A stretch of 64,000 bases of DNA, taken from assembly GCA_919902985.1 (NCBI GenBank), contig CAKKSC010000005.1, forward strand, positions 1 through 64,000, read 5' to 3'. Below the pieces are notes generated by a model. That model was not told the DNA's origin, searched no databases, and saw only the letters and a program-made list of their open reading frames with translations. This DNA is from Desulfuromonadales bacterium. GTDB taxonomy: Bacteria > Desulfobacterota > JAENJC01. Of this stretch, positions 1 to 64,000 are shown piece by piece; positions within the stretch are counted from its first letter, which is position 1; the number at the start of each line of letters is the position of its first letter. The position numbers and the translations under genes were made by a program.

Positions 1-34
1 TCGGCAGGCTATATTACCACTAAGTTACTCTGTC

Positions 35-172
35 TTAAAAGTGGGGTCCATTATAAAGCTCGATATATTTTCCATAGTTTTTCTCATCCTTAAAAATAGA
101 TTGCCGGTTATTGCCTCTATTAATTACATGGTATATAAGGCCTTCTATGTTTATTCGTGGTCCTCTTGGCAT
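35..172 (-). pseudogene. RAYT (REP-associated Y1 transposase), N-terminal relic
   Basis: Reading the minus strand from the ATG at 172 gives 45 codons and a stop. The protein starts MPRGPRINIEGLIYHVINRG, the hallmark beginning of REP-associated tyrosine transposases (TnpA_REP, Y1 family). Homology appears to stop after the YIELY stretch, before the HUH and catalytic tyrosine motifs that the enzyme needs, so this is a dead fragment. The break falls in a short sequence ending in a stop near 35. The array of 13-bp repeats just upstream of its start (254-345) fits the usual pairing of RAYT genes with their own repeats. Confidence rests on the N-terminal motif alone. Confidence 0.72.
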
Positions 173-253
173 GGGGCTAATCTATTGAATTGGTTCAAAT
201 TTGTCAACTAAAATCATTCGTAACATGTAGTAATTTATATCTTATTTCGGAAC

Positions 254-345
254 TGACACCAATTAGTGCTCTGACACCAATTAGTGACACCAATTAGCTC
301 CTGACACCAATTAGCTCCAATTAGTACGGAACTGACACCAATTAG
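254..345. repeat. Array of TGACACCAATTAG repeats
   Basis: Five copies of TGACACCAATTAG start at 254, 272, 285, 302 and 333, with a shortened copy at about 315-325. Spacers are only 0-18 bp. The array lies between the RAYT relic start and the first codons of the truncated hydrolase, and has replaced that gene's 5' end. Such short GACA-containing repeats upstream of RAYT genes are known; linking this array to the relic is inference. Confidence 0.8.
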
Positions 346-346
346 T

Positions 347-883
347 AGACCAGGCCACTGGGGACACGTCGCTGTCTGGGTCGGAACGGAAGAAGAGCTG
401 AAGGAATTGGGGATTTGGAGCCACCCGGTTGTGGTAAAGCACAGGGATGAGTTGCGAGACGGACGTTTGGTAGTTGAGGCCTTGCGGTCAGGCGTTGAGA
501 TGAATACCATCAAACACTTCTTAAACGTGGATGACATAGCAATACTTCGCAAAGAGGATATGACTAAAGAAGAAAGGGCTGCCACGGTCCTCCGGGTGCT
601 CCGTCAGGTAGGAAAAGGATACGATTTTAATTTTGACGTCGAAACCACCAACCGCATCGTCTGCTCAGAACTGGTCTATACGACATTTACCGGCATCAAA
701 TGGCCGACAGAGAAGACCCTGGGCCGCGCAACCATAAGCCCGGACAATGTGGCCGTCAAGGCATTGGACGGCGGCCCCCTGAATATCGTTCGCCTCTATC
801 ACGACGGTAGGGTTGAGGATAAGGCCCCTCTTGAGGTAATGAGGAAGCTGATGGTTAAGGATGTCACTGTCGCAAAACAGTAA
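347..883 (+). pseudogene. Permuted papain-like hydrolase (YiiX/YebB type, C92), 5'-truncated
   Basis: The reading frame is open from 305. It reads through the repeat array and becomes protein-like at 347 (RPGHWGHVAVWVGTEEEL). The GHVAVW histidine and the later CSELVYTTFTGIKW cysteine motif match the catalytic pair of the permuted papain-like amidases (NlpC/P60 superfamily). The N-terminal strand and any native start are gone. The first available start, TTG at 407, would lose the catalytic histidine, so I read it as a pseudogene although the remainder is intact. Its stop (881-883) is immediately followed by a fragment of rpsI, which is not a normal neighbour. The family probably cleaves amide bonds in cell-wall or lipid substrates; the substrate here is unknown. 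Confidence 0.7.
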
Positions 884-885
884 CC

Positions 886-986
886 TCTTTAAAAAAGGCA
901 GGCCTGGTCACCAGGGATCCGAGGGAGAAAGAAAGAAATACGGGCAGCCTGGAGCCAGAAAGCGCTTCCAGTTCTCAAAGAGGTAA
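886..986 (+). pseudogene. rpsI (30S ribosomal protein S9) 3' relic, frameshifted
   Basis: From 886 one frame reads SLKKAGLVTRDPREKER. A second frame then gives KKYGQPGARKRFQFSKR and a TAA at 984-986. Together these form the strongly conserved C-terminus of ribosomal protein S9. The two halves are out of phase because a GAAA-rich stretch at about 925-938 is four bases shorter than the protein requires. The upstream three quarters of rpsI are absent; the papain-like gene stops three bases before. S9 is essential, so a complete copy must exist elsewhere if the assembly is right. The terminator at 1010 is probably the native rpsI terminator. Confidence 0.8.
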
Positions 987-1009
987 TTTATTTACTTTGT
1001 TTATTCTCA

Positions 1010-1041
1010 AAGGGGAAGGTCTTCGGGCCTTCCCCTTTTTT
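1010..1041 (+). terminator. Rho-independent terminator after the rpsI relic
   Basis: Perfect 10-bp stem AAGGGGAAGG / CCTTCCCCTT around an 8-base loop containing TTCG, followed by a T run. It lies 24 bp after the rpsI relic and isolates the macroglobulin cluster from upstream transcription. Confidence 0.88.
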
Positions 1042-1189
1042 GTTTTTCTTCACCTTCTTTTTTCGTTCCGAACATGTAAAAGACTTCAACGTCATAGATT
1101 CGTTGTCCTTGCCTTTAAATGTCGATTGTGCTTTTATATTCTCTGTTTATCTGTAGTCAATGCTAAATTAATACTCTGGGAGGGTTAAG

Positions 1190-4100
1190 ATGAACTTGAA
1201 ACACGGAGTATCTTGCCGCAAGTCCCGCATCTGTTTTCTTCTATTCCTCATCTTTCAAACTTTCTCTCCGGTGGACCTGCTTGTCGCCGCGGCATCTCCG
1301 TCAGTGGCCGCTGAAACGCCAGCCGCAACTTTAAGCAAGACCGAACTGTCCGCCAGTGGGCATCAGGAATCAATTCTCACTGTTTCCAAATTCGGAAGAT
1401 ATGCTATAACGGTCAAAAGCGACCAGGGGACGGGCCTTCAGCTTATAGACCACATGGTCGGACCGGGAGACATTGTCGGTAGTGCCGGAGAAAAGGACGG
1501 GAGGCTTGACCTTTTCCTTGAAAAAGGAAGATACAAGATCGTTACCTATGGTCATGAAAAGGCCTCCGGCAATGCACGGCTGGAAGTTCATCCCTTCAAC
1601 GAAAAGAACTCCCCTCAACCGCCTGCCGTTGTTAAATATAGAATTATAGAGTCGTCCCTGAACGATTTTGAACAGATATCATACTGGCTGGAGATCAAGA
1701 ATCGTCAGCATGTGGCCCTGGAAGCGGCTGGGCGGAGTCTCGCTGATCTCCGTTTGTGGAAAGACGGCAAATGGCTTCTGAATGTGTCGCCTTCCATATC
1801 AACGGTTCAGCCCAAGACAGGCCAGCCTTTAAGGGTCTGCCGACTGACGGCGGACCTTGAACCAGGGCTTTATCTTCTTTCCGCCTACGGCGGCATTTCC
1901 TTGCCCTGGAGCAATGACGGCGGAGTGCATCCCTTTTATCTGCGCTACGGCATACCCGAACTGGGCTCTGTGACGAGAAAACGGTTTACAGTTAGCCCCT
2001 TCGGGATGGACCGCTTTGTTGTGCCTGGAAGCAGCACTTACTTCAGGCTGGAATTTCCTGAGGCGAGAGACGCTTCTATTCAGGTGGGCTGGCTGGAACA
2101 AAACGCTCCCTTTAATAACAGCGGGGAGAGGAAAGATATCCTGAAGAAATCGGTCCCGCCTGTGGCCGAGCTCATGGTCGGCGGAAACAAAGACGCCAAG
2201 CACATCGTAACCATAACCGGAGAGGCTGGTTCGCCATATGTGTTTCAGCATTTTGAATCAAATTACAGCTATTCGTTCCAGGGAAGCGGCGATTACTGGG
2301 TTTCCAGCGTCCACTCCGGGCATCCCCAAGACAGCGTCGATGCAACTGCTGTCCTGACGTCTGGTTACGACACATCCAGGGCCCAGCCCCTCCTTGCTCA
2401 GACCATAGAGTTGGACCAGTCAAAGGGTTATTCCCGTCGCGCAAACCTTTTGGCCCCCCTTACTCTTTTCCTGAAGATCAACGGCGGGGGGAAATATCAG
2501 ATTCTCTCGCAAGGTGTTGAGGCCCGTTTCGTCATTGAACCATTTTTCACCTCCAGGCCGACCAACTATGCCAGACCGGCTTCCCAGGCTAGCGGGTACA
2601 CCTGGGACCTTGACCCTGGGTACTATGTTCTCACAGCAGAGCCCGTCAAGAAAGGTATTATTGACATGTCCATCCGTCCCGCTTCCCTGTCCGCTGCAGT
2701 AAATAAGGCATATTCGGCTCTAAGCGACATGGCAAAAGACGCGGCAAGATCGATCCCCGGGGGAAAAGATGCGGAAAAGGATGGAGTTCCGGGCGCTGTC
2801 CGGGCCGCTGTCCGTTTTCCCAAGGTCTCGCTGAATCGCAATACTTGGTATACCATGTATATGAATCTCCAGCCGGAAGTCAAGACGGGACTGGTGGTCC
2901 GTCCCCTGCCCCTGGACTTAAGGGATCCTCTTCCGGTCACCCAGACCCCGGGGGAAACGGTTTCGGTACCGCTCCAGATTTCCGAAGAAGGGACATTAAG
3001 GGCCGAGGCGGAAGACGGCTCCCTCATGGAGGTATCGTTAGACAATGGCCCCTGGCAGAAAAAGCAGACAGCCGGGGCAGGAAGGCATACGGTTTCAGTC
3101 AGGTCGACATCCAGAGACACGATAAACTATGCTCTCATGGTCGAGCCTCACAGGCTGAATCCAGGGATGCCGCTTCCGCCCATATCTCAGGTAGCCCTGG
3201 CTGGACTCCCTGATTTCCCTGTCTTGACCGATAATAAGCCTCTATTTTTCGACCTGGAGCGGAACTCTTTATCCAACTTCATCATCCGTGCCGAAAAACC
3301 GGACCTCTATCATATCCAGTCCACCGGACTGCTGGCCACGGGCGGAAACCTCCGCAGCCGCACTACGCCAAGCTTCGTGCATGAGTCTGAAAACGGCTCA
3401 GGGAGGAACTTTTCCATCCGGCAATACCTGCGGGAAGGCGATTACCAGATTACAGTTGAAAGCAAGGGGCAGTCAAAAGGTCATCTCGGCCTCAATATGA
3501 GGCATACCGACCTTATTCCTGGAGGGTTTCTCACGAGCCGCATCCCCGCCCGCGTTTCCCTTCCAGCGGGGACCTCGGTTGCCTATCAGTTCGTCATTAC
3601 ATCTCCCGGCGAATACCGCGTGCGGGCCTTCGGACTCGGAAGGACGCTCAAATGCCGTCTGGAAGACAAGGAGAGTTGGCCCGTTGTGGCCCCAAATATC
3701 CCGGCGGACATAACCCGAAGGTTTGAAAAAGGCCAGTACAGGCTGATTATCCTCCCTGAAAATACGGACGCCAGGATTGTAACTCTTATCGAGCCGACGC
3801 CGGTCCCGCGGCGCTTCCGCGGTCATGGCCCGCATAAACTTCCACTGGCTGCAACCGTTGAACACACATGGATGGAGCCGGAGAACGGAAAGGAGAGGCA
3901 GCCGGACCGCTGGAGATTCGATCTGCCCGCCCAGGCCGACGTCAACATCGAATTGACCGGAGAGATGCAGGGAGAACTTATGAGGGTAAATCCCGACAAA
4001 ACAACATCTAAGGTAGCCTTTATCCCGCCCGCCAGGGGCTGGAAGGGCAATCTGCCTGCCGGGACATACAGCATAGACGCTGTGGCAATGCGCGTCAACA

Positions 4101-6691
4101 ACAGGCTGCCGTATCGCGCGGCAGTCAGACCGGTGCAGTTGATGGCAGGAATGAGCCGTGAAGTTGGCGTTCCGTCGAGCGTTCCGGTCTCGGTGGGCAA
4201 GGACGGCCTTGTCGAACTTTCATCCTTCGGCTCTGTGGACGTAAAGGCGCGACTATTAAATAGTGACGGTGTAACCGTCGTGGCCAATGACGACAGGCCT
4301 GATGACTGGAATTTCCATATTTCCACAAACCTCAAATCCGGTGACTATCGGCTGTCGGTGGAGCCGGTAGGTGTGCAGCACGGCTCATGCACAGTTTCCG
4401 TCAGGGTCCCGGAAGAAGAGGAAGACAAGCCCATAACCCTGCCTGCGGACGCTAAAATAAAACTCTCCAGTTCCGTCAAGATTTTCCCTCTGACGCTTCC
4501 AGCCGAGGGAGACCTCCTGGTCCTTTCGGCCAATTCCCCGGAAAATGTCGGGATGTCTCTGGAAGTCTCAGAGCAGGGCGCTTGGAAGACGATAGGCTCA
4601 TCCTTCGGGCGCAACGCACGTCTGGAGATTCCGTTGCGTGTTCCCGGCTCCAAACCGTCGGACTCACGCTATCGTCTGCGCCTGTCATCAATGGACCGCC
4701 GCTATACCGTTGCGGAACTCAGCGCGACTATTGTCTCGCCTCCGGCGCTCAGCCAGGCAGATCTGAAGAAGGGGATTTCCCTCTCTTACTCTGCTCATTA
4801 TGCAGCCGCGGTGAAGATTGAGAAAGACGGTCTGCTGCAGATACCGGAAGAGTATGGCGCCCTTAATTGGTCTGCGGCCCCACTCCATCCATGTAAAGAA
4901 ACGACCGGGCATTTCCTGTCCGTCAAGAGCGGATATATCTGGGTCACTGGGGGGATGACGCAGGGTCGGGCCTCGGAAGGTATTGCGGCCCGCGCCGAAA
5001 GGGTGGAGCTGGCTTCCGGCCTTGAAAAATCTATACAGATCCGGCTGTCTGATGATGAAAAGACCCAATGCGATCTTGCGGCTCCGACTAGCGGACCGGT
5101 CCTGGTTACTGCCAAGTCCCGGATAGGTCGACCTGCCGTCGAACTTATGGAACAGGGCATCGATGGGCCTGTAAACGCCGATAAGATGGCCATAGGGGAA
5201 CACGGTTCCCTTAGCGTGTCTCTTGATCCAAAAAAACCTGCGCTCAGGCTATGGGCTGCCTCGCGCTCCAAAGGACCTTTTGAAGTGCGTCTCTCCCAGA
5301 TCAGCTTCGATAAACCTGAGCAAGTCCCCGCGCCGGAAGGCTGGAATGGGTCTGTCGAGGGAGTCAAGGCCAATCTGTATGACCTGCCGAAGGGGGACAA
5401 GCGCATCAGGCTTTCTCTCGGGGAGGCCCTTGCCGCGGTCTTTTTAAAGGGTGAACGGATAGCGAGCGTCCATTGGGCCGAAGGGAACCCATTTACCGAA
5501 GGGTTTGAAACGGATGCAGAAAGTATGCTTCTCCTGCACTCACGGGAAGGCATGGACCGTTTTGCCCTTGAGATGGTCCCGATAAGCGGCGCGTTGATGA
5601 CACCGCCCCTTGCAAGCGGCAAAATTTATGAAAAGGTCATGCTCAATTCCGGAAGGGTCAGATTAAGGATTGCGCCGGGCAAGACGCCTGAAGACAACCT
5701 CAGGGTCCTCCATGTGAGAGGCGGCTCAGGGGAGCCTGCCTTTACAGACAATTCAGGGAATGTCCTGTCCGGCAAGGATATGAAGATTGGCCCAAAGGGC
5801 GGCATTCTTTTGATAGAACACCAGCCAGGGGCCCTGCTCTGCTGGCTGGACAGGCCAGGCGAAGAGGCTATGGATCTCTGGACGTTCCGCGATAAGCCGC
5901 AGGTTTTATCGGTAACGATTCCGGCATCATTGCCCCTGGAAGGGAACACCAAGTCATTTCGGATCAATGCAGGCAAGCCGGTCATGCTCCATGTGCGCAG
6001 CGCCGCACCTCTGACGACATACCTTGAGAGGGGAGAAAAGACCCCTGAAGTGGAGGTGTATTCCAAGGGGGTCGCTCTTGACGCCTACCTTCCGAACGGT
6101 ACGGCGGAGCTTCGCCTCCGGGCATTTTCGGGCGGGACCATGTCTGGCAATGTGGACATTTCCGCTACCCCGGTTGTGCCCACCGATGAAGGCCTGGGGC
6201 CGGAAGTGCTTCTGGCACCTGGCAGGGCAAGGCTCTTTTCCTTCAAAGTCGAAAGGGAAGGGAATATCGGCGCTGGAGTGAAAGCCGATTCGGACATTAT
6301 TGATATGGAGATACTGAACAGCATAGGTCTAGTTCTGGGAAAGGGTACGGCCCAAATGATCAATCTCAAGCCCGGCTCATACCTGATAAAGTTGCGGCTT
6401 CCCGACAACAGCGCCCCGGTCAGGGCGCGCCCAGCCATTGTCGGCCTGAAGGCCCCGGATACCGGTCCTCCGGAAGAGGAGATAAGAAAATACATTTTCC
6501 CAGAAGAAGAGATGCCTCAGAGCTTTTCAAGCAGGCGTGCGGGAGAATCCAGGTATGGTGTTGGAAGGGCGACCCGCCCGGATGCCGAAGGAGGAGAGGA
6601 TGGAACAGTGACAAAGGAATCAGGAGATGAGGAATGGCTGAGGGAAGCACCGGATTCCGGGGGTGAATCGGAAGGCGGCGAAGGGGAGTGA
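1190..6691 (+). CDS. Giant secreted beta-rich protein, partner of A2M and PBP1C
   Basis: 1833 residues. The ATG at 1190 follows a GGGAGGG ribosome site at 1178-1184. An N-terminal hydrophobic stretch ending near VAAET looks like a Sec signal peptide, so the protein should be periplasmic or surface-exposed. I recognise no named catalytic domain. A loose motif G-x-Y-x-[LIV] followed by alternating hydrophobic residues recurs near residues 110, 225, 475, 750, 807, 848, 958, 1051 and 1728, suggesting repeated beta-sandwich units like bacterial pre-peptidase C-terminal domains. The last 70 residues are acidic, glycine-rich and probably disordered. It is 115 bp upstream of the alpha-2-macroglobulin gene on the same strand, so a shared role in trapping proteases or guarding the cell wall is likely but inferred. 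Confidence 0.85.
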   Translation: MNLKHGVSCRKSRICFLLFLIFQTFSPVDLLVAAASPSVAAETPAATLSKTELSASGHQESILTVSKFGRYAITVKSDQGTGLQLIDHMVGPGDIVGSAGEKDGRLDLFLEKGRYKIVTYGHEKASGNARLEVHPFNEKNSPQPPAVVKYRIIESSLNDFEQISYWLEIKNRQHVALEAAGRSLADLRLWKDGKWLLNVSPSISTVQPKTGQPLRVCRLTADLEPGLYLLSAYGGISLPWSNDGGVHPFYLRYGIPELGSVTRKRFTVSPFGMDRFVVPGSSTYFRLEFPEARDASIQVGWLEQNAPFNNSGERKDILKKSVPPVAELMVGGNKDAKHIVTITGEAGSPYVFQHFESNYSYSFQGSGDYWVSSVHSGHPQDSVDATAVLTSGYDTSRAQPLLAQTIELDQSKGYSRRANLLAPLTLFLKINGGGKYQILSQGVEARFVIEPFFTSRPTNYARPASQASGYTWDLDPGYYVLTAEPVKKGIIDMSIRPASLSAAVNKAYSALSDMAKDAARSIPGGKDAEKDGVPGAVRAAVRFPKVSLNRNTWYTMYMNLQPEVKTGLVVRPLPLDLRDPLPVTQTPGETVSVPLQISEEGTLRAEAEDGSLMEVSLDNGPWQKKQTAGAGRHTVSVRSTSRDTINYALMVEPHRLNPGMPLPPISQVALAGLPDFPVLTDNKPLFFDLERNSLSNFIIRAEKPDLYHIQSTGLLATGGNLRSRTTPSFVHESENGSGRNFSIRQYLREGDYQITVESKGQSKGHLGLNMRHTDLIPGGFLTSRIPARVSLPAGTSVAYQFVITSPGEYRVRAFGLGRTLKCRLEDKESWPVVAPNIPADITRRFEKGQYRLIILPENTDARIVTLIEPTPVPRRFRGHGPHKLPLAATVEHTWMEPENGKERQPDRWRFDLPAQADVNIELTGEMQGELMRVNPDKTTSKVAFIPPARGWKGNLPAGTYSIDAVAMRVNNRLPYRAAVRPVQLMAGMSREVGVPSSVPVSVGKDGLVELSSFGSVDVKARLLNSDGVTVVANDDRPDDWNFHISTNLKSGDYRLSVEPVGVQHGSCTVSVRVPEEEEDKPITLPADAKIKLSSSVKIFPLTLPAEGDLLVLSANSPENVGMSLEVSEQGAWKTIGSSFGRNARLEIPLRVPGSKPSDSRYRLRLSSMDRRYTVAELSATIVSPPALSQADLKKGISLSYSAHYAAAVKIEKDGLLQIPEEYGALNWSAAPLHPCKETTGHFLSVKSGYIWVTGGMTQGRASEGIAARAERVELASGLEKSIQIRLSDDEKTQCDLAAPTSGPVLVTAKSRIGRPAVELMEQGIDGPVNADKMAIGEHGSLSVSLDPKKPALRLWAASRSKGPFEVRLSQISFDKPEQVPAPEGWNGSVEGVKANLYDLPKGDKRIRLSLGEALAAVFLKGERIASVHWAEGNPFTEGFETDAESMLLLHSREGMDRFALEMVPISGALMTPPLASGKIYEKVMLNSGRVRLRIAPGKTPEDNLRVLHVRGGSGEPAFTDNSGNVLSGKDMKIGPKGGILLIEHQPGALLCWLDRPGEEAMDLWTFRDKPQVLSVTIPASLPLEGNTKSFRINAGKPVMLHVRSAAPLTTYLERGEKTPEVEVYSKGVALDAYLPNGTAELRLRAFSGGTMSGNVDISATPVVPTDEGLGPEVLLAPGRARLFSFKVEREGNIGAGVKADSDIIDMEILNSIGLVLGKGTAQMINLKPGSYLIKLRLPDNSAPVRARPAIVGLKAPDTGPPEEEIRKYIFPEEEMPQSFSSRRAGESRYGVGRATRPDAEGGEDGTVTKESGDEEWLREAPDSGGESEGGEGE

Positions 6692-6742
6692 GGGATTGTG
6701 GTTGGAATGGACACAAAAGATATAGAGGCGCGGATGCATTTT

Positions 6743-6770
6743 GTAGAGACGCAAAATCTTGCGTCTCTAC
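6743..6770. repeat. 28-bp palindrome, copy 1 (12-4-12)
   Basis: Perfect inverted repeat: arm GTAGAGACGCAA, loop AATC, arm TTGCGTCTCTAC. It lies between the giant secreted protein and the macroglobulin start. A near-identical copy follows the macroglobulin stop at 12590. Two related copies sit inside leuS and pyrB. It may also act as a hairpin in the transcript. Confidence 0.92.
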
Positions 6771-6806
6771 AACAACCACAACCATAATTTGATCTGGAGT
6801 AAAAAC

Positions 6807-9800
6807 ATGAACGTCATTATAAGAATGGTCCTCAGTCTATTGATTCTGGCCGTTCCGGTCACTGCCGGGGCCGCAAATTATAGACCTGTCGTCACTAAAA
6901 CCACCATAATCCCTGAGAAATTTCTGCGCCGCTGGGACCCTGTGACAATCTTTTTTCCGAAGGACGTGGGGCTGGCCAACGGCGGGCCTGAAGACCACCC
7001 AGGCAAACTGGTCACAGTGGACAAGGAGCAGCCCGGCGCATATCGCTGGTTAGACAGTAGGACCCTTCAGTTTCAGCCTTCCGAGCCCTGGCCCTCCCTT
7101 TCGCGCTTTACATGGACCGTGGAGGGCGGGAGCACTATCTTGTTTACCCTGATGGAGGCCCCGGTCTCCACTATCCCCGCGGCAAAATCAGAGGGGCTTG
7201 AACAGGTCAACGAAATCACGCTTACCTTTGCGGAGCCTCTGAATGCCAAGGCCCTTGCAGATATGATCTCCCTTGAGTTGAGGCCCCTCCCCGGAGTAGG
7301 CGCTGATAAGGCTTACTGGCTTACTAAGAACGACTTCACCATAAAGGTAATGGAAAGGTTCTCCCGCTCGGACAAGGCCACTTATGTCCTGACCTTGAAA
7401 GAGCCTGTTCCGGCCGGGACCAAGGTCATAGTCCATATGCGCCTTGCCCTGGACGACAAAGAGACCCAGTCGTTCACTGAGTTCTCTTTCTCCACCGCAG
7501 AGCCGTTCCGCGTGACAGCCCTCGGGACCCGCGGCAAAAGATATCCGGTCACCCTGGAAGGCTCCCATTATACACGCGAACAGGCCATTAGCGGCGAATC
7601 GGAACGCAGCATAGTCGTTGATTTTTCCTCCACGCCGAATCTTGAAGCAGATGCCCTGACGCTGGCTGGAAGAAACCTCGTCAGATTGACTCCCTCCGTC
7701 GGGAAACTGGCTTACCGCCTCGAAGGAAGCCAGTTGGTCGTTGGCGGCGATTTTGCCATGGACACCCTTTATAAGATATCCCTTTCCCCTGTTCCTATCA
7801 AGGACATGCATGGCAAAAACCTTGAAATGAAAGGCAAGAGCGATCTGTTTGTGTATTTCCAGCCGAAAGGGAGCTATGTCCGCCTCGGCGCCGGACAGGG
7901 AATAGCTGAACGGTTCGGGATCCAGACGATCCCGGTGGACGGAAGGGGTGAGGAACGCGTTGACCTCCGTATTTATCCCATATCTCCGTTGGACCGCTCT
8001 TTCTGGCCTTTTGTCAGGCAGCCTCTTGAGACCAACGATTCTATCCGTCCGCCGGGACCAGGAGAAGAGCCTCGGCCGTTCATAGCACCTGAAGGCTCTC
8101 CAAGCGCTTCCGAATTGATGCGACAGATATCGGTATTAGGTTCTCCTCCTGTTTCGGCCCTTGTCACCCTGCCGCTCAGGAAGGACGGCGGTTCCGCCTC
8201 GTTCGGGCTTGATCTTACGCCGCATTTAGCGAAGATTGCTGGGAAGGGCCGGCCCGGCACGTATCTGGTCGGCCTGCGCGACGTGGGAGCCGGAAGCAGG
8301 CGCTCATGGATGCGTTTGCAGGTCACGGACCTTTCTCTGACCACGATGGAGGAGCCTGACGCGGTGAAATTTGTCGTCACTTCATTAAGCACGGCCATGC
8401 CTGTCGCAAAGGCGAATGTACGCCTGGAGGGGACCCTCCGCGACCATGACAAGAGAAGCTGGGTCACCCTGGCGGAAGGGACCACGGATGCATCGGGCAT
8501 ATTCCGCTGGAGCGCCCCAGGCAATAATGACTCTTTCATCCGGCGGATCATCCAGAGGATAGTCGTGGAGAAGGAAAACGATGTTCTTGTCCTGGACACG
8601 TCCAACCCGCCGGAAGAGTATTTCGACAATCAATGGTCAGTAAACAGGAGCCCCTGGCTACAGTGGGCATACGAAAAGTTAACAGGCCGCGGTCCGCAGT
8701 CGGAGGTTGTTGCTCACATCTTTACCGAGCGTCCGGTCTATCGTCCGGAGGAAGAGGTACATATAAAGGGTTATCTACGCAAGCTGGAGAAGGGGCAGCT
8801 CTCTCCGGTGAAGGCCGACTGCTGGCTGATAGTCCAGGGGCCGGGAGATCTTTCGTGGAAATATCCAGTGAAGATGACCGATGTGGGGAGCTTTTATCAT
8901 AAATTCTCCGAGAAGGACCTTCCCACGGGAGTATACACGGCCCACCTGGAGGACAGCGAACGCAAAGAACATTACGGAAACGTCACATTCCAGATGGAGG
9001 CATACAGGCTCCCGCTTTTCGAGGTCAATCTTCACTCCCCGGACAGGGTCTCATTGGACAAGGAATTTGAGGTGAAGCTGACGGCAAGCTATTATGCCGG
9101 AGGCAAGGTCAGCGGTCAGCCGCTGGAATGGCGTGTTACCCAGTATCCTTATGTATGGAACCCAAAGAAGAGGGAGGGGTTCCTTTATTCATCCGATGGA
9201 CGTTTTTCGAGAACGGAACGTTTTCAGGCCTCTCCAACTATTGAAAAACAGGAAAAGACCAGTGAGGACGGTTCGGCTTCCATCATTCTGAATCCTGCCA
9301 TTGAGCTTACTGCGCAGCCCCGCACCTATATGGTAGAAGCGACGGTCACAGGGGCCGATGACCAGACCGTTACCGCCTCAAAGTCCATTGTTGCCCTGCC
9401 TGCCTTTGTGCTTGGCTTAAAAGTCCCGCGCTATATTGAAAAGGCCAGGGAAATCACACCTGAGATCATAGCGGTGGGGCCCGATGACGACCTGCTGGCA
9501 GGGAAGGATGTGACTGTCAGGCTGCTCAGGCGAGAGTGGCACTCAGCCCTCCGCGCCAGCGATTTTTCCGACGGAGTGGCCAAGTACCTGACCGACGTGG
9601 TTGATGAAAAGGTAACGGAAACGAAGGTAAAGAGCGGGGACGGGCCTGTGAAGGTAAAACTGCCCATTTCCCGTTCCGGCGTTTACATAGTTGAACTTGA
9701 GGCCCGTGACCGTCTGGACAGGGCCCAGGTGGTGCGGGTCGACTTGTACGCTGGAGGGGACCAGCCCGTGGCATGGGCCAAGCCCGTTTCAAAGGTCTTC

Positions 9801-12587
9801 TCCGTCACGGCGGACAGGGCAAAATACGATCCCGGCATGACGGCGTCGGTGGTTTTGCAGTCTCCATTCCAGAAGGCCCGCGCCCTTGCCGTAATCGAAG
9901 TGCCTGAAGGAAATAAGTATCAGTGGGTTGACGTGGAAGGCGGCTCCGCTACCTTTAAAATAACCGTTGAAGGACATTACACGCCGCGCATTCCAGTTCA
10001 TTTCATCCTTATGCGCGGACGCATTCCAGGGACAGGTCCTTCAACTGGCAACAATATGGATATAGGGAAGCCGGAAACCATGGCTGCAACCGCCTGGCTG
10101 GAAGTGAACCCTGTCGCGAACCAGATGACGGTAGAGCTGGACTACCCTCCCACCGCCCGTCCGGGAGAAAAGATCAAGGTCGGGATTACTCTCAAAGACC
10201 CATCGGGCAAGCCCCTCTCCGGAGAGGTCACCCTCTGGCTGGTGGACCAGGCCGTCCTGGCGCTGGGCAAGGAGCAGCGTCTCGACCCCGTGCCTGATTT
10301 CATCCGCCAGGTCCGTTCCTTCTTGACCGCAAGAGATACCCGCAACCTGGCCTTCGGGAATATACCTTTCGCGGAAAACCCCGGCGGAGGCGCGGGAGTG
10401 GAGGAAGGGCTCCTGGATAAGGTCACGGTGAGAAAGAACTTCAAGACCGTTCCTTACTACAACCCGCTAATAACAGTAGCCTCCGACGGAAAGGCCACGG
10501 TGGAGGTGCAGCTTTCCGACGATCTGACCAACTTCAAGCTGCGGGCCAAGGCCGCATCGGGCCAGAGGCGTTTCGGTTACGCCGTGGGACATCTTGCTGT
10601 CAGACTGCCTCTCATAGTTCAGCCCGCCCTTCCCAGGTTTGTGCGTCCGGGCGACAGGTTCACCGCCGCGGCCATAGGAAGGGTGGTGGAAGGGAACGGA
10701 GGGGCCGGGGCTGCGGAGTATCAGGTGCAGGGGGCCAAGCTGACCGGCCCGTCCAGGCAGGATGTGAACTGGGCAAAGAACACCCCGGTCAAGATAGAAT
10801 TCCCGGTGGAAGTGACCCCTCCGGCTTATACTGCCGAAGGAAAGCCTTCCGTTCAGGAAGTGGCGTTCAAGGTAGGAGTGCTGAGAAGTTCAGACGGGGC
10901 GCGGGACGCCTTTGAGGTCAAGATCCCTCTCCGCGAAGACCGCACAAGGGTATCAAAAAGATCGTTTTCGGAGCTGAAGCCCAACGATCCTTTGACTATC
11001 CCGGAAGTAATTGAGAAGGCGCGGCCCGGCACGCTGAAACGCTCCGTCCTCATATCTGATCAGCCGGATCTCATAAAAATGGCGGCAGGCCTCGACTTTT
11101 TCATGCACTATCCTTACGGCTGCACGGAGCAGCAGATCAGCCGCGCAAGGTCTTACATTGGCCTACGGAAATTCAGGTCATTATTGAAGCAGGGAGGCTC
11201 TGAAAAGGAGATTAACCGCGTAGTCAACGAAGCATTGAAACAGATACCCACAGTAATAGACCGCAACGACCTGGTCGCATACTGGCCGGGCTCTCAGGGT
11301 TACGTCAGCCTGACGGCCTGGACGGTGCAGTTCATGACAGAGGCCAAGGAGGCAGGGTTTGCCATTGATGAAAAACTTTACGAAAAACTGATGAATTCCC
11401 TTGAGAGGTCTCTCAGGTCCGACTACGGGAACTTCATAGACGGAGAGTCTTTTGCAGAGCGGGTATGGGCGCTACTGGCCCTCACCCAGGCAGGGAGGCA
11501 CAATTCGGCATATGCCGCAGAGCTGGCGAGAAAGGCCCAGTTCCTGAACCTTGACAGTATAGCATCGGTGCTCTATTCATTCGCCCTGGCAGGCCAGAAG
11601 ACCTCTACAACAGACCAACTTGAGAAAGCCTTGTGGGACGGGATTATTGTCCGTCTGTACCAGGGCCGCGAGATATATGGAGGCTTGCAGGAGAAGCAGT
11701 TGTCCCGCAACGGCCTTATCCTCCCCACCGAGACCCGTACGATGGCGCAGATCACCCGCGCAGTGGCGCGTTACGAGCCTAACAATAAAAAGCTCCCTCT
11801 TCTGGTTGATTCCTTAGTCACTCTCGGCAGGGACGACGGGTGGGGGACCACCAATGCCAACGCTGAGGCCCTTCTGGCCCTCTCCGAGATTCTTAAACCA
11901 CCCTACTCGGGTGCGAAGGCGGCCACAGTTAAGGTAAAACTGGATGGCAAGGAGCAGACCGTACAGCTGGGGGCGGACCTGCCCGTGGGTTATGTGGCGG
12001 GCACAAGTGCGGCAGCAGGTGAGGCCGTCCTCCAGGGAAAAGCGGACCGGCCTGTTGCTGTAAGGGTTGATACATCCTATGTCCCTGCCGCGGATGGCAG
12101 TCAGGTGGCGGCGCAAAGCAGCGGATTTGTGGTGACGAGGGAAATTCTTCTGGTCAGAAAGGACGCCCCGCCGGTAAAGATACCTTTGAACGAGGCAGGC
12201 TCGATCCAGAAATTCGAGATTGGCGACATAGTTGAAGAGCATGTTCAGGTTGTGAATCCCAAGGAACGCCACTATGTGGCAGTGACAGCCCCGCTGGCTG
12301 CAGGGATGGATCCACTGAACCCGAGACTGGCTACGGCCCCGCCGGAGGCAGCACCAGCCGGCAAGACAACGCAGACCCCGACATATGAAGCGTACCAGGA
12401 TGACCAGGCCGCTTTCTATTACAATGTGCTTCCGGCCGGGACGTATGACTTTTATTTCAGGACCCGCGCCACCGTTGCCGGAACATTCATCCAGCCTCCC
12501 GCAAAGGCTGAAATGATGTATGACGCGGCTGTTTTCGGGAATTCCAACGGGGCTGGGATCGTCATCAGTGGGAAAATGGAAAAATGA
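6807..12587 (+). CDS. Bacterial alpha-2-macroglobulin (YfhM-like), thioester type
   Basis: About 1926 residues from the ATG at 6807, chosen because CTGGAG lies 8 bp upstream and the next residues form a signal peptide (VLSLLILAVPVTAGAA). The preceding in-frame ATG at 6759 lies inside the palindrome. The order fits the family: MG-type beta domains, a bait-like region, a hinge reading LWLVDQAVLALG near residue 1145, then the thioester motif YGCTEQQ near 1440 followed by an alpha-helical terpenoid-cyclase-like domain and a C-terminal receptor-like domain. The Cys and Gln of CxEQ are intact, so it should covalently trap attacking proteases. E. coli YfhM is a lipoprotein; here I see no lipobox cysteine. 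It is followed at once by pbpC, the classic pairing for repair of a breached wall. Confidence 0.94.
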   Translation: MNVIIRMVLSLLILAVPVTAGAANYRPVVTKTTIIPEKFLRRWDPVTIFFPKDVGLANGGPEDHPGKLVTVDKEQPGAYRWLDSRTLQFQPSEPWPSLSRFTWTVEGGSTILFTLMEAPVSTIPAAKSEGLEQVNEITLTFAEPLNAKALADMISLELRPLPGVGADKAYWLTKNDFTIKVMERFSRSDKATYVLTLKEPVPAGTKVIVHMRLALDDKETQSFTEFSFSTAEPFRVTALGTRGKRYPVTLEGSHYTREQAISGESERSIVVDFSSTPNLEADALTLAGRNLVRLTPSVGKLAYRLEGSQLVVGGDFAMDTLYKISLSPVPIKDMHGKNLEMKGKSDLFVYFQPKGSYVRLGAGQGIAERFGIQTIPVDGRGEERVDLRIYPISPLDRSFWPFVRQPLETNDSIRPPGPGEEPRPFIAPEGSPSASELMRQISVLGSPPVSALVTLPLRKDGGSASFGLDLTPHLAKIAGKGRPGTYLVGLRDVGAGSRRSWMRLQVTDLSLTTMEEPDAVKFVVTSLSTAMPVAKANVRLEGTLRDHDKRSWVTLAEGTTDASGIFRWSAPGNNDSFIRRIIQRIVVEKENDVLVLDTSNPPEEYFDNQWSVNRSPWLQWAYEKLTGRGPQSEVVAHIFTERPVYRPEEEVHIKGYLRKLEKGQLSPVKADCWLIVQGPGDLSWKYPVKMTDVGSFYHKFSEKDLPTGVYTAHLEDSERKEHYGNVTFQMEAYRLPLFEVNLHSPDRVSLDKEFEVKLTASYYAGGKVSGQPLEWRVTQYPYVWNPKKREGFLYSSDGRFSRTERFQASPTIEKQEKTSEDGSASIILNPAIELTAQPRTYMVEATVTGADDQTVTASKSIVALPAFVLGLKVPRYIEKAREITPEIIAVGPDDDLLAGKDVTVRLLRREWHSALRASDFSDGVAKYLTDVVDEKVTETKVKSGDGPVKVKLPISRSGVYIVELEARDRLDRAQVVRVDLYAGGDQPVAWAKPVSKVFSVTADRAKYDPGMTASVVLQSPFQKARALAVIEVPEGNKYQWVDVEGGSATFKITVEGHYTPRIPVHFILMRGRIPGTGPSTGNNMDIGKPETMAATAWLEVNPVANQMTVELDYPPTARPGEKIKVGITLKDPSGKPLSGEVTLWLVDQAVLALGKEQRLDPVPDFIRQVRSFLTARDTRNLAFGNIPFAENPGGGAGVEEGLLDKVTVRKNFKTVPYYNPLITVASDGKATVEVQLSDDLTNFKLRAKAASGQRRFGYAVGHLAVRLPLIVQPALPRFVRPGDRFTAAAIGRVVEGNGGAGAAEYQVQGAKLTGPSRQDVNWAKNTPVKIEFPVEVTPPAYTAEGKPSVQEVAFKVGVLRSSDGARDAFEVKIPLREDRTRVSKRSFSELKPNDPLTIPEVIEKARPGTLKRSVLISDQPDLIKMAAGLDFFMHYPYGCTEQQISRARSYIGLRKFRSLLKQGGSEKEINRVVNEALKQIPTVIDRNDLVAYWPGSQGYVSLTAWTVQFMTEAKEAGFAIDEKLYEKLMNSLERSLRSDYGNFIDGESFAERVWALLALTQAGRHNSAYAAELARKAQFLNLDSIASVLYSFALAGQKTSTTDQLEKALWDGIIVRLYQGREIYGGLQEKQLSRNGLILPTETRTMAQITRAVARYEPNNKKLPLLVDSLVTLGRDDGWGTTNANAEALLALSEILKPPYSGAKAATVKVKLDGKEQTVQLGADLPVGYVAGTSAAAGEAVLQGKADRPVAVRVDTSYVPAADGSQVAAQSSGFVVTREILLVRKDAPPVKIPLNEAGSIQKFEIGDIVEEHVQVVNPKERHYVAVTAPLAAGMDPLNPRLATAPPEAAPAGKTTQTPTYEAYQDDQAAFYYNVLPAGTYDFYFRTRATVAGTFIQPPAKAEMMYDAAVFGNSNGAGIVISGKMEK

Positions 12588-12589
12588 GG

Positions 12590-12617
12590 GTAGAGACGCA
12601 AAATCTTGCGTCTCTAT
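12590..12617. repeat. 28-bp palindrome, copy 2
   Basis: Same arms and AATC loop as the copy at 6743, with one mismatch at the last base (T for C). It begins 2 bp after the macroglobulin stop and ends 9 bp before the pbpC start, so the two copies bracket the macroglobulin gene. Confidence 0.9.
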
Positions 12618-12626
12618 TTACCGTGC

Positions 12627-15035
12627 ATGTTTGAGACATTGATACAATTTGTTCGACGTCACTCCCGGTTTTTTGCCTGCGCGGGAATATTCTTTCTTGC
12701 CGTATTCTTTTTGCTTGCAGGCATTGCGTACCGGCGCGCTCAGTTGATTTCGCCTGACTCGACCTACTTTTTGCGCGACAGGCATGGCAGGTTCCTGGGC
12801 GAAGTGGGCGCGCCCCCGGACGGGGAATACGGCTACTGGAGGCTGGAGGAAATGCCGAAGCGGATTGCTGCTGCCACTCTTGCCGTGGAAGACAGGAGGT
12901 TCCAGAGCCATCCTGGAGTTGATCCATTGGCCGTCATCAGGGCCGCATATCAGAATGTCATCCATCTGAAACGGGTTTCCGGCGCTTCCACAATAGCGAT
13001 GCAGATAGCCCGGATGCAGAATCCGGGCAGGAGAGGTTACTGGCGAAAGGCGACAGAGGCGCTGACCGCCCTGATAATTACCGGAAGATACAGCCGGGAT
13101 GAGATACTAAGCCATTATTTTCGCATTATTCCTTATGGGAACAGGATACACGGCATTTCTTACGCCGCAAGACGGTATCTGGACAAACCGGTTGAAGACC
13201 TGAGCTGGGCGGAGACGGCATTTCTGGCCGCCATACCTCAGACCCCCAAGCGCATGAACCCTTTTTCTGAGGATGGAAGGCAGCGCGCCGCTATCCGGGG
13301 GAAACGGATACTGGAGCTCCTTTACAGAGACAAGACCATTAACCGCGAGGAGTTCGATCTGGCCTGTCTGCAAATAAAAGAACTTCATGTCCCGCGCCCC
13401 GGTATCAGGCCGGAAGAGGCGATGCACGCCCTCTTGCAACTGGAAGGGATCCTGAAGAATAAGGAGGCGCACCGCCTTTCTCGATACCGGTATATAATCA
13501 CCACTTCCCTCGACCTTGACCTACAAAATGAAATTTCCTATATCACAGCGGAGTCCGTGGCAGGATGGGAGGCCCAGGGGGCAAGGAACGCGGCGGCCAT
13601 TGTTGTGGACAGGGAGAGCAACGAGATACTTTCCTGGGTCGGTTCCACCGGCTATTTTAACAAAACCAATGCCGGGGCCATTGATTACTCGGCCCTTCCC
13701 CGTTCTCCCGGGAGCGCCCTGAAGCCTTTTTTTTACGCCCTGGCGCTTGAAAACAGGGAGATAACCCCCGCCACCATCCTGAATGACCTTGAACGGGGAC
13801 CGGGCGGGATGGTGAACTCGGACGCGACGTTCATGGGCCCCATGCTTCCCCGCGTCGCCCTGGCCAATTCGCGCAATGTCCCCGCGGCAGATATCCTTGA
13901 GAAGATCGGGATCGAAAGAGGGTATGGCCTTCTGCGAACGATGGGGCTTCATGACGGCTCAGCGCCTGCCGATCGTTATGGGGTGGGGCTTGCCATAGGT
14001 AACATGCCGGTTACCCTCGAAAAAGTGGTGCGGGCCTATTCCGTATTGTCGCGGGACGGCATACTGAATGATCTTGTGTGGTTTGAAGGACAGAAGAATA
14101 GTGAGTCGAGACGCATTCTGTCGGAGGAGACGACCAGGCAGATCGCCCTTTTCCTGTCGGACCCCATGGCCCGTTTGCCGGGTTTTGCCCGCATGAGCGC
14201 CCTGGAGTTCCCGTTTCCTGTGGCGATCAAGACCGGTACTTCCTCCAATTTTAGGGACGCCTGGGCAGTGGCGTATTCATCGCGTTATCTGGTGGGTGCG
14301 TGGGTGGGAGACCCTGATTATCAGCCGATGAACCGCCTGACAGGTTCCGCGTCCGCGGCGGAGCTGGTGAAGAAGATATTGACCTATCTGCAGGCGGATG
14401 AGACGAAAGGATTGAACGACCTCTCATTTCCATCTCCCCGTGGCTACAAAGAGGCGCGCATATGTGCCCTCACAGGCGACCTGGCCGTTGACGCCTGCGA
14501 CAGGGTATTTACGGAGTGGTTCCGTCCAACGGAAATTCCCATCGATAATTGTCGAGCGCACATCCGTCTTGCCATTGATACCAGAACTGGCAGGCCCGCT
14601 ACGCGTATAACGCCAGGGGAGTATGTGGAGGTAAAGACCTTTGTCGATCTGCCCCCCATCTATGGCGAGTGGGCCGTAGCTGCCGGGATCAACCTCATGC
14701 CGAAAAAGTTCGATCTTTCATCCTTTGCATCTCGGGAGCCTGAATCTACGCCGTTCGGCGACAAAAATATTCGAATGAGCATTATTTCCCCAGAAAACGG
14801 CTTGCGTCTGATACCCGATCCGGAGACCCCCGCGGACCAATCCACCGTTGCGCTCCGCGCAGCCGTCAATCCCGTAGTTCCACAGTTGTTGTGGTACGTT
14901 GACGGCAAACCTTTTAAGCTGGCAGACTATCCATACACTTCACGCCTTAATCTGACTCCGGGAGAGCATATTATCCAGGCAGGCCTCCCCAATTCTCCCG
15001 TCACCTCAGGAAGGGTCAAGATTATAGTACAGTGA
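12627..15035 (+). CDS. pbpC: Penicillin-binding protein 1C (transglycosylase/transpeptidase)
   Basis: 802 residues from the ATG at 12627. A start at 12606 is possible but would be inside the palindrome. One N-terminal membrane segment (FFACAGIFFLAVFFLLAGIAY) anchors it. Next comes a GT51 glycosyltransferase domain with AVEDRRFQSHPGVD and GASTIAMQIARM. The transpeptidase domain has all three active-site motifs: SPGSALK (SxxK), NSRN (SxN) and IKTGTS (KTG). A C-terminal beta domain of the PBP1C type ends the protein. It polymerises and cross-links peptidoglycan on the outer face of the inner membrane. Pairing with alpha-2-macroglobulin matches E. coli yfhM-pbpC, where the pair is thought to defend and repair the envelope after protease or lysozyme attack. 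Confidence 0.94.
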   Translation: MFETLIQFVRRHSRFFACAGIFFLAVFFLLAGIAYRRAQLISPDSTYFLRDRHGRFLGEVGAPPDGEYGYWRLEEMPKRIAAATLAVEDRRFQSHPGVDPLAVIRAAYQNVIHLKRVSGASTIAMQIARMQNPGRRGYWRKATEALTALIITGRYSRDEILSHYFRIIPYGNRIHGISYAARRYLDKPVEDLSWAETAFLAAIPQTPKRMNPFSEDGRQRAAIRGKRILELLYRDKTINREEFDLACLQIKELHVPRPGIRPEEAMHALLQLEGILKNKEAHRLSRYRYIITTSLDLDLQNEISYITAESVAGWEAQGARNAAAIVVDRESNEILSWVGSTGYFNKTNAGAIDYSALPRSPGSALKPFFYALALENREITPATILNDLERGPGGMVNSDATFMGPMLPRVALANSRNVPAADILEKIGIERGYGLLRTMGLHDGSAPADRYGVGLAIGNMPVTLEKVVRAYSVLSRDGILNDLVWFEGQKNSESRRILSEETTRQIALFLSDPMARLPGFARMSALEFPFPVAIKTGTSSNFRDAWAVAYSSRYLVGAWVGDPDYQPMNRLTGSASAAELVKKILTYLQADETKGLNDLSFPSPRGYKEARICALTGDLAVDACDRVFTEWFRPTEIPIDNCRAHIRLAIDTRTGRPATRITPGEYVEVKTFVDLPPIYGEWAVAAGINLMPKKFDLSSFASREPESTPFGDKNIRMSIISPENGLRLIPDPETPADQSTVALRAAVNPVVPQLLWYVDGKPFKLADYPYTSRLNLTPGEHIIQAGLPNSPVTSGRVKIIVQ

Positions 15036-15170
15036 GGTGCAGCCGTCGCTTTGTTCAATTATCATCAAATGCAAAATAAATGCTGCTGAGAAAGCCATAT
15101 TCCTTGATACCACCGACTCCCATATTGTCATTACTTCGAGCCAGATATCAGGGATCAGGAGGAGGCAGAG

Positions 15171-15200
15171 ATGCTTAAAGTTGCCGTAATAGGCGCGACG
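15171..15200 (+). pseudogene. argC 5' relic (first ten codons)
   Basis: An AGGAGGAGG ribosome site is followed by the ATG at 15171 and MLKVAVIGAT, the canonical start of N-acetyl-gamma-glutamyl-phosphate reductase (ArgC), just before the expected Gly-rich NAD(P)-loop continuation. After 15200 the homology ends and the frame stops at 15216. In many Deltaproteobacteria and Nitrospirota argC follows rplM-rpsI, and this window has an rpsI tail at 886-986, so the pair may mark an old rpsI-argC junction. Ten residues is little evidence, but the strong ribosome site supports it. Confidence 0.55.
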
Positions 15201-15248
15201 GTTTCTATTCTTAAATGACATGCGGCGCTTTTTGGTGTTAGCAAAAAT

Positions 15249-15284
15249 TCAAAAGTGCACTCTTTAAAGATCAAAAGTGCACTC
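15249..15284. repeat. Direct repeat TCAAAAGTGCACTC x2
   Basis: Identical 14-mers at 15249-15262 and 15271-15284, 22 bp start to start, just upstream of the truncated transposase gene. They are probably transposase-binding motifs at the element's left end. The interval 15036-15336 otherwise holds only the argC relic. Confidence 0.7.
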
Positions 15285-15336
15285 CTCCATGTTATCTTTG
15301 GGTAAGGATTTCAAATCAAACGTGGAGGGGAAAAGA

Positions 15337-15717
15337 ATGGTAGATCAGATTCACAAAAGGCTCACAGATGAGCAAGTAAAGGCTATTCTGGAAAGGTATG
15401 TCAGGAAAGAGATTAATGCAGGGTATGCGATGGGCTTGCTTGATCTGAAACGGCGTCAGTTCTTTAAATGGGTTAAGAAGTACAAAGAAGACCCTGCTGG
15501 ATTTAGCATTGAGTACCATCGCAATGGAAAGAGCCGTGGGATCAGTGAATCTCTTAAAGAAAACATCCTTGGTGAGCTGAGACTGGAAAAGACATTGATA
15601 GACGATCCCTCTATGCCGGTCAGGTTCTATAACTACAGCTTCATAAAAGATCAGTTAAAGAAGAATCATCGGCAAGATCTATCGGTTCCCACAATAATTG
15701 ACCTCTGCTGTCAATAG
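15337..15717 (+). pseudogene. Transposase N-terminal half, cut by IS3 debris
   Basis: The ATG at 15337 follows GGAGGGG and starts MVDQIHKRLTDEQVKAILER. The helix-turn-helix part (YAMGLLDLKRRQFFKWVKKY) and a following linker look like the DNA-binding half of a DDE-type integrase/transposase. Protein-like sequence continues to about LSVPTII (15702), then five unrelated residues and a stop as the reading frame enters the end of an IS3-family element. No catalytic domain remains, so it is inactive. I could not assign the exact family. Confidence 0.7.
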
Positions 15718-16868
15718 TGGACACGAAATGACTCATGCTGCACATTGCCTTTCATAAAACTGTTGTTCATAGACTGCTGGGGATAAATACCCCAGTCTCG
15801 CCTGTCGCCGTTGCCTGTTGTAGAAAATCTCGATGTATTCAGTGATCTCCTGTATTGCCTCTCGCCTGCTTGTGTAACGGCTGTGATGGACAAGCTCGTT
15901 CTTGAGCGTTCCCCAGAAACTCTCCATCGGGGCATTGTAGTAGCAGTTACCCTTACGACTCATTGACGCCCTCATCCCGAGATGGTCAAGAAGCTCTCTG
16001 TATTCGTAGGAGCAGTACTGACTCCCTCTGTCAGAGTGGTGAATCAGGCCCGTTGATGGACGTTTTCCTGCCACTGCGCGCAGCAGGGATTTGTTGACCA
16101 GTTCCTTAGTCATGCTGGCGTCCATCGCATATCCCACAATTTCACCGTTAAAAATATCCTTGTGCCCAGCAAGATAGAGCCAACCTTCGTCGGTCGGGAT
16201 ATAGGTAATGTCCGTCACCCATACCTTGTTCGGTGCCGTTGCCACAAACTTCTGTTCCAGCAGGTTTTCTGCAACCGGCAATTTATGTTTTGAGTTGGTC
16301 GTAGCCTTGAATTTACGCTTTTGCTTGCAGAAAATACCAAGCTTTTTCCTGATGCGCCTTATCCTGCAAATGCCCACTTTTACACCGTGATCAGACATAT
16401 CTTGCTGTAATCTCTCAGTACCGCAAGTTTCACGGGTACGCTTATGCGCAGCTCTTATCTCCACTTCCAGTCGACCTTCTTCCTGGGCTCGCTTTGAAAG
16501 GGGACGACTGAGCCATGAGTAGTAACCGCTTGCCGATACTCTGAAAACCCGGCACATCAGTGGTATAGGGTATTGGAGTCGTATTCCTTCCATTATCGCG
16601 TATCTGGCAGTGACTCCTTCGCAAAATACGCGGCCGCTTTTTTTAACAGGTCTCTCTCCATCTTTACTTCTGCCAGCTCTCTCTTTGTTCTGGCCAGGGC
16701 CAACTCTACTTCAGAAAGTGGTTTATGGTTTATGCCGACATCTCCAAGTTTTCCTGCCTTATAAGCCTTTACCCATGTGTTTAGTGTAGAAGGCGGCAAT
16801 GATAACCTGCGTCCTGCTTCAGGAACCGACAGCCCTCCTTCTGTAACTAATTTTACTGCTTCTACCCG
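15697..16868 (-). mobile_element. IS3-family element, missing its orfA-side end
   Basis: Contains overlapping orfA and orfB of the IS3 family on the minus strand. The orfB-side end lies near 15697-15720, where TGTCAATAGTGGACAC resembles an IS3 terminus. On the orfA side, transposase homology stops near 16868 and the sequence passes directly into a sigma-54 activator gene with no matching inverted repeat. No target duplication is visible. The element therefore looks truncated and joined to foreign DNA by deletion. Confidence 0.78.
15733..16593 (-). CDS. IS3-family transposase orfB (integrase domain)
   Basis: 286 residues with an N-terminal HTH_21-like segment (CRVFRVSASGYYSWLSRPLS) and an rve integrase core. 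The DDE residues are visible in WVTDITYI, HSDRGSQYCS and MESFWGTLKNE. It is normally made by a -1 ribosomal frameshift from orfA: a run of seven A followed by G (16637-16644 on the minus strand) is the expected A_AAA_AAG slippery site. The -1 frame from there is open into orfB without a stop. The domain is intact, but the element has lost an end. Confidence 0.92.
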   Translation of the reverse strand: MEGIRLQYPIPLMCRVFRVSASGYYSWLSRPLSKRAQEEGRLEVEIRAAHKRTRETCGTERLQQDMSDHGVKVGICRIRRIRKKLGIFCKQKRKFKATTNSKHKLPVAENLLEQKFVATAPNKVWVTDITYIPTDEGWLYLAGHKDIFNGEIVGYAMDASMTKELVNKSLLRAVAGKRPSTGLIHHSDRGSQYCSYEYRELLDHLGMRASMSRKGNCYYNAPMESFWGTLKNELVHHSRYTSRREAIQEITEYIEIFYNRQRRQARLGYLSPAVYEQQFYERQCAA

Positions 16869-16907
16869 AAATGAGGATTGTAGCAGCGACCAACAGGGAC
16901 ATTCCAA
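16593..16907 (-). CDS. IS3-family transposase orfA, 5' end replaced
   Basis: The core (FRVEAVKLVTEGGLSVPEA, then a leucine-zipper-like KMERDLLKKA) is the HTH_Tnp_1 DNA-binding protein of IS3 elements. The first dozen residues (MECPCWSLLQSS) are not family-like. They are the antisense of a sigma-54 activator's conserved ATNRD region, so the true start and ribosome site are lost. Its stop overlaps the orfB start. Translation from this ATG is doubtful. Confidence 0.75.
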   Translation of the reverse strand: MECPCWSLLQSSFRVEAVKLVTEGGLSVPEAGRRLSLPPSTLNTWVKAYKAGKLGDVGINHKPLSEVELALARTKRELAEVKMERDLLKKAAAYFAKESLPDTR

Positions 16908-17375
16908 AATTGGTGGCAGAAGGCAGGTTCAGGGCAGACCTTTTCTACCGCCTGAAGGTGATAACTATAGACATCCCGCCCCTCAGGGAAAGGAGGGAGG
17001 ATATGATTACACTATCGGAAAGGCCAATTCTGAGGTGCACAAGGAGATAAAGGCAGTGACTCCTGATGTTATGAGTATGTTTCTGAGATACGACTGGAAA
17101 GGGAACATAAGGGAGTTGGAAAATGTCGTCTACAGGGGCGTCTTGATGGCAAGGGGAAATGTGATACTGAAAGAACACGTCCCTGAATTGGATCTCTCCC
17201 CAACTCCAGCTAAGTCAGGGAGTGTTGACTTTATAAGGTCGTTGGACGATATGCGATAGAGAAGACATTACGGTTTACCAACTGGAACAAGAGTAAGGCA
17301 TGTGAGCTTCTAAAGATACCAAGGCCCAGGCTTGACAGGAAGATAAAGAAATACGGCCTGAAAAGGCAGGCGTAA
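16868..17375 (+). pseudogene. Sigma-54-dependent activator, 3' relic in three frames
   Basis: Immediately next to the IS3 debris the plus strand reads IVAATNRDIPKLVAEGRFRA, then DLFYRLKVITIDIPPLRERR, the conserved AAA+ segment of NtrC-type enhancer-binding proteins. A second frame continues (IGKANSEVHKEIKAVTPDVM, then WKGNIRELENVVYRG, the sensor-2 WPGNIREL region) to a stop at 17259. A third frame gives the Fis-type helix-turn-helix end, FTNWNKSKACELLKIPRPRL to a stop at 17375. Two frameshifts and loss of the whole 5' half make it a pseudogene. Confidence 0.88.
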
Positions 17376-17393
17376 ATTACCAGTGACCGGTGT

Positions 17394-18857
17394 TCAGTTT
17401 TCGTTTTTCTTGTAACTTCTGCCTTCCGACCTCTGACCAACTGCCACTTTTTTTAAATAATTAACTGCCTCTCCTTTATCAGATATCTTCCCCAGTGCCT
17501 CGGCCTCTCTTAGCGCCTCTACCATTCTTCCTACCTCTTTGCCTTGCGGAATCCCGAACAGCTTCATTATATCTTCTCCTGTAACGAGGGGCATCGGAGG
17601 CGCGGCAATAAACTCCTCAAAATAATACCCTGCAAGGTTTTCGATCAGTCCTTTCAAATCTCCAAGTCTCTTACCTTCTACAGGCGTTGCCATTGCGTCA
17701 GCAAGCGACAGTATAAGGAGTTCGAGGCCGTAACCATCGGCATCCCTAAAGAACCTGTATTTTGCCCTGGATGTAACTCTCTGGAGCTTTGACAGCCCCA
17801 ATATGCGCATATGGTTTGCCGTAAGCCCCCGAAGTATCTTCTCCGTCTTGCGGCTCAGCTTAAGCCTTTTTGCAATATCAGTGCTTATTGCTTCTCCTTT
17901 TTCTTCGTGCCCCAGGAACCTCCCCCTTCCATCCTGCATCGTTCTGGTATAGAGTTTACCGGAATCGTGCAGGAGTGCAGCAATCTTGACAAGACCTCTC
18001 CTCGTCACGTACTCTTCTATCTCTTCAGCCATGTAATCCTCGATCTTTTTACCATATCCTGGGAAATAGCTGTTTAAATGGTTTAATACCTCTTCAGCTA
18101 TACCTACGGCATTCATGGAATGGTCAAACAGGTCATGGATATGCCATCCTCCCTGATAAAACCTCTTCCATCTTTCTGTCTCAGGGAGCAAGGTCCTCAA
18201 TACGCCTGCATCATCCATATCTTTAAGTGTCTTATATGCCGCCGGCATTTCCAGGATCATGAACAGTTCGGCCCTCACCCGCTCCTCGGAAACACTGTTC
18301 AGTTCCTCACAATGTTTTTTTATCTGGTTTAACAGCTCTCCATCCATCGTAAAATCAAAGGAAGAAGAAAACCTGAATGCCCTCATAACCCTCAGGGGAT
18401 CTTCCCGGACAGATCTTTGTGATGATGCCCTCAAAAGCCTGTTACTTATATCGTTCTCCCCACCCAAAGGGTCCAGCAGTATCATATTATTGAGCAGAGA
18501 GTCCAAAGGCACAGCCATAGAGTTTATGGTGAAGTCTCTCAACCTCAGGTCTTCCTCTATGTTTTTCTTTAGCCCTGAAAAATCGACCTGGAGTTCTTTA
18601 CCGGATACAACCCTGTAGGCATTCCTCTCATTATCCAGGATGAAGAAGCTGCCGCCAACCTTTTCAGCGAAGCTTTTAGCGAAAGCGATCCCCTTTCCCT
18701 GCACGGCAAAGTCGTAATCGTTCCCAAGCCGTGAATTTATCAAGATATCTCTGATAGTCCCGCCGACAAGATAGGCCTTTTGTCCTGATTCCTTAACGAT
18801 ATTTAAGGCAGCCTTTATGACGTCGGAACCTGAAAGGATATCCCTCAGATTGCTCAT
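17394..18857 (-). CDS. cca: tRNA nucleotidyltransferase / poly(A) polymerase with HD domain
   Basis: 487 residues. The class II nucleotidyltransferase head is clear: LVGGTIRDILINSRLGNDYD with the two metal-binding acidic residues, then RDFTINSMAV and EDPLRVMRAFRFSS. An HD metal-phosphohydrolase-type domain follows (DHSMNAVG, ALLHDSGKLYTRT). This order is typical of CCA-adding enzymes, which build or repair the 3' CCA of tRNA, but related poly(A) polymerases and split A- or CC-adding enzymes look similar. Genes on its far side are transposon debris, so this is the border of the intact minus-strand block. Confidence 0.85.
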   Translation of the reverse strand: MSNLRDILSGSDVIKAALNIVKESGQKAYLVGGTIRDILINSRLGNDYDFAVQGKGIAFAKSFAEKVGGSFFILDNERNAYRVVSGKELQVDFSGLKKNIEEDLRLRDFTINSMAVPLDSLLNNMILLDPLGGENDISNRLLRASSQRSVREDPLRVMRAFRFSSSFDFTMDGELLNQIKKHCEELNSVSEERVRAELFMILEMPAAYKTLKDMDDAGVLRTLLPETERWKRFYQGGWHIHDLFDHSMNAVGIAEEVLNHLNSYFPGYGKKIEDYMAEEIEEYVTRRGLVKIAALLHDSGKLYTRTMQDGRGRFLGHEEKGEAISTDIAKRLKLSRKTEKILRGLTANHMRILGLSKLQRVTSRAKYRFFRDADGYGLELLILSLADAMATPVEGKRLGDLKGLIENLAGYYFEEFIAAPPMPLVTGEDIMKLFGIPQGKEVGRMVEALREAEALGKISDKGEAVNYLKKVAVGQRSEGRSYKKNEN

Positions 18858-18962
18858 GGAGACAACTCCTGTCTTTTGGAGAGATACTGAAAAGATAGGT
18901 GATTAAGGATGGACGTTATACCGATTCACATTCAATTAAAGACCATTGAATGCTCAGGTATA

Positions 18963-19018
18963 ATACCGAGTAAGCTTTCATTAATCTTAAATTAGATATT
19001 TGAAAGCAACCCGGTATA
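18963..19018. repeat. 56-bp imperfect palindrome, copy A
   Basis: Ends ATACCGAGTAAGCTTTCATT and TGAAAGCAACCCGGTAT pair imperfectly. A second copy in the opposite orientation lies at 49821-49876. It sits in the 165-bp gap between the nucleotidyltransferase and the ATPase gene. Confidence 0.75.
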
Positions 19019-19022
19019 AGTT

Positions 19023-19955
19023 CTACTTTATTTCAAGACCCTGAAACATAAGGTCGACCTCATCTTTCTCAGCAGCCTTAGCAGCCTCTTCTTTTGTAAT
19101 GGTCTCAGATTTAGCAGAAAATACGGAAAGCCGGGGCGATTTCATGGCAAGCCCCAGGTCTTCGAGAACGCCGGTCAACAGCTCTTTGTTTATTTCTTTT
19201 TTCTTAAGCAGGAAGGCCTCTAGGAGTGCATTGTCACACATGGTGTTTATAAGTCTCGGAATGCCGTTCGAGTATTTATAAATAATGGATAATGCCTCAG
19301 TCGTAAATTGTATATTGCCATTTCCCGCAGTTGCCAGCCTATGTTTTATATATTCCTCGGTCTCTTTTTCGTGCATGGCCTCCAGAGCGATTCTAATGGC
19401 TACTCTCTGGGCCAGAGGTTCGTCAAGCTTCAGGTTCTGATCTACCTCCGGAAGACCAAAAAATATAAAGGAGATCAGCTTGCTATCCTCGCTCTCAAGG
19501 TTAAGCATTCCTCTAAACTCTTCCATTATCTCTTTTGACTGGAGCATCTGTGCCTCGTCAACCAGCACGACCGCCTTTTTCCCGCTTTCGCGGATGGAAA
19601 TCAGCCTTTCATAAAGTTGTCCCATGAGCTTCAGCTTGTCAGGGGAGGGGTCATCTATACCCATCTGATGGGCTATCTTTTTCAGCAGCCAGTCTGACGT
19701 CACGGCGGAGTGTACCATAACGATCAGGGCGGCTTCATATTTATCCTCAGGAAGGCTGTCCAGAAACCTCCTGGCCAGGGTAGTCTTCCCTGCGCCTATG
19801 TTCCCAACAAGAAGGGCAAGTCCCTTCATGGAATCAGCGGCATAGGCCAGCTTGGCAAGTGCCCTTGCGTGCTGTGGGGAATTGAAGTAAAACTTTCCCA
19901 TTGCAACATTGGAAAACGGTTCCATGTTAAACCCAAAAAAATTAAGATAACTCAT
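19023..19955 (-). CDS. ExeA-like AAA ATPase
   Basis: 310 residues. It opens YLNFFGFNMEPFSNV, the usual start of ExeA/GspA-type ATPases, and carries Walker A GNIGAGKTT (about residues 51-59) and Walker B VVLVDEAQM (about 125-133). These proteins remodel peptidoglycan-linked secretion or pilus complexes, though this one lacks the C-terminal peptidoglycan-binding domain of true ExeA. It overlaps the TPR gene upstream by 4 bp, so the two are translationally coupled and probably work together. The role is inferred from family and coupling. Confidence 0.85.
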   Translation of the reverse strand: MSYLNFFGFNMEPFSNVAMGKFYFNSPQHARALAKLAYAADSMKGLALLVGNIGAGKTTLARRFLDSLPEDKYEAALIVMVHSAVTSDWLLKKIAHQMGIDDPSPDKLKLMGQLYERLISIRESGKKAVVLVDEAQMLQSKEIMEEFRGMLNLESEDSKLISFIFFGLPEVDQNLKLDEPLAQRVAIRIALEAMHEKETEEYIKHRLATAGNGNIQFTTEALSIIYKYSNGIPRLINTMCDNALLEAFLLKKKEINKELLTGVLEDLGLAMKSPRLSVFSAKSETITKEEAAKAAEKDEVDLMFQGLEIK

Positions 19956-22231
19956 ACGTAAGAAACCCTCCCTTTTTTAGTCTCCCGGCTACCTCCAAGT
20001 TGCAATATCTTGGACTGTACATCTCTGAAACCCGGGTTCTTTTTCCCTGTTTCCATATAAGCAGACAGGGCATCACCAGTCATTCCGGACAGCTCGTAGG
20101 CCGTCCCCAGCTCATAATTCATGCCGGCATACTCATCATCGCTTATGTCCGGTAGTTTAAGGCCTTTCTTGAAAGTTTCAACAGCATTTTTATAAGCCCC
20201 TTTTTCAACATAGCATATTCCTATGAGGTTGTAGCAGTCGAACTCTTTTTTATGGTCCGCAGATGCTATCTTGAACTCGCGGATGGCATCATCCAGAAGC
20301 CCCATTTCTTTATATGCTATTCCAAGGTTGTAATGGGTCTCTGTATCCTCTTTCTCTAACTGTGTATCTACACCTTTCTTGAACTCTGAGAATATATCCT
20401 CAAATCCGAATTTTTCGGCCTCTCTCATTCCTGAAGGTGTCGTAAGGGTTTCAAATTCCTCCCCATCCAGCTCTGCTGCAAGATCAAAGAAGCTCTCCAC
20501 TGCACTTTCCGCAGGAGGGGGAACAGGCGCAGGAAGGATCGTCTGTGCCGCATCGTCAATAGCCCTAAGCTTTGACTGAGTCTCTTCATTTTCGGGATGA
20601 AATTCAAGAATGCGGTTGCATATGTTCCTTGCATCCTCATACAGGCCCTGTTGTATATAAAAATCGGCCTCTTCCATATCCTCTTTGATCTTTGAGAGAG
20701 GGTATTTTTCTTCCTCCTGTGGGGGTTGCTCGCCGGTTATCTCTGCAGGAGTCTCTATGGCAATTTCAAGTTCAGGAACTTCTTCTATCTCCAAGAGGGG
20801 AACTTCTTCCTGTGGCTCAACCTCCATGGAAACTTCTTCGATCTCAGGCAACACCTCTTCAGCTTCTTCAGGGAGCGCCACTCCAAGGGAGGCAAGCTTT
20901 TTGCGAACCTCTTTATCCTCAGGGAATGCATTAAGTGCAGCATTAAGTATCTCTATGGCCTTGTCTGCAAGACCATATTTTACATATACCTCTGCCTCTG
21001 TCAGATATTTGTATACATCCTTGACAGGTTCTTCTGTCTCTTTTCCGCCGGGGACGAAATGTTCCTCCATTGGCAGTTCTTTAGTCTGAGCCTCTTTTTC
21101 CAGGGACTCTGGTACCGCTTTCACGGCTGCCTTTTCTATTGTCTTTTCTAACTTCGGAGCCTCACCTGTGAGCTGTGAAAGCTCCTCCCTGATAGCTATC
21201 TCTTTCTCTATTTCTCCCTTTAGCCTGTATGCATTGGCCATTTTATCAAGGAGGCGCGGCTCCCTGACGTCATTTCTGTAAAATTCAAGCAATATGCCAA
21301 GGGCGCCGTCAAAGTTGTTCCCTTCCATGGCCTTATCTATAAAGGGAAGTGCGGTTTCCATCCCTTCCGCGTAGTTCCCTTCATTTATAAGCAGTTTGGC
21401 GAGTCCCTTTCTGGCATCATCAGAGGATGGGGCGATACGAAGGATGTTTTCATAAGTCAGCTTTGCATTTTTCCCATCATTCAACTCCAGATAGAGCCTG
21501 GCAAGGAGGGATAGAGCTATAGTGTCATTTGGGTCTGCTTTTATAGCCGCCTGAAGGGAGTTAAGAGCCTCTTTTTTTCTCCCAGTCTCAAGATATGCTT
21601 CTCCGATCCCTCTTAGCGCCTCGCCGCAGTTTGGTTTTGCAGATAAAAGCTTCCCGTAGAGGATTATGACGTCCTCCATCCTTCCCTTCTTCTTCAGGTC
21701 ATCAGCTATCCTGGAGAATTCGCCCAAAGCCTTATTATTGTCTCCAGCTTTAAGGTAGATGTCGGCAAGCTTTGCTCTAATGCTGAAATTTTCGGGGTCC
21801 ATAGACGCCATGTCTTTAAGGGCTTCTAAGGCCTCTGCCGTCTTTCCCTGTTTCTCATAGTTAGCTATTACTATCCGGTACTGGGCAAGACCGTCTGCAA
21901 CAAGGCCCTGTTTTTTATAAAGCTTTGCAAGTTTTACATAGATATCTGATATAGAAGGGTCTATCTTGAGGAGTTGTTTGAAGACGGCTATTGCCTGAAG
22001 AATAAAGCCATCAGAGGTATAGGATGCTGCTACAGCGGAGTATTCATTTACGGCGGAGGTTTTGTTCCCTACCTTGAGGTACAGTTCTCCAAGTTTCAGG
22101 CGCGACCTTATATCTTTAGGGTCAGCCTCCATTACCTTCTGGTATTCAGAGACCGCCTTGTCAAACAGGCCCTTCTGAATATACTTCTGGGCCTGATCTA
22201 TTAGTTTACCTTTGTCTATAGTAACTGCCAT
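19952..22231 (-). CDS. Large TPR-repeat scaffold protein
   Basis: 759 residues with many 34-residue tetratricopeptide repeats. Clear units run from about residue 10 to 340 (AQKYIQKGLFDKAVSEYQKV, then YLKVGNKTSAVNEYSAV). An acidic, proline-rich linker at about 370-520 is followed by further repeats to the end. No signal peptide or membrane segment, so it should be cytoplasmic. TPRs bind partner proteins. Coupling to the ExeA-like ATPase suggests a shared complex, perhaps for pili, gliding or secretion. Confidence 0.88.
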   Translation of the reverse strand: MAVTIDKGKLIDQAQKYIQKGLFDKAVSEYQKVMEADPKDIRSRLKLGELYLKVGNKTSAVNEYSAVAASYTSDGFILQAIAVFKQLLKIDPSISDIYVKLAKLYKKQGLVADGLAQYRIVIANYEKQGKTAEALEALKDMASMDPENFSIRAKLADIYLKAGDNNKALGEFSRIADDLKKKGRMEDVIILYGKLLSAKPNCGEALRGIGEAYLETGRKKEALNSLQAAIKADPNDTIALSLLARLYLELNDGKNAKLTYENILRIAPSSDDARKGLAKLLINEGNYAEGMETALPFIDKAMEGNNFDGALGILLEFYRNDVREPRLLDKMANAYRLKGEIEKEIAIREELSQLTGEAPKLEKTIEKAAVKAVPESLEKEAQTKELPMEEHFVPGGKETEEPVKDVYKYLTEAEVYVKYGLADKAIEILNAALNAFPEDKEVRKKLASLGVALPEEAEEVLPEIEEVSMEVEPQEEVPLLEIEEVPELEIAIETPAEITGEQPPQEEEKYPLSKIKEDMEEADFYIQQGLYEDARNICNRILEFHPENEETQSKLRAIDDAAQTILPAPVPPPAESAVESFFDLAAELDGEEFETLTTPSGMREAEKFGFEDIFSEFKKGVDTQLEKEDTETHYNLGIAYKEMGLLDDAIREFKIASADHKKEFDCYNLIGICYVEKGAYKNAVETFKKGLKLPDISDDEYAGMNYELGTAYELSGMTGDALSAYMETGKKNPGFRDVQSKILQLGGSRETKKGRVSYV

Positions 22232-22365
22232 CTTGATGTCCGTTCAAAATATGGATTAGCGCATAATATTACAATAAGGTGTGCGGAAAAGTCAAAGGGT
22301 TTTAAGACCTCTGACCTTTCCTTAAATTTGAGAGGGGTGTAGGGTTAGATTCCAGTATCTGTTTT

Positions 22366-23310
22366 TCAGATCATATCTTGGAAGGAAATATTGTTTTTAC
22401 TCATGGTAGTTCTTACCTTAATAAGGGTTGCTACTTCGATCTGCCTTATTCTTTCTCTGCTCAAATTAAATATATTTCCTATGGACTCGAGGGTCATTGG
22501 CTCAGACCCATCAAGCCCGAAGCGCAGCGTTAGAACCTTTTTCTCTGGAGTAGACAGACCTTCAAGTGATTTCCGTAAGATGTCTGCCATACTCTCTCTA
22601 TCGAGCGATATGTCAGGAGTCTCAGAATCCTTATCCTCTATTGTATCAAGAAGAAGGTGTTCCACTGATCCTCCTATAGGTGCTTCAAGGGAGGAGGTCT
22701 TTTCCGCCAGTATCATCAGGTCCTTCACATATCTGGCAGGGAACAATATATCCTCAGCAACTTCCTGAATGGAGGGCTCTTTCCCCTTCATCTGTCTGAG
22801 CTTTTTTAAAGACTTATTAAGCTTATTTATGTTTTCAACTATATGGACCGGAAGTCTTATGACCCGCGGCTGATTCATCAATGCCCTTTCCATGGACTGT
22901 CTTATCCACCATGTGGCATAGGTGGAAAACTTGCAGTTCTTGCTGAGTTTAAATTTTTCGGCGGCCTTTATGAGCCCTATGTTTCCTTCCTCTATAAGAT
23001 CAGAGAGTGGAAGGCCACGGTTAACGTATGCCTTTGCTATCTTGACGACCAGTCTCAGGTTAGCCTCAACCATTCTCTTGGCGGCAGCCTCGTTTCCCTT
23101 TTCTATTCCTTTGGCCACTGTATACTCTTCTCCCGGACGGAAGAGGGATAGTTTCCTCATGTCGCGGAGGTATGATTTTAGGGAGTCGGAGAATTGTGCT
23201 GTTTCCGGCGACGCGTTCCCTTCACCAACTAAAAGATTTCCAGCTTCTCTGAGATGCCGTGGGTTTCTTCTAAAATGAATATTCCTATTTAAGGCTAAAC
23301 TGGCTGGCAT
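22366..23310 (-). CDS. RNA polymerase sigma-70 family factor (RpoD/RpoS-like)
   Basis: 314 residues, the size of group 2 sigma factors. Region 1.2/2 is clear (SDSLKSYLRDMRKLSLF; NLRLVVKIAKAYVNRGLPLS; LIEEGNIGLIKAAEKF; FSTYATWWIRQSMERAL). Region 3 and region 4 follow (VLTLRFGLDG, ESIGNIFNLSRERIRQIE). Regions 2 and 4 recognise the -10 and -35 promoter elements. It lacks the long region 1.1 of a primary sigma, so an RpoS-like alternative or a minimal primary factor are both possible. It stands alone with 230 bp of AT-rich upstream sequence, enough for its own promoter. Confidence 0.92.
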   Translation of the reverse strand: MPASLALNRNIHFRRNPRHLREAGNLLVGEGNASPETAQFSDSLKSYLRDMRKLSLFRPGEEYTVAKGIEKGNEAAAKRMVEANLRLVVKIAKAYVNRGLPLSDLIEEGNIGLIKAAEKFKLSKNCKFSTYATWWIRQSMERALMNQPRVIRLPVHIVENINKLNKSLKKLRQMKGKEPSIQEVAEDILFPARYVKDLMILAEKTSSLEAPIGGSVEHLLLDTIEDKDSETPDISLDRESMADILRKSLEGLSTPEKKVLTLRFGLDGSEPMTLESIGNIFNLSRERIRQIEVATLIKVRTTMSKNNISFQDMI

Positions 23311-23542
23311 AAAATAGAACCTCCCTTGCGTAAGTTGATTATATTGATTATTTAAGCTCGCTTTGGACTTAATTGGTACGAGGAGAGTAATTGCAAAGGG
23401 AATGCCGGAGAGCTAAAAAAATCATAAGATGGCGAAATAAAATCGACTTTTTGAAATAGATGGTGATCTCAAAGGAACGCCTTGTAACATTGCGATACAA
23501 TAAAATATTTCATTATTTAGCGTTGCGTTGCAGAAGCTGCAG

Positions 23543-24832
<1,290 letters not shown>

Positions 24833-24851
24833 TCAAAACCCCCTCAATTTT

Positions 24852-25844
24852 TCAAGCCTGTCGTTCCACTGCCGACATCAGGTTGTCCAGGTCAATAGCA
24901 AAGCCGGTAGCAGGAGATGGATGGCCAAAGCCGGAAAGAAGGTCGTCGTACCGCCCTCCGCCGCATAAAGCACTCCCAAGTCCACTCGCAAACCCTTCAA
25001 ATATAATCCCTGTATGGTAATCAAATCCCCTGATTTCGCAGAGATCGAGAGAAACGTATTTGGAAAGCCTTTTACGTTTAAGAATGTCGAATACACTCTT
25101 TATATTTTCCAGAGCGTTTCTCGATCTTTCATTAGTTATAAGCCTATTTTCATGTCGTCTATCCAAGACCTCTTCACCGCCAAAGGGATATAAAAGAGCT
25201 TGGAAGGGGACTAAGAGTTCACCATACTTCAGGGTTATCGACATCTCGTTAAGCCGTGTCGAATCTCTTTTAGCTATAGCATCCAATACCTCAGTTCTTT
25301 CCGATTGCGAAAGATGCGCTTCATCAAGGATGCCCTTTACAAAATCCACTTGTCCTATGGCTATCTTAAAATCTTTCAGGTTGCAGGCTTTAAGAGATTC
25401 AATGAGTATTTCTATAATCTCCGCATCAGCCTCAGGTGATGAATTTCCGATGGATTCAACCCCTGCCTGATACAACTCCCTGTGCCCGCCGCCGGCGTCC
25501 TCTGTCTGGCGGATCACGCTTCCGTGATAAGACAATCTGACAGGTGTATTTTTTTCTCTGTAATGAGTTGCGACTATCCTTGCTATCTGAGGCGTAAAGT
25601 CCGGGCGAAGGGCTATAGATCTCCCTGTTGCCCTGTCTGTGAATTTTACGATCCGTTTTTTTAAATCCTTTCCCGCCCCCTGAGTAATCACATCAACGTA
25701 CTCCAGTGAAGGGGTCGTAACCTCACTATACCCACAATCTTCAAAAACGGAAAGAACCTTCCTTAAAAGGGTATTTCTCTTTGCCGTCCTTTCAGGGAGG
25801 GTATCCCGAACACCTCTTGGAAGCGTAATCTCTGTCTGTAACAT
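24852..25844 (-). CDS. hisZ: ATP phosphoribosyltransferase regulatory subunit
   Basis: 330 residues with a class II histidyl-tRNA-synthetase fold (PRGVRDTLPERTAKRNTLLR; RPDFTPQIARIVA; GGGRYDDLLSGFG) but without the anticodon-binding domain, the signature of HisZ. It forms a complex with short HisG and allows histidine feedback control. The short length and the QTEDAGGGHRELYQAGVE segment separate it from HisS. Upstream lies a terminator (25896-25930) and an attC-like structure, so it probably has its own promoter in the 50-bp gap. It leads the hisZ-purA pair, an order seen in related phyla. Confidence 0.93.
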   Translation of the reverse strand: MLQTEITLPRGVRDTLPERTAKRNTLLRKVLSVFEDCGYSEVTTPSLEYVDVITQGAGKDLKKRIVKFTDRATGRSIALRPDFTPQIARIVATHYREKNTPVRLSYHGSVIRQTEDAGGGHRELYQAGVESIGNSSPEADAEIIEILIESLKACNLKDFKIAIGQVDFVKGILDEAHLSQSERTEVLDAIAKRDSTRLNEMSITLKYGELLVPFQALLYPFGGEEVLDRRHENRLITNERSRNALENIKSVFDILKRKRLSKYVSLDLCEIRGFDYHTGIIFEGFASGLGSALCGGGRYDDLLSGFGHPSPATGFAIDLDNLMSAVERQA

Positions 25845-25895
25845 GGCGGAACAACTCTACCAAAAAATAGATTTCCTGTCTATATAAAACAGGGC

Positions 25896-25930
25896 AAAAA
25901 AAAGACCCTGAGAGAGTTGTCACCCAGGGC
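25896..25930 (-). terminator. Terminator downstream of the hemerythrin cassette
   Basis: On the minus strand GGCCCTG and CAGGGTC flank a 14-base loop and are followed by eight T. It ends transcription from the hemerythrin side before hisZ. Because it sits only about 50 bp before the hisZ start, an attenuator role cannot be excluded. Confidence 0.75.
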
Positions 25931-26035
25931 CTATCCACGAGATAGTATTCTAAGCGAGTAGTTATAGTTAATGGACAGTCACAGCCCCGCCGTACCAGGA
26001 TATACCTGAATTCTCACGGCGCGAAGCGCCGGGAG

Positions 26036-26153
26036 AACGTAGCGTTTAGCTGCCGGCGCGCTTGCGGGTGCCTTGGAACCAACCCTTGCCTCTTCCCATT
26101 GAACGGTAGCCCTCTTGCAAGCGTGATCGGTCAGCTACAACGCCTGGTTGGGT
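26036..26153 (-). other. attC-like integron recombination site 1
   Basis: Read on the minus strand it starts with R''-like ACCCAAC (26153-26147) and folds into a long imperfect hairpin. GGCGTTGTAGCTG pairs with CAGCTAAACGCT, leaving an unpaired G in the left arm; then CGCTTGC pairs with GCAAGCG. One unpaired base in the L'' arm is the hallmark of integron attC sites. The right R' box keeps only GTT (GTTCTCC). At 118 bp it is within the known attC size range. A very stable GGCGC hairpin (26011-26036) adjoins it. Weaker than site 2. Confidence 0.55.
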
Positions 26154-26196
26154 GATACTGTCAGATGTAGACGGTAATAGACCCAATGGTTTGATT

Positions 26197-26601
26197 TCAG
26201 GATAGGCCATGATCGTTGAAGAACTTGCTGTATTCTTTGTCAGTTTCTTTAATATGATGCATCAACCATTCCTTCAGAAAAGTAGTAATCTCAAGAGAGA
26301 CGACAAATTTCCCTTGGTTAAGTCTGTTTCTGACATCAAGCGCTTTATCCGTAAATATTTTGTGCATTTCGATGTGGCTGCCGGCGTCAGGATATGCAAA
26401 TTTCTTGAAGTAATCCTCCTCTGTCGAAAAGTGGTACTGAGTGTATTCCACCAACGAATCGAGAAGTGTACAAAACGCTTGTCCAGAATCTTTTCCGACA
26501 TACTCATAGAATTCGTTGATCATGCCTATTAACTTTTGGTGCTGAAGATCAATCTCGTGAACATTTACGCTAAGACTGTCGTCCCATTTCATGAACGCCA
26601 T
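26197..26601 (-). CDS. Bacteriohemerythrin
   Basis: 134 residues, a complete single-domain hemerythrin. The di-iron ligands are visible in order: HEIDLQHQKL (His), YHFSTEEDYF (His and Glu), HIEMHK (two His) and EWLMHHIKETDKEY (His and Asp). It binds O2 reversibly in the cytoplasm and may deliver or sense oxygen in a microaerobic cell. It is not in an operon. It lies alone between two attC-like sites (26036-26153 and 26650-26754) and is read in the direction expected for a gene cassette. Start 49 bp after the upstream site fits a cassette. Mobility is inferred. Confidence 0.93.
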   Translation of the reverse strand: MAFMKWDDSLSVNVHEIDLQHQKLIGMINEFYEYVGKDSGQAFCTLLDSLVEYTQYHFSTEEDYFKKFAYPDAGSHIEMHKIFTDKALDVRNRLNQGKFVVSLEITTFLKEWLMHHIKETDKEYSKFFNDHGLS

Positions 26602-26649
26602 GGAATACCTCCTGGTTTATGCCTCGCCTTTTTGGTTCTCTATATTTAC

Positions 26650-26754
26650 ACCCAACGCCTTTCTTCAGCGGCGAAATCGTGCTGGCGTGACTTTTGCGTT
26701 TTTTGCAAAAGGCATGACAGCATGATTTGGTCCAACTGCAAGAATTTGTTAGGC
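26650..26754 (-). other. attC-like integron recombination site 2
   Basis: Minus-strand order: R'' GCCTAAC (26754-26748), a long hairpin, then R' GTTGGGT (26656-26650) preceded by GGC, matching RYYYAAC...GTTRRRY. Left-arm TTCTTGCAG pairs with right-arm CTGAAGAA leaving one extra G, the extrahelical base typical of attC L boxes. The central stem of about 24 bp has some 20 matches and closes with CTTTTGC/GCAAAAG. 105 bp in all. The combination of R boxes, extra base and long stem is hard to explain otherwise. Confidence 0.72.
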
Positions 26755-26764
26755 ATATGTTTAC

Positions 26765-26922
26765 TCAGGCTGCATCGTGAAAGATTTTTGCCTTACTACT
26801 TGGCCTCTTGAAATTGTTAAACCCACGTTTCTTTCCGGCCTCAAGACATACCAGATAGATTGGGAGCCGTTTATTGACGCCAATCGATTCAATTTCTATG
26901 GACTTGCACTTTCCTTCTGAAC
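26765..26922 (-). pseudogene. C-terminal fragment of an unknown cassette gene
   Basis: On the minus strand an open frame ends with a TGA at 26767-26765, only 10 bp before the R'' box of attC site 2, as in gene cassettes. Its about 52 codons look protein-like (EIESIGVNKRLPIYLVCLEA, then GKKRGFNNFKRP). The 5' end is cut off at a repeat array (26923-26982). I do not recognise the family. Confidence 0.45.
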
Positions 26923-26982
26923 GAATAATGCGAATAATGGGGAGAATAATGGGGACAGAGAATAATGGGGACAGATTTATTT
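26923..26982. repeat. GAATAATGGGGACAG repeats
   Basis: Four tandem-like copies of GAATAATG, two extended to GAATAATGGGGACAG and the last followed by ATTTATTTT. This motif is commonly seen near RAYT-type transposase genes in related bacteria (known pattern; no RAYT is visible here). Confidence 0.75.
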
Positions 26983-27049
26983 TAAACCTGCTCCCCGTCT
27001 TGCTTTTCCGCCCTTGACGCCCGTAACCCCTTTCATAACTCTCCTCAAT

Positions 27050-27113
27050 CCCCTCTTACCTTAAGAGGGGAAGTATTTAAATTGGCCCCTGGCCCCTCTT
27101 AACCTAAGAGGGG
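27050..27113. repeat. Two copies of a 21-bp palindrome
   Basis: CCCCTCTTA-3 bp-TAAGAGGGG occurs at 27050-27070 and 27093-27113. The second copy supplies the last codons and TAG stop of the vapC-like gene on the minus strand. Confidence 0.85.
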
Positions 27114-27520
27114 GAACCGCTCAACCAGCTCTCCACTTTCAACCCTTTGATATTTTCAAAATGCCTCTCATTAGCGGTTACAAGGGTTATGTTGCCGTTT
27201 AAGGCTGTGGCTGCAATCAACATGTCTTCCGGTGAAATCCCCTGGCCTTTTAGCGAAAGGGAGGCTGCCACATCACCGGCAATTATGGCGATGTCCTGCG
27301 TGACAGGGAGGACCCTGACCATAGATAGAAGGTTATTTTCTATCTTTTCCCAGAACGCCTTATGATCCGGTCTCCTACTGCTACCGTAACGGAGTTCCAT
27401 GACACAGATACAGGAGGTAAGTTGCGCCCTTGCCGGCGTTTTTGAGAGTCGGTACAGTAAGGCCTGGTTCGGTTTTTTCTTTATGACCTCGCTCAAGATG
27501 TTGGTGTCAAACAGGTACAT
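27104..27520 (-). CDS. vapC: VapC-family PIN-domain toxin
   Basis: 138 residues. PIN nuclease acidic residues are seen in FDTNILSEV (start), CVMELRYG, GISPEDMLIAATAL and the closing LVTANERHFENI. VapC toxins cut tRNA or rRNA when freed from antitoxin. The antitoxin gene ends 1 bp upstream, the normal antitoxin-first order. The last residues and stop lie inside a 21-bp palindrome, so the original C-terminus may have been slightly longer or different. The catalytic set is complete. Confidence 0.92.
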   Translation of the reverse strand: MYLFDTNILSEVIKKKPNQALLYRLSKTPARAQLTSCICVMELRYGSSRRPDHKAFWEKIENNLLSMVRVLPVTQDIAIIAGDVAASLSLKGQGISPEDMLIAATALNGNITLVTANERHFENIKGLKVESWLSGSPS

Positions 27521-27521
27521 A

Positions 27522-27791
27522 TCAGACCTTGCGCCCCTTAGCCGTCGCCCTTAGCCTCTGTTTATGGCGCTTTTCCACAATGGTCTCCAGTTCCTTGAAG
27601 TAGGGGTCTTTTTCATCGAGCCATCCCCTGACGGAGGCAAGCCCCTTTCCCTTTTCTGCGGGAGTGGAAATAACGGCGACAGGCTTTCCCCGCTTGGTTA
27701 TAACTACCTCTTCATGGCCGTAGACAACTTTGTTAATTAACTCTGAAAAATGCGTCTTTGCCTCGGCTATGCTTACTTCTTCCCTATGCAT
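27522..27791 (-). CDS. Phd/YefM-type antitoxin
   Basis: 89 residues. The N-terminal fold is typical (VSIAEAKTHFSELINKVVYG, then EEVVITKRGKPVAVI) and binds operator DNA; the basic C-terminal tail wraps the toxin. It precedes the vapC-like gene with no gap. A perfect 6-bp inverted repeat (TGACCA / TGGTCA) lies 14-37 bp upstream of its start next to a TATAAT box, a likely autoregulatory operator. Confidence 0.9.
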   Translation of the reverse strand: MHREEVSIAEAKTHFSELINKVVYGHEEVVITKRGKPVAVISTPAEKGKGLASVRGWLDEKDPYFKELETIVEKRHKQRLRATAKGRKV

Positions 27792-27804
27792 AAGTTCCCC
27801 CTTA

Positions 27805-27833
27805 TGACCAATTTAAACATTATGGTCATTATA
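27805..27833 (-). promoter_or_regulatory. Operator and -10 box for the vapC antitoxin operon
   Basis: TGACCA and TGGTCA form an inverted repeat at 27805-27810 and 27823-27828. A TATAAT sequence on the minus strand (27833-27828) overlaps its upstream edge. Binding of the antitoxin here would block transcription; inferred from position. Confidence 0.5.
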
Positions 27834-27902
27834 GCCATTTGGCGATAATAGTCAACCTTTATCAAAATTAATGTAAAGGCTTGGCTGGATATTGAAGTCG
27901 CC

Positions 27903-28631
27903 TTATCTCAACGACTCAAGATTCGGCATGAATGTAAGGGTGAAGACCTCGTCTTTAAATTCCCTTTTTTTGATCTTTGCAAGTATCATAACGGACTTAT
28001 ACCCTTTGTACAGCGGGCTGTCGGTCTCTATGACAGACGGGCGCACGATCCCGCCGCCAAAGTCCTTTACATCTTTAAAATAAAGCGTCTTAATAAGCAT
28101 AATTGCCTCCGTCAGGCACTCTATTTTTGTCGGGACTTTTTTATTCTTGTCAACCCACATCTTCACCCTGTCGTAGGCCACTGTCTTTGTCTTTGCCTTC
28201 AGATGCAGCAGGTATTCGCCGCCTGTTTCCTCCGTCTGTTCAACATTGTATTCAGCGGCATAATCCAGTTGCAGGATATCGGCGTTGTTGAAGACCCCTC
28301 CGACTATGGACTGAAGGCTTGTTGTGCGGACCGGCTTGCCCACGTTCGGGATATACAGCCACATGTTGTCCCCGATCCTTAATGAGCTCCTGCCGTTTTT
28401 ACTTGCAGGGGCGAGAAAGAGGAAGGCGACCTTGTCCACTCCCTTCTTGACGGTAAACAGGGTGAATTCCTTTTTTCTGCCGTCAGGCTCTATGTTTATG
28501 AGCTTCCTGTAAGACTCATACGATTCGGGGTTCAGGTTTCTGTCAACCTGTTTTAATAGCTCTGCGCCGTCTATGGCATGGACAGGGACCGCATAAAATA
28601 GCAAAATAAAGGTGATGATGATTTTATACAT
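27903..28631 (-). CDS. LolA-like outer-membrane lipoprotein-sorting protein
   Basis: 242 residues with a Sec signal peptide (IIITFILLFYAVPVHAID). The body has the LolA-like beta-barrel pattern, with DNMWLYIPNVGKPVRTTSLQ and KTLYFKDVKDFGGGIVRPSV typical of the periplasmic protein that accompanies MacB/LolCDE-like ABC transporters. It overlaps the permease gene by 8 bp. The transporter genes upstream are broken, so this gene, although intact, may have lost its partner. Function in moving lipids or lipoproteins is inferred from family. Confidence 0.8.
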   Translation of the reverse strand: MYKIIITFILLFYAVPVHAIDGAELLKQVDRNLNPESYESYRKLINIEPDGRKKEFTLFTVKKGVDKVAFLFLAPASKNGRSSLRIGDNMWLYIPNVGKPVRTTSLQSIVGGVFNNADILQLDYAAEYNVEQTEETGGEYLLHLKAKTKTVAYDRVKMWVDKNKKVPTKIECLTEAIMLIKTLYFKDVKDFGGGIVRPSVIETDSPLYKGYKSVMILAKIKKREFKDEVFTLTFMPNLESLR

Positions 28632-29862
28632 GTCTCAGCGCCTCTATCGGTTCCATTCTGGATGCCTTGAACGCAGGCTGAAGGCTCGCTATGACTGAAA
28701 CGATTATTACCGTTACTGATATGAACAGGAGATCGGAGGGGGTTATTTTTGCCACAAGGAGCAGCCCTGTCTGCTGACCGAAATTAAACTTGATCTTCAA
28801 AAGATTGAGGACAAGGATAATTGAAACCCCCACGATATTGCCGATGATAGCGCCTACGACGCCGAGACAGAAGCCTTCTATCACGAACATGGAAAGTATC
28901 TTGCCGGGAAGGGTGCCTATGGCGGCTATGGTTCCTATCTCCCGTATCCTTTCATAAACGGCCATTATCATGACATTCATTATGCTTATCAGGACAATGG
29001 CTATTAGCATCAGCTTGATAAAGAATGTCATCAAATCTATCATCTTTGCTATATTATAGAAGGGAGAGAGAGTTTCCCACGTGTAAACCTCGAATGCAGG
29101 CTCGCCCTGGGAATTCCGATTTTTTGAAATCAGTCCGTTGAGCTTTTCGTTAAACATGTTTAGCCTGCCGAAATCTTTAAGCCTGACAGCTATCTCGCTT
29201 ATCTCCATTTCATCCATCCTGAGAAGTTCACGGGCATCCTCAATATGTATATAGCCGTCTCTGCCGCCCGGTCCCACTGCGCTTTCAAGTATCCCCGCCA
29301 CTTTGAACTGTTTCCCGTTTACTGAGCCGTCCTTATTTGTCGCAACAACTACTACCGTATCCCCGATATTGACATTCATTCCCTTAGCCAGAAGCACAGG
29401 GACAACTATCTCTCCCTTCTCTATCCATTTCTTTCCCTCGACTATCCTTGATGCGAGGAGGGGGACGGTCTTAAACTCCCTTTCAGGATAAACGCCGTTA
29501 AGCCGTATGTTTGTTGTCTCTGCGAAATTGCTGAACCCTCCTCCGAATTTTATCCTCGGCGAATAGGCTTCGATCTCGAACTGGCTATTGAGGACAGTCT
29601 CCAGCTTTTTAACCTCTTCAGGTTTTAAATTCAGGGTCAGAGGGAGGTTTTCTATGGATGCCACATACCCTTACCTCTGGAGCTGCACGTGGCCGAGCAT
29701 TGAATCGGTTATCTGCCCTATCATCATGTTCTTAAACGACCCTGATACGGAAATAAATACAAGGACAAAGACTACGCCGACAGTTATCAGCGAGGCGGTC
29801 AGCATTGTCCTTCTTTTATAGCGTAGAAGGTTCCTTACCGCTATTTTAAAGAGATTACGCAT
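28624..29862 (-). pseudogene. ABC transporter permease (MacB/LolC-like) with in-frame stop
   Basis: Read from the ATG at 29862 it starts MRNLFKIAVRNLLRYKRRTM, a first membrane helix and a MacB-type periplasmic region. An in-frame TAA at 29671-29673 (after GHVQLQR) interrupts it. The same frame continues GYVASIENLPLTLNL to the end at 28624, with three FtsX-type C-terminal helices (LISIMNVMIMAVYERIREIG). One base change (AAA to TAA) would explain it. With the ATPase upstream also broken this is a decayed gene, unless the stop is a sequence error. Confidence 0.85.
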
Positions 29863-30547
29863 TTCCAACACCCTTTTTTACGTCCCGTCCCTTCAACTCT
29901 CCGTCCTCCAGCGAATATATGATCTCGGCCTCTCCAACTATCTTCTGATCATGGGTTGAGAATATGAAGGTGGTCCTGAACTCGTCCCTCATCTTTTTCA
30001 TGAGATCAATCACCATGTAGGCTGTCTTGTGATCCAGATTGGCGGTGGGCTCATCTGCAAGGACGAGCTTCGGGTTTGTAACCAGTCCCGCGCAACCGCA
30101 ACCCTCTGTTTCTGGCCTTCTGAGATTTGGTCGGGGTATTTATCCCTCTGCTCGATCATTCCCACTGCCTCAAGTAGGACACTTACCCTTTTATTCCTCT
30201 CTGATGCGGGGACTGACTGGACCATCAAAAGCGGATACTCTATGTTTTCATAAACGGTGAGGACAGGGAGCAGGTTGAAGTCCTGAAATATGAACCCTAT
30301 ATTGTTGCCTCTGAATGATGCGCTCTGTTTCCTGTCAAGATGCAATACATCCGTGGCCGCCACCGTGAGTTTTCCATCCGTGGGTTTATCAAGGCATCCA
30401 ATGAGGTTTAAAAAGGTGGTCTTCCCGCCCGACAAAAGAGACAAAGGAGGCAGGCTCAATCTCAAAGCTCAAGCCCTTTCACGCCTTAACAGTTACCTCT
30501 CCCGTCTTGTAATCTTTTTGGATATTCTCAGCCGATATCAATGACAT
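29855..30547 (-). pseudogene. ABC transporter ATPase (LolD/MacB-like), multiply broken
   Basis: From the ATG at 30547 (MSLISAENIQKDYKTGEVTV) a TGA interrupts at about codon 23. The Walker A loop is deleted: VSFVG runs straight into a GGGAAGACCACC sequence that should follow GPSGS, with the loss between two GGG copies. The middle is recognisable (FLNLIGCLDKPTDGKL; FIFQDFNLLPVLTVYENIEY; SEGQKQRVAVAR). A further frameshift at about 30087 puts LVLADEPTANLDHKT and the switch His (STHDQ) in another frame, ending at 29855. At least three lesions; not functional. Confidence 0.9.
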
Positions 30548-30710
30548 GATTACCTCCCTTTAACTGAGTCGGAAGTCTACCATATTTCAGACAATACGCA
30601 ATCCCATAACAACCCTGGAACAAAATCGATACAACATCCGGCAATTAAGTGAGTTAATTCAAAATCGCCAAATCCTTTACAATTTTCAAAAATCTGTTAT
30701 CCTGTCAGGG

Positions 30711-31643
30711 ATGAAAAAGCTTGCTATAGGCATAGATATGGGCGGCACCAATATGCGCCTGGCCCTTGTTTCCGAAGACGGCGCTGTAATAAATTCAGTA
30801 AGACACAAGACATCGGCCCAGGAAGGGAAGGACGCCATAATCTCACGGCTGTCTTCGGCTACCCTGGATATGATTGCAGAGGGAAGAAGAGATGGGACAG
30901 TTGTAGGCATTGGGATTGGCGCCCCCGGGCTGATAGAAAACGGCGTTGTCCGCTGCTCCCCAAACCTCCCAGGCTGGAAAGAAGTTCCTCTGCAGAAATT
31001 ACTGGAAGAATCCCTGGCGCTTCCTGTTTCACTTGAAAATGATGCCAATGCGGTGGCCTATGGCGAAAAGAGCTCGGGCGCGGGAAAGGGGTTTAATTCT
31101 CTTGTATGCATAACCCTTGGTACCGGTGTTGGGGGAGGAGTGATCTTAGACGGCAAGATATGGAGAGGGGCCTTCGGGATGGCTGGAGAGGTCGGGCATA
31201 TGGTTGTGGAGCCTGAAGGCCTGCAATGCAGCTGTGGCAATAGGGGATGTCTGGAAACCTATGCGTCTGCCACTGGTATTGTCAGGGCTGCCAGGGAGGC
31301 AATCAATAAAGGGGATGCAGCCTGGGATATAGATAATCTGACCACTGAGATGCTGGATGCGGCTGCACGAGGAGGAGACAGGGCTGCTGCCTCTCTGTTT
31401 GCAACTGCCGGGAGATATCTTGGAATAGGGATAGCGAGTCTGCTTCATATATTGAACCCTGAGGCGGTTATTTTAGGTGGTGGTGTATCAAAGGGTTGGG
31501 ACCTCTTTTATCCATCTATGAACGAAGAGATAGGCAAGAGGTGTTTCAGTGAGATAGTGGATAGGACAAAGATTTTACCAGCATCCCTTGGAGACAGCGC
31601 AGGGATGCTCGGAGCCGCGAGGCTGACGTTTGAAATGATGTAG
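30711..31643 (+). CDS. ROK-family sugar kinase (glucokinase-like)
   Basis: 310 residues. ATP-binding GIDMGGTNMRLALV, the catalytic Asp in ENDANAVAYGE, CITLGTGVGGG, and the ROK zinc site CSCGNRGCLE with the preceding EVGH histidine. It phosphorylates glucose or a related hexose in the cytoplasm; exact sugar not decidable from sequence. A solid terminator overlaps its stop, separating it from the M50 gene 37 bp on. Confidence 0.93.
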   Translation: MKKLAIGIDMGGTNMRLALVSEDGAVINSVRHKTSAQEGKDAIISRLSSATLDMIAEGRRDGTVVGIGIGAPGLIENGVVRCSPNLPGWKEVPLQKLLEESLALPVSLENDANAVAYGEKSSGAGKGFNSLVCITLGTGVGGGVILDGKIWRGAFGMAGEVGHMVVEPEGLQCSCGNRGCLETYASATGIVRAAREAINKGDAAWDIDNLTTEMLDAAARGGDRAAASLFATAGRYLGIGIASLLHILNPEAVILGGGVSKGWDLFYPSMNEEIGKRCFSEIVDRTKILPASLGDSAGMLGAARLTFEMM

Positions 31644-31671
31644 GGGCAGACCTGTGTGTCTGCCCTTTTTT
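31644..31671 (+). terminator. Terminator after the ROK kinase
   Basis: Stem GGGCAGAC / GTCTGCCC, loop CTGTGT, then six T. The left edge GTAGGGGC resembles the arm of the 28-bp palindromes in this window, so this may be such an element kept as a terminator. Confidence 0.85.
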
Positions 31672-31680
31672 GAGGTGTAA

Positions 31681-32310
31681 ATGGAATCGTACATACAACA
31701 ATTTTCAATATTGGCTGTGCCGATCCTTTTGGCTGTTACCTTTCACGAGGTTGCTCACGGGATGGTGGCATACAGGCTTGGGGACCCTACTGCAAAGAAT
31801 GCCGGACGGCTTACCCTTAATCCGCTTGCTCACCTTGACGTGGTCGGGACCATCGTGTTTCTCGTTACAAGGATGATAGGGTGGGCAAAGCCGGTGCCTG
31901 TAAATCCGTTTTATTTCAAGAACCCGAGGAAGGGGATGCTGTGGGTGGCCCTTGCGGGGCCAGCGACAAATCTGGCACTTGCAGTGCTCAGCGCCCTGTT
32001 TTTAAGATGGCTGCTTAATCTTCACCTTCCTGCCGACTCTCATTGGGGGGCAGTGGCAGTGCCTATTAGCCAGATGGCCTATGTCAGTGTCCGCTTGAAC
32101 GTTGGTCTTGCGATTTTCAACGTCATTCCGATCCCGCCGCTGGACGGCGGGAGGATAATGGTTGGTATACTTCCTGAAAAACAGGCGATGTCCTATGCAA
32201 AGCTTGAGTCCTATGGTTTTCTGCTCTTACTGCTCCTGATATTTTCAGGGATTGTTGAGTATGTAGTCTTTCCGATAATCCTGGTAATTGTAAATCTGTT
32301 GCTGGGGTAG
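31681..32310 (+). CDS. Site-2 protease, M50 family
   Basis: 209 residues, short YwhC/SREBP-like type without a PDZ domain. Zinc ligands: HEVAHG in the first helix and NVIPIPPLDGGRI in the later one. Four to five membrane helices; it cleaves within the membrane. It is the usual neighbour of trpS-scpA-scpB, but here about 2 kb of accessory genes intervene. Substrate unknown. Confidence 0.92.
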   Translation: MESYIQQFSILAVPILLAVTFHEVAHGMVAYRLGDPTAKNAGRLTLNPLAHLDVVGTIVFLVTRMIGWAKPVPVNPFYFKNPRKGMLWVALAGPATNLALAVLSALFLRWLLNLHLPADSHWGAVAVPISQMAYVSVRLNVGLAIFNVIPIPPLDGGRIMVGILPEKQAMSYAKLESYGFLLLLLLIFSGIVEYVVFPIILVIVNLLLG

Positions 32311-32399
32311 GAACTTCAAAAACAGAAGAACGTACATACGCAGATTACGCAGATTACTGCAGAACACGAAAAGTAGGCGCTTCTAAGAGAGGTTCGTAG

Positions 32400-32416
32400 G
32401 GTGGGCTGTGCCCACC
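32400..32416. repeat. GGTGGGC-type palindrome
   Basis: Perfect GGTGGGC TGT GCCCACC preceded by GTAGG. Related forms occur at 32816-32836, 45169-45185, 46009-46025 and 49014-49030, each at an accessory gene border. The gap 32311-32485 holds nothing else I can name. Confidence 0.8.
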
Positions 32417-32485
32417 AAAAGGTGAGCCAATGGTGAAAAAAGAGAAAAGCTCAGAGATTTTGAAACAGACGGAGGAGTTGTATAA

Positions 32486-32809
32486 ATGGCTAAGACAAAA
32501 AATGAAGTAATAGAGGTATTGAAGAGTTATCTGAAGGATGTAGAAAAAATCTGCCATGTGGACAAGGCGTTCCTTTTCGGGTCTTACGCTCACGGTAGAC
32601 CAGGGAAATACAGCGATATTGACGTTGCCATTTTTTCGCGAAATGTCAACGATGAGAACAGGCTTGAAGTAATGAGCAGGGCAATCATGCTGCTTAGTAA
32701 GCTTAAGCTCGATATTCAACCCGTAGTCTTTCCTTATGATGACTATATTGCGGAAGATAACGAGTTTATATCCTCTGAAATAAAGAAGAAGGGGATTGAG
32801 ATAGCATGA
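32486..32809 (+). CDS. MNT-type nucleotidyltransferase, orphan
   Basis: 107 residues. The minimal nucleotidyltransferase motif GS-x10-DxD is intact (GSYAHGRPGKYSDID). Proteins like this are usually MntA antitoxins that AMPylate a HEPN toxin, but no HEPN gene is adjacent; the next gene is a truncated paralogue fragment. It may be an orphan antitoxin or act with a distant partner. Confidence 0.85.
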   Translation: MAKTKNEVIEVLKSYLKDVEKICHVDKAFLFGSYAHGRPGKYSDIDVAIFSRNVNDENRLEVMSRAIMLLSKLKLDIQPVVFPYDDYIAEDNEFISSEIKKKGIEIA

Positions 32810-32853
32810 AAGTTAGTGGGGTAGGCTGCGCCCACCGAAAAATGGAACTATTT

Positions 32854-33053
32854 ATGAAACAGATTCTTGCAATCCTTGTTGTTGCTCTTCTGTTCGGCCA
32901 AACTCCTGTCTTTGCCGAGACAAAGGAGATCATCGCCGAAGGCACTTACAACATGGGTGACGGTGAGACTCCGACTGTGGCCGAGAGCAGGGCGCTGCTT
33001 CAGGCAAAGAGGATCGCAGTGGAAGAGGCGGGGCTTATGTGGGAAGTTATTCT
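32854..33053 (+). pseudogene. 5' relic of the FlgT-N/TPR protein at 47847-48998
   Basis: Starts MKQILAILVVALLFGQTPVF with a signal peptide, then ETKEIIAEGTYNMGDGETPT and VAESRALLQAKRIAVEEAG. This is nearly the same as the first 60 residues of the TPR protein near 48998. At about 33030 one base is missing relative to the paralogue and the frame is lost; homology ends near 33053. It is thus a duplicated, truncated start, preceded by the same type of palindrome as its paralogue. Confidence 0.85.
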
Positions 33054-33098
33054 CTATGGGGGAGTTCCGTATCGCCCCATATCATTAGGTACACATAA

Positions 33099-33560
33099 AT
33101 GAAAGGGTGGGTTTATGTAATCTCAAATAAGGCAATGGAGGGAATTATCAAGGTTGGACACTCAACTAAGGATCCAGAGTTGCGTGCACAGGAGTTGAAT
33201 CATACCGGGTCCCCCCATCCATATACGGTCGAGTATGAAATGCTTATTGAAGAACCTTATCGAGTAGAACAAGCTGCGCATAAAGTTCTCTCTGAGTTCC
33301 ATGAAGGGAAAGAGTGGTTTAGATGCACCCCGGAACAAGCAGTTTCTGCTATTAGGCAAGTTGCTGGGAATAAGCAAATATTAGAGAATTTCACTCGTCC
33401 TGAACAGTCGATCCAAAAACAAGAAAGAATAGGCATTTGCCCTCAATGCACAGGTGACCTCGTAAGGAAAGAAATCGGTACAATGCATTATCTGAGATGC
33501 AAAGGTTGTGGCCAGGTATTTCCAACGTCGCTTGAAAGACAAAGCAAAAAGGTATTTTAG
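33099..33560 (+). CDS. GIY-YIG (T5orf172-like) nuclease domain with zinc ribbon
   Basis: 153 residues. The N-terminal half (GWVYVISNKAMEGIIKVGHS, then HKVLSEFHEGKEWFRC) matches the T5orf172/Mug113 branch of the GIY-YIG superfamily. The C-terminal CPQC...CKGC is a small zinc ribbon. The family occurs in phages and mobile DNA as a nuclease of unknown target. No matching methylase or phage gene lies nearby. Confidence 0.75.
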   Translation: MKGWVYVISNKAMEGIIKVGHSTKDPELRAQELNHTGSPHPYTVEYEMLIEEPYRVEQAAHKVLSEFHEGKEWFRCTPEQAVSAIRQVAGNKQILENFTRPEQSIQKQERIGICPQCTGDLVRKEIGTMHYLRCKGCGQVFPTSLERQSKKVF

Positions 33561-33646
33561 GGTTAATAAAAGAGGTAGCTTTTGGAGGAGTCATTAACCA
33601 TGAATTTCTGGCAATGGAAAAATAGGGACACTTCCCAATAAAGAAA

Positions 33647-33718
33647 GTAGGATGGGTGAAGTGAAACGCAACCCATCATTTAACGGCGGTAGTGTTTGAT
33701 GGGTTCCACCCATCCTAC
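33647..33718. repeat. 72-bp nested palindrome
   Basis: Outer arms GTAGGATGGGTG / CACCCATCCTAC (the left one followed by AAGTG) and inner arms AACCCATCA / TGATGGGTT. A REP/MITE-like element without coding capacity, just upstream of the MazF operon. Confidence 0.85.
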
Positions 33719-33749
33719 ATTACTGGTTTAAGGAATGGAGGGAATAAAC

Positions 33750-33983
33750 ATGTTGGAAGCAATCAAAGGACATTACAAAAATGGAAAGGTCGAGCTTTAT
33801 GAAAAGCCGCACTTGAAGGAAAGTGAGGTAATTATAACCTTTTTAAATTCAGAAGAGGCAAAATCTGTGGATTTACGGGCAAAAGGCATCTCGAAGGAGG
33901 AAGCCGGAGATTTGAGAAGCAGGCTGAAAACCTTTGAGGCCGACTGGAATGCTGAGGGAATGGAGCTTTATGACAAGATATAA
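33750..33983 (+). CDS. Antitoxin-like partner of MazF
   Basis: 77 residues from the ATG at 33750, chosen because GGAGG lies 8 bp upstream (an earlier ATG at 33735 overlaps that ribosome site). Start MLEAIKGHYKNGKVELYEKP resembles small antitoxins of the DUF104 or MazE-like kind. It overlaps the MazF gene by 14 bp. Family not certain; role is inferred from position. Confidence 0.75.
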   Translation: MLEAIKGHYKNGKVELYEKPHLKESEVIITFLNSEEAKSVDLRAKGISKEEAGDLRSRLKTFEADWNAEGMELYDKI

Positions 33984-34326
33984 AAAAGGAACAGTTGTAT
34001 TGGTTCTTTTCCCGAACTCAGACCTTGTAACTGCAAAGCGCCGTCCTGCACTGGTTGTGCAGTCAGATAAGCTTGATACAGGGTTGGAACAGGTAATCGT
34101 GGCGATGATAACAAGTAATCTGTCCCGTGACGGACACCGTTGCCGTGTTCGTATAAACAAGGATTCTGTAGAGGGAAAGTCTGCCGGGATACTCACAGAT
34201 TCAGTAGTAATGACTGACAACCTGGCTACTGTGAGGTTGGTAGAAATAGATAAGGGTCTCGGCGTGTTGTCCAACATGGATGCCGTGGAAAGTGCTTTAA
34301 AGATAACATTTGGATTGATAGCGTGA
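33970..34326 (+). CDS. mazF: MazF/PemK-family toxin
   Basis: 118 residues from the ATG at 33970, with GGAG 8 bp upstream. KKGTVVLVLFPNSDLVTAKR, RPALVVQSD and the VVMTDNLATVRLV strand define the MazF/PemK mRNA interferase fold; the substrate-binding Arg and Thr are present. Released toxin cuts mRNA at specific sites. It overlaps its antitoxin and ends just before a palindrome preceding trpS. Confidence 0.92.
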   Translation: MTRYKKGTVVLVLFPNSDLVTAKRRPALVVQSDKLDTGLEQVIVAMITSNLSRDGHRCRVRINKDSVEGKSAGILTDSVVMTDNLATVRLVEIDKGLGVLSNMDAVESALKITFGLIA

Positions 34327-34331
34327 AGTGG

Positions 34332-34350
34332 GACAGGCTTCCAGCCTGTC
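34332..34350. repeat. GACAGGCT palindrome before trpS
   Basis: GACAGGCT TCC AGCCTGTC, 5 bp after the mazF stop and 15 bp before the trpS start. A related, imperfect copy lies at 46070-46088. Confidence 0.8.
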
Positions 34351-34365
34351 AAAAGGAGTTTATTG

Positions 34366-35352
34366 GTGAATAAGAAACGTATAGTGAGCGGGATGCGACC
34401 GACCGGGAAGCTGCATTTAGGGCATTTTCATGGGGTCCTTTCGAGCTGGCTGGAGCTTCAGGATGATCATGAATGTTTCTTCTTTGCTGCTGACTGGCAT
34501 GCCCTTACCACAGAGTACGCAAACCCCGGTTTTGTCAGGGAAAGCATAGACGACCTTTTTCTGGACTGGCTTTCTGTCGGAATAAACCCTGAAAAGTGCG
34601 TTATGTTCCGGCAGTCAGCAATTCTCGAACATGCTGAACTTCACCTTCTCCTCTCCATGCTTACGCCCGTACCGTGGCTTGAAAGGAACCCTACCTACAA
34701 AGACCAACTTGAGGAGCTTAAGGAGAAGGAGCTTAATACCTACGGATTCCTGGGATATCCCATCCTCCAGGCGGCAGATATCGTAATATATAAGGCCAAT
34801 GCAGTACCGATAGGGCTTGATCAGCTCCCCCACCTGGAACTGACGAGAGAGATAGTCAGGAGGTTCAACTTCCTTTATAAGAAGGAGGTCTTCCCGGAGC
34901 CGGATGCCATGCTGACCAAGACATCCAAGTTGCTTGGGACGGACGGAAGGAAGATGAGTAAGAGTTATGGGAATGCCATATATCTCTCTGACAGCAGGGA
35001 CGAGGTAAAGCAGAAGCTTTCCACCATGTTCACTGACCCGCAGAGGCTCAGGCGAACTGATCCAGGGGACCCTGATGTATGTGCCATCTTTACCATGCAT
35101 AAATTGTATTCTCCCCTGAACGAAGTTGAGGAGATAGACAGGGAGTGCAGGAAGGCAGGGATAGGTTGTGTTGACTGCAAGAAGAGGCTGATTGAGAGGC
35201 TTAATGATGCCCTGGAGCCAATACGGGAGAAAAGGGCAGGGTATGCCGCTGATCAAAAAAGGGTAATGCAGATAGTGTCCGATGCAACTGAGAAGGCAAG
35301 GGGTATTGCAAAGAAGACCATGGCAGAGGTCAGGGAAGCAGTTGGAATATAA
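34366..35352 (+). CDS. trpS: Tryptophanyl-tRNA synthetase
   Basis: 328 residues from GTG at 34366 (AAAGGAG 8-9 bp upstream; a TTG at 34363 is less likely). Class I motifs: GMRPTGKLHLGHFHG (HIGH) and GRKMSKSYGN (KMSKS). Charges tRNA-Trp. Its last base overlaps the scpA start, placing it in the trpS-scpA-scpB-rluB operon. Its own promoter or read-through from accessory genes must drive it here. Confidence 0.96.
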   Translation: MNKKRIVSGMRPTGKLHLGHFHGVLSSWLELQDDHECFFFAADWHALTTEYANPGFVRESIDDLFLDWLSVGINPEKCVMFRQSAILEHAELHLLLSMLTPVPWLERNPTYKDQLEELKEKELNTYGFLGYPILQAADIVIYKANAVPIGLDQLPHLELTREIVRRFNFLYKKEVFPEPDAMLTKTSKLLGTDGRKMSKSYGNAIYLSDSRDEVKQKLSTMFTDPQRLRRTDPGDPDVCAIFTMHKLYSPLNEVEEIDRECRKAGIGCVDCKKRLIERLNDALEPIREKRAGYAADQKRVMQIVSDATEKARGIAKKTMAEVREAVGI

Positions 35353-36098
35353 TGAGTTACAGCGTTAAATTACAGGCCTTTGAAGGTCCTCTCGACCTCC
35401 TTCTTCATCTAATAAAGAAAGCCGAGATAGATATCTATGACATCCCGATTGCCGATATAACCAGGCAGTATCTGGATTACATCGAGATAATGAAGACCCT
35501 AAACCTTGATGTGGCAGGGGAGTTCCTGGTTATGGCCGCGACCCTCTTACATATCAAATCCAGGATGCTGCTTCCTGTTTCCGAGGAGGCTGAACAGGAA
35601 GAGGAAGACCCCAGGGCAGACCTTGTTAAACAGCTCCTTGAATATCAGAACATCAAAGAGGCCGCCTTCTCCCTTGATAAGAGAGATATGCTGGAGAGGG
35701 ATGTCTTTGTCAGAAAGGCCTTTCCTGAAGAGTCGGACGCGGAGGAACAGCATCAGGGTGTTGACCTGGAAGGGGTTACACTTTTTGATCTGATTGAGGC
35801 ATTTAAGAAGGTAATTGCTGAGCTGCCTGAAGAATCGGCCCATGAAGTTTTTGCTGAAAGGGTATCAATAAGCGACAAGATATCCTTCATTCTTGAAAAG
35901 ATCAGCACAAAAGATAATATCTCGTTTTACGACCTCCTCAAGGGCGGAAGGAGCAGGCCGGAGGTCATTGTGACATTCCTTGCTATCCTTGAGCTGATAA
36001 AGCTGAAGATGATTAAGATCCATCAGGCAGCAGCATGCGGGCCGATATTAGTGTATAAATCTGTGACGAGTGACGAGGAGGGAGCACCGGCAGGGTGA
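35352..36098 (+). CDS. scpA: Segregation and condensation protein A
   Basis: 248 residues. The family start YSVKLQAFEGPLDLLLHLIK and KAEIDIYDIPIADITRQYLD is complete, as is the C-terminal winged helix (FLAILELIKLKMIKIHQ). It is the kleisin of the SMC-ScpAB complex that compacts and segregates chromosomes. Start overlaps the trpS stop. Confidence 0.95.
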   Translation: MSYSVKLQAFEGPLDLLLHLIKKAEIDIYDIPIADITRQYLDYIEIMKTLNLDVAGEFLVMAATLLHIKSRMLLPVSEEAEQEEEDPRADLVKQLLEYQNIKEAAFSLDKRDMLERDVFVRKAFPEESDAEEQHQGVDLEGVTLFDLIEAFKKVIAELPEESAHEVFAERVSISDKISFILEKISTKDNISFYDLLKGGRSRPEVIVTFLAILELIKLKMIKIHQAAACGPILVYKSVTSDEEGAPAG

Positions 36099-36105
36099 GG
36101 ATAGA

Positions 36106-36711
36106 ATGAAAGAAACCAAAGAGGAATTAAAAGCGATAATTGAGGCCCTTATATTGGCCTCTGAGAAGCCTCTAAGCATCGATAGGGTGACCGAGATAAT
36201 CGAAGAGGCTTCGATGCAGGATATCGTGCAGTGCATATCCCTTCTTCAGGAGGAGTATAGAGAGGGTAGAGGTTTTTATCTGTCCGAGGTGGCGGAAGGG
36301 TATCAGTTCAGGACAAGGCCAAGGTACGCCCCATACCTTCAGAAACTTTACAGGATAAAGGCCCCGAAATTCAGCCAGCCGGCGCTGGAGACACTCGCCA
36401 TTATTGCATACAGGCAGCCGATAACAAGGGCAGAGGTCGAGGAGTTGAGGGGGGTCGATGCCGGGGGAGTGATAAAGAGCCTGCTGGACAAGAAGCTGAT
36501 AAAGATATTGGGAAAAAAGGATGTCCCTGGAAGGCCTATGATTTACGGCACTGCCAGGGAGTTCCTGGAGGCCTTCGGTTTGAAAGACCTGAAGTCCCTT
36601 CCTACATTGAAAGATATGGCTGAGCTTGGGGAGAGGAAGGAACCGGCACAGGCGGAGCTTGTGTTTGAAGGGAACTGGGAAGGAACGGAGGAAGAAAAAA
36701 CAGATGCTTGA
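36106..36711 (+). CDS. scpB: Segregation and condensation protein B
   Basis: 201 residues from ATG 36106, 8 bp after scpA. Two winged-helix domains: LKAIIEALILASEKPLSIDR and SQPALETLAIIAYRQPITRA. Binds the ScpA middle region. A glutamate-rich tail ends within the rluB start, overlapping by 8 bp. Confidence 0.95.
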   Translation: MKETKEELKAIIEALILASEKPLSIDRVTEIIEEASMQDIVQCISLLQEEYREGRGFYLSEVAEGYQFRTRPRYAPYLQKLYRIKAPKFSQPALETLAIIAYRQPITRAEVEELRGVDAGGVIKSLLDKKLIKILGKKDVPGRPMIYGTAREFLEAFGLKDLKSLPTLKDMAELGERKEPAQAELVFEGNWEGTEEEKTDA

Positions 36712-37417
36712 ACGTATACAGAAGATCATGGCCCAGGGAGGGATTGCATCCCGCAGGGAGGCGGAGAGGTTGATTCTTGATGGAAGGGTGACCCTTAACG
36801 GGAAGGTAGTTGAGGAGCTTGGGACAAAGGCGGATACCGAGAAGGACTATATTAAGGTAAACGGAAGGTTGATTACAAGGCCTGAGCCAAAGACGTATAT
36901 CATGCTGTTCAAGCCGAGAGGATACGTCACGACCAGCAAAGACCCAGAGGGACGTCCTACAGTCATGGAGTTGTTGGAGAAGGTGAAGGTCAGGGTCTTC
37001 CCTGTAGGCAGACTGGATTACGACACAGAAGGGCTTATACTCTGCACCAATGATGGGGACTTGGCCCACAGGCTCCAGCACCCCAGTCATGAGATACCCA
37101 AGACCTACCTTGTAAAGGTTGACGGGGTCCCCACGCAGGATGGGATTGTAAAGTTAAGGAATGGCATAAAGCTGAAGGACGGTATGACTGCCCCTGCCAG
37201 GGTCAAGATCATAAAGAAGGCAGAGGCCAACTCCTGGCTGGAGATCATCATCCATGAAGGGAGGAACCGTCAGATAAAGAGGATGTTTGAGGCCATCGGG
37301 CACTCAGTTATCAAGCTTAAGAGGGAAGGGCTTGCATTTCTCTCGCTGGGAGACCTGAAGCCGGCTGAATACAGGCATCTGACTGCGGAAGAGATTAAAA
37401 AACTGAAAGAAATATGA
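36704..37417 (+). CDS. rluB: 23S rRNA pseudouridine synthase (RluB/RsuA family)
   Basis: 237 residues from ATG 36704, GGAGGAAG upstream inside scpB. S4 RNA-binding domain (ERIQKIMAQGGIASRREAER) then the catalytic domain with GRLDYDTEGLIL (catalytic Asp) and NRQIKRMFEAIGH. Probably modifies the 23S peptidyl-transferase region; RsuA-type specificity cannot be excluded. Confidence 0.92.
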   Translation: MLERIQKIMAQGGIASRREAERLILDGRVTLNGKVVEELGTKADTEKDYIKVNGRLITRPEPKTYIMLFKPRGYVTTSKDPEGRPTVMELLEKVKVRVFPVGRLDYDTEGLILCTNDGDLAHRLQHPSHEIPKTYLVKVDGVPTQDGIVKLRNGIKLKDGMTAPARVKIIKKAEANSWLEIIIHEGRNRQIKRMFEAIGHSVIKLKREGLAFLSLGDLKPAEYRHLTAEEIKKLKEI

Positions 37418-37500
37418 TGGGACGCAGATTTAGATGATTGACGCAGAGCTTTACCATTTATCATGCTAATCTGCGTTTATCAGCGTCCAATTTGTGGGTT
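37418..37500. repeat. Inverted repeat with GCAGATT / AATCTGC ends
   Basis: GGGACGCAGATT near 37420 pairs with AATCTGCG...CAGCGTCC near 37470-37488. It lies between rluB and the glycosylase gene. The motif ACGCAGATTACGCAGATTAC also occurs at 32339-32358. Confidence 0.6.
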
Positions 37501-37507
37501 GTTGTAA

Positions 37508-38164
37508 GTGAAGAAAAAAGACGTTTTATTAAAGGTCTACAACAGGCTTTACAAAACCTTTGGCCCCCAGCACTGGTGGCCGGGGGAAACACCTTTTGAG
37601 GTGATTGTCGGTGCCATCCTGACCCAGAACACAAACTGGGGGAATGTTGAGAAGGCGATAGCGAACCTCAAGGCAGAAGGTCTCCTTTCCCCTGAAGGCC
37701 TCAGAGGTGTAAACCACAACTACCTTGCAATGCTCATTAAACCATCCGGGTACTTCAATATAAAGGCCGGAAGGCTGAAGCATTTCATAGAGTATCTTTA
37801 CAAGAGGCACGGCGGAAGCCTGAAGAAGATGTTCTCCCTTGATATGAAGATCCTTCGGCACGAGCTCCTGGAGGTCAAGGGGATAGGACCTGAGACTGCT
37901 GACTCCATTCTCCTGTATGCCGGTGGATATCCCATGTTTGTTATTGATGCGTACACGGTCAGGATATTCCAGAGGATCGGGCTGCTTTCAGAGGATGTTA
38001 CATACCACGAGGTGCAGGATACCTTCATGGACAGCCTTTCCCACGATTCCAAGATGTTCAATGAATTTCATGCCCTTATAGTCAGGCTTGGGAAGGAGTT
38101 TTGTAGGCCAAGGCCAAGGTGCGAAGGGTGTCCGTTGAAGGGGGAAATTTGCGGTTACCAATGA
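37508..38164 (+). CDS. HhH-GPD DNA glycosylase with Fe-S loop (EndoIII/MagIII-like)
   Basis: 218 residues, GTG start. Early QHWWPGETPFEVIVGAILTQ and hairpin VKGIGPETADSILLYAGG, catalytic Asp in FVIDAYTVRIF, and a four-cysteine cluster loop (FCRPRPRCEGCPLKGEICGY). The residue where endonuclease III has its catalytic Lys is Glu here (GPETAD), as in monofunctional glycosylases such as 3-methyladenine glycosylase MagIII. So base removal without strand cleavage is likely. Confidence 0.88.
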   Translation: MKKKDVLLKVYNRLYKTFGPQHWWPGETPFEVIVGAILTQNTNWGNVEKAIANLKAEGLLSPEGLRGVNHNYLAMLIKPSGYFNIKAGRLKHFIEYLYKRHGGSLKKMFSLDMKILRHELLEVKGIGPETADSILLYAGGYPMFVIDAYTVRIFQRIGLLSEDVTYHEVQDTFMDSLSHDSKMFNEFHALIVRLGKEFCRPRPRCEGCPLKGEICGYQ

Positions 38165-38246
38165 AGGCTTTTTAACTACTTCGCACTGATGCGCCTTTTT
38201 GTCGGGGACCTGCCGGGGCCTCATCTCACTGCTTTTACTTTCCTTG

Positions 38247-38537
38247 CTATTCCTTTATTCCCAATTCCTGCGCGATCCTTTTTATGAGAGGGAGGCTGTC
38301 TTTAAGGATGTTCATGGCCTTATGCCCATTAGTTTGAACGCCCTTTGCGAACTCTTCCGCAGTCTTGTATTTTTCCACAAGAGACTCGGGAGCAGGTGCT
38401 GTCTTGCCGTCATGGCATGATGCGCACTTATGCAACCAAAGCTTGCGCTCTGAGGCAAATGTATCCCCGCCTGAGAGAAACACGACAGCCCCTGACAGTA
38501 AAACTGGAATCATCAACATCTTTATTTTCATTTTCAC
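38247..38537 (-). CDS. Small periplasmic c-type cytochrome
   Basis: 96 residues. Signal peptide (MIPVLLSGAVVFLSGGDTFA), one haem motif CASCHDG, and a possible Met ligand in NGHKAMNIL. A class I-like monohaem electron carrier. Single gene, convergent with the glycosylase gene. Confidence 0.88.
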   Translation of the reverse strand: MKMKIKMLMIPVLLSGAVVFLSGGDTFASERKLWLHKCASCHDGKTAPAPESLVEKYKTAEEFAKGVQTNGHKAMNILKDSLPLIKRIAQELGIKE

Positions 38538-38635
38538 CTCCGTGCAGCCAGTATAGCAGAATGCAAACTTTTAATCATAATAATATGGAGGGAGTAATAA
38601 GTCCACATGTCGAACTTTACTCCAGTCATCATATA

Positions 38636-39601
38636 TCAGCCAACATATTGATACGCCATCCTCTTCAATCTCTCAATCCTCTTTTCCATCGGCGGATGTG
38701 TAGACAGGGCATCGGCCAGGAAGCCCTCTTTATTATCAATCTTCCGATGAATCGGGTCGCTTATAAAGAGATGGGCAGTTCCACGGTGGGCATTTTTGAG
38801 AGGGGAGGTTGCCTGTGATATCTTTTCAAGGGCAGAAGCAAGTCCCAATGGGTTTCTTGTCAGTTCCGCAGCAGTTGAGTCCGCCAGATATTCCCTGTAC
38901 CGTGATACTGCAAGGGCCATGAGCCTTGAAATTATGGGCGCAAGAATTATAAGGATCAGGAAGAGGATCAGGACAGCCACGTTTCCACCCTTGTTCCTTC
39001 CTCTTCTATTGCGGGAGCCTATGACACCGCCGTAGCGCATTGTCCTTCTTGCCCAGTCGGAAAGGAGTACTATGGTTCCGAGAAGTACCGTGACAACCAT
39101 CATCAGCCTAATATCGTAATTCTTTATGTGACCCATCTCATGGGCCACTACCCCCTGAAGTTCCTCACGGTTCATGGTTGTAAGGAGACCCTGGGTTACT
39201 CCTATCAGGGCATGTTCAGGGTCGCGTCCAGTTGCAAAGGCGTTTGGGGCAGGGTCCATGATTACATAAGTCTCTGGCATAGGAAGGCCCGACGCAATGG
39301 CCATCTCAGTGACAACATTACGGAGTTTCTTGTGATCGGGATCGTTGAAATCAAGGGGAATTGCCCTGAGAGATGCTAGGATAAGGGAATCGCCTTTGTA
39401 AAAGGAAAATAGGCCGTTGGCTGACGAAAAGGTTAGTGCAAGGGATGTGGCTATAGGAATACCGCTTTCGAAGCCGAGATAAAGGACATCCACACCAAGG
39501 CCGAGAAATGTGATGAGGAGAATGAATCCGGCTATCAGCCAGGCAGTGGCCCTTCTGTTGCTTCTCTGCTGAGTATAGAGGTCGGTCATATTTGCGGCCA
39601 T
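38636..39601 (-). CDS. htpX: HtpX-like M48 membrane metalloprotease
   Basis: 321 residues. Zinc motif VAHEMGHIKN, the third ligand Glu in REYLADSTAAELTRNP, and four membrane helices. It degrades misfolded membrane proteins. The C-terminus THPPMEKRIERLKRM is standard. Divergent from the YkgJ-type gene. Confidence 0.94.
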   Translation of the reverse strand: MAANMTDLYTQQRSNRRATAWLIAGFILLITFLGLGVDVLYLGFESGIPIATSLALTFSSANGLFSFYKGDSLILASLRAIPLDFNDPDHKKLRNVVTEMAIASGLPMPETYVIMDPAPNAFATGRDPEHALIGVTQGLLTTMNREELQGVVAHEMGHIKNYDIRLMMVVTVLLGTIVLLSDWARRTMRYGGVIGSRNRRGRNKGGNVAVLILFLILIILAPIISRLMALAVSRYREYLADSTAAELTRNPLGLASALEKISQATSPLKNAHRGTAHLFISDPIHRKIDNKEGFLADALSTHPPMEKRIERLKRMAYQYVG

Positions 39602-39729
39602 AAAAATTAATTTAAAGTTATCTTTTCTTCAATGTATTATATTATAAGGGGGGAACAAAATGAAGATGAAACACCTTACGTACGGTTTTTTTTGGAGGGA
39701 TTGGTCTCGCCGCTCTAAAAGGGATGATC

Positions 39730-40008
39730 ATGGAAATATCAGATAAAGATTGTATTGCATGCGGTGCATGCTGCATGTGGAATCCTCCGTCTCTGCATGG
39801 TTGCGATGCTGAAATCCCGGTAAGGGATAAAATTCTGGATGAAGACGAGAATGGGTCTCCCATTTTCATCATGCGTTATAACGATGGCAAGTGTCCATAT
39901 CTTTCAAAGGGTGGATGCCGGATTTACGATGACAGACCGGATGCTTGCAGGATATTCCTAAGAGGAGGAACTACATGCAAAAGGCTGTATAAGATTGCGC
40001 CTGCATAA
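39730..40008 (+). CDS. YkgJ-family cysteine-cluster protein
   Basis: 92 residues from ATG 39730. Eight or so cysteines in CIACGACC, GCDAE, KCPYL, GCRIYDDRPDACRIF, the Zn/Fe-S-binding pattern of YkgJ (UPF0153). Odd: an earlier ATG at 39660 has a much stronger GGGGGG-type ribosome site. From it the frame reads MKMKHLTYGFF and breaks at a run of eight T; with seven T it would continue GGIGLAALKGM straight into this protein. Confidence 0.82.
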   Translation: MEISDKDCIACGACCMWNPPSLHGCDAEIPVRDKILDEDENGSPIFIMRYNDGKCPYLSKGGCRIYDDRPDACRIFLRGGTTCKRLYKIAPA

Positions 40009-40088
40009 ACCCTCCCAGCCTCTACCCGTCTGGGTATAAACCCTATACCTTAATGGGAGGATAGAAGCAGTTCCCAAATTTTATGCAA

Positions 40089-40649
40089 TTACTTCTTCAT
40101 GCTCAGGTCAATCTTCGGGACCTCTCTAACCGCCTCTTCAATCAGGAAGTATTCTGCCTTCCCGAATTTGAAGAACCCTGCGATGACGTTGGAAGGGAAG
40201 ACCTCCTGTTTCGTGTTGAACTGGGCAACGAGGTCGTTGTAAAACTGCCGGGCAAAGCCGATCCTGTTCTCGGTTGAGGTCAGCTCTTCCTGGAGCTGAA
40301 GGATGTTCTCATTGGCCTTTAGCTGGGGGTAGTTTTCAACGACCGCAAAGAGTCTGCCAAGGGCCTGTGTAAGCATGTTCTCTGCGCCTGCCTTTTCCGC
40401 GATGCTTGATGCCCCCATCGCCTTTCCCCGTGCCTCCATAACCTTTTCAAGGGTCTCCCTCTCAAACTCCATTGCCCCCTTTACAGTGTTGACCAGGTTG
40501 GGAATGAGATCATATCTCCGCTTCAACTGGACGTCTATCTGTTTCCATCCGTTCTGGACCTGGTTCTTCAGTGTCACAAGGCCATTGTACATGGCTATGA
40601 CCCATATAACGAGGACTGCGACTATAAGCAAAAGGATTATTCCGGGCAT
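40089..40649 (-). CDS. LemA-family membrane protein
   Basis: 186 residues. One N-terminal helix (IILLLIVAVLVIWVIAMYNG) then the conserved VQNGWKQIDVQLKRRYDLIPN and helical bundle. LemA proteins are membrane-anchored, role poorly known, often beside HtpX, as here (with YkgJ between). Confidence 0.94.
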   Translation of the reverse strand: MPGIILLLIVAVLVIWVIAMYNGLVTLKNQVQNGWKQIDVQLKRRYDLIPNLVNTVKGAMEFERETLEKVMEARGKAMGASSIAEKAGAENMLTQALGRLFAVVENYPQLKANENILQLQEELTSTENRIGFARQFYNDLVAQFNTKQEVFPSNVIAGFFKFGKAEYFLIEEAVREVPKIDLSMKK

Positions 40650-40736
40650 GTATTCCTCCTTGTCTTTCAGGATATGGTGCAGCAGGCAGTTTTGTTTTGC
40701 AGAGTATAGCCAGCATGAGATTCCTTGTCAATCGGC

Positions 40737-43262
40737 TTAGAAGACATTCCCTATTGTAAAATGCCATTCCCAGGCGCTTTCACCAGGCTTCTGGTCGAGC
40801 TTCCACCCTATATCGAAGCTCAGAGGCCCTATGGGGGTCATGTATCTGATGCCCGCGCCTGCGGATGACCTGAGGTCATTGATATCTACAGATTCAATCT
40901 TTCTAAGCCAGGCATTACCTGCATCCGCAAATATCAATCCACCAAAGCTCCTGTATATGGGGAACCTCACTTCCGTATTTAGGTTGAGATAAGAATCTCC
41001 GCCTGTTGAGCTTCCATCGGCTCCCTTTGGCCCTATGGAATCCAGCTCAAATCCTCTTACAGTGGTCCTTCCTCCCAAAAAGAACCGCTTGGATATGGGG
41101 ATGTCCGCTGTCTTTCCGTATGCGTCCGCCCACCCGCCTCTGGCCGAGAGGCCCCAAACTATCCTTTTTGAAAAAGGTATGTACCAGCTGCTTTGAAGGA
41201 TATACCTGACAAACTCGACTTCAGAACCTGTAGCAATACCTGAGGAGTAGTCAAGCTTAAAGGAGTTTACTGACCCTGTCCTCGGGTTAAAGAGGTTGTC
41301 CCTGGAGTCCCTTATGATTATAGGGCTTATAGTCCCTATCTTTAAAGTCCCGGAGTCTTCAGTGGCGACTATTGCTCCCTGGTCTACATCAAAGAGCCTG
41401 CTTATCTCGTACTCATACTGGAGAGAGGCTTTTACGAAATCACTGAGGTCTTTGTCAAGACCTGCAATGGCGGCATATTTTTCAAGGGAATAGCTCGTCC
41501 TCCTCATTGTCTGATCCACTAGGCTGAATCTCCCGTCCACTGGCAGGTCAAGGAGCCATGGCTTCTTGATCCCGAGGAGGTAGGTGTTTTCGAGCGAGCT
41601 TATGTCTCCGCGCAACCTGGCGCTGGCTCCGGTGCCAAAGAGGTTCCGGTGAGAGAGCTCTGCAAAACCCCGGAATCTTTCTTCCGTTCCATACCCAGCG
41701 CCGAACTCAATGGCCCCTGCCTTCCTCTCCTTTACTGAAAGGAGGAGGTCCTTTTCCTCCTCAACTACACCCTCTTCCACAGGGACAATCCGCACGCTGC
41801 CGAGGTATCCGAGGCGAGAGACCCTCTGCTGGCTCTTAAACACCAGTTCCGGGTTATATGGATCTCCTTGCTTTATCAGGAGCTCCCTCCTGACAACCTT
41901 CTCATCAGTAAAATCGTTCCCCTGGATGACAATCTTCCCAATCCTGACAGGGACTCCCTCGGTTATGGTATATTTAAGAACAATACCGCTTTTATCTTCT
42001 GTAAAATCTTTTTTATAAGAAACCCTCGCGTAAATATACCCTTTTTGAAAATAGAGGGACGTGATCCTCAAGACCTCATCTTCGGCTACCCACGGGTCAA
42101 AATGGGCACCGATCTTCAGGCCCGATTCCCGGAGAAGCTCATCATTCGTGAACAGGATGTTCCCCTTAATCTCCAGGCCGTTGATTATCGTCTGCTTCCC
42201 CTCAATGATTACCAGCTCTATGCTGACCCGTGTGCCGTCTTCATTGGCTGTTACAACCTTCTCCGCAACCCTTGCTGATAGATAACCACTCTTTTTGTAA
42301 AGAAACTCTATTGCATCCATATCCTCGGCCAGGGTATCCTCGGAGAAGCTCCTCCCGGTGAGCATCTGCTTCCTGAGGACCTTTGAACTTATGGCGCTGT
42401 TCCCTTTAAAGGTTATCTTTTCAACCTTTACCTTTTTACCGAGCGGTTCTCCTTCTTCGATATTGACTGCAACCTCTATCTCATTCATTTCAGGCAGGTA
42501 TCTGGACTGAAAATCTGTCCTTGCCCCAGAATATCCACTCTTCCTGAAAAATCTCTCCAGGCCCTTGACTGCTGTAAGGATTTTCTCCTCTTCATAGAAT
42601 CCCCCAACTTTAAGGGCCAGCCTTTTCAATATCTGTTGGTCGGGAAACGCCTTGTCCCCTGCAAGAACGATACTGGAGACACGGGCGCGTTCACCCTCCT
42701 GTATTATGTATTCAATATCCACATCCTTTTTATCCGGCGGCCTTTGGAGCCTGAAATTGACCTCACACCGATAATAACCTTTCTTGCGGTAGAACTCCTT
42801 TATGGCGAGGGCCTGCTTTTCAACTGCCTTAAGGTTAAGCTCATCCCATTCCTCGATTATCAATACTTCATTCAGACGGCGGTTGGAGATTCCCCTGTTC
42901 CCTGAAATATAGACCTTCCCTACCCGTTCTTTCAGCGTAAAGATGAATGAAAGGGATATATTCCCGCCGGTTTCAGCAGCATCCACGGAGATGTCTGAAA
43001 ATCTTCCCTTCATATACAGGAGCTTGATCCCTTTACTTAATCCCTTCCTTGAGTAAGGGGCCCCTTCTTTTATGTCTATAATAGACTTGAGCTCAGTCAG
43101 GGATATGGCATCTTTGGGTATGATTACTATCCGCGACACGACCCCTCTGCCCTCTTTTTCTGCTGCACTGGATCCAACCGGAAAGGAGAAAGCAGCGATA
43201 ACAGCAAGGATGACAAGACCCGATAATCGCCTACCCGTATGTGGGAACAAAATTCTTGACAT
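40737..43262 (-). CDS. bamA: Outer-membrane protein assembly factor BamA
   Basis: 841 residues from ATG 43262, chosen because it begins a signal peptide (LVILAVIAAFSFPVGSSAA) and because longer frames run antisense into rpsT. I count six POTRA-like units starting near GVVSRIVIIP, VGKVYISGN, VSSIVLAGD, VEKITFKGN, INGLEIKGN and IGKIVIQGN, one more than E. coli BamA. The beta-barrel follows with GGRTTVRGFELDSIGP (VRGF lid motif) and the terminal Phe of IGNVF. It folds and inserts outer-membrane proteins. Divergent from rpsT, 58 bp apart. Confidence 0.92.
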   Translation of the reverse strand: MSRILFPHTGRRLSGLVILAVIAAFSFPVGSSAAEKEGRGVVSRIVIIPKDAISLTELKSIIDIKEGAPYSRKGLSKGIKLLYMKGRFSDISVDAAETGGNISLSFIFTLKERVGKVYISGNRGISNRRLNEVLIIEEWDELNLKAVEKQALAIKEFYRKKGYYRCEVNFRLQRPPDKKDVDIEYIIQEGERARVSSIVLAGDKAFPDQQILKRLALKVGGFYEEEKILTAVKGLERFFRKSGYSGARTDFQSRYLPEMNEIEVAVNIEEGEPLGKKVKVEKITFKGNSAISSKVLRKQMLTGRSFSEDTLAEDMDAIEFLYKKSGYLSARVAEKVVTANEDGTRVSIELVIIEGKQTIINGLEIKGNILFTNDELLRESGLKIGAHFDPWVAEDEVLRITSLYFQKGYIYARVSYKKDFTEDKSGIVLKYTITEGVPVRIGKIVIQGNDFTDEKVVRRELLIKQGDPYNPELVFKSQQRVSRLGYLGSVRIVPVEEGVVEEEKDLLLSVKERKAGAIEFGAGYGTEERFRGFAELSHRNLFGTGASARLRGDISSLENTYLLGIKKPWLLDLPVDGRFSLVDQTMRRTSYSLEKYAAIAGLDKDLSDFVKASLQYEYEISRLFDVDQGAIVATEDSGTLKIGTISPIIIRDSRDNLFNPRTGSVNSFKLDYSSGIATGSEVEFVRYILQSSWYIPFSKRIVWGLSARGGWADAYGKTADIPISKRFFLGGRTTVRGFELDSIGPKGADGSSTGGDSYLNLNTEVRFPIYRSFGGLIFADAGNAWLRKIESVDINDLRSSAGAGIRYMTPIGPLSFDIGWKLDQKPGESAWEWHFTIGNVF

Positions 43263-43320
43263 GATTTTTTTTATCCTGTATTCTACTTTATCAAATTTAC
43301 AAATAAAAGGGGGTACATCT

Positions 43321-43590
43321 TTGGCTAACCACAAATCAGCAATCAAAAGGCACAAACAGAGTGAAACCAGAAGGCAGAAGAATGCAAGCTGCAACTCAGC
43401 ACTGAAGACACTTGTAAAAAAGGTAAAGATGGCCATAGAAAGCAAGAACCGCGAAGGAGCCCAGGACGCTCTCAAAAAGGCGATACCTGCAATGGACAAG
43501 GCGGCTTCTAAACATGTGATACACAGGAATGCGGCTGCCAGAAAGATCTCCCGTCTTGCCAGACAGGTCAACAGCCTCAGGGTTTCTTAA
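43321..43590 (+). CDS. rpsT: 30S ribosomal protein S20
   Basis: 89 residues from TTG at 43321 with AAAGGGGG 7 bp upstream. The start (M)ANHKSAIKRHKQSETRRQKN is diagnostic. A UUG start for rpsT is also used in E. coli. It binds 16S rRNA early in assembly. Its 3' end overlaps the convergent holA end by 14 bp. Confidence 0.96.
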   Translation: MANHKSAIKRHKQSETRRQKNASCNSALKTLVKKVKMAIESKNREGAQDALKKAIPAMDKAASKHVIHRNAAARKISRLARQVNSLRVS

Positions 43591-44575
43591 CTCCTTCCCT
43601 TCCCCTTGCAAGGGTTATAAAAAGTTGTTCAAGCACCAGCCTGTCAGTTAATCTGCCGGATTTGAGAGAGGAATCGGCTTCAAGAAGTCGGGGAAATGCC
43701 TCTCTCAAATCCTCCATAGAAAACCTCTTTACCTGACCCATAATCCCCTTCAATACAAAAGGATGTATCCCTGCCTCTTTTGCCATTGCATCACCCTTAA
43801 CACCTGCATCAATAAGCTCTTTTACCTTCCATACAAGTCTGAGGTGCCTGGTTACCATGTAAAGGATATATACTCCATTCTCACCGTTATCCAGGAGGTC
43901 TCCGAGCGCCCTTACAGCCTTCCCTGCGTCCTTTCCTCCAACTGCGTCGGTAAGGTCGAATATAGATTTAAGCTTGCTCTTAGTAGAAACTGCCTCCACA
44001 TCCTGTACAGTGATCTCCTTTCTGTCTCCAGAATACAACGCCACCTTTTCCAGTTCGTTCTTAAGCCTCAGGAGGTCTGAACCTATCGCCTCTACAAGAT
44101 ACTGGGCCGCATCAGGTGCAATCTTCTTTCCCCTTGACTCGGCCTCTTTCCTTATCCACTGCGGGAGCATGTTCTCATATATGGGGGCAAACTGGATTGT
44201 GGAGCCTTTTAATCCCTGAAAGAACCCCTTCCTCATGTCGGCTTTCTCGGCTATAAGGACCAGGCATGTATATGGTGACGGGTCTTTCAGATACCTGCCA
44301 AGCTTCTCAAGTTCTGCGGCTGAAAATTTGTCTATGTCCTTGACAACCACAAGCCTTCTCTTAGCCATCATAGGCATGGACTGGGCCACTTCAATTACGG
44401 TCTCAGCAGTTGCATCTAAGCCTTGAAATAGGTTGTAGTTAAAGCATCTGGTTGCAGGCTCCACAACAAGGACCTCGACCTTTTTCAAGGCCTCTTCCAT
44501 CAGGAGCTTTTCGCTCCCGCAGAAGAAGTAAATTGGGAGGATGTTCCCTTTTTCTAATTCTTTAAGGAGGTCCAT
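43577..44575 (-). CDS. holA: DNA polymerase III delta subunit
   Basis: 332 residues. IYFFCGSEKLLMEEALKKVE start, AAA+-like fold without a working P-loop, C-terminal collar domain (HPFVLKGIMGQVKRF, LLEADSSLKSG). It opens the beta clamp in the loader. Adjacent to lptE with no gap, as in most Gram-negatives. Confidence 0.93.
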   Translation of the reverse strand: MDLLKELEKGNILPIYFFCGSEKLLMEEALKKVEVLVVEPATRCFNYNLFQGLDATAETVIEVAQSMPMMAKRRLVVVKDIDKFSAAELEKLGRYLKDPSPYTCLVLIAEKADMRKGFFQGLKGSTIQFAPIYENMLPQWIRKEAESRGKKIAPDAAQYLVEAIGSDLLRLKNELEKVALYSGDRKEITVQDVEAVSTKSKLKSIFDLTDAVGGKDAGKAVRALGDLLDNGENGVYILYMVTRHLRLVWKVKELIDAGVKGDAMAKEAGIHPFVLKGIMGQVKRFSMEDLREAFPRLLEADSSLKSGRLTDRLVLEQLFITLARGREGVKKP

Positions 44576-45103
44576 CTAAAACCCTTCCAGTATATTGCTG
44601 TACAACTGCCTCGCAACATCAACTGCTATCTTCCTGACTGCCGCATCCCTGTTGGCCTCTGCTATTGCCACATCAGGGTCGCTCTTGTACTCTGAGAAGT
44701 ATGATATGTTCTTATCTTTCCATATCACGCTTTCGTCAGCCTTCTTAGTCAGGGATACCTCAAGCCTCACCGTAACTCTGTATTCCTGGATAACGTCCCC
44801 GCCTTTATAAGAGATGGGTGTGTTCTCGAAAGAGGTTATAATCCCTTTTACAACGGCATCAGCATCACTTTCTCCCACCACCTCAACCTTTTTACCCTTT
44901 GCAAACTCATCCAGCAGGGCGTTTGTAAACTGGTTCTCTATATCAGGCCTCAGGGTCTTGTTGGAAAACTGCGGTATTGCAATCTTCTTCACATCAGGCG
45001 GAAGGGAGCTGACAGTCCCGGCCAGGTGGTATCCGCAGGCGGGGAGAGTTAAGGCGCATATGAGGGCAATAAATCGAAAACCCTTTATAAAATTGTTATT
45101 CAT
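44576..45103 (-). CDS. lptE: LPS-assembly lipoprotein LptE
   Basis: 175 residues. Lipobox LPAC-G near residue 23, then GYHLAGTVSSLPPDVKKIAI and PQFSNKTLRPDIENQFT typical of LptE. It plugs the LptD barrel that exports LPS. leuS normally lies directly upstream; here about 4.8 kb of accessory genes separate them. Confidence 0.93.
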   Translation of the reverse strand: MNNNFIKGFRFIALICALTLPACGYHLAGTVSSLPPDVKKIAIPQFSNKTLRPDIENQFTNALLDEFAKGKKVEVVGESDADAVVKGIITSFENTPISYKGGDVIQEYRVTVRLEVSLTKKADESVIWKDKNISYFSEYKSDPDVAIAEANRDAAVRKIAVDVARQLYSNILEGF

Positions 45104-45168
45104 AGTTTCATAATCCTTGACTGAGCCAACAGATTTGAAGCCTGTTTCACCTATTCAACTCATGTTTT

Positions 45169-45185
45169 GGTGGGTCCAGCCCACC
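45169..45185. repeat. GGTGGG...CCCACC palindrome
   Basis: GGTGGG TCCAG CCCACC followed by CCAC; at the lptE-side edge of the accessory block. Confidence 0.75.
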
Positions 45186-45219
45186 CCACTTTACTTACCA
45201 AGTGGAGAGAGGGAGATCG

Positions 45220-45693
45220 TCATAACAACCCGTCCAGCCTGTCCATTGGTGAAAAATAGCCAAATCCGATGAACCCTCTCAAAATCTCATTTCCTTGCTC
45301 AAGGCTAATATTACCTCCTCTAATCAATTCAAGAAGAACTCCAACGCTGCCGGAAAGTCTTATCCCTTCACGCTGAGCTATTTTCCTTACAGCCATATCA
45401 TCGCTCAGAAATCCGTACCCTCTATGCATCGCAATAGCAAGGCAAGAAGCCTCGCCAACTCCTAATTTCTTAGACAGGTTTTCAAAAAGTTGTCTTTCTT
45501 TTTCTCCTTCAAAATTCAGCCTTCTTATCCACCCCAATTCAATGTTTATGAAAAACCCCTCTTTTACGCCTTTTTCAAATTCCCGGAACACATGGCTTGT
45601 TGTTGCCCCTCTGTCGCCGCAATACTCTTCAAGGAGTTGCAATTCACCCACCAGTGCGAAATTAGATAAAACAGTGTTGTCCAGCAATATCAT
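45220..45693 (-). CDS. PIN-like toxin, DUF3368 family
   Basis: 157 residues. LLDNTVLSNFALVGELQLLE start, GVGEASCLAIAMHRG and FLSDDMAVRKIAQ match DUF3368 nucleases, PIN-domain relatives. Overlaps the UPF0175 gene by 4 bp, the standard pairing. Confidence 0.88.
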   Translation of the reverse strand: MILLDNTVLSNFALVGELQLLEEYCGDRGATTSHVFREFEKGVKEGFFINIELGWIRRLNFEGEKERQLFENLSKKLGVGEASCLAIAMHRGYGFLSDDMAVRKIAQREGIRLSGSVGVLLELIRGGNISLEQGNEILRGFIGFGYFSPMDRLDGLL

Positions 45694-45989
45694 CTTGAGC
45701 GCTCTCTGATTTCCCTTGCCGCAAATCCTTCCGCAAGCATCTCCTCCTTTGACTCAACGCCGATCTTCACAGGAATGCCCTTTGACAAAAACATCTCCCG
45801 AAGTTTCACTGGATGGACACCCATCAACTCGGCGGTCTTGCCAAAATTAATGTCCCCGTCAATGTAGGCGCCTATTATCACCTTCTCCTTTAAAGAAGTC
45901 TCCTTCTCAAAAAGCTCATTAATTGCATTATCAACAATATCCGGCTCTATCTCATGAAGTCTTTCAAGCTGTGCAAGCTGCCACATCAT
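45690..45989 (-). CDS. UPF0175-family antitoxin
   Basis: 99 residues. NFGKTAELMGVHPVKLREML-like segment (helix-turn-helix) is the UPF0175 core. First gene of the pair with the DUF3368 toxin. Start ATG 45989 preceded by AGGAGG. Confidence 0.87.
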   Translation of the reverse strand: MMWQLAQLERLHEIEPDIVDNAINELFEKETSLKEKVIIGAYIDGDINFGKTAELMGVHPVKLREMFLSKGIPVKIGVESKEEMLAEGFAAREIRERSR

Positions 45990-46008
45990 AACAACACCTC
46001 CTTAATTT

Positions 46009-46088
46009 GGTGGGCACAACCCACCTTGTCTTTCTTATTCATCAGTGGCACAGGCATTTTGCCTGTGTTGACAGGCTGGAAGGCTGTC
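46009..46088. repeat. Cluster of three different palindromes
   Basis: GGTGGGC ACA ACCCACC (46009-46025), CACAGGC ATTTT GCCTGTG (46049-46067), and imperfect GACAGGCT GGA AGGCTGTC (46070-46088). They fill the gap between two toxin-antitoxin pairs. Confidence 0.8.
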
Positions 46089-46100
46089 CCAGTCTTAGCC

Positions 46101-46514
46101 CTATATTAAATACCCTTCTTTTATGAGAAACTCTTTTGCTTTCAATATTTGCACACCGTTATAACTATATAAATCCAGCAAATGTTTATCCCCTGAAATG
46201 ATGTAATCTGCTTTGCCGTCCACTGCGCAGTCAAGAAAGATATTATCTGTAGGGTCAGCCGAGATCGCTACAATCCTGCTGCTGGGTTCTATTAACCTGG
46301 AATGCATCCGCAGGTCCCTGATAAATGGCGGCATCTCTTGCGCTGCAAGTCCGAATTTAGGATAGCCCAATACGCGGATAAATTCTTTCTCCATCTCAGC
46401 ACTCAGAAGCATGATAAGCTTTCCATCGCGTATCAAATCGTAAATAAGCCGTGGATGGCCTTTCCAGAACAAGGCCGAAATAGTAACATTTGTGTCCAAT
46501 ACAACCTTTTTCAA
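46101..46514 (-). CDS. PIN-domain toxin (COG1569 type)
   Basis: 137 residues. VVLDTNVTISALFWKGHPRL start, DPTDNIFLDCAVDGKADYII and SGDKHLLDL carry the PIN acidic residues. Overlaps its antitoxin by 4 bp. Confidence 0.9.
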   Translation of the reverse strand: MKKVVLDTNVTISALFWKGHPRLIYDLIRDGKLIMLLSAEMEKEFIRVLGYPKFGLAAQEMPPFIRDLRMHSRLIEPSSRIVAISADPTDNIFLDCAVDGKADYIISGDKHLLDLYSYNGVQILKAKEFLIKEGYLI

Positions 46515-46741
46515 CGGATGCCTCTTGATTCGTGGATAATCCGCTCTATGTCCTGTTCAGTCATTTCCGCGAAGCCCTTTTCCCTGGCAAGGGATTCAGC
46601 ATAACTGTATACATCCGGCTCCTCCACAGGCATCAAAACTACATCGAAAACGTTCCCCACCTCGTTTGCCGCGTCCGCCGGCAGAGAAAGATGTCCGTCC
46701 GGCAATACCTTGCCTATAAATCTTCTTGCAGTAGCCTTCAT
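46511..46741 (-). CDS. Antitoxin of the COG1569 PIN toxin
   Basis: 76 residues. A beta-rich start (ARRFIGKVLPDGHLSLPADA) resembling SpoVT/AbrB-like DNA binding and an acidic tail. Pairing with the PIN toxin is by overlap; family call is tentative. Confidence 0.75.
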   Translation of the reverse strand: MKATARRFIGKVLPDGHLSLPADAANEVGNVFDVVLMPVEEPDVYSYAESLAREKGFAEMTEQDIERIIHESRGIR

Positions 46742-46780
46742 ATGCTTACCTCCTAAAATCGCTATAACCCAGCCTGTACT

Positions 46781-46981
46781 TCACTTACCAAAGACCTCTT
46801 CATGGTTTTTTACCTTCTTTGCCTTATAGTCGGCCCTGGCCTCTTTGATGCTTTTAAGGTAGGCCGGAGATGTGGCAGCCAGAAGGTCTTCAAGGAACTC
46901 ATCCCTTTCCTTCCTTTTCATTCCTTTCACAGCCTCGATAATCTCCTTAGGCCTCACTTCAAGCTTTACTGTCTGCAACAT
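46781..46981 (-). CDS. Small helical protein, possible orphan antitoxin
   Basis: 66 residues, charged and helical (LQTVKLEVRPKEIIEAVKGM...LKSIKEARADYKAKKVKNHE). Has AGGAGG upstream of the start. Resembles antitoxins in size and composition but no toxin is adjacent. Not recognised with confidence. Confidence 0.6.
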   Translation of the reverse strand: MLQTVKLEVRPKEIIEAVKGMKRKERDEFLEDLLAATSPAYLKSIKEARADYKAKKVKNHEEVFGK

Positions 46982-47004
46982 ATATCCTCCTAATCATCAG
47001 CCTC

Positions 47005-47029
47005 GTAGGGTGCGTGGGACGCACCCTAC
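47005..47029. repeat. 25-bp palindrome GTAGGGTGCGT
   Basis: Perfect GTAGGGTGCGT GGG ACGCACCCTAC, same GTAGGG ends as the other palindromes. Confidence 0.88.
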
Positions 47030-47068
47030 AAACTATATCCATGTTAAATGAGTTGTTAGACCGCACTA

Positions 47069-47296
47069 TCAATACTCCAGTCCAGGACGTCCACCACCGC
47101 ACGTCGGACACCTACGCTGGAAGATGTCGGAGCCATTGGCACCGTATTTGTGCCCGCACATCCCGCAACACAGCACATAGATATATTGCCTGTGGTCATT
47201 GCCAGAAAGTCCTGTTGCACGCTCCACAACTTGACCATTCCGGTTCTTGTAGCCCGGAGCGGTAGTCTTGGTTTTTCCCGCGGTAGATTTCCTCAT
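47069..47296 (-). CDS. Small zinc-ribbon protein of unknown function
   Basis: 75 residues. One zinc ribbon CGMCGHKYGANGSDIFQRRC-PTC. Proteins of this shape (YKNRNGQ...GQYIYVL) recur in environmental bacteria, function unknown. It is next to a second zinc-ribbon gene on the same strand. Confidence 0.7.
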   Translation of the reverse strand: MRKSTAGKTKTTAPGYKNRNGQVVERATGLSGNDHRQYIYVLCCGMCGHKYGANGSDIFQRRCPTCGGGRPGLEY

Positions 47297-47363
47297 GGTG
47301 ATATTCCATTCGGCCTAACCACAATAGATGGGTGAACCCCATCTACTTACTGAAAGGCCAAGA

Positions 47364-47582
47364 TTATTCATTCCATTCAATAGATGCATGTCCGCCTTGG
47401 TTCTTAGCTCCCTGCACATGCCCTTTAGATTTGCCACAGTTAGGACATTCACGTCCATTTCTGTGAATCATCCCGCTGACAAGGAAGACTTTGCGACATT
47501 TGGGGCAGGTGAAGGCGGCATTGTTACCAAACCAATCTTCATTCAATGCAGGCGTGTTCCGGTCAATCTCTCGCTTCGCCAT
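47364..47582 (-). CDS. Second small zinc-ribbon protein
   Basis: 72 residues. CPKC...CPNCGKSKGHVQG ribbon and a start AKREIDRNTPALNEDWFGNN. AAGGAGATAG ribosome site upstream. Same strand as the gene at 47069, so perhaps a pair. Function unknown. Confidence 0.7.
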   Translation of the reverse strand: MAKREIDRNTPALNEDWFGNNAAFTCPKCRKVFLVSGMIHRNGRECPNCGKSKGHVQGAKNQGGHASIEWNE

Positions 47583-47846
47583 GATCTATCTCCTTCAATA
47601 ATAACGGTGCTATACGACCACGAGACATGTGGAGTTATAATGCAAAGCCATATTCTACTTGTTTTGTTCTTCTCATTTGCGACAAGCTACCACCCTGCAA
47701 ACTAACCCCTTTATTTATTTCTTAAAGCTTTTTGTAAATTCTCGCACCCCATCTTAATCCCCATATCACATGCCTTTTGAAAATCGGAAATAGCCCCGCC
47801 CATATTACCTTTGTTATAATAGCCAATCCCACGATTGTTGTAGGCA

Positions 47847-48998
47847 TCAGCATAATTCTGGTTTTAAGACAATCGCCTTATTGTAATCCTCAATCGCCCT
47901 GTCATACTGTCCTTTGTCAGCATAGGCATTCCCACGATTATAGTAGGCATTGGCATGCGGGTCTAATGCAATCGCCTTATTATAATCCTCAATCGCTCTA
48001 TCATATTGTCTTTTGTCATTATAGGCAAGCCCACGACCGACGTAGGCATCGGCAAAATTCGGGTCTAATGCAATTGCCTTATTATAATCCTCAATAGCCC
48101 TGTCATATTGTCCTTTCATACCATAGGCACGCCCACGATTGTAGTAAGCTTTGGCATCATTCGGGTCTAATGCAATCGCCTTATTAAAATCCTCAATCGC
48201 CTTGTCATACTGTCCTTTCATACCATAGGCAATCCCACGATTGACGTAGGCATAGGCAAAAATCGGGTTTAATGCAATTGCCTTATTATAATCCTCAATA
48301 GCCCTGTCATATTGTCCTTTGTCATCATAGGCAATCCCACGATTGTAGTAGGCTTGGACAATATTCGGATTTAATGCAATCGCCTTTGTGTATGACTCTA
48401 TTTCATCATCATGTTCATTGGCTAAAGAATGTTGATACCCTTTATCAAACCACTCATTAGCTCGAAGCAGCCTCTCCTCATCCGTAATCCTCGCCTCTAC
48501 CTGCTTTCTTTCTTTTTCACCCTTCGCCCCCGCCAACTGCCTCTTTAACTCCTCAATATCCTTCTGGCTCTTGTCATAAGCTTCCTGTATCCTCTTATAA
48601 TCCTCAACAACCGACTTCTCCTTGACCCTCTTCGCCATCTCTTCCATCTTATCGGTTGAGACTTGCGCTTTTATCTTTACCCAGAAGTTGAAGCCGTCGC
48701 CGACAACGGTTCTCTTCTTCTCCAGTACCTCCACCTCCATAACGCCTGAGGCCAACACCTGTATCTCGTCCGCCGTCAACTGGAAGTTCTTTGTCTTTGA
48801 ATAACTCTCCACATAAGTCCCCGCCTCTTCAACTGCCGTCCTCTTCGCCTGGAGCAGCGCCCTGCTCTCCGCCACAGTCGGCGTCTCACCGTCGCCCATG
48901 TTGTATGCGCCTTCAGAGATGATCTCTTTGGTCTCGGCAAATGCAGCGGATTGGCTGAACATAAGAGCAACAACAAGGATTGCAAGGATTTGTCTCAT
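47847..48998 (-). CDS. Secreted FlgT-N-like/TPR protein with a late frameshift
   Basis: 383 residues from ATG 48998 (AAGGAG 9 bp upstream; a GTG at 49022 lies before that site). Signal peptide ILAILVVALMFSQSAAFA, then a FlgT N-terminal-like domain (GDGETPTVAESRALLQAKRT), a coiled coil, and about six TPRs that are nearly identical at DNA level. A one-base insertion near 47866 ends it at ELC. Without it the frame would go on (DAYNNRGIGYYNKGNMGGAI) to a stop at 47711. Probably periplasmic; role unknown. A truncated second copy of its start lies at 32854. Confidence 0.85.
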   Translation of the reverse strand: MRQILAILVVALMFSQSAAFAETKEIISEGAYNMGDGETPTVAESRALLQAKRTAVEEAGTYVESYSKTKNFQLTADEIQVLASGVMEVEVLEKKRTVVGDGFNFWVKIKAQVSTDKMEEMAKRVKEKSVVEDYKRIQEAYDKSQKDIEELKRQLAGAKGEKERKQVEARITDEERLLRANEWFDKGYQHSLANEHDDEIESYTKAIALNPNIVQAYYNRGIAYDDKGQYDRAIEDYNKAIALNPIFAYAYVNRGIAYGMKGQYDKAIEDFNKAIALDPNDAKAYYNRGRAYGMKGQYDRAIEDYNKAIALDPNFADAYVGRGLAYNDKRQYDRAIEDYNKAIALDPHANAYYNRGNAYADKGQYDRAIEDYNKAIVLKPELC

Positions 48999-49013
48999 GG
49001 TAAGCTCCTTTTT

Positions 49014-49030
49014 GGTGGCCACAGCCCACC
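49014..49030. repeat. GGTGGCC...GCCCACC palindrome
   Basis: GGTGGCC ACA GCCCACC followed by CTAC, just before the TPR gene start on the minus strand. The paralogue relic at 32854 is also preceded by this type of palindrome. Confidence 0.75.
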
Positions 49031-49037
49031 CTACTAA

Positions 49038-49475
49038 CTATCCTATAAACAAGGTCTTTAACCCTTCATCCTTCGCGACTTTCTCTTGTTTTTTATCAGA
49101 GGTAACGAATGTCAACTCGATTCCCGTTAACTCCTGGAATAATAATGCTGATGCTATGTGAATCGCATCAAGGGTTCGCGCAGTTGAACGTAATGCAACT
49201 TCCTCTGTTTTCTTTAAGACATCATCCGTCAATTTTATTATCTCGATATACGGCAAGTCTTTTTCAACTCGGCTTACCAACCTGTCAAACGTCTTGTCAT
49301 CTATCTCCTTGCCCTGTTTACGCCGGGAAAAGGCTGAAAAAGATTCACTCGTAAGAATGGCGGATGAAAGCAGGCTTTTTCCCTTGAGCAGTTTCCTTGC
49401 CTTATCCGAACCCTTTTCCTTCAGGAGGGACTTTAGATAGGTGCTGGTGTCTATATATATCCAGGGAAGCTTCAT
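49038..49475 (-). CDS. PIN-domain toxin (VapC-like)
   Basis: 145 residues. WIYIDTSTYLKSLLKEKGSD start and ARTLDAIHIASALLFQE, TFVTSDKKQEKVAKDEG carry PIN acidic residues. Directly follows its antitoxin with no gap. Confidence 0.9.
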   Translation of the reverse strand: MKLPWIYIDTSTYLKSLLKEKGSDKARKLLKGKSLLSSAILTSESFSAFSRRKQGKEIDDKTFDRLVSRVEKDLPYIEIIKLTDDVLKKTEEVALRSTARTLDAIHIASALLFQELTGIELTFVTSDKKQEKVAKDEGLKTLFIG

Positions 49476-49757
49476 TTATAACCTGTCTTCTCTTCCTTCT
49501 ATCACGGTCTCAGATAAAGATTTGCCGGTAATTATAATCGGCTTGCCAGGCGGTAAATTTCTTTTAACTGCCTTTCTCAATATCCCCTGTTCTTCTAATC
49601 GCCTTATCTTATCTTCCGACGTTTCCTCTTTAATGAGCGGCTTAATAATAGCAACAGGTGTTCCCCTCTCAGTTACAACAACCTCCTGTCCGTCCCGTAC
49701 TATCTTAAGATATTTTGAAAAGTGCATATTTGCTTCTCTCAAGCCCACTTGCAGCAT
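49476..49757 (-). CDS. Phd/YefM-type antitoxin
   Basis: 93 residues. VGLREANMHFSKYLKIVRDG and QEVVVTERGTPVAIIKPLIK match the Phd fold. First gene of the pair with the PIN toxin. Confidence 0.9.
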   Translation of the reverse strand: MLQVGLREANMHFSKYLKIVRDGQEVVVTERGTPVAIIKPLIKEETSEDKIRRLEEQGILRKAVKRNLPPGKPIIITGKSLSETVIEGREDRL

Positions 49758-49820
49758 ACCAGCCTCCAGTTGTAGTGATGTTACTACATTCTATCTGTTT
49801 ATCCGTTCCATGTCAAATTT

Positions 49821-49876
49821 ATACCAAGTTGCTTTCAAGCATCCACTATTGAGCCTAATGAAAGCTTACTTGGTAT
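49821..49876. repeat. 56-bp imperfect palindrome, copy B
   Basis: ATACCAAGTTGCTTTCAAGC ... GAAAGCTTACTTGGTAT, the reverse of copy A at 18963. Lies beyond the leuS 3' end. Confidence 0.75.
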
Positions 49877-49894
49877 TTTTTTAACAATCCCTGC

Positions 49895-52474
49895 TCATCC
49901 TACCACCACATTCACCAGCTTTTTGGGGACTACCACGACCTTCTTTATCTCCTTGCCTGCTGTATGCTCCATTACCTTCTCATCTGCTAGGGCAACTGCT
50001 TTTACAGTATCATCCGTTGCATCGGCAGGGACAGTTACTTTGCCCCGAAGCTTCCCGTTCACCTGCACAACAATGACAATCTCATCATCGAGAATGGCGG
50101 CAGGATCGTATTCGGGCCATTTTGCATTCAGAAGAGAACCTTTATTTCCAAGGCCTTCCCATAGTTCATCGGCAATATGAGGGGCAAAGGGAGCCAGTAG
50201 TATAATGATAGATTCGATGGCCTCCTTAAGGGCCTTGTCTTTCGATTCCTTATGCTCGGCAGTATAAGAATAGACGCCATTCACGAGCTCCATAAGTGCA
50301 GATATGGCCGTGTTGAAATGGAAACGGCTCATATCCTCTGTTACCTTCTTAATGGTCTTATGTGTTATCCTTTTTAGTGCCTTTTCTTTTTCTGACTGCT
50401 GACTGCTGACCGCTGACTGCTGGCTACCGAACTCATATACCATCCTCCATACCCTGTTCAGAAACCTGTATGCCCCTTCCACTCCCTGCTCGCTCCATTC
50501 CAAATCTCTCTCAGGAGGCGCTGCAAACAAGGAAAAGAGCCTGGCTGTATCTGCGCCATACACTTTTATAAGGTGGTCCGGGTCTATGACATTCTTCTTG
50601 GACTTGGACATCTTCTCAATCCTGCCCCATTCCACCTTCTTTCCGCAGTGGCGGCACTTGTCTCCGCTTACGTCCACCTCTTCAGGGAAGAGCCAGCCGT
50701 GTTCAGGGCATTTTACAGTCTCCTTGCAGACCATCCCTTGCGTGAGGAGGTTTTTGAACGGTTCACCAATATTAAGATACCCCAAGTCCCTCAGTACCTT
50801 TGTAAAGAAGCGTGAATAAAGGAGGTGGAGGATTGCATGTTCGACTCCTCCTATATACTGGTCTACAGGAAGCCAGTATGACGCCTTTTCTTTGTTAAAC
50901 GGCCCCTTATCATTCTTAGGGTCAACATATCTGGCAAAATACCATGACGACTCCACAAATGTGTCCATAGTATCTGTATCCCGTCTCGCATCACCGCCGC
51001 AATCTGGGCATTTAACGTTGGCAAAAGAGGAGACATCCTTCAGGGGCGAGCCTCCCTCACCAGTAAACTTCACATCATGGGGAAGGGCAACGGGCAGCTC
51101 TTTATCCGGCACAGGGACCACGCCGCATTTATCGCAGTAAATGATAGGAATAGGCGTACCCCAGTATCTCTGCCTCGATATCCCCCAGTCCCTGAGCCTG
51201 AAGTTTATACTTTTCTTGCCGATACATTTTGATTCAAGGTAATCGGCAATCTTCAGTTTCGCATCTTCATTCTGAAGACCGTTGAAATCTCCTGAATTCA
51301 CCAGGACGCCTGCATCCACATATGCCTCCGTCATCTCCTCCGCAACAAGTAGGGGCGTATTGCCATACGCCCCTACCACAGGCTGGATGACCACCTTTAT
51401 CGGCAGGTCATATTTTTTAGCAAACTCAAAGTCCCTTTGATCGTGGGCAGGGACCGCCATCACCGCCCCTGTCCCGTATTCCACAAGGACAAAATTGGCA
51501 AGGTACACAGGCATCTTCCATCCTGTGACCGGGTTTATGCAGTAGGCCCCTGTAAATACGCCTTCCTTCGGAAGCTGCCCCTCCATTCTCTGCGCCCTGT
51601 CAGCCTTTTTAACTTTTTCAATAAACTCCTTGACCTCCGGCCCTTGGTCATCGGTGACTATCTGCTCAACCATCGGGTGTTCCGGGGCCAGCGACATAAA
51701 GGTGGCCCCGAACAGGGTGTCCGGCCTTGTTGTAAAGACCCTTATTGTTTTGTCAGAGCCGTCAATCTTGAAATCAATCTCGCATCCGATCGACTTTCCT
51801 ATCCAGTTCCTCTGCATTGCAACGACCTTCTCAGGCCATCCGGTGAGCTTGTCCAGGTCTGCCAGGAGTTCCTCTGCATATGAGGTGATCCTGAAAAACC
51901 ACTGCGAAAGCTCTTTCTGCTCGACGGTATTGTCGCACCTCCAGCAGAGCCCAGCCTCCACCTGCTCATTGGCAAGGACCGTCTGGCATGAGGGGCACCA
52001 GTTGACAAAGGAGTTTTTCTTATACGCAAGCCCCTTCCTGAACATCTCTATGAATATCTTCTGCTCCCACCTGTAATATTCAGGGCCGCATGTAGCAAGC
52101 TCTCTGTCCCAGTCGTAGGACAATCCTATACTCTTAAGCTGTGCCCTCATATAATCTATGTTTTCATAAGTCCATTTTGCAGGGTGGGTCTTGTGCTGGA
52201 TGGCTGCGTTCTCGGCAGGCATCCCGAAGGCGTCCCAGCCCATAGGGTGGAGGACGTTGAACCCCCTCATTCTCTTGTATCTCGCCACTGCATCGCCAAT
52301 GGTGTAATTCCTTACATGCCCCATGTGGATCTTTCCTGAAGGATAAGGGAACATCTCCAGTACATAGTATTTCTCTTTAGCACTATCCTCAGACACCTTG
52401 AACAGGCCTTCCTTTTCCCATTTTTCCTGCCATCTGGTCTCAACTGAACCTGGGTTATAACGCACTTCCATCAT
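49895..52474 (-). CDS. leuS: Leucyl-tRNA synthetase
   Basis: 859 residues. HIGH motif in [21 protein letters not shown] in [13 protein letters not shown], editing domain ([20 protein letters not shown]), zinc-type CPSC...CWRC. Two in-frame oddities: a 28-bp palindrome (51349-51376) read as VGAYGNTPL in a loop of the editing domain, and a heptanucleotide array (50393-50425) read as a Ser/Gln stretch ([11 protein letters not shown]) before the anticodon-binding domain. Normally followed by lptE; an accessory block intervenes. Confidence 0.97.
50393..50425. repeat. Heptanucleotide array inside leuS
   Basis: About four and a half copies of CTGACTG-type heptamers (AGTCAGC on the coding strand, one variant GGTCAGC). 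Translated as SAVSSQQS-like residues, keeping the frame. Confidence 0.85.
51349..51376. repeat. 28-bp palindrome inside leuS
   Basis: Perfect GTAGGGGCGTAT TGCC ATACGCCCCTAC. The leuS frame stays open through it. Confidence 0.93.
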
Positions 52475-52732
52475 AGGAAACTCCTTATCTTTTTGTGTTC
52501 AAATCCGCCTAAATATAGAATAAGTCAGACGTTTAGTAAAGAGGATTTTGGGTATACCATCTATTTTTAGGCTACAGGAAAACAGCATAGATACAACTTC
52601 GTTGTTAACTGTCTCCTACCCACTTTTTACCATGGCGTATTCTGTTCCTCCTCTGTTTTGTCCTCTTCTGTTGCAGCAGCACCAATTTATTTTGACAAAG
52701 GTTCAAATTTGGGTTAGCATACAAAGCTTTCT

Positions 52733-54541
52733 ATGACACATAAAACCTTGAATCCAGACAGGATACGAAACTTCTCCATAATAGCCCACATTGACCACGG
52801 GAAATCTACCCTCGCGGACAGGCTCCTTGAGTTTACCGGTGCCCTGTCAAAGAGGGAGATGACCGAGCAGGTCCTTGACAAGATGGACCTTGAGAGGGAG
52901 AGGGGGATTACCATAAAGGCCCAGTCCGTAAGGCTTAACTACCATGCGGATGACGGTAATGACTACATCCTGAACCTAATAGACACCCCGGGTCATGTTG
53001 ACTTTTCCTATGAAGTATCCAGGTCTCTTCAGGCATGCGAGGGCGCAATCCTTGTTGTGGATGCATCCCAGGGTATAGAGGCGCAGACCCTTGCAAATGT
53101 TTACATGGCGCTGGATGCCGACCTGGAGGTATTTCCGGTATTGAACAAGATAGATCTTCCGGCAGCCGACCCTGAGAGGGTCAGGAAGGAGATAGAGGAT
53201 GTGATCGGGCTTGATGCGTCCGACGCCATAGCTGCCAGTGCAAAAGAGGGCAAAGGGATAAAGGAGGTACTTGAGGCGGTTGTAAATAAGGTCCCGCCTC
53301 CGAAAGGAAACCCTGATGCCCCGCTTAAGGCCTTGTTGTTTGACTCCTGGTATGATCCTTTCCAGGGGGCTGTGGTACTTATCAGGGTATTTGACGGCAA
53401 GATCAAAAAGGGTCAAAAGATTAAGTTCGTTGCTGCTAACAAGTCGTATGACGTCCTGCAGCTCGGGGTGTTTACCCCAAAGATTAAGTTTGTTGACTCC
53501 CTTTCCATAGGAGAGGTAGGGATCGTTATAGCCGGGATCAGGGAGGTAAAGGATACAAAGATAGGTGATACCGTTACAGATGCTGCAAACCCCGCCAAAG
53601 AACCTCTTCCTGGCTTCAAGGTAGTAAAGCCTATGGTCTTTTCCGGGCTTTACCCGGTGGATGCAGACCAGTATGAAGACCTGCGGGACGCCATGGAAAA
53701 GCTCAGACTTAATGATTCCTCCTTTACATATGAACCGGAGGTTTCCATAGCCCTTGGATTTGGTTTCAGGTGCGGCTTCCTTGGCCTCCTTCACATGGAG
53801 ATAATCCAGGAGCGGCTTGAAAGGGAGTTTAACCTTAATCTAATAACTACCGCGCCGACTGTTGTATATCGCGTAACAAAGATTGACGGTGGAGTTGTGA
53901 GTGTTGATAACCCCGCAACCCTCCCGCCGCTTCAGCAGATAGAGAAGATCGAAGAACCCTTTATCCTTGCAACTCTCCACCTTCCGACCGAATACGTCGG
54001 CGGGATAATGGGGCTGTGCCAGGAGAAGCGGGGGGTACAGAGAGAGATGAAGTACCTTTCATCCAACAGGGTGATGCTGGTCTACGAGCTTCCAATGAAT
54101 GAGATAGTCCTTGACTTCTATGACAAGCTCAAGTCCATATCTAAGGGTTATGCCTCCCTCGATTATGAATACCTTGATTACAGGGCGTCAGACCTTATAA
54201 AGCTGGACATAATGCTAAATGGGGAGATCGTTGACGCCCTGTCGTTTATCGTCCACAGGGATAAGGCATATCAGAGGGGTAAGGAGCTTTCGGAAAAACT
54301 CAAGGAGCTTATACCGAGGCAGATGTTCGAGGTCGCGATCCAGGCAGCCATCGGGAACAAGGTGATTGCAAGGGAGACCGTATCAGCCATAAGGAAGAAC
54401 GTCCTGGCAAAGTGTTATGGTGGTGATATAACGAGAAAGAGGAAGCTCCTTGAGAAACAGAAGGAAGGAAAGAAGAGGATGAAGCAGGTTGGTAGCGTGG
54501 AACTGCCCCAGGAGGCCTTTCTGGCAGTGTTGAAAGTGTGA
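52733..54541 (+). CDS. lepA: Elongation factor 4
   Basis: 602 residues. G1-G4 GTPase motifs: [39 protein letters not shown]; LepA-specific C-terminal domain ([20 protein letters not shown]). A ribosomal GTPase that back-translocates or aids subunit assembly. Divergent from leuS with 258 bp between. Followed by lepB, the usual pair. Confidence 0.97.
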
Positions 54542-54575
54542 TATTCAGGTTTAAATAAATTTGAAAGGACATAGC

Positions 54576-55226
54576 ATGGCTAAAAAAGAAGATAAAGAGA
54601 AGAATATGGGAAAGACTGTTCAAGGCAAGTCCCAGGTCAGGGAATGGGTAGAATCGATAGCAATTGCCCTGATACTGGCCCTTTTTGTGAGGACCTTTGT
54701 GGTGCAGGCCTTCAAGATTCCTTCAGGCTCAATGGAGCCGACACTTCTTATCGGTGACCATCTGCTTGTAAATAAGTTCCTGTATGGCACTAAGATACCT
54801 TTTACAGAGATAAAGGTGTTGCCTATAAGGGAGCCGGAAAGGGGTGACGTAGTCGTTTTTGTATATCCTGTAGACCCCAGCAAGGACTTCATAAAGAGGG
54901 CCATCGGACTTCCTGGGGATAAGGTTGAGGTACGGAACAAAAAGGTTTACGTAAACGACACAGCAATTCCAGATCCTTATGCCCATTTTGCAGATGATAT
55001 GATTCTACTCAGAGGAAATGATCCGAGAGACAACTTTGGACCGGTGACTGTGCCTCCTGATTCCCTCTTCGTCATGGGCGACAACAGGGACAGGAGCTAT
55101 GACAGCCGGTTCTGGGGATTTGTGAGGAAGAGCGAGATAAAGGGAAAGGCCTTTATTCTGTACTGGTCATGGGACAGTAACCGTTTTCTGCCAAGGCTTT
55201 TAAGGATTGGGAATCTTATATACTAA
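54576..55226 (+). CDS. lepB: Signal peptidase I
   Basis: 216 residues from ATG 54576 (AAAGGA 10 bp upstream). One N-terminal helix, catalytic Ser in PSGSMEPTLLIGD, catalytic Lys in DFIKRAIGLPGDKVEV, and MGDNRDRSYDSRFWG. Cleaves Sec signal peptides, including those of the large secreted proteins here. Confidence 0.95.
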   Translation: MAKKEDKEKNMGKTVQGKSQVREWVESIAIALILALFVRTFVVQAFKIPSGSMEPTLLIGDHLLVNKFLYGTKIPFTEIKVLPIREPERGDVVVFVYPVDPSKDFIKRAIGLPGDKVEVRNKKVYVNDTAIPDPYAHFADDMILLRGNDPRDNFGPVTVPPDSLFVMGDNRDRSYDSRFWGFVRKSEIKGKAFILYWSWDSNRFLPRLLRIGNLIY

Positions 55227-55266
55227 ACAGTTGACTACAGCATAAATAAATGATAGTAGTTACTAT

Positions 55267-55647
55267 ATGGGGAGATTAAAGTCACAAAGAGGATCATTCT
55301 CTCTCGGAAGCCTTATATTTATAGCTGTAATCGGTACAGGGATTTACGTAGGAATAATGATGGGCATCCCCTGGATAAAGTTCTATGAAGTTGAGCAGCT
55401 GTTTAAAGATCAAGCCATTAGATTGAAAATTGCACAGGAAGAAGAGGTAAAGGGTGCAATAAAAGCGAAGCTTGCATCGATTGATGTTCCCCTGTCCATT
55501 GATGACGTTCAGATTACCAGGGAGGAGGGTAAGCCGGCTGTAATAAAAGGCACTTATAAGACGGATGTTGATTTTGCCGGGGTATACAAGTATACGTACA
55601 TTTTTAAGCCCAGAGGAGAGGCGCCTAAGAGCGGCGGCTTAAATTAG
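55267..55647 (+). CDS. Small membrane protein, DUF4845-like
   Basis: 126 residues. KSQRGSFSLGSLIFIAVIGT is a pilin-like hydrophobic start after Arg-Gly; then an alpha/beta tail. Downstream of lepB, a position often held by DUF4845 proteins. Function unknown. Confidence 0.75.
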   Translation: MGRLKSQRGSFSLGSLIFIAVIGTGIYVGIMMGIPWIKFYEVEQLFKDQAIRLKIAQEEEVKGAIKAKLASIDVPLSIDDVQITREEGKPAVIKGTYKTDVDFAGVYKYTYIFKPRGEAPKSGGLN

Positions 55648-55670
55648 ATAAGTTATGAATACCTTTTAAC

Positions 55671-55770
55671 CCAGCCCTGTGAGGCTGGAAAGGGGAACAG
55701 ATGAACAGTGTAAATACTAACAAAATGCAAGGGCCTTCTTACATAAAGATTTGTAAGGAGGCCTTTTTTT
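55671..55770 (+). promoter_or_regulatory. PyrR-type attenuator before pyrR
   Basis: CCAGCCCTGTGAGGCTGG at 55671-55688 forms a stem with the loop CNGNGAGGCU known from PyrR-binding RNAs. A terminator follows: GGCCTTCTTAC / GTAAGGAGGCC (55732-55763) and seven T. PyrR with UMP would stabilise the first hairpin and favour termination. Inferred from pattern and position just before pyrR. Confidence 0.75.
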
Positions 55771-55772
55771 AG

Positions 55773-56320
<548 letters not shown>

Positions 56321-56321
<1 letters not shown>

Positions 56322-56404
56322 TGCAAAATGCAAATTGCAAATTGAAAAATGTAAAGTAGATTTTTAGAATCTTAATTTTGCATTTTACACTTTGAGGTTT
56401 GCAC
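56321..56404. repeat. AT-rich inverted repeat GTGCAAA...TTTGCAC
   Basis: Outer arms GTGCAAA / TTTGCAC with further partial pairing. Includes tandem GCAAATT. Fills the pyrR-pyrB gap and may weaken read-through. Confidence 0.65.
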
Positions 56405-56423
56405 TGGAGCGAGGCGACGTTTT

Positions 56424-57404
56424 ATGGGTCTGAGCAAAAAAGACATACTGGACATAGAATCCCTTTCTGCTGATGAGATAAGGCTTATCCTTGAGTCAGC
56501 CGAGTCCTTCAAAGAGGTGCTTGGAAGGGACATCAAGAAGGTCCCTACCCTGAGAGGGAAGACTGTAATAAACCTCTTCTTCGAGGCATCCACCAGGACA
56601 AGGACCTCTTTTGAGATAGCTGCAAAGAGGCTTTCAGCCGACACCATAAATATATCAGCCTCTGCAAGTTCTGTCCAGAAGGGTGAGACCCTTTCAGATA
56701 CGGTGAGGAATATCGAGGCAATGAACTCCGATGTCATTATAATAAGGCATCCTGCCTCTGGCGCTCCTCACTTCATAGCCAAACGATTGAAGGCCTCGGT
56801 GGTAAATGCCGGAGATGGGGCTCACGAGCACCCTTCCCAGGCCCTCCTTGACATGCTGACTATAAAAGAAAAGAAGGGTAAGATTGAGGGACTAAAGGTC
56901 TCCATAATTGGGGACATTGCCCATAGCAGGGTGGCCAGATCAAATATCCACGGCCTTACGAAGATGGGGGCTAAGGTTGTCTTGTATGGGCCGAAGACGT
57001 TGATGCCGAAGGGGATAGAAAATATCGTAGGGGCGTATGGCGATACGCCCTTACATATTGCAAATTCAATGGAAGAGGCCCTGAAGAATGCCGATGTGGT
57101 GATGATGCTGAGGATCCAGCTGGAGAGGCAGGGGCAGTCCCTCTTCCCGTCGGTCAGAGAGTATTCAAGGTTCTTTGGCCTTAACGGCAGAAATATATCT
57201 CTGGCAAAGGAAGATGCCATAATCATGCATCCGGGCCCTATGAACAGGGGAGTTGAGATATCCTCCGAAGTGGCAGATGGGGCAAGGTCCGTAATCCTTG
57301 GCCAGGTTAATAACGGGATAGCAGTCAGAATGGCTATGCTATATCTACTTGCAGGTGGACATAAAGAGGCAGTTACAAGCCAGGAGTCAGGAGTCAGGAG
57401 TTAA
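56424..57404 (+). CDS. pyrB: Aspartate carbamoyltransferase catalytic chain
   Basis: 326 residues. Carbamoyl-phosphate loop [36 protein letters not shown]. Makes carbamoyl-aspartate. Two oddities: a 28-bp palindrome (57027-57054) read in frame as VGAYGDTPL between helices, and a C-terminal tail SQESGVRS with stop built from a CAGGAGT heptamer array. Confidence 0.96.
57027..57054. repeat. 28-bp palindrome inside pyrB
   Basis: GTAGGGGCGTAT GGCG ATACGCCCTTAC: same arms as the leuS copy with one mismatch. Frame open through it. Confidence 0.92.
57381..57401. repeat. CAGGAGT x3 array at the pyrB 3' end
   Basis: Three exact CAGGAGT units at 57381, 57388 and 57395; the next bases TAA are the pyrB stop. 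Confidence 0.9.
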
Positions 57405-57408
57405 AAGA

Positions 57409-58698
57409 ATGCCTTTACTTATAAAAGGTGGGAGGGTCATTGACCCTGCAAACAAGATTGACGGTATATTTGATGTATTAGTCGATGACGGCAAAATTAT
57501 AGAGGTTTTACCTCACGCCTCACGCCTCACGCCTCACGCTGAAATAATTGACGCCTCCGGCAATATTGTAGTTCCAGGTCTCATAGATATTCACGTCCAC
57601 TTGAGAGAGCCGGGATATGAATGGAAGGAGACAATAAAGACAGGGACAGCTGCCGCAGTTTCCGGCGGTTTTACGTCTGTCGTCTGTATGGCAAACACAG
57701 ACCCTGTCAATGACGAGCCTTCCATTACAGAGTATATCCTCAGAAAAGCCAAAACTGAGGGTTTATGTAATGTGTTTCCGATAGGGGCCATATCCAAGGG
57801 ACTCAAGGGCGAGGTACTGGCAAACATCGGTGAATTAAAAGAGGCCGGATGTGTTGCCGTGTCTGATGACGGAAGGCCTGTGATGAATGCTGACCTAATG
57901 AGAAGGGCGCTGGAGTATACCTCAAATTTCGGTCTTACGGTTATATCCCACGCTGAAGACCTGACTCTTGCCAGAGGCGGGGCTATGAACGAAGGTGTAA
58001 CAGCCACGAGACTTGGACTGAAGGGGATTCCAAATGCCGCTGAGGACGTGATGGTTGCCAGAGACATCGCCCTTGCGGAGTTGACGGGAGCAAGGCTCCA
58101 TATCGCCCATGTCAGTACAAAGGGAGCGGTCAGGATAATCAGAAATGCAAAGGCAAGGGGTGCTAAGGTAACTGCTGAGACTGCCCCTCATTATTTTACT
58201 CTTACCGAAGAGGCCGTGGAGGGATATAATACGAGCGCCAAGATGAGCCCGCCTCTCAGGACTAAAGAAGATGTGGATGCAATAAAAGAAGGGCTAAGGG
58301 ACGGGACTTTAGATTGCATAGCAACAGACCATGCGCCTCACGATCCTGATTCAAAGGATGTGGAATTTCCTTCGGCTGCCAATGGGATTGTCGGTCTGGA
58401 GACGTCATTGCCATTAACGTTGAGGCTGGTTGAAGAGGGTGTTCTTACCCTGTCTCAGGCCATTGAAAGGATGACGGTTAATCCTGCAAAGGCACTTGGT
58501 TTGAATAAGGGGATCCTCTCCGTTGGAGCTGACGCAGATATTACAATAATTGACTTAAATGAAGAATGGGATGTAGAGCCAGCAAAATTGAAATCTAAGA
58601 GCAGGAACACACCCTTTGCCGGATGGAAGATGAAGGGCAGGGTGATGGCGACGATTGTTGGGGGAAAACGTATTGTTTATAGTATCTTGAAGGCTTGA
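57409..58698 (+). CDS. pyrC: Dihydroorotase
   Basis: 429 residues from ATG 57409 (four bp after pyrB). Metal site [16 protein letters not shown], the conserved ATDHAPH, class I type. Closes carbamoyl-aspartate to dihydroorotate. A CCTCACG x4 array near codon 35 adds [10 protein letters not shown] in a surface loop. Followed by a toxin-antitoxin island instead of carA. Confidence 0.95.
57511..57538. repeat. CCTCACG x4 array inside pyrC
   Basis: Four exact heptamers at 57511, 57518, 57525 and 57532, translated without breaking the frame. Confidence 0.92.
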
Positions 58699-58711
58699 CA
58701 TAAAGTTGATT

Positions 58712-58740
58712 TGTAGCTATCTTATAATTAAAGTAGCTAT
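58712..58740 (+). promoter_or_regulatory. Candidate promoter/operator of the Phd-PIN pair
   Basis: GTAGCTATC occurs twice (from 58712 and 58733) around TATAAT at 58723-58728. The spacing of a TTGACA at 58695 is too long to be its -35. Direct repeats around a -10 fit an antitoxin operator. Confidence 0.4.
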
Positions 58741-58755
58741 CAGGAGTATTGAATT

Positions 58756-59019
58756 ATGAGAACAATGACTGCCAAGGATTTAAAAAACCACACCGGTGAG
58801 GTGATGCGAAGCATATTCAAGGGGGAGGAAATAGTTGTGACGCTCCGCGGCAAGCCCGCCGCCGTTATACTCCCTTTTGTTGAATCCGCAAAGAAGAAGC
58901 CCTTGAGACCGAGGCCTTTTGAAGAGGCCTGGAAAGATATAGAAAAGACATTGAAAAAAACCGGACCGGAATTCAAGACATGGCAGGAGGCGATGGGGTG
59001 GTCAAGAAAGCGGGTGTAG
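58756..59019 (+). CDS. Phd/YefM-type antitoxin
   Basis: 87 residues. TAKDLKNHTGEVMRSIFKGE and EIVVTLRGKPAAVILPFVES. AGGAG 10 bp upstream. Overlaps the PIN toxin start. Confidence 0.9.
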   Translation: MRTMTAKDLKNHTGEVMRSIFKGEEIVVTLRGKPAAVILPFVESAKKKPLRPRPFEEAWKDIEKTLKKTGPEFKTWQEAMGWSRKRV

Positions 59020-59459
59020 TCGCCATCGACAGCAATGTTTTTATAATTGACCTTAGATACCGGAACGATATCCACTTTGATATCAATCAAAGGTTTTTGA
59101 AGAGGGTTTATTCATCTGGAGACAGTGTTACCTCTCTTATCAACCTCCTTGAAATAATAGGAATATTATCGTTCAACCTGAATGAGAGGCAATTATCGGA
59201 GTTCTACACATATTTTCCCAAGAGATACAACGTTGATGTCATCCCGTCTCTGACGCAAAATTCACATCTTCCTGAGCTTGGAATAAGGAGATTGCTTGAG
59301 ATAATGGCTATGAAGGCGAGTTTCGGCGATGCCCTTGTCATGGGCTTTTTGGAATCATACATACCTCATGCATCGTATTTCGTGACGTGGGACAAGGAGC
59401 ACTTTGAAGGGAAAATCGGGATGAAGGTCTTGACGCCGGCAGAGTTTATGGAACTATAA
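58998..59459 (+). CDS. PIN-domain toxin
   Basis: 153 residues if GTG 58998 is used (AGGAGG 7 bp upstream; ATG 58980 has no site). VVAIDSNVFIIDLRYRNDIH and SFGDALVMGFLES, YFVTWDKEHFEGK show the PIN pattern. Overlaps the antitoxin by 22 bp. Confidence 0.85.
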   Translation: MVKKAGVVAIDSNVFIIDLRYRNDIHFDINQRFLKRVYSSGDSVTSLINLLEIIGILSFNLNERQLSEFYTYFPKRYNVDVIPSLTQNSHLPELGIRRLLEIMAMKASFGDALVMGFLESYIPHASYFVTWDKEHFEGKIGMKVLTPAEFMEL

Positions 59460-59507
59460 ATTAGGGTTTTGAATACGGCTGAAAGAATAGATGGAAAGCC
59501 AAGCGAT

Positions 59508-59627
59508 ATGTCAACTGCACTTAAAATAATAGATTCCCTGAGAACCGAGTTCATCCAGGAAGCTCAAAGCGCGCCTAAGCTCTTTAAGGACTTGGCTAAG
59601 GTTGAGCATTATATTGCGGAGAGCTAA
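59508..59627 (+). pseudogene. 5' fragment of a sacsin-like/HSP90-type ATPase gene, copy 1
   Basis: MSTALKIIDSLRTEFIQEAQ, then SAPKLFKDLAKVEHYIAES and a stop. This is the start of large ATP-binding (sacsin/HSP90-like, DUF3883-type) proteins, which continue ESYKTR. Here two bases are missing and it stops. A near copy is at 60360. Family call is from memory of this N-terminal motif. Confidence 0.6.
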
Positions 59628-59698
59628 GACACGGTTAGTAACAGAGTTGAAAAGGGTTACGCCCCATTTTTCCTTCCCGCAGAAAGAGGGTTTTATAG

Positions 59699-59995
59699 AT
59701 GCTGAAGACTGAAATCATAAAAGAAAAGTTGCTGGAAAAGACCGACCAGATCAGGAAAGAGTTCTATGTGCGACAACTGGGTATTTTCGGCTCTTATGTC
59801 CGTGAAGAACAGACTGAAGATAGTGATATAGATATTCTGGTTGACTTTGAAAAGGGGCATAAAGACTTTTTTAACTATATGAAGCTAAAAATATATCTGG
59901 AAAGTGTCTTAGGACGGGAAGTTGATCTTGTTATGAAAGACGCTGTTAAGCCGAGACTGAAGGAGATCATTTCCAGGGAAGTAAGTTATGTCTAA
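59699..59995 (+). CDS. mntA: MntA-type nucleotidyltransferase antitoxin
   Basis: 98 residues. GS-x10-DxD motif GSYVREEQTEDSDIDIL. AMPylates the HEPN toxin to silence it. Overlaps hepT by 8 bp. Confidence 0.92.
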   Translation: MLKTEIIKEKLLEKTDQIRKEFYVRQLGIFGSYVREEQTEDSDIDILVDFEKGHKDFFNYMKLKIYLESVLGREVDLVMKDAVKPRLKEIISREVSYV

Positions 59996-60344
59996 AAAGG
60001 GTCGGGATTACATCCTCTTTCTTGAAGATATCCTTGATTCTATAGAGAAGATTGAAAGGTACATTAAGGGATTAAGTTACGAAGAGTTCAAGAACAACGA
60101 TATGATTATTGATGCGGTAATCAGAAACTTCGAGATTATTGGTGAAGCAACGTCTAATATCCCTGATGAAGTTCAGGAAAAGTATCCCGAAGTGGAATGG
60201 CGGGAGGCAAAGGGATTTCGCAACGTCCTGATCCATGCTTACTTTGGGATTGATGTGGAAGCGGTCTGGGATACCGTAGAAAAGGACATCCCTTTGTTTA
60301 AGAAGCACATTGTTGAAGTATTAGAACGTGAAAAAAGGATATGA
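59988..60344 (+). CDS. hepT: HepT-type HEPN toxin
   Basis: 118 residues. RNase motif R-x4-H-x-Y is seen as RNVLIHAYF. Forms the HepT-MntA pair. The pair is bracketed by two copies of a gene fragment (59508 and 60360). Confidence 0.93.
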   Translation: MSKKGRDYILFLEDILDSIEKIERYIKGLSYEEFKNNDMIIDAVIRNFEIIGEATSNIPDEVQEKYPEVEWREAKGFRNVLIHAYFGIDVEAVWDTVEKDIPLFKKHIVEVLEREKRI

Positions 60345-60359
60345 TATACGTATAACGAT

Positions 60360-60473
60360 ATGTCAACCACACTGGAAATAATAGATTCTCTGCGAACCGA
60401 GTTTATCCAGGAGGCTCAAAGCGCCCCTAAGCTCTTTAAGGACTTGGCTAAGGTCGAGCATTATATTGCGTAG
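60360..60473 (+). pseudogene. 5' fragment of a sacsin-like/HSP90-type ATPase gene, copy 2
   Basis: MSTTLEIIDSLRTEFIQEAQ, nearly identical to copy 1. Here a TAG replaces the Glu codon after YIA; the frame would then read SYKTR, the expected continuation, before another stop. Direct repeat with 59508-59635 around the mntA-hepT pair. Confidence 0.6.
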
Positions 60474-60567
60474 AGTTATAAAACACGGTAGTTTATAAAA
60501 TGAAAAGTTGCGTCCCTTTTATTTGCTTTTAAGCGAGTTAGGCTACACCGGCATTACGGAGGTATAA

Positions 60568-61488
60568 ATGGCAAATCTATTTTGGAAAACGAAACACTCG
60601 ACAAAAAGTTTACTGTCTACGCCATTCAAGTCAGAGGAAGAGTTTGAAAAAATAATTTTTGAAACGCCAGAAATCTTAGAAGATATTTTCTTGTTGAAGA
60701 GGCAGATTCGCGGAGGCAATAAGAGTGGTATTCCAGACATAGTCGGCATAGACAACGATGGGAATATATGTATTGTCGAAATGAAAAATGTAATCGTTGA
60801 TGCCGCAATAATTCCTCAAGTTTTACAGTATGCGTTTTGGGCGGAAACAAATCCCGATTCTGTGAAATCGTTATGGCTTGAGTGCCTGAACAAGCCAGAT
60901 GACTTATCCATCAGTTGGGACAATTTTTCGGTTAGAATTATCGTCATTGCCCCCAAAATATTACCGTCGACACTTGATATTGTAGATAAAATCAATTACC
61001 AAGTTGATTTGATTGAAGTAAATCGGTGGGTTGAGGGTGATAATCAATTGCTCTTAGTAAAACGATTAGAACCAGAGGAGAAGAAAAGTAAAACGAAGCC
61101 CGTCACAGGTCTTCAAACATATGATGAGCACTTTTACAAGCAGCTTTACAATAATGAAAGTGTAAAGCACTTTTTAGGTTACGTTAAAGAAGTTGAAGAG
61201 ATTATTAAGAATAAGAATTGGCAGTTAGAAACAAAATTCAACAAACACTATTGTAGTTTCAAGGCAGGCTTCTTTATTGCATTCGGAGTTAAATGGATAG
61301 GCTCCAAGACATTTGCTTTTTTCTTTAAACTTTCTGAACCGGAAGCTAAGAAGGCCGGTATAGAAATGACAAGATATGAGTCGCAGTGGAAAGAAGCCGT
61401 TTACTATATTGACCCCAAAAAGACCAAAACAAATGATTTCCTCAAACTCTTTGAAATGGCGTATACAAAAATAACAGGTGAATCATAG
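60568..61488 (+). CDS. NucS/DUF91-like PD-(D/E)XK nuclease
   Basis: 306 residues, AT-rich. N-terminal EEEFEKIIFETPEILEDIFL and the nuclease core GIPDIVGIDNDGNICIVEMK (D...ExK). The C-terminal part (about 200-306) resembles a DUF5655-like domain. Likely a DNA nuclease of mobile or defence type; target unknown. Composition unlike its neighbours suggests recent transfer. Confidence 0.75.
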   Translation: MANLFWKTKHSTKSLLSTPFKSEEEFEKIIFETPEILEDIFLLKRQIRGGNKSGIPDIVGIDNDGNICIVEMKNVIVDAAIIPQVLQYAFWAETNPDSVKSLWLECLNKPDDLSISWDNFSVRIIVIAPKILPSTLDIVDKINYQVDLIEVNRWVEGDNQLLLVKRLEPEEKKSKTKPVTGLQTYDEHFYKQLYNNESVKHFLGYVKEVEEIIKNKNWQLETKFNKHYCSFKAGFFIAFGVKWIGSKTFAFFFKLSEPEAKKAGIEMTRYESQWKEAVYYIDPKKTKTNDFLKLFEMAYTKITGES

Positions 61489-61573
61489 TAGTTTTGGACA
61501 TAAAGGAGAAAATCCCCTTTGCGGAGCAAACACTCATGAGCCTTTGGCTCATAAATGGGGATGAAAATTAAAT

Positions 61574-61628
61574 GCAGGGGCGGCCCTTGTGGCCGCCCGA
61601 AGCGGGAGGGAACAAGCCCCTCCCCTAC
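61574..61628. repeat. Compound GC-rich palindrome
   Basis: GCAGGGGCGGCC/GGCCGCCC hairpin then GGGAGGG...CCCTCCCCTAC. Same GTAGGGG-type ends. The gap 61489-61705 otherwise has only a small hairpin (GAGCC/GGCTC near 61539). Confidence 0.7.
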
Positions 61629-61705
61629 AAATAATAGAATATGAATTTTAGGGATAAAGAAGAAATAGTAAGAGAACGTGAGTAATAGGCATTTGAAGGG
61701 CGGGC

Positions 61706-61858
61706 ATGACCAAAGAGGAGACTATAAAATACTGGACGGATGCATCGGATATAGATTTTCTGGCGATGGACAGCCTTTTCAATATCGGCCATTATGTGGA
61801 CGTAAAGGGAACAGTCCCCTTTTCTCCCCTGATAAAGGGACGGGAACAGAGATTGTGA
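61706..61858 (+). pseudogene. HEPN-domain protein, 5' fragment
   Basis: MTKEETIKYWTDASDIDFLA, then MDSLFNIGHYVD, the start of a HEPN toxin; then it runs into a GGGAACAGTCCCC repeat and stops. The RNase motif is missing. Confidence 0.65.
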
Positions 61859-61880
61859 AAGGATTGAGGAGGTAATATAT

Positions 61881-62192
61881 ATGGCAGAGGCATTAAGGAT
61901 TTCACGCTCTTTGATTGATATCGTAAACGCAATTGAGGTAGAAGGCGATATTAACAGCAAGGTAAAGCATATAGTCGAGAATGAACTTATCAGAAGGCTG
62001 AACAGGTATGAATTAACGGTAAGAAGCCTTGAAAAGAAGTATGGTGTGACCTTGTCGGCATTCAAGAAGAAAGGCATTGTCGCAAAGAAAGGATATTCTT
62101 ACGAAGTAGAAACCGATATGTGGGAATGGGAATCTTCGGAAGACGGCATGAAAACGGTTAAGGCTGAGATCAGGCGATTAAGGAAGGTCTGA
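61881..62192 (+). CDS. Antitoxin-like protein paired with 62192
   Basis: 103 residues; GAGGAGG 9 bp upstream. Helical (KVKHIVENELIRRLNRYELT) with a KKYGVTLSAFKKKGIV segment. Its stop overlaps the next start, typical of toxin-antitoxin pairs. Not firmly recognised. Confidence 0.65.
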   Translation: MAEALRISRSLIDIVNAIEVEGDINSKVKHIVENELIRRLNRYELTVRSLEKKYGVTLSAFKKKGIVAKKGYSYEVETDMWEWESSEDGMKTVKAEIRRLRKV

Positions 62193-62542
62193 TGATAAAG
62201 AAGGTCATCTCGGAGATTGAAGAGGTTTCTATTGAGTTCCCTTTTATCAAAAGACATGTACGGATGGATGAGACGGAACATACAGTAAAATACAGGCTTG
62301 TCATCGAAGAAGACCTGTTTGTTCAAGTCTATGTCAATGTGGAAAATGATACTGTTGGGTATGTTCTTGTCAATAAAGGGCAGAGAGTCTACGGGAGAGA
62401 CGCCATAGAAGGAAAATGGCACAGGCATTCATTTGAAGACCCTTTAGGGCATGACTTTTCGGCAGAGGGGTCCAAGAAGGTGAGTATGAAAGAGTTTTTG
62501 ATGGAGATTCAGGAAATACTTGATCGGGAGAGACTTTTGTAG
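62192..62542 (+). CDS. TumE-like (DUF6516) putative toxin
   Basis: 116 residues. YRLVIEEDLFVQVYVNVEND ... GKWHRHSFEDPLGHDF ... FLMEIQEIL resembles the TumE/DUF6516 family. Role inferred from that and coupling. Confidence 0.55.
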   Translation: MIKKVISEIEEVSIEFPFIKRHVRMDETEHTVKYRLVIEEDLFVQVYVNVENDTVGYVLVNKGQRVYGRDAIEGKWHRHSFEDPLGHDFSAEGSKKVSMKEFLMEIQEILDRERLL

Positions 62543-62593
62543 GCAATGGTTCTAAAGAAACGGAACCATTCGGTACATTTAAGGATAGTATCT

Positions 62594-63049
62594 ATGACAG
62601 CCTATAAATTTGGTGATGTTATTACTGAGATAAAGAATTCATTGGAAAGAGCTACTCTATCATTCAAGCTCATGGGCGCCGTGGTTTTTGGTTCAAGCGC
62701 CAGGGGCGAGGCTACGCCTTACTCCGATATAGACATTCTGATTGTCGCCGAAGGCATCAATCCCAAGAGGCACAGGCGCGGAGAGGAGATCCTTGCAATA
62801 AAGAAGATTCTTCCCTCTGTTCCGCTTGATGTTCTCCTGCTTTCCCCGGACGAGGTCGTCTCGAACTTTGAGAACCATAACCCTCTTTTCCTTGATATTG
62901 CTGAGGAAGGAGTCGTGCTTTCCGATACCGATAGTTTCCTGAATAGATTGGTGGCAGAAACTAAAGCCTATATAGAGACGAGAGGCATTGAAAAGATTCG
63001 GGGAGGATGGGAGTTCCCTGTACAATATGGAGTTGCCACATATCTATAG
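62594..63049 (+). CDS. MNT-type nucleotidyltransferase
   Basis: 151 residues from ATG 62594. GSSARGEATPYSDIDILIV carries GS-x10-DxD. Longer than MntA 59699. Its HEPN partner downstream is a remnant. Confidence 0.85.
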   Translation: MTAYKFGDVITEIKNSLERATLSFKLMGAVVFGSSARGEATPYSDIDILIVAEGINPKRHRRGEEILAIKKILPSVPLDVLLLSPDEVVSNFENHNPLFLDIAEEGVVLSDTDSFLNRLVAETKAYIETRGIEKIRGGWEFPVQYGVATYL

Positions 63050-63209
63050 AGCCGGATGTCAGTCTGAGCAGGTATCCTGGCATCAGAGGGATTCTCTTTG
63101 GCTGCCTTACGAAGAGTATGATAGAGAAGATGCAGAAAAGGCACAAAAAAAGGGGGATGAGGTGTTAACTGTTGCCAAAGAGTTTGTCGGCAGTTGGTTT
63201 GCAGCTTAA
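63050..63209 (+). pseudogene. HEPN-domain protein, C-terminal relic
   Basis: One frame gives EPDVSLSRYPGIRG, then the next DSLWLPYEEYDREDAEKAQK to a stop, the C-terminal half of a HEPN protein with a frameshift between. The N-terminal half has been lost against the nucleotidyltransferase 3' end. Confidence 0.65.
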
Positions 63210-63228
63210 ACTGGATAAGGAGCACGCA

Positions 63229-64000
63229 TTGAAAAAGAAGAAAGCGATATTGGCTCTGGCTGACGGGACTATATTTGAAGGGGAGTCGTTCGGGGCTGAA
63301 GGGGAGGCCGTTGGAGAGGTGGTCTTCAATACCTCCATGATGGGTTACCAGGAGATCATGTCTGACCCATCGTATAAGGGTCAGATAATGACTATGACCT
63401 ATCCCCATATTGGGAATTATGGGGCCAATGATGAGGACTTTGAGTCTGCAAAACCTCAGGTTGAAGGGTTTATTGTAAAGGAAGGAAGCAGGATTGCAAG
63501 TAACTGGCGTTCTAAGTGGTCTCTTGATGATTTTATGAAACGTCATAATGTTGTTGGAATCGAAGGGTTAGACACGAGGGCGCTGACAAAGCATCTGAGG
63601 ATGTATGGAGCGCAGAACGGCATAATTTCAACAATAGATATTGACCCTGAAAGGCTTGTAAAGAGGGCGAAGGAAGTTACTTCCATGGAAGATTTGGACC
63701 TTGTAAGGGATGTGACTTGCAGGGAGTGGTATCACTGGACAGACGGTATCTGGAGCCTTGACAAGGGGTATCAGCTTGGAAGCGTTTATCAGAGGCCAAA
63801 ATATAAGGTAGTGGCGTATGATTACGGCATTAAGCATAACATCCTGAGGCTTCTGGCATCCAATGGATGCGATGTCACCGTTGTCCCAGCCGGTACTTCA
63901 CCGGAGTTTGTCCTTTCCCTGAATCCTGACGGGATATTCCTTTCCAACGGCCCAGGGGACCCGGCAGCTGTTGGATATGCCGTAGACAACATCAGGCAGT
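63229..64000 (+). CDS. carA: Carbamoyl-phosphate synthase small chain, partial
   Basis: Starts with TTG at 63229, AAGGAG 7 bp upstream. [40 protein letters not shown] and the glutaminase-domain segment [11 protein letters not shown] are diagnostic. Supplies ammonia from glutamine for carbamoyl-phosphate. Runs off the window end. Normally directly behind pyrC; an accessory island of about 4.5 kb separates them. Confidence 0.93.

Follow-up and report, generated by a model that had tools for sequence, protein, structure and literature searches.

Sedentary chromosomal integrons hold an integrase gene (intI), an attI site and a cassette array together, and integron integrases cut attC sites between the G and the TT of the R' box. 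Each cassette therefore starts with its own TTRRRY, which in the circular form restores the partner for the cassette's own R''. Clusters of attC sites without an integrase are common, and may be fossils or may be fed by a distant integrase. Such a cluster is termed a CALIN (cluster of attC sites lacking an integron integrase; PMC8618304, PMC11434368), and three routes to its origin have been published: action in trans, a former local integron, and formation elsewhere followed by rearrangement (PMC8618304). With regard to the cargo described below, a hemerythrin HHE cassette has been named among class 1 integron PCR amplicons of paddy soil (PMC9277118).

The window analyzed here comprises bases 1-64000 of the 144-kb contig C5 of a draft genome (G000; 2.13 Mb in 88 contigs, 95% complete), and was compared with two relatives from the same class, the congeners G001 and G002. 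It contains a CALIN, in which two attC sites bracket a complete hemerythrin cassette. Like described CALINs, the window has two attC sites, cassette DNA and no integrase nearby, but other loci of G000 have attI-like leaders and the genome has a detached intI, which fall outside the usual definition. The attC anatomy, the rule governing cassette boundaries, the attI-like leaders and the TIGR02249-family intI of G000 are shared with sedentary chromosomal integrons, whereas the G000 intI is alone on contig C21, the attI-like sites with their cassettes are spread over many contigs, and the window itself holds attC sites and cassettes only. We consider it highly probable that the segment at 26010-26920 (minus strand) is a truncated, integrase-less cassette array that was built by an integrase, is one of many dispersed modules, and is served at most in trans.

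Anatomy of the attC sites and the cassettes

As we read it, the array at 26010-26920 runs on the minus strand from the end of one cassette through attC site 2, the hemerythrin cassette and attC site 1 to the first 28 bp of a mini-cassette, and lies upstream of hisZ:

26765..26920, minus strand: 3' end (~51 codons) of the preceding cassette's gene, upstream part missing; open frame
26650..26754, minus strand: attC site 2, belonging to the preceding cassette; boxes GCCTAAC (R'') and GTTGGGT (R'); covariance model, scorer and fold
26038..26655, minus strand: complete hemerythrin cassette, 618 bp, from the TT of the site 2 R' to the G of the site 1 R'
26197..26601, minus strand: bacteriohemerythrin gene, 134 aa; AGGAGG before the ATG; PF01814, NF033749 and DcrH alignment
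26032..26153, minus strand: attC site 1, belonging to the hemerythrin cassette, 122 nt including R'; R'' ACCCAAC, R' GTTCTCC; scorer and layout
26010..26037, minus strand: start (28 bp) of a mini-cassette that is truncated and has no ORF; identity to the C26 copy

The reference set consisted of 18 attC sites from other genomes of the phylum, where they adjoin intI genes. Their common top-strand layout begins with R'' (RYYYAAC), followed by 8 nt, a single extra base and six paired bases; after an extra A come a variable loop, the partner bases, a 9-nt spacer and R' (GTTRRRY). Compensatory changes back the stem (80 cells versus 29 in shuffles), although the sites were pre-selected for arm complementarity and this support is hence not independent. 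Both window sites fit the layout on the minus strand, with the 5' arm holding one extra base; they are 500 bp apart, and similar in layout while mostly different in sequence. By the R''/R' boxes and the L arm, site 2 is complete, and site 1 is complete except for its R'.

The preliminary description had placed two attC-like hairpins here, and the scores bear this out. Site 2 reaches 51.7 and site 1 reaches 44.9 with a scorer that permits a long loop and was trained on these 18 sites, both window sites being kept out of training, compared to 17.5 for the next-best place in the window and a top value of 31.9 in 2.05 Mb of Markov-1 simulated sequence. The limits proposed for site 2 (26650-26754) are unchanged, but site 1 extends over 26032-26153, not 26036-26153. 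The full R boxes reported for site 2 (GCCTAAC and GTTGGGT) are also recovered, as this site is the only match in the window to a strict scan for R''/R' with arm complementarity. For the suggested check with an attC covariance model, our model, built for this analysis from the 18 sites and distinct from that of IntegronFinder, has site 2 as its one convincing match within the window (33 bits, E 2.6e-6), and does not report site 1. Running the model without filters yields short spurious local matches and still does not recover site 1, a failure that the length of the site and its non-canonical R' probably explain. On the recombinogenic bottom strand (here the plus strand), site 2 has a strong fold (z = -4.8), and that of site 1 is weaker (z = -1.7), a modest gain over shuffles.

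The hemerythrin cassette starts with TTGGGT at 26655, which predicts an R'' of ACCCAAC; the R'' of site 1 is this exact complement, as a circular cassette requires such pairing. The same rule holds exactly in six more G000 cassettes (two on C6, those on C60, C67 and C85, and the second on C26), and is off by one base in several others (C19, C29, C15). The hemerythrin gene had been described as lying between both sites in the proper cassette direction, and it does so (26601..26197, minus strand, with AGGAGG before the ATG); the cassette reading has its strongest support in the TTGGGT/ACCCAAC match. The upstream gene fragment likewise ends as reported, with its stop codon (26767-26765) 10 bp before site 2, and no protein family matched this fragment (26765..26920).

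Site 1 has an unusual R', GTTCTCC, because the TTCTCC is already the start of the truncated mini-cassette that follows. Thirty base pairs at this start are identical to a copy on C26 (L149, a stretch of that contig, 5048-5077), and near copies follow attC sites elsewhere. The palindromic, ORF-less mini-cassette (TTCTCCCGGCGC...GGAGAAC...) is present at L149 5048-5180, L147 480-640, L152 1483-1620 and in L193, where the array is headed by a full copy that has an attC-like fold of its own; it recurs in several arrays, and also in one distant genome. Insertion at a secondary chromosomal site, considered as a source of the odd R', was dropped since GTTCTCC is the recurrent start of this element. 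The window array is thus cut on both sides, with the preceding cassette reduced to its last 51 codons and the mini-cassette ending after 28 bp.

Because a GC-rich palindromic repeat comes after site 1 and has further copies in the genome, one could take the hairpins for a conserved RNA or a REP-type repeat, and hemerythrin for an ordinary chromosomal gene. We regard this as very improbable: Rfam has no match at either site, the sites resemble one another in layout but little in sequence, R'' fits the start of its own cassette, and the recurring palindrome is the start of the mini-cassette and not attC itself. It is the cassette boundary rule on which we reject the RNA or repeat interpretation.

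No integron integrase is present in the window, none exceeds the TIGR02249 cut-off (265 bits) on the 144-kb contig C5, and no attI-like leader precedes the array. CALINs have at least two neighbouring attC sites and no intI beside them; with its two sites, the locus is a CALIN, as had been proposed, and with both intI and attI missing, it is not a complete integron. From its anatomy, the array was very likely built by an integron integrase. Elsewhere in the window, a PIN toxin and Phd/YefM antitoxin pair is next to the array (27104-27791, minus strand), and a PyrR binding site (55658-55771, plus strand; RF00515, 66.4 bits), an RNA leader of pyrimidine genes, was also identified.

The hemerythrin cargo

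The hemerythrin gene is intact and oriented as a cassette gene should be. Its product matches PF01814 (50.8 bits) and NF033749 (138.5 bits, with a cut-off of 84 bits), and aligns nearly full-length with the hemerythrin domain of DcrH (PDB 2avk). Like known bacteriohemerythrins, it consists of one full-length domain in which the expected iron-binding residues are present, and by analogy the 134-aa protein should bind oxygen, for storage, sensing or scavenging. It differs in context and in sequence, in that the closest relative, from a sample of 297 genomes of the phylum, shares 52% identity and lies outside any cassette. No attC was found within ~1.5 kb of hemerythrin genes at 29 other loci of the phylum, and among the matches listed, every plasmid relative is <40% identical. 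A promoter scan around the gene gave no more sites than shuffles, and none positioned to drive the gene. We note that G000 has a second, distant hemerythrin gene (C6:4538-4921), situated ~0.6 kb before the C6 attI-like leaders and outside cassettes.

The paddy-soil cassette (PMC9277118) is similar in being a hemerythrin-domain gene carried as a cassette, a match by description only, but it is a PCR product without genomic context. With this one earlier naming, hemerythrin appears to be rare as cassette cargo.

Integrase, attI-like leaders and cassettes elsewhere in the genome

The rest of the genome had been proposed as the place to look for an integrase and more attC sites, and it has both. 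A single integron integrase exceeds the TIGR02249 cut-off (C21, 375.8 bits), and the R, HxxR, H and Y catalytic positions are kept as in its relatives. It is without an N-terminal extension found in the G001 enzyme and in Nitrospirae relatives (~80% identical), and may be inactive, given this missing segment. Neither an attC nor an attI-like leader adjoins the C21 intI. The covariance model identifies 14 attC sites in G000 (E up to 0.006), singly or in small groups on 12 contigs. Likewise, no attC scoring at least 33 was seen within ~10 kb on either side of the C21 integrase relatives L206, L210, L215, L218, L236 and L250, so that solitary integron integrases may be common.

At eight examined G000 loci, an attI-like leader is positioned before the first cassette, and these leaders are of two sequence types. 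Type A ends ...AACTTGTTAAATATATAG|TT and is present at C60, C67, C6, C29 and C19, whereas type B ends ...TCTAATAACTG|GTT and is present at C15 and C26, with a relative at C85. Type B resembles attI sites adjoining Nitrospirae intI genes; in G001, the type A leader is upstream of intI and divergent from it, which is the expected position of attI. No G000 leader adjoins intI, and the conserved leader is dispersed in the three congeners, with intI alongside at G001 C37 only:

G000 C60, 6179-6244: attI-like leader
G000 C67, 28432-28498: attI-like leader
G000 C6, 5507-5652: attI-like leader
G000 C29, 2023-2085: attI-like leader
G000 C19, 28225-28289: attI-like leader
G002, contigs C34, C253, C183 and C96: attI-like leaders
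G001, contigs C198 and C37: attI-like leaders

We found no description of dispersed attI platforms in the literature searched, although this does not prove novelty. Further cassette cargo in G000 includes an SBF transporter, a RibD_C reductase, a SnoaL-like protein and a TIR protein of the CAP12/Pycsar kind. The C26 cassette gene at L149 3461-4402 encodes a product matching the TIR domain of CAP12/Pycsar effectors; judged by this match, it is possibly a phage-defence cassette. At C67, a module of an attI-like leader and one cassette (L145, a stretch of that contig, 4402-6367) is located between transketolase and synthetase genes whose spacing is 63-64 bp in both congeners; the module is ~1.97 kb, of which ~1 kb is other DNA including a nucleotidyltransferase gene.

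Origin of the window array

The C60 locus bears on how such arrays acquire cassettes. Its attI-like leader is in the same place in G000, G001 and G002, and the sequences agree up to ATATATAG|TT, with different DNA after it. Beside this leader, all three species have a stub of the intI start (the first ~12 codons), which reads MLNIPTALLSKY in G000 versus MINIPAALFTKY in the intact G001 intI; the comparison shows 84% DNA identity over 190 bp. A complete cassette is seen at C60 in G000 only, and no attC scoring >26 was found there on the short contigs of G001 and G002. Going by these sequences, the local intI seems to have been gone already when the species split, with the cassettes changing later; such change after the loss of intI would need an integrase acting in trans. 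We infer action in trans because the sequences differ past the G|TT while all retain the stub of the deleted intI. Alternatively, the ancestor held several cassettes, with each line losing different ones.

For the window array, we propose that the hemerythrin cassette, in circular form, would have been inserted by an integron integrase acting on the folded bottom strand of the cassette's attC, and that attI and the ends of the array would subsequently have been removed by deletion or rearrangement. The dispersed modules of G000 would have been served at most in trans, either by the detached C21 intI or by one since lost. Insertion at this very place is putative, as there is no attI before the array and no empty site was found for comparison, G002 having another gene, serA, beside hisZ. 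The weaker record of site 1, the missing N-terminal extension of the C21 enzyme and the draft state of the assembly (88 contigs) also count against the proposal.

The intI stub beside the attI-like leader at C60 in all three species, together with the truncation of the window array on both sides, is also what would be expected of a fossil, in which intI and attI of a complete local integron once stood beside the array and were deleted, with a trans-acting integrase playing no part. We take this to be a serious contender, if somewhat short of even odds; the window locus has no remnant of intI or attI, and the C60 cassettes differ between species following the apparent intI loss.

Short repeats at 26930-27113 (AATAATGGGGACAGA; CCCCTCTTAACCTAAGAGGGG) flank the array and recur elsewhere in the genome. 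That repeats border the array, and that the locus is a synteny break (serA adjoins hisZ in G002), could instead reflect formation elsewhere, on another replicon or in a chromosomal integron, with the array moved in by rearrangement or homologous exchange. This seems rather unlikely, as adjoining plasmid or transposon genes are absent and plasmids searched with the locus DNA gave no match.

The reading that we prefer, of a truncated, integrase-built array served at most in trans, could be part of a larger arrangement. We suggest tentatively, and with some doubt, that the genus has a distributed integron, with many attI platforms lacking intI and one trans-acting integrase that inserts, exchanges and moves cassettes, including that of hemerythrin. 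If true, gene capture would reach beyond one single array. The genus offers a direct test of CALIN origin, as an attI-like leader is common to three species, the local intI was apparently lost before they split, and the DNA behind it differs. The hemerythrin cassette itself would represent an oxygen-handling protein carried by a mobile unit.
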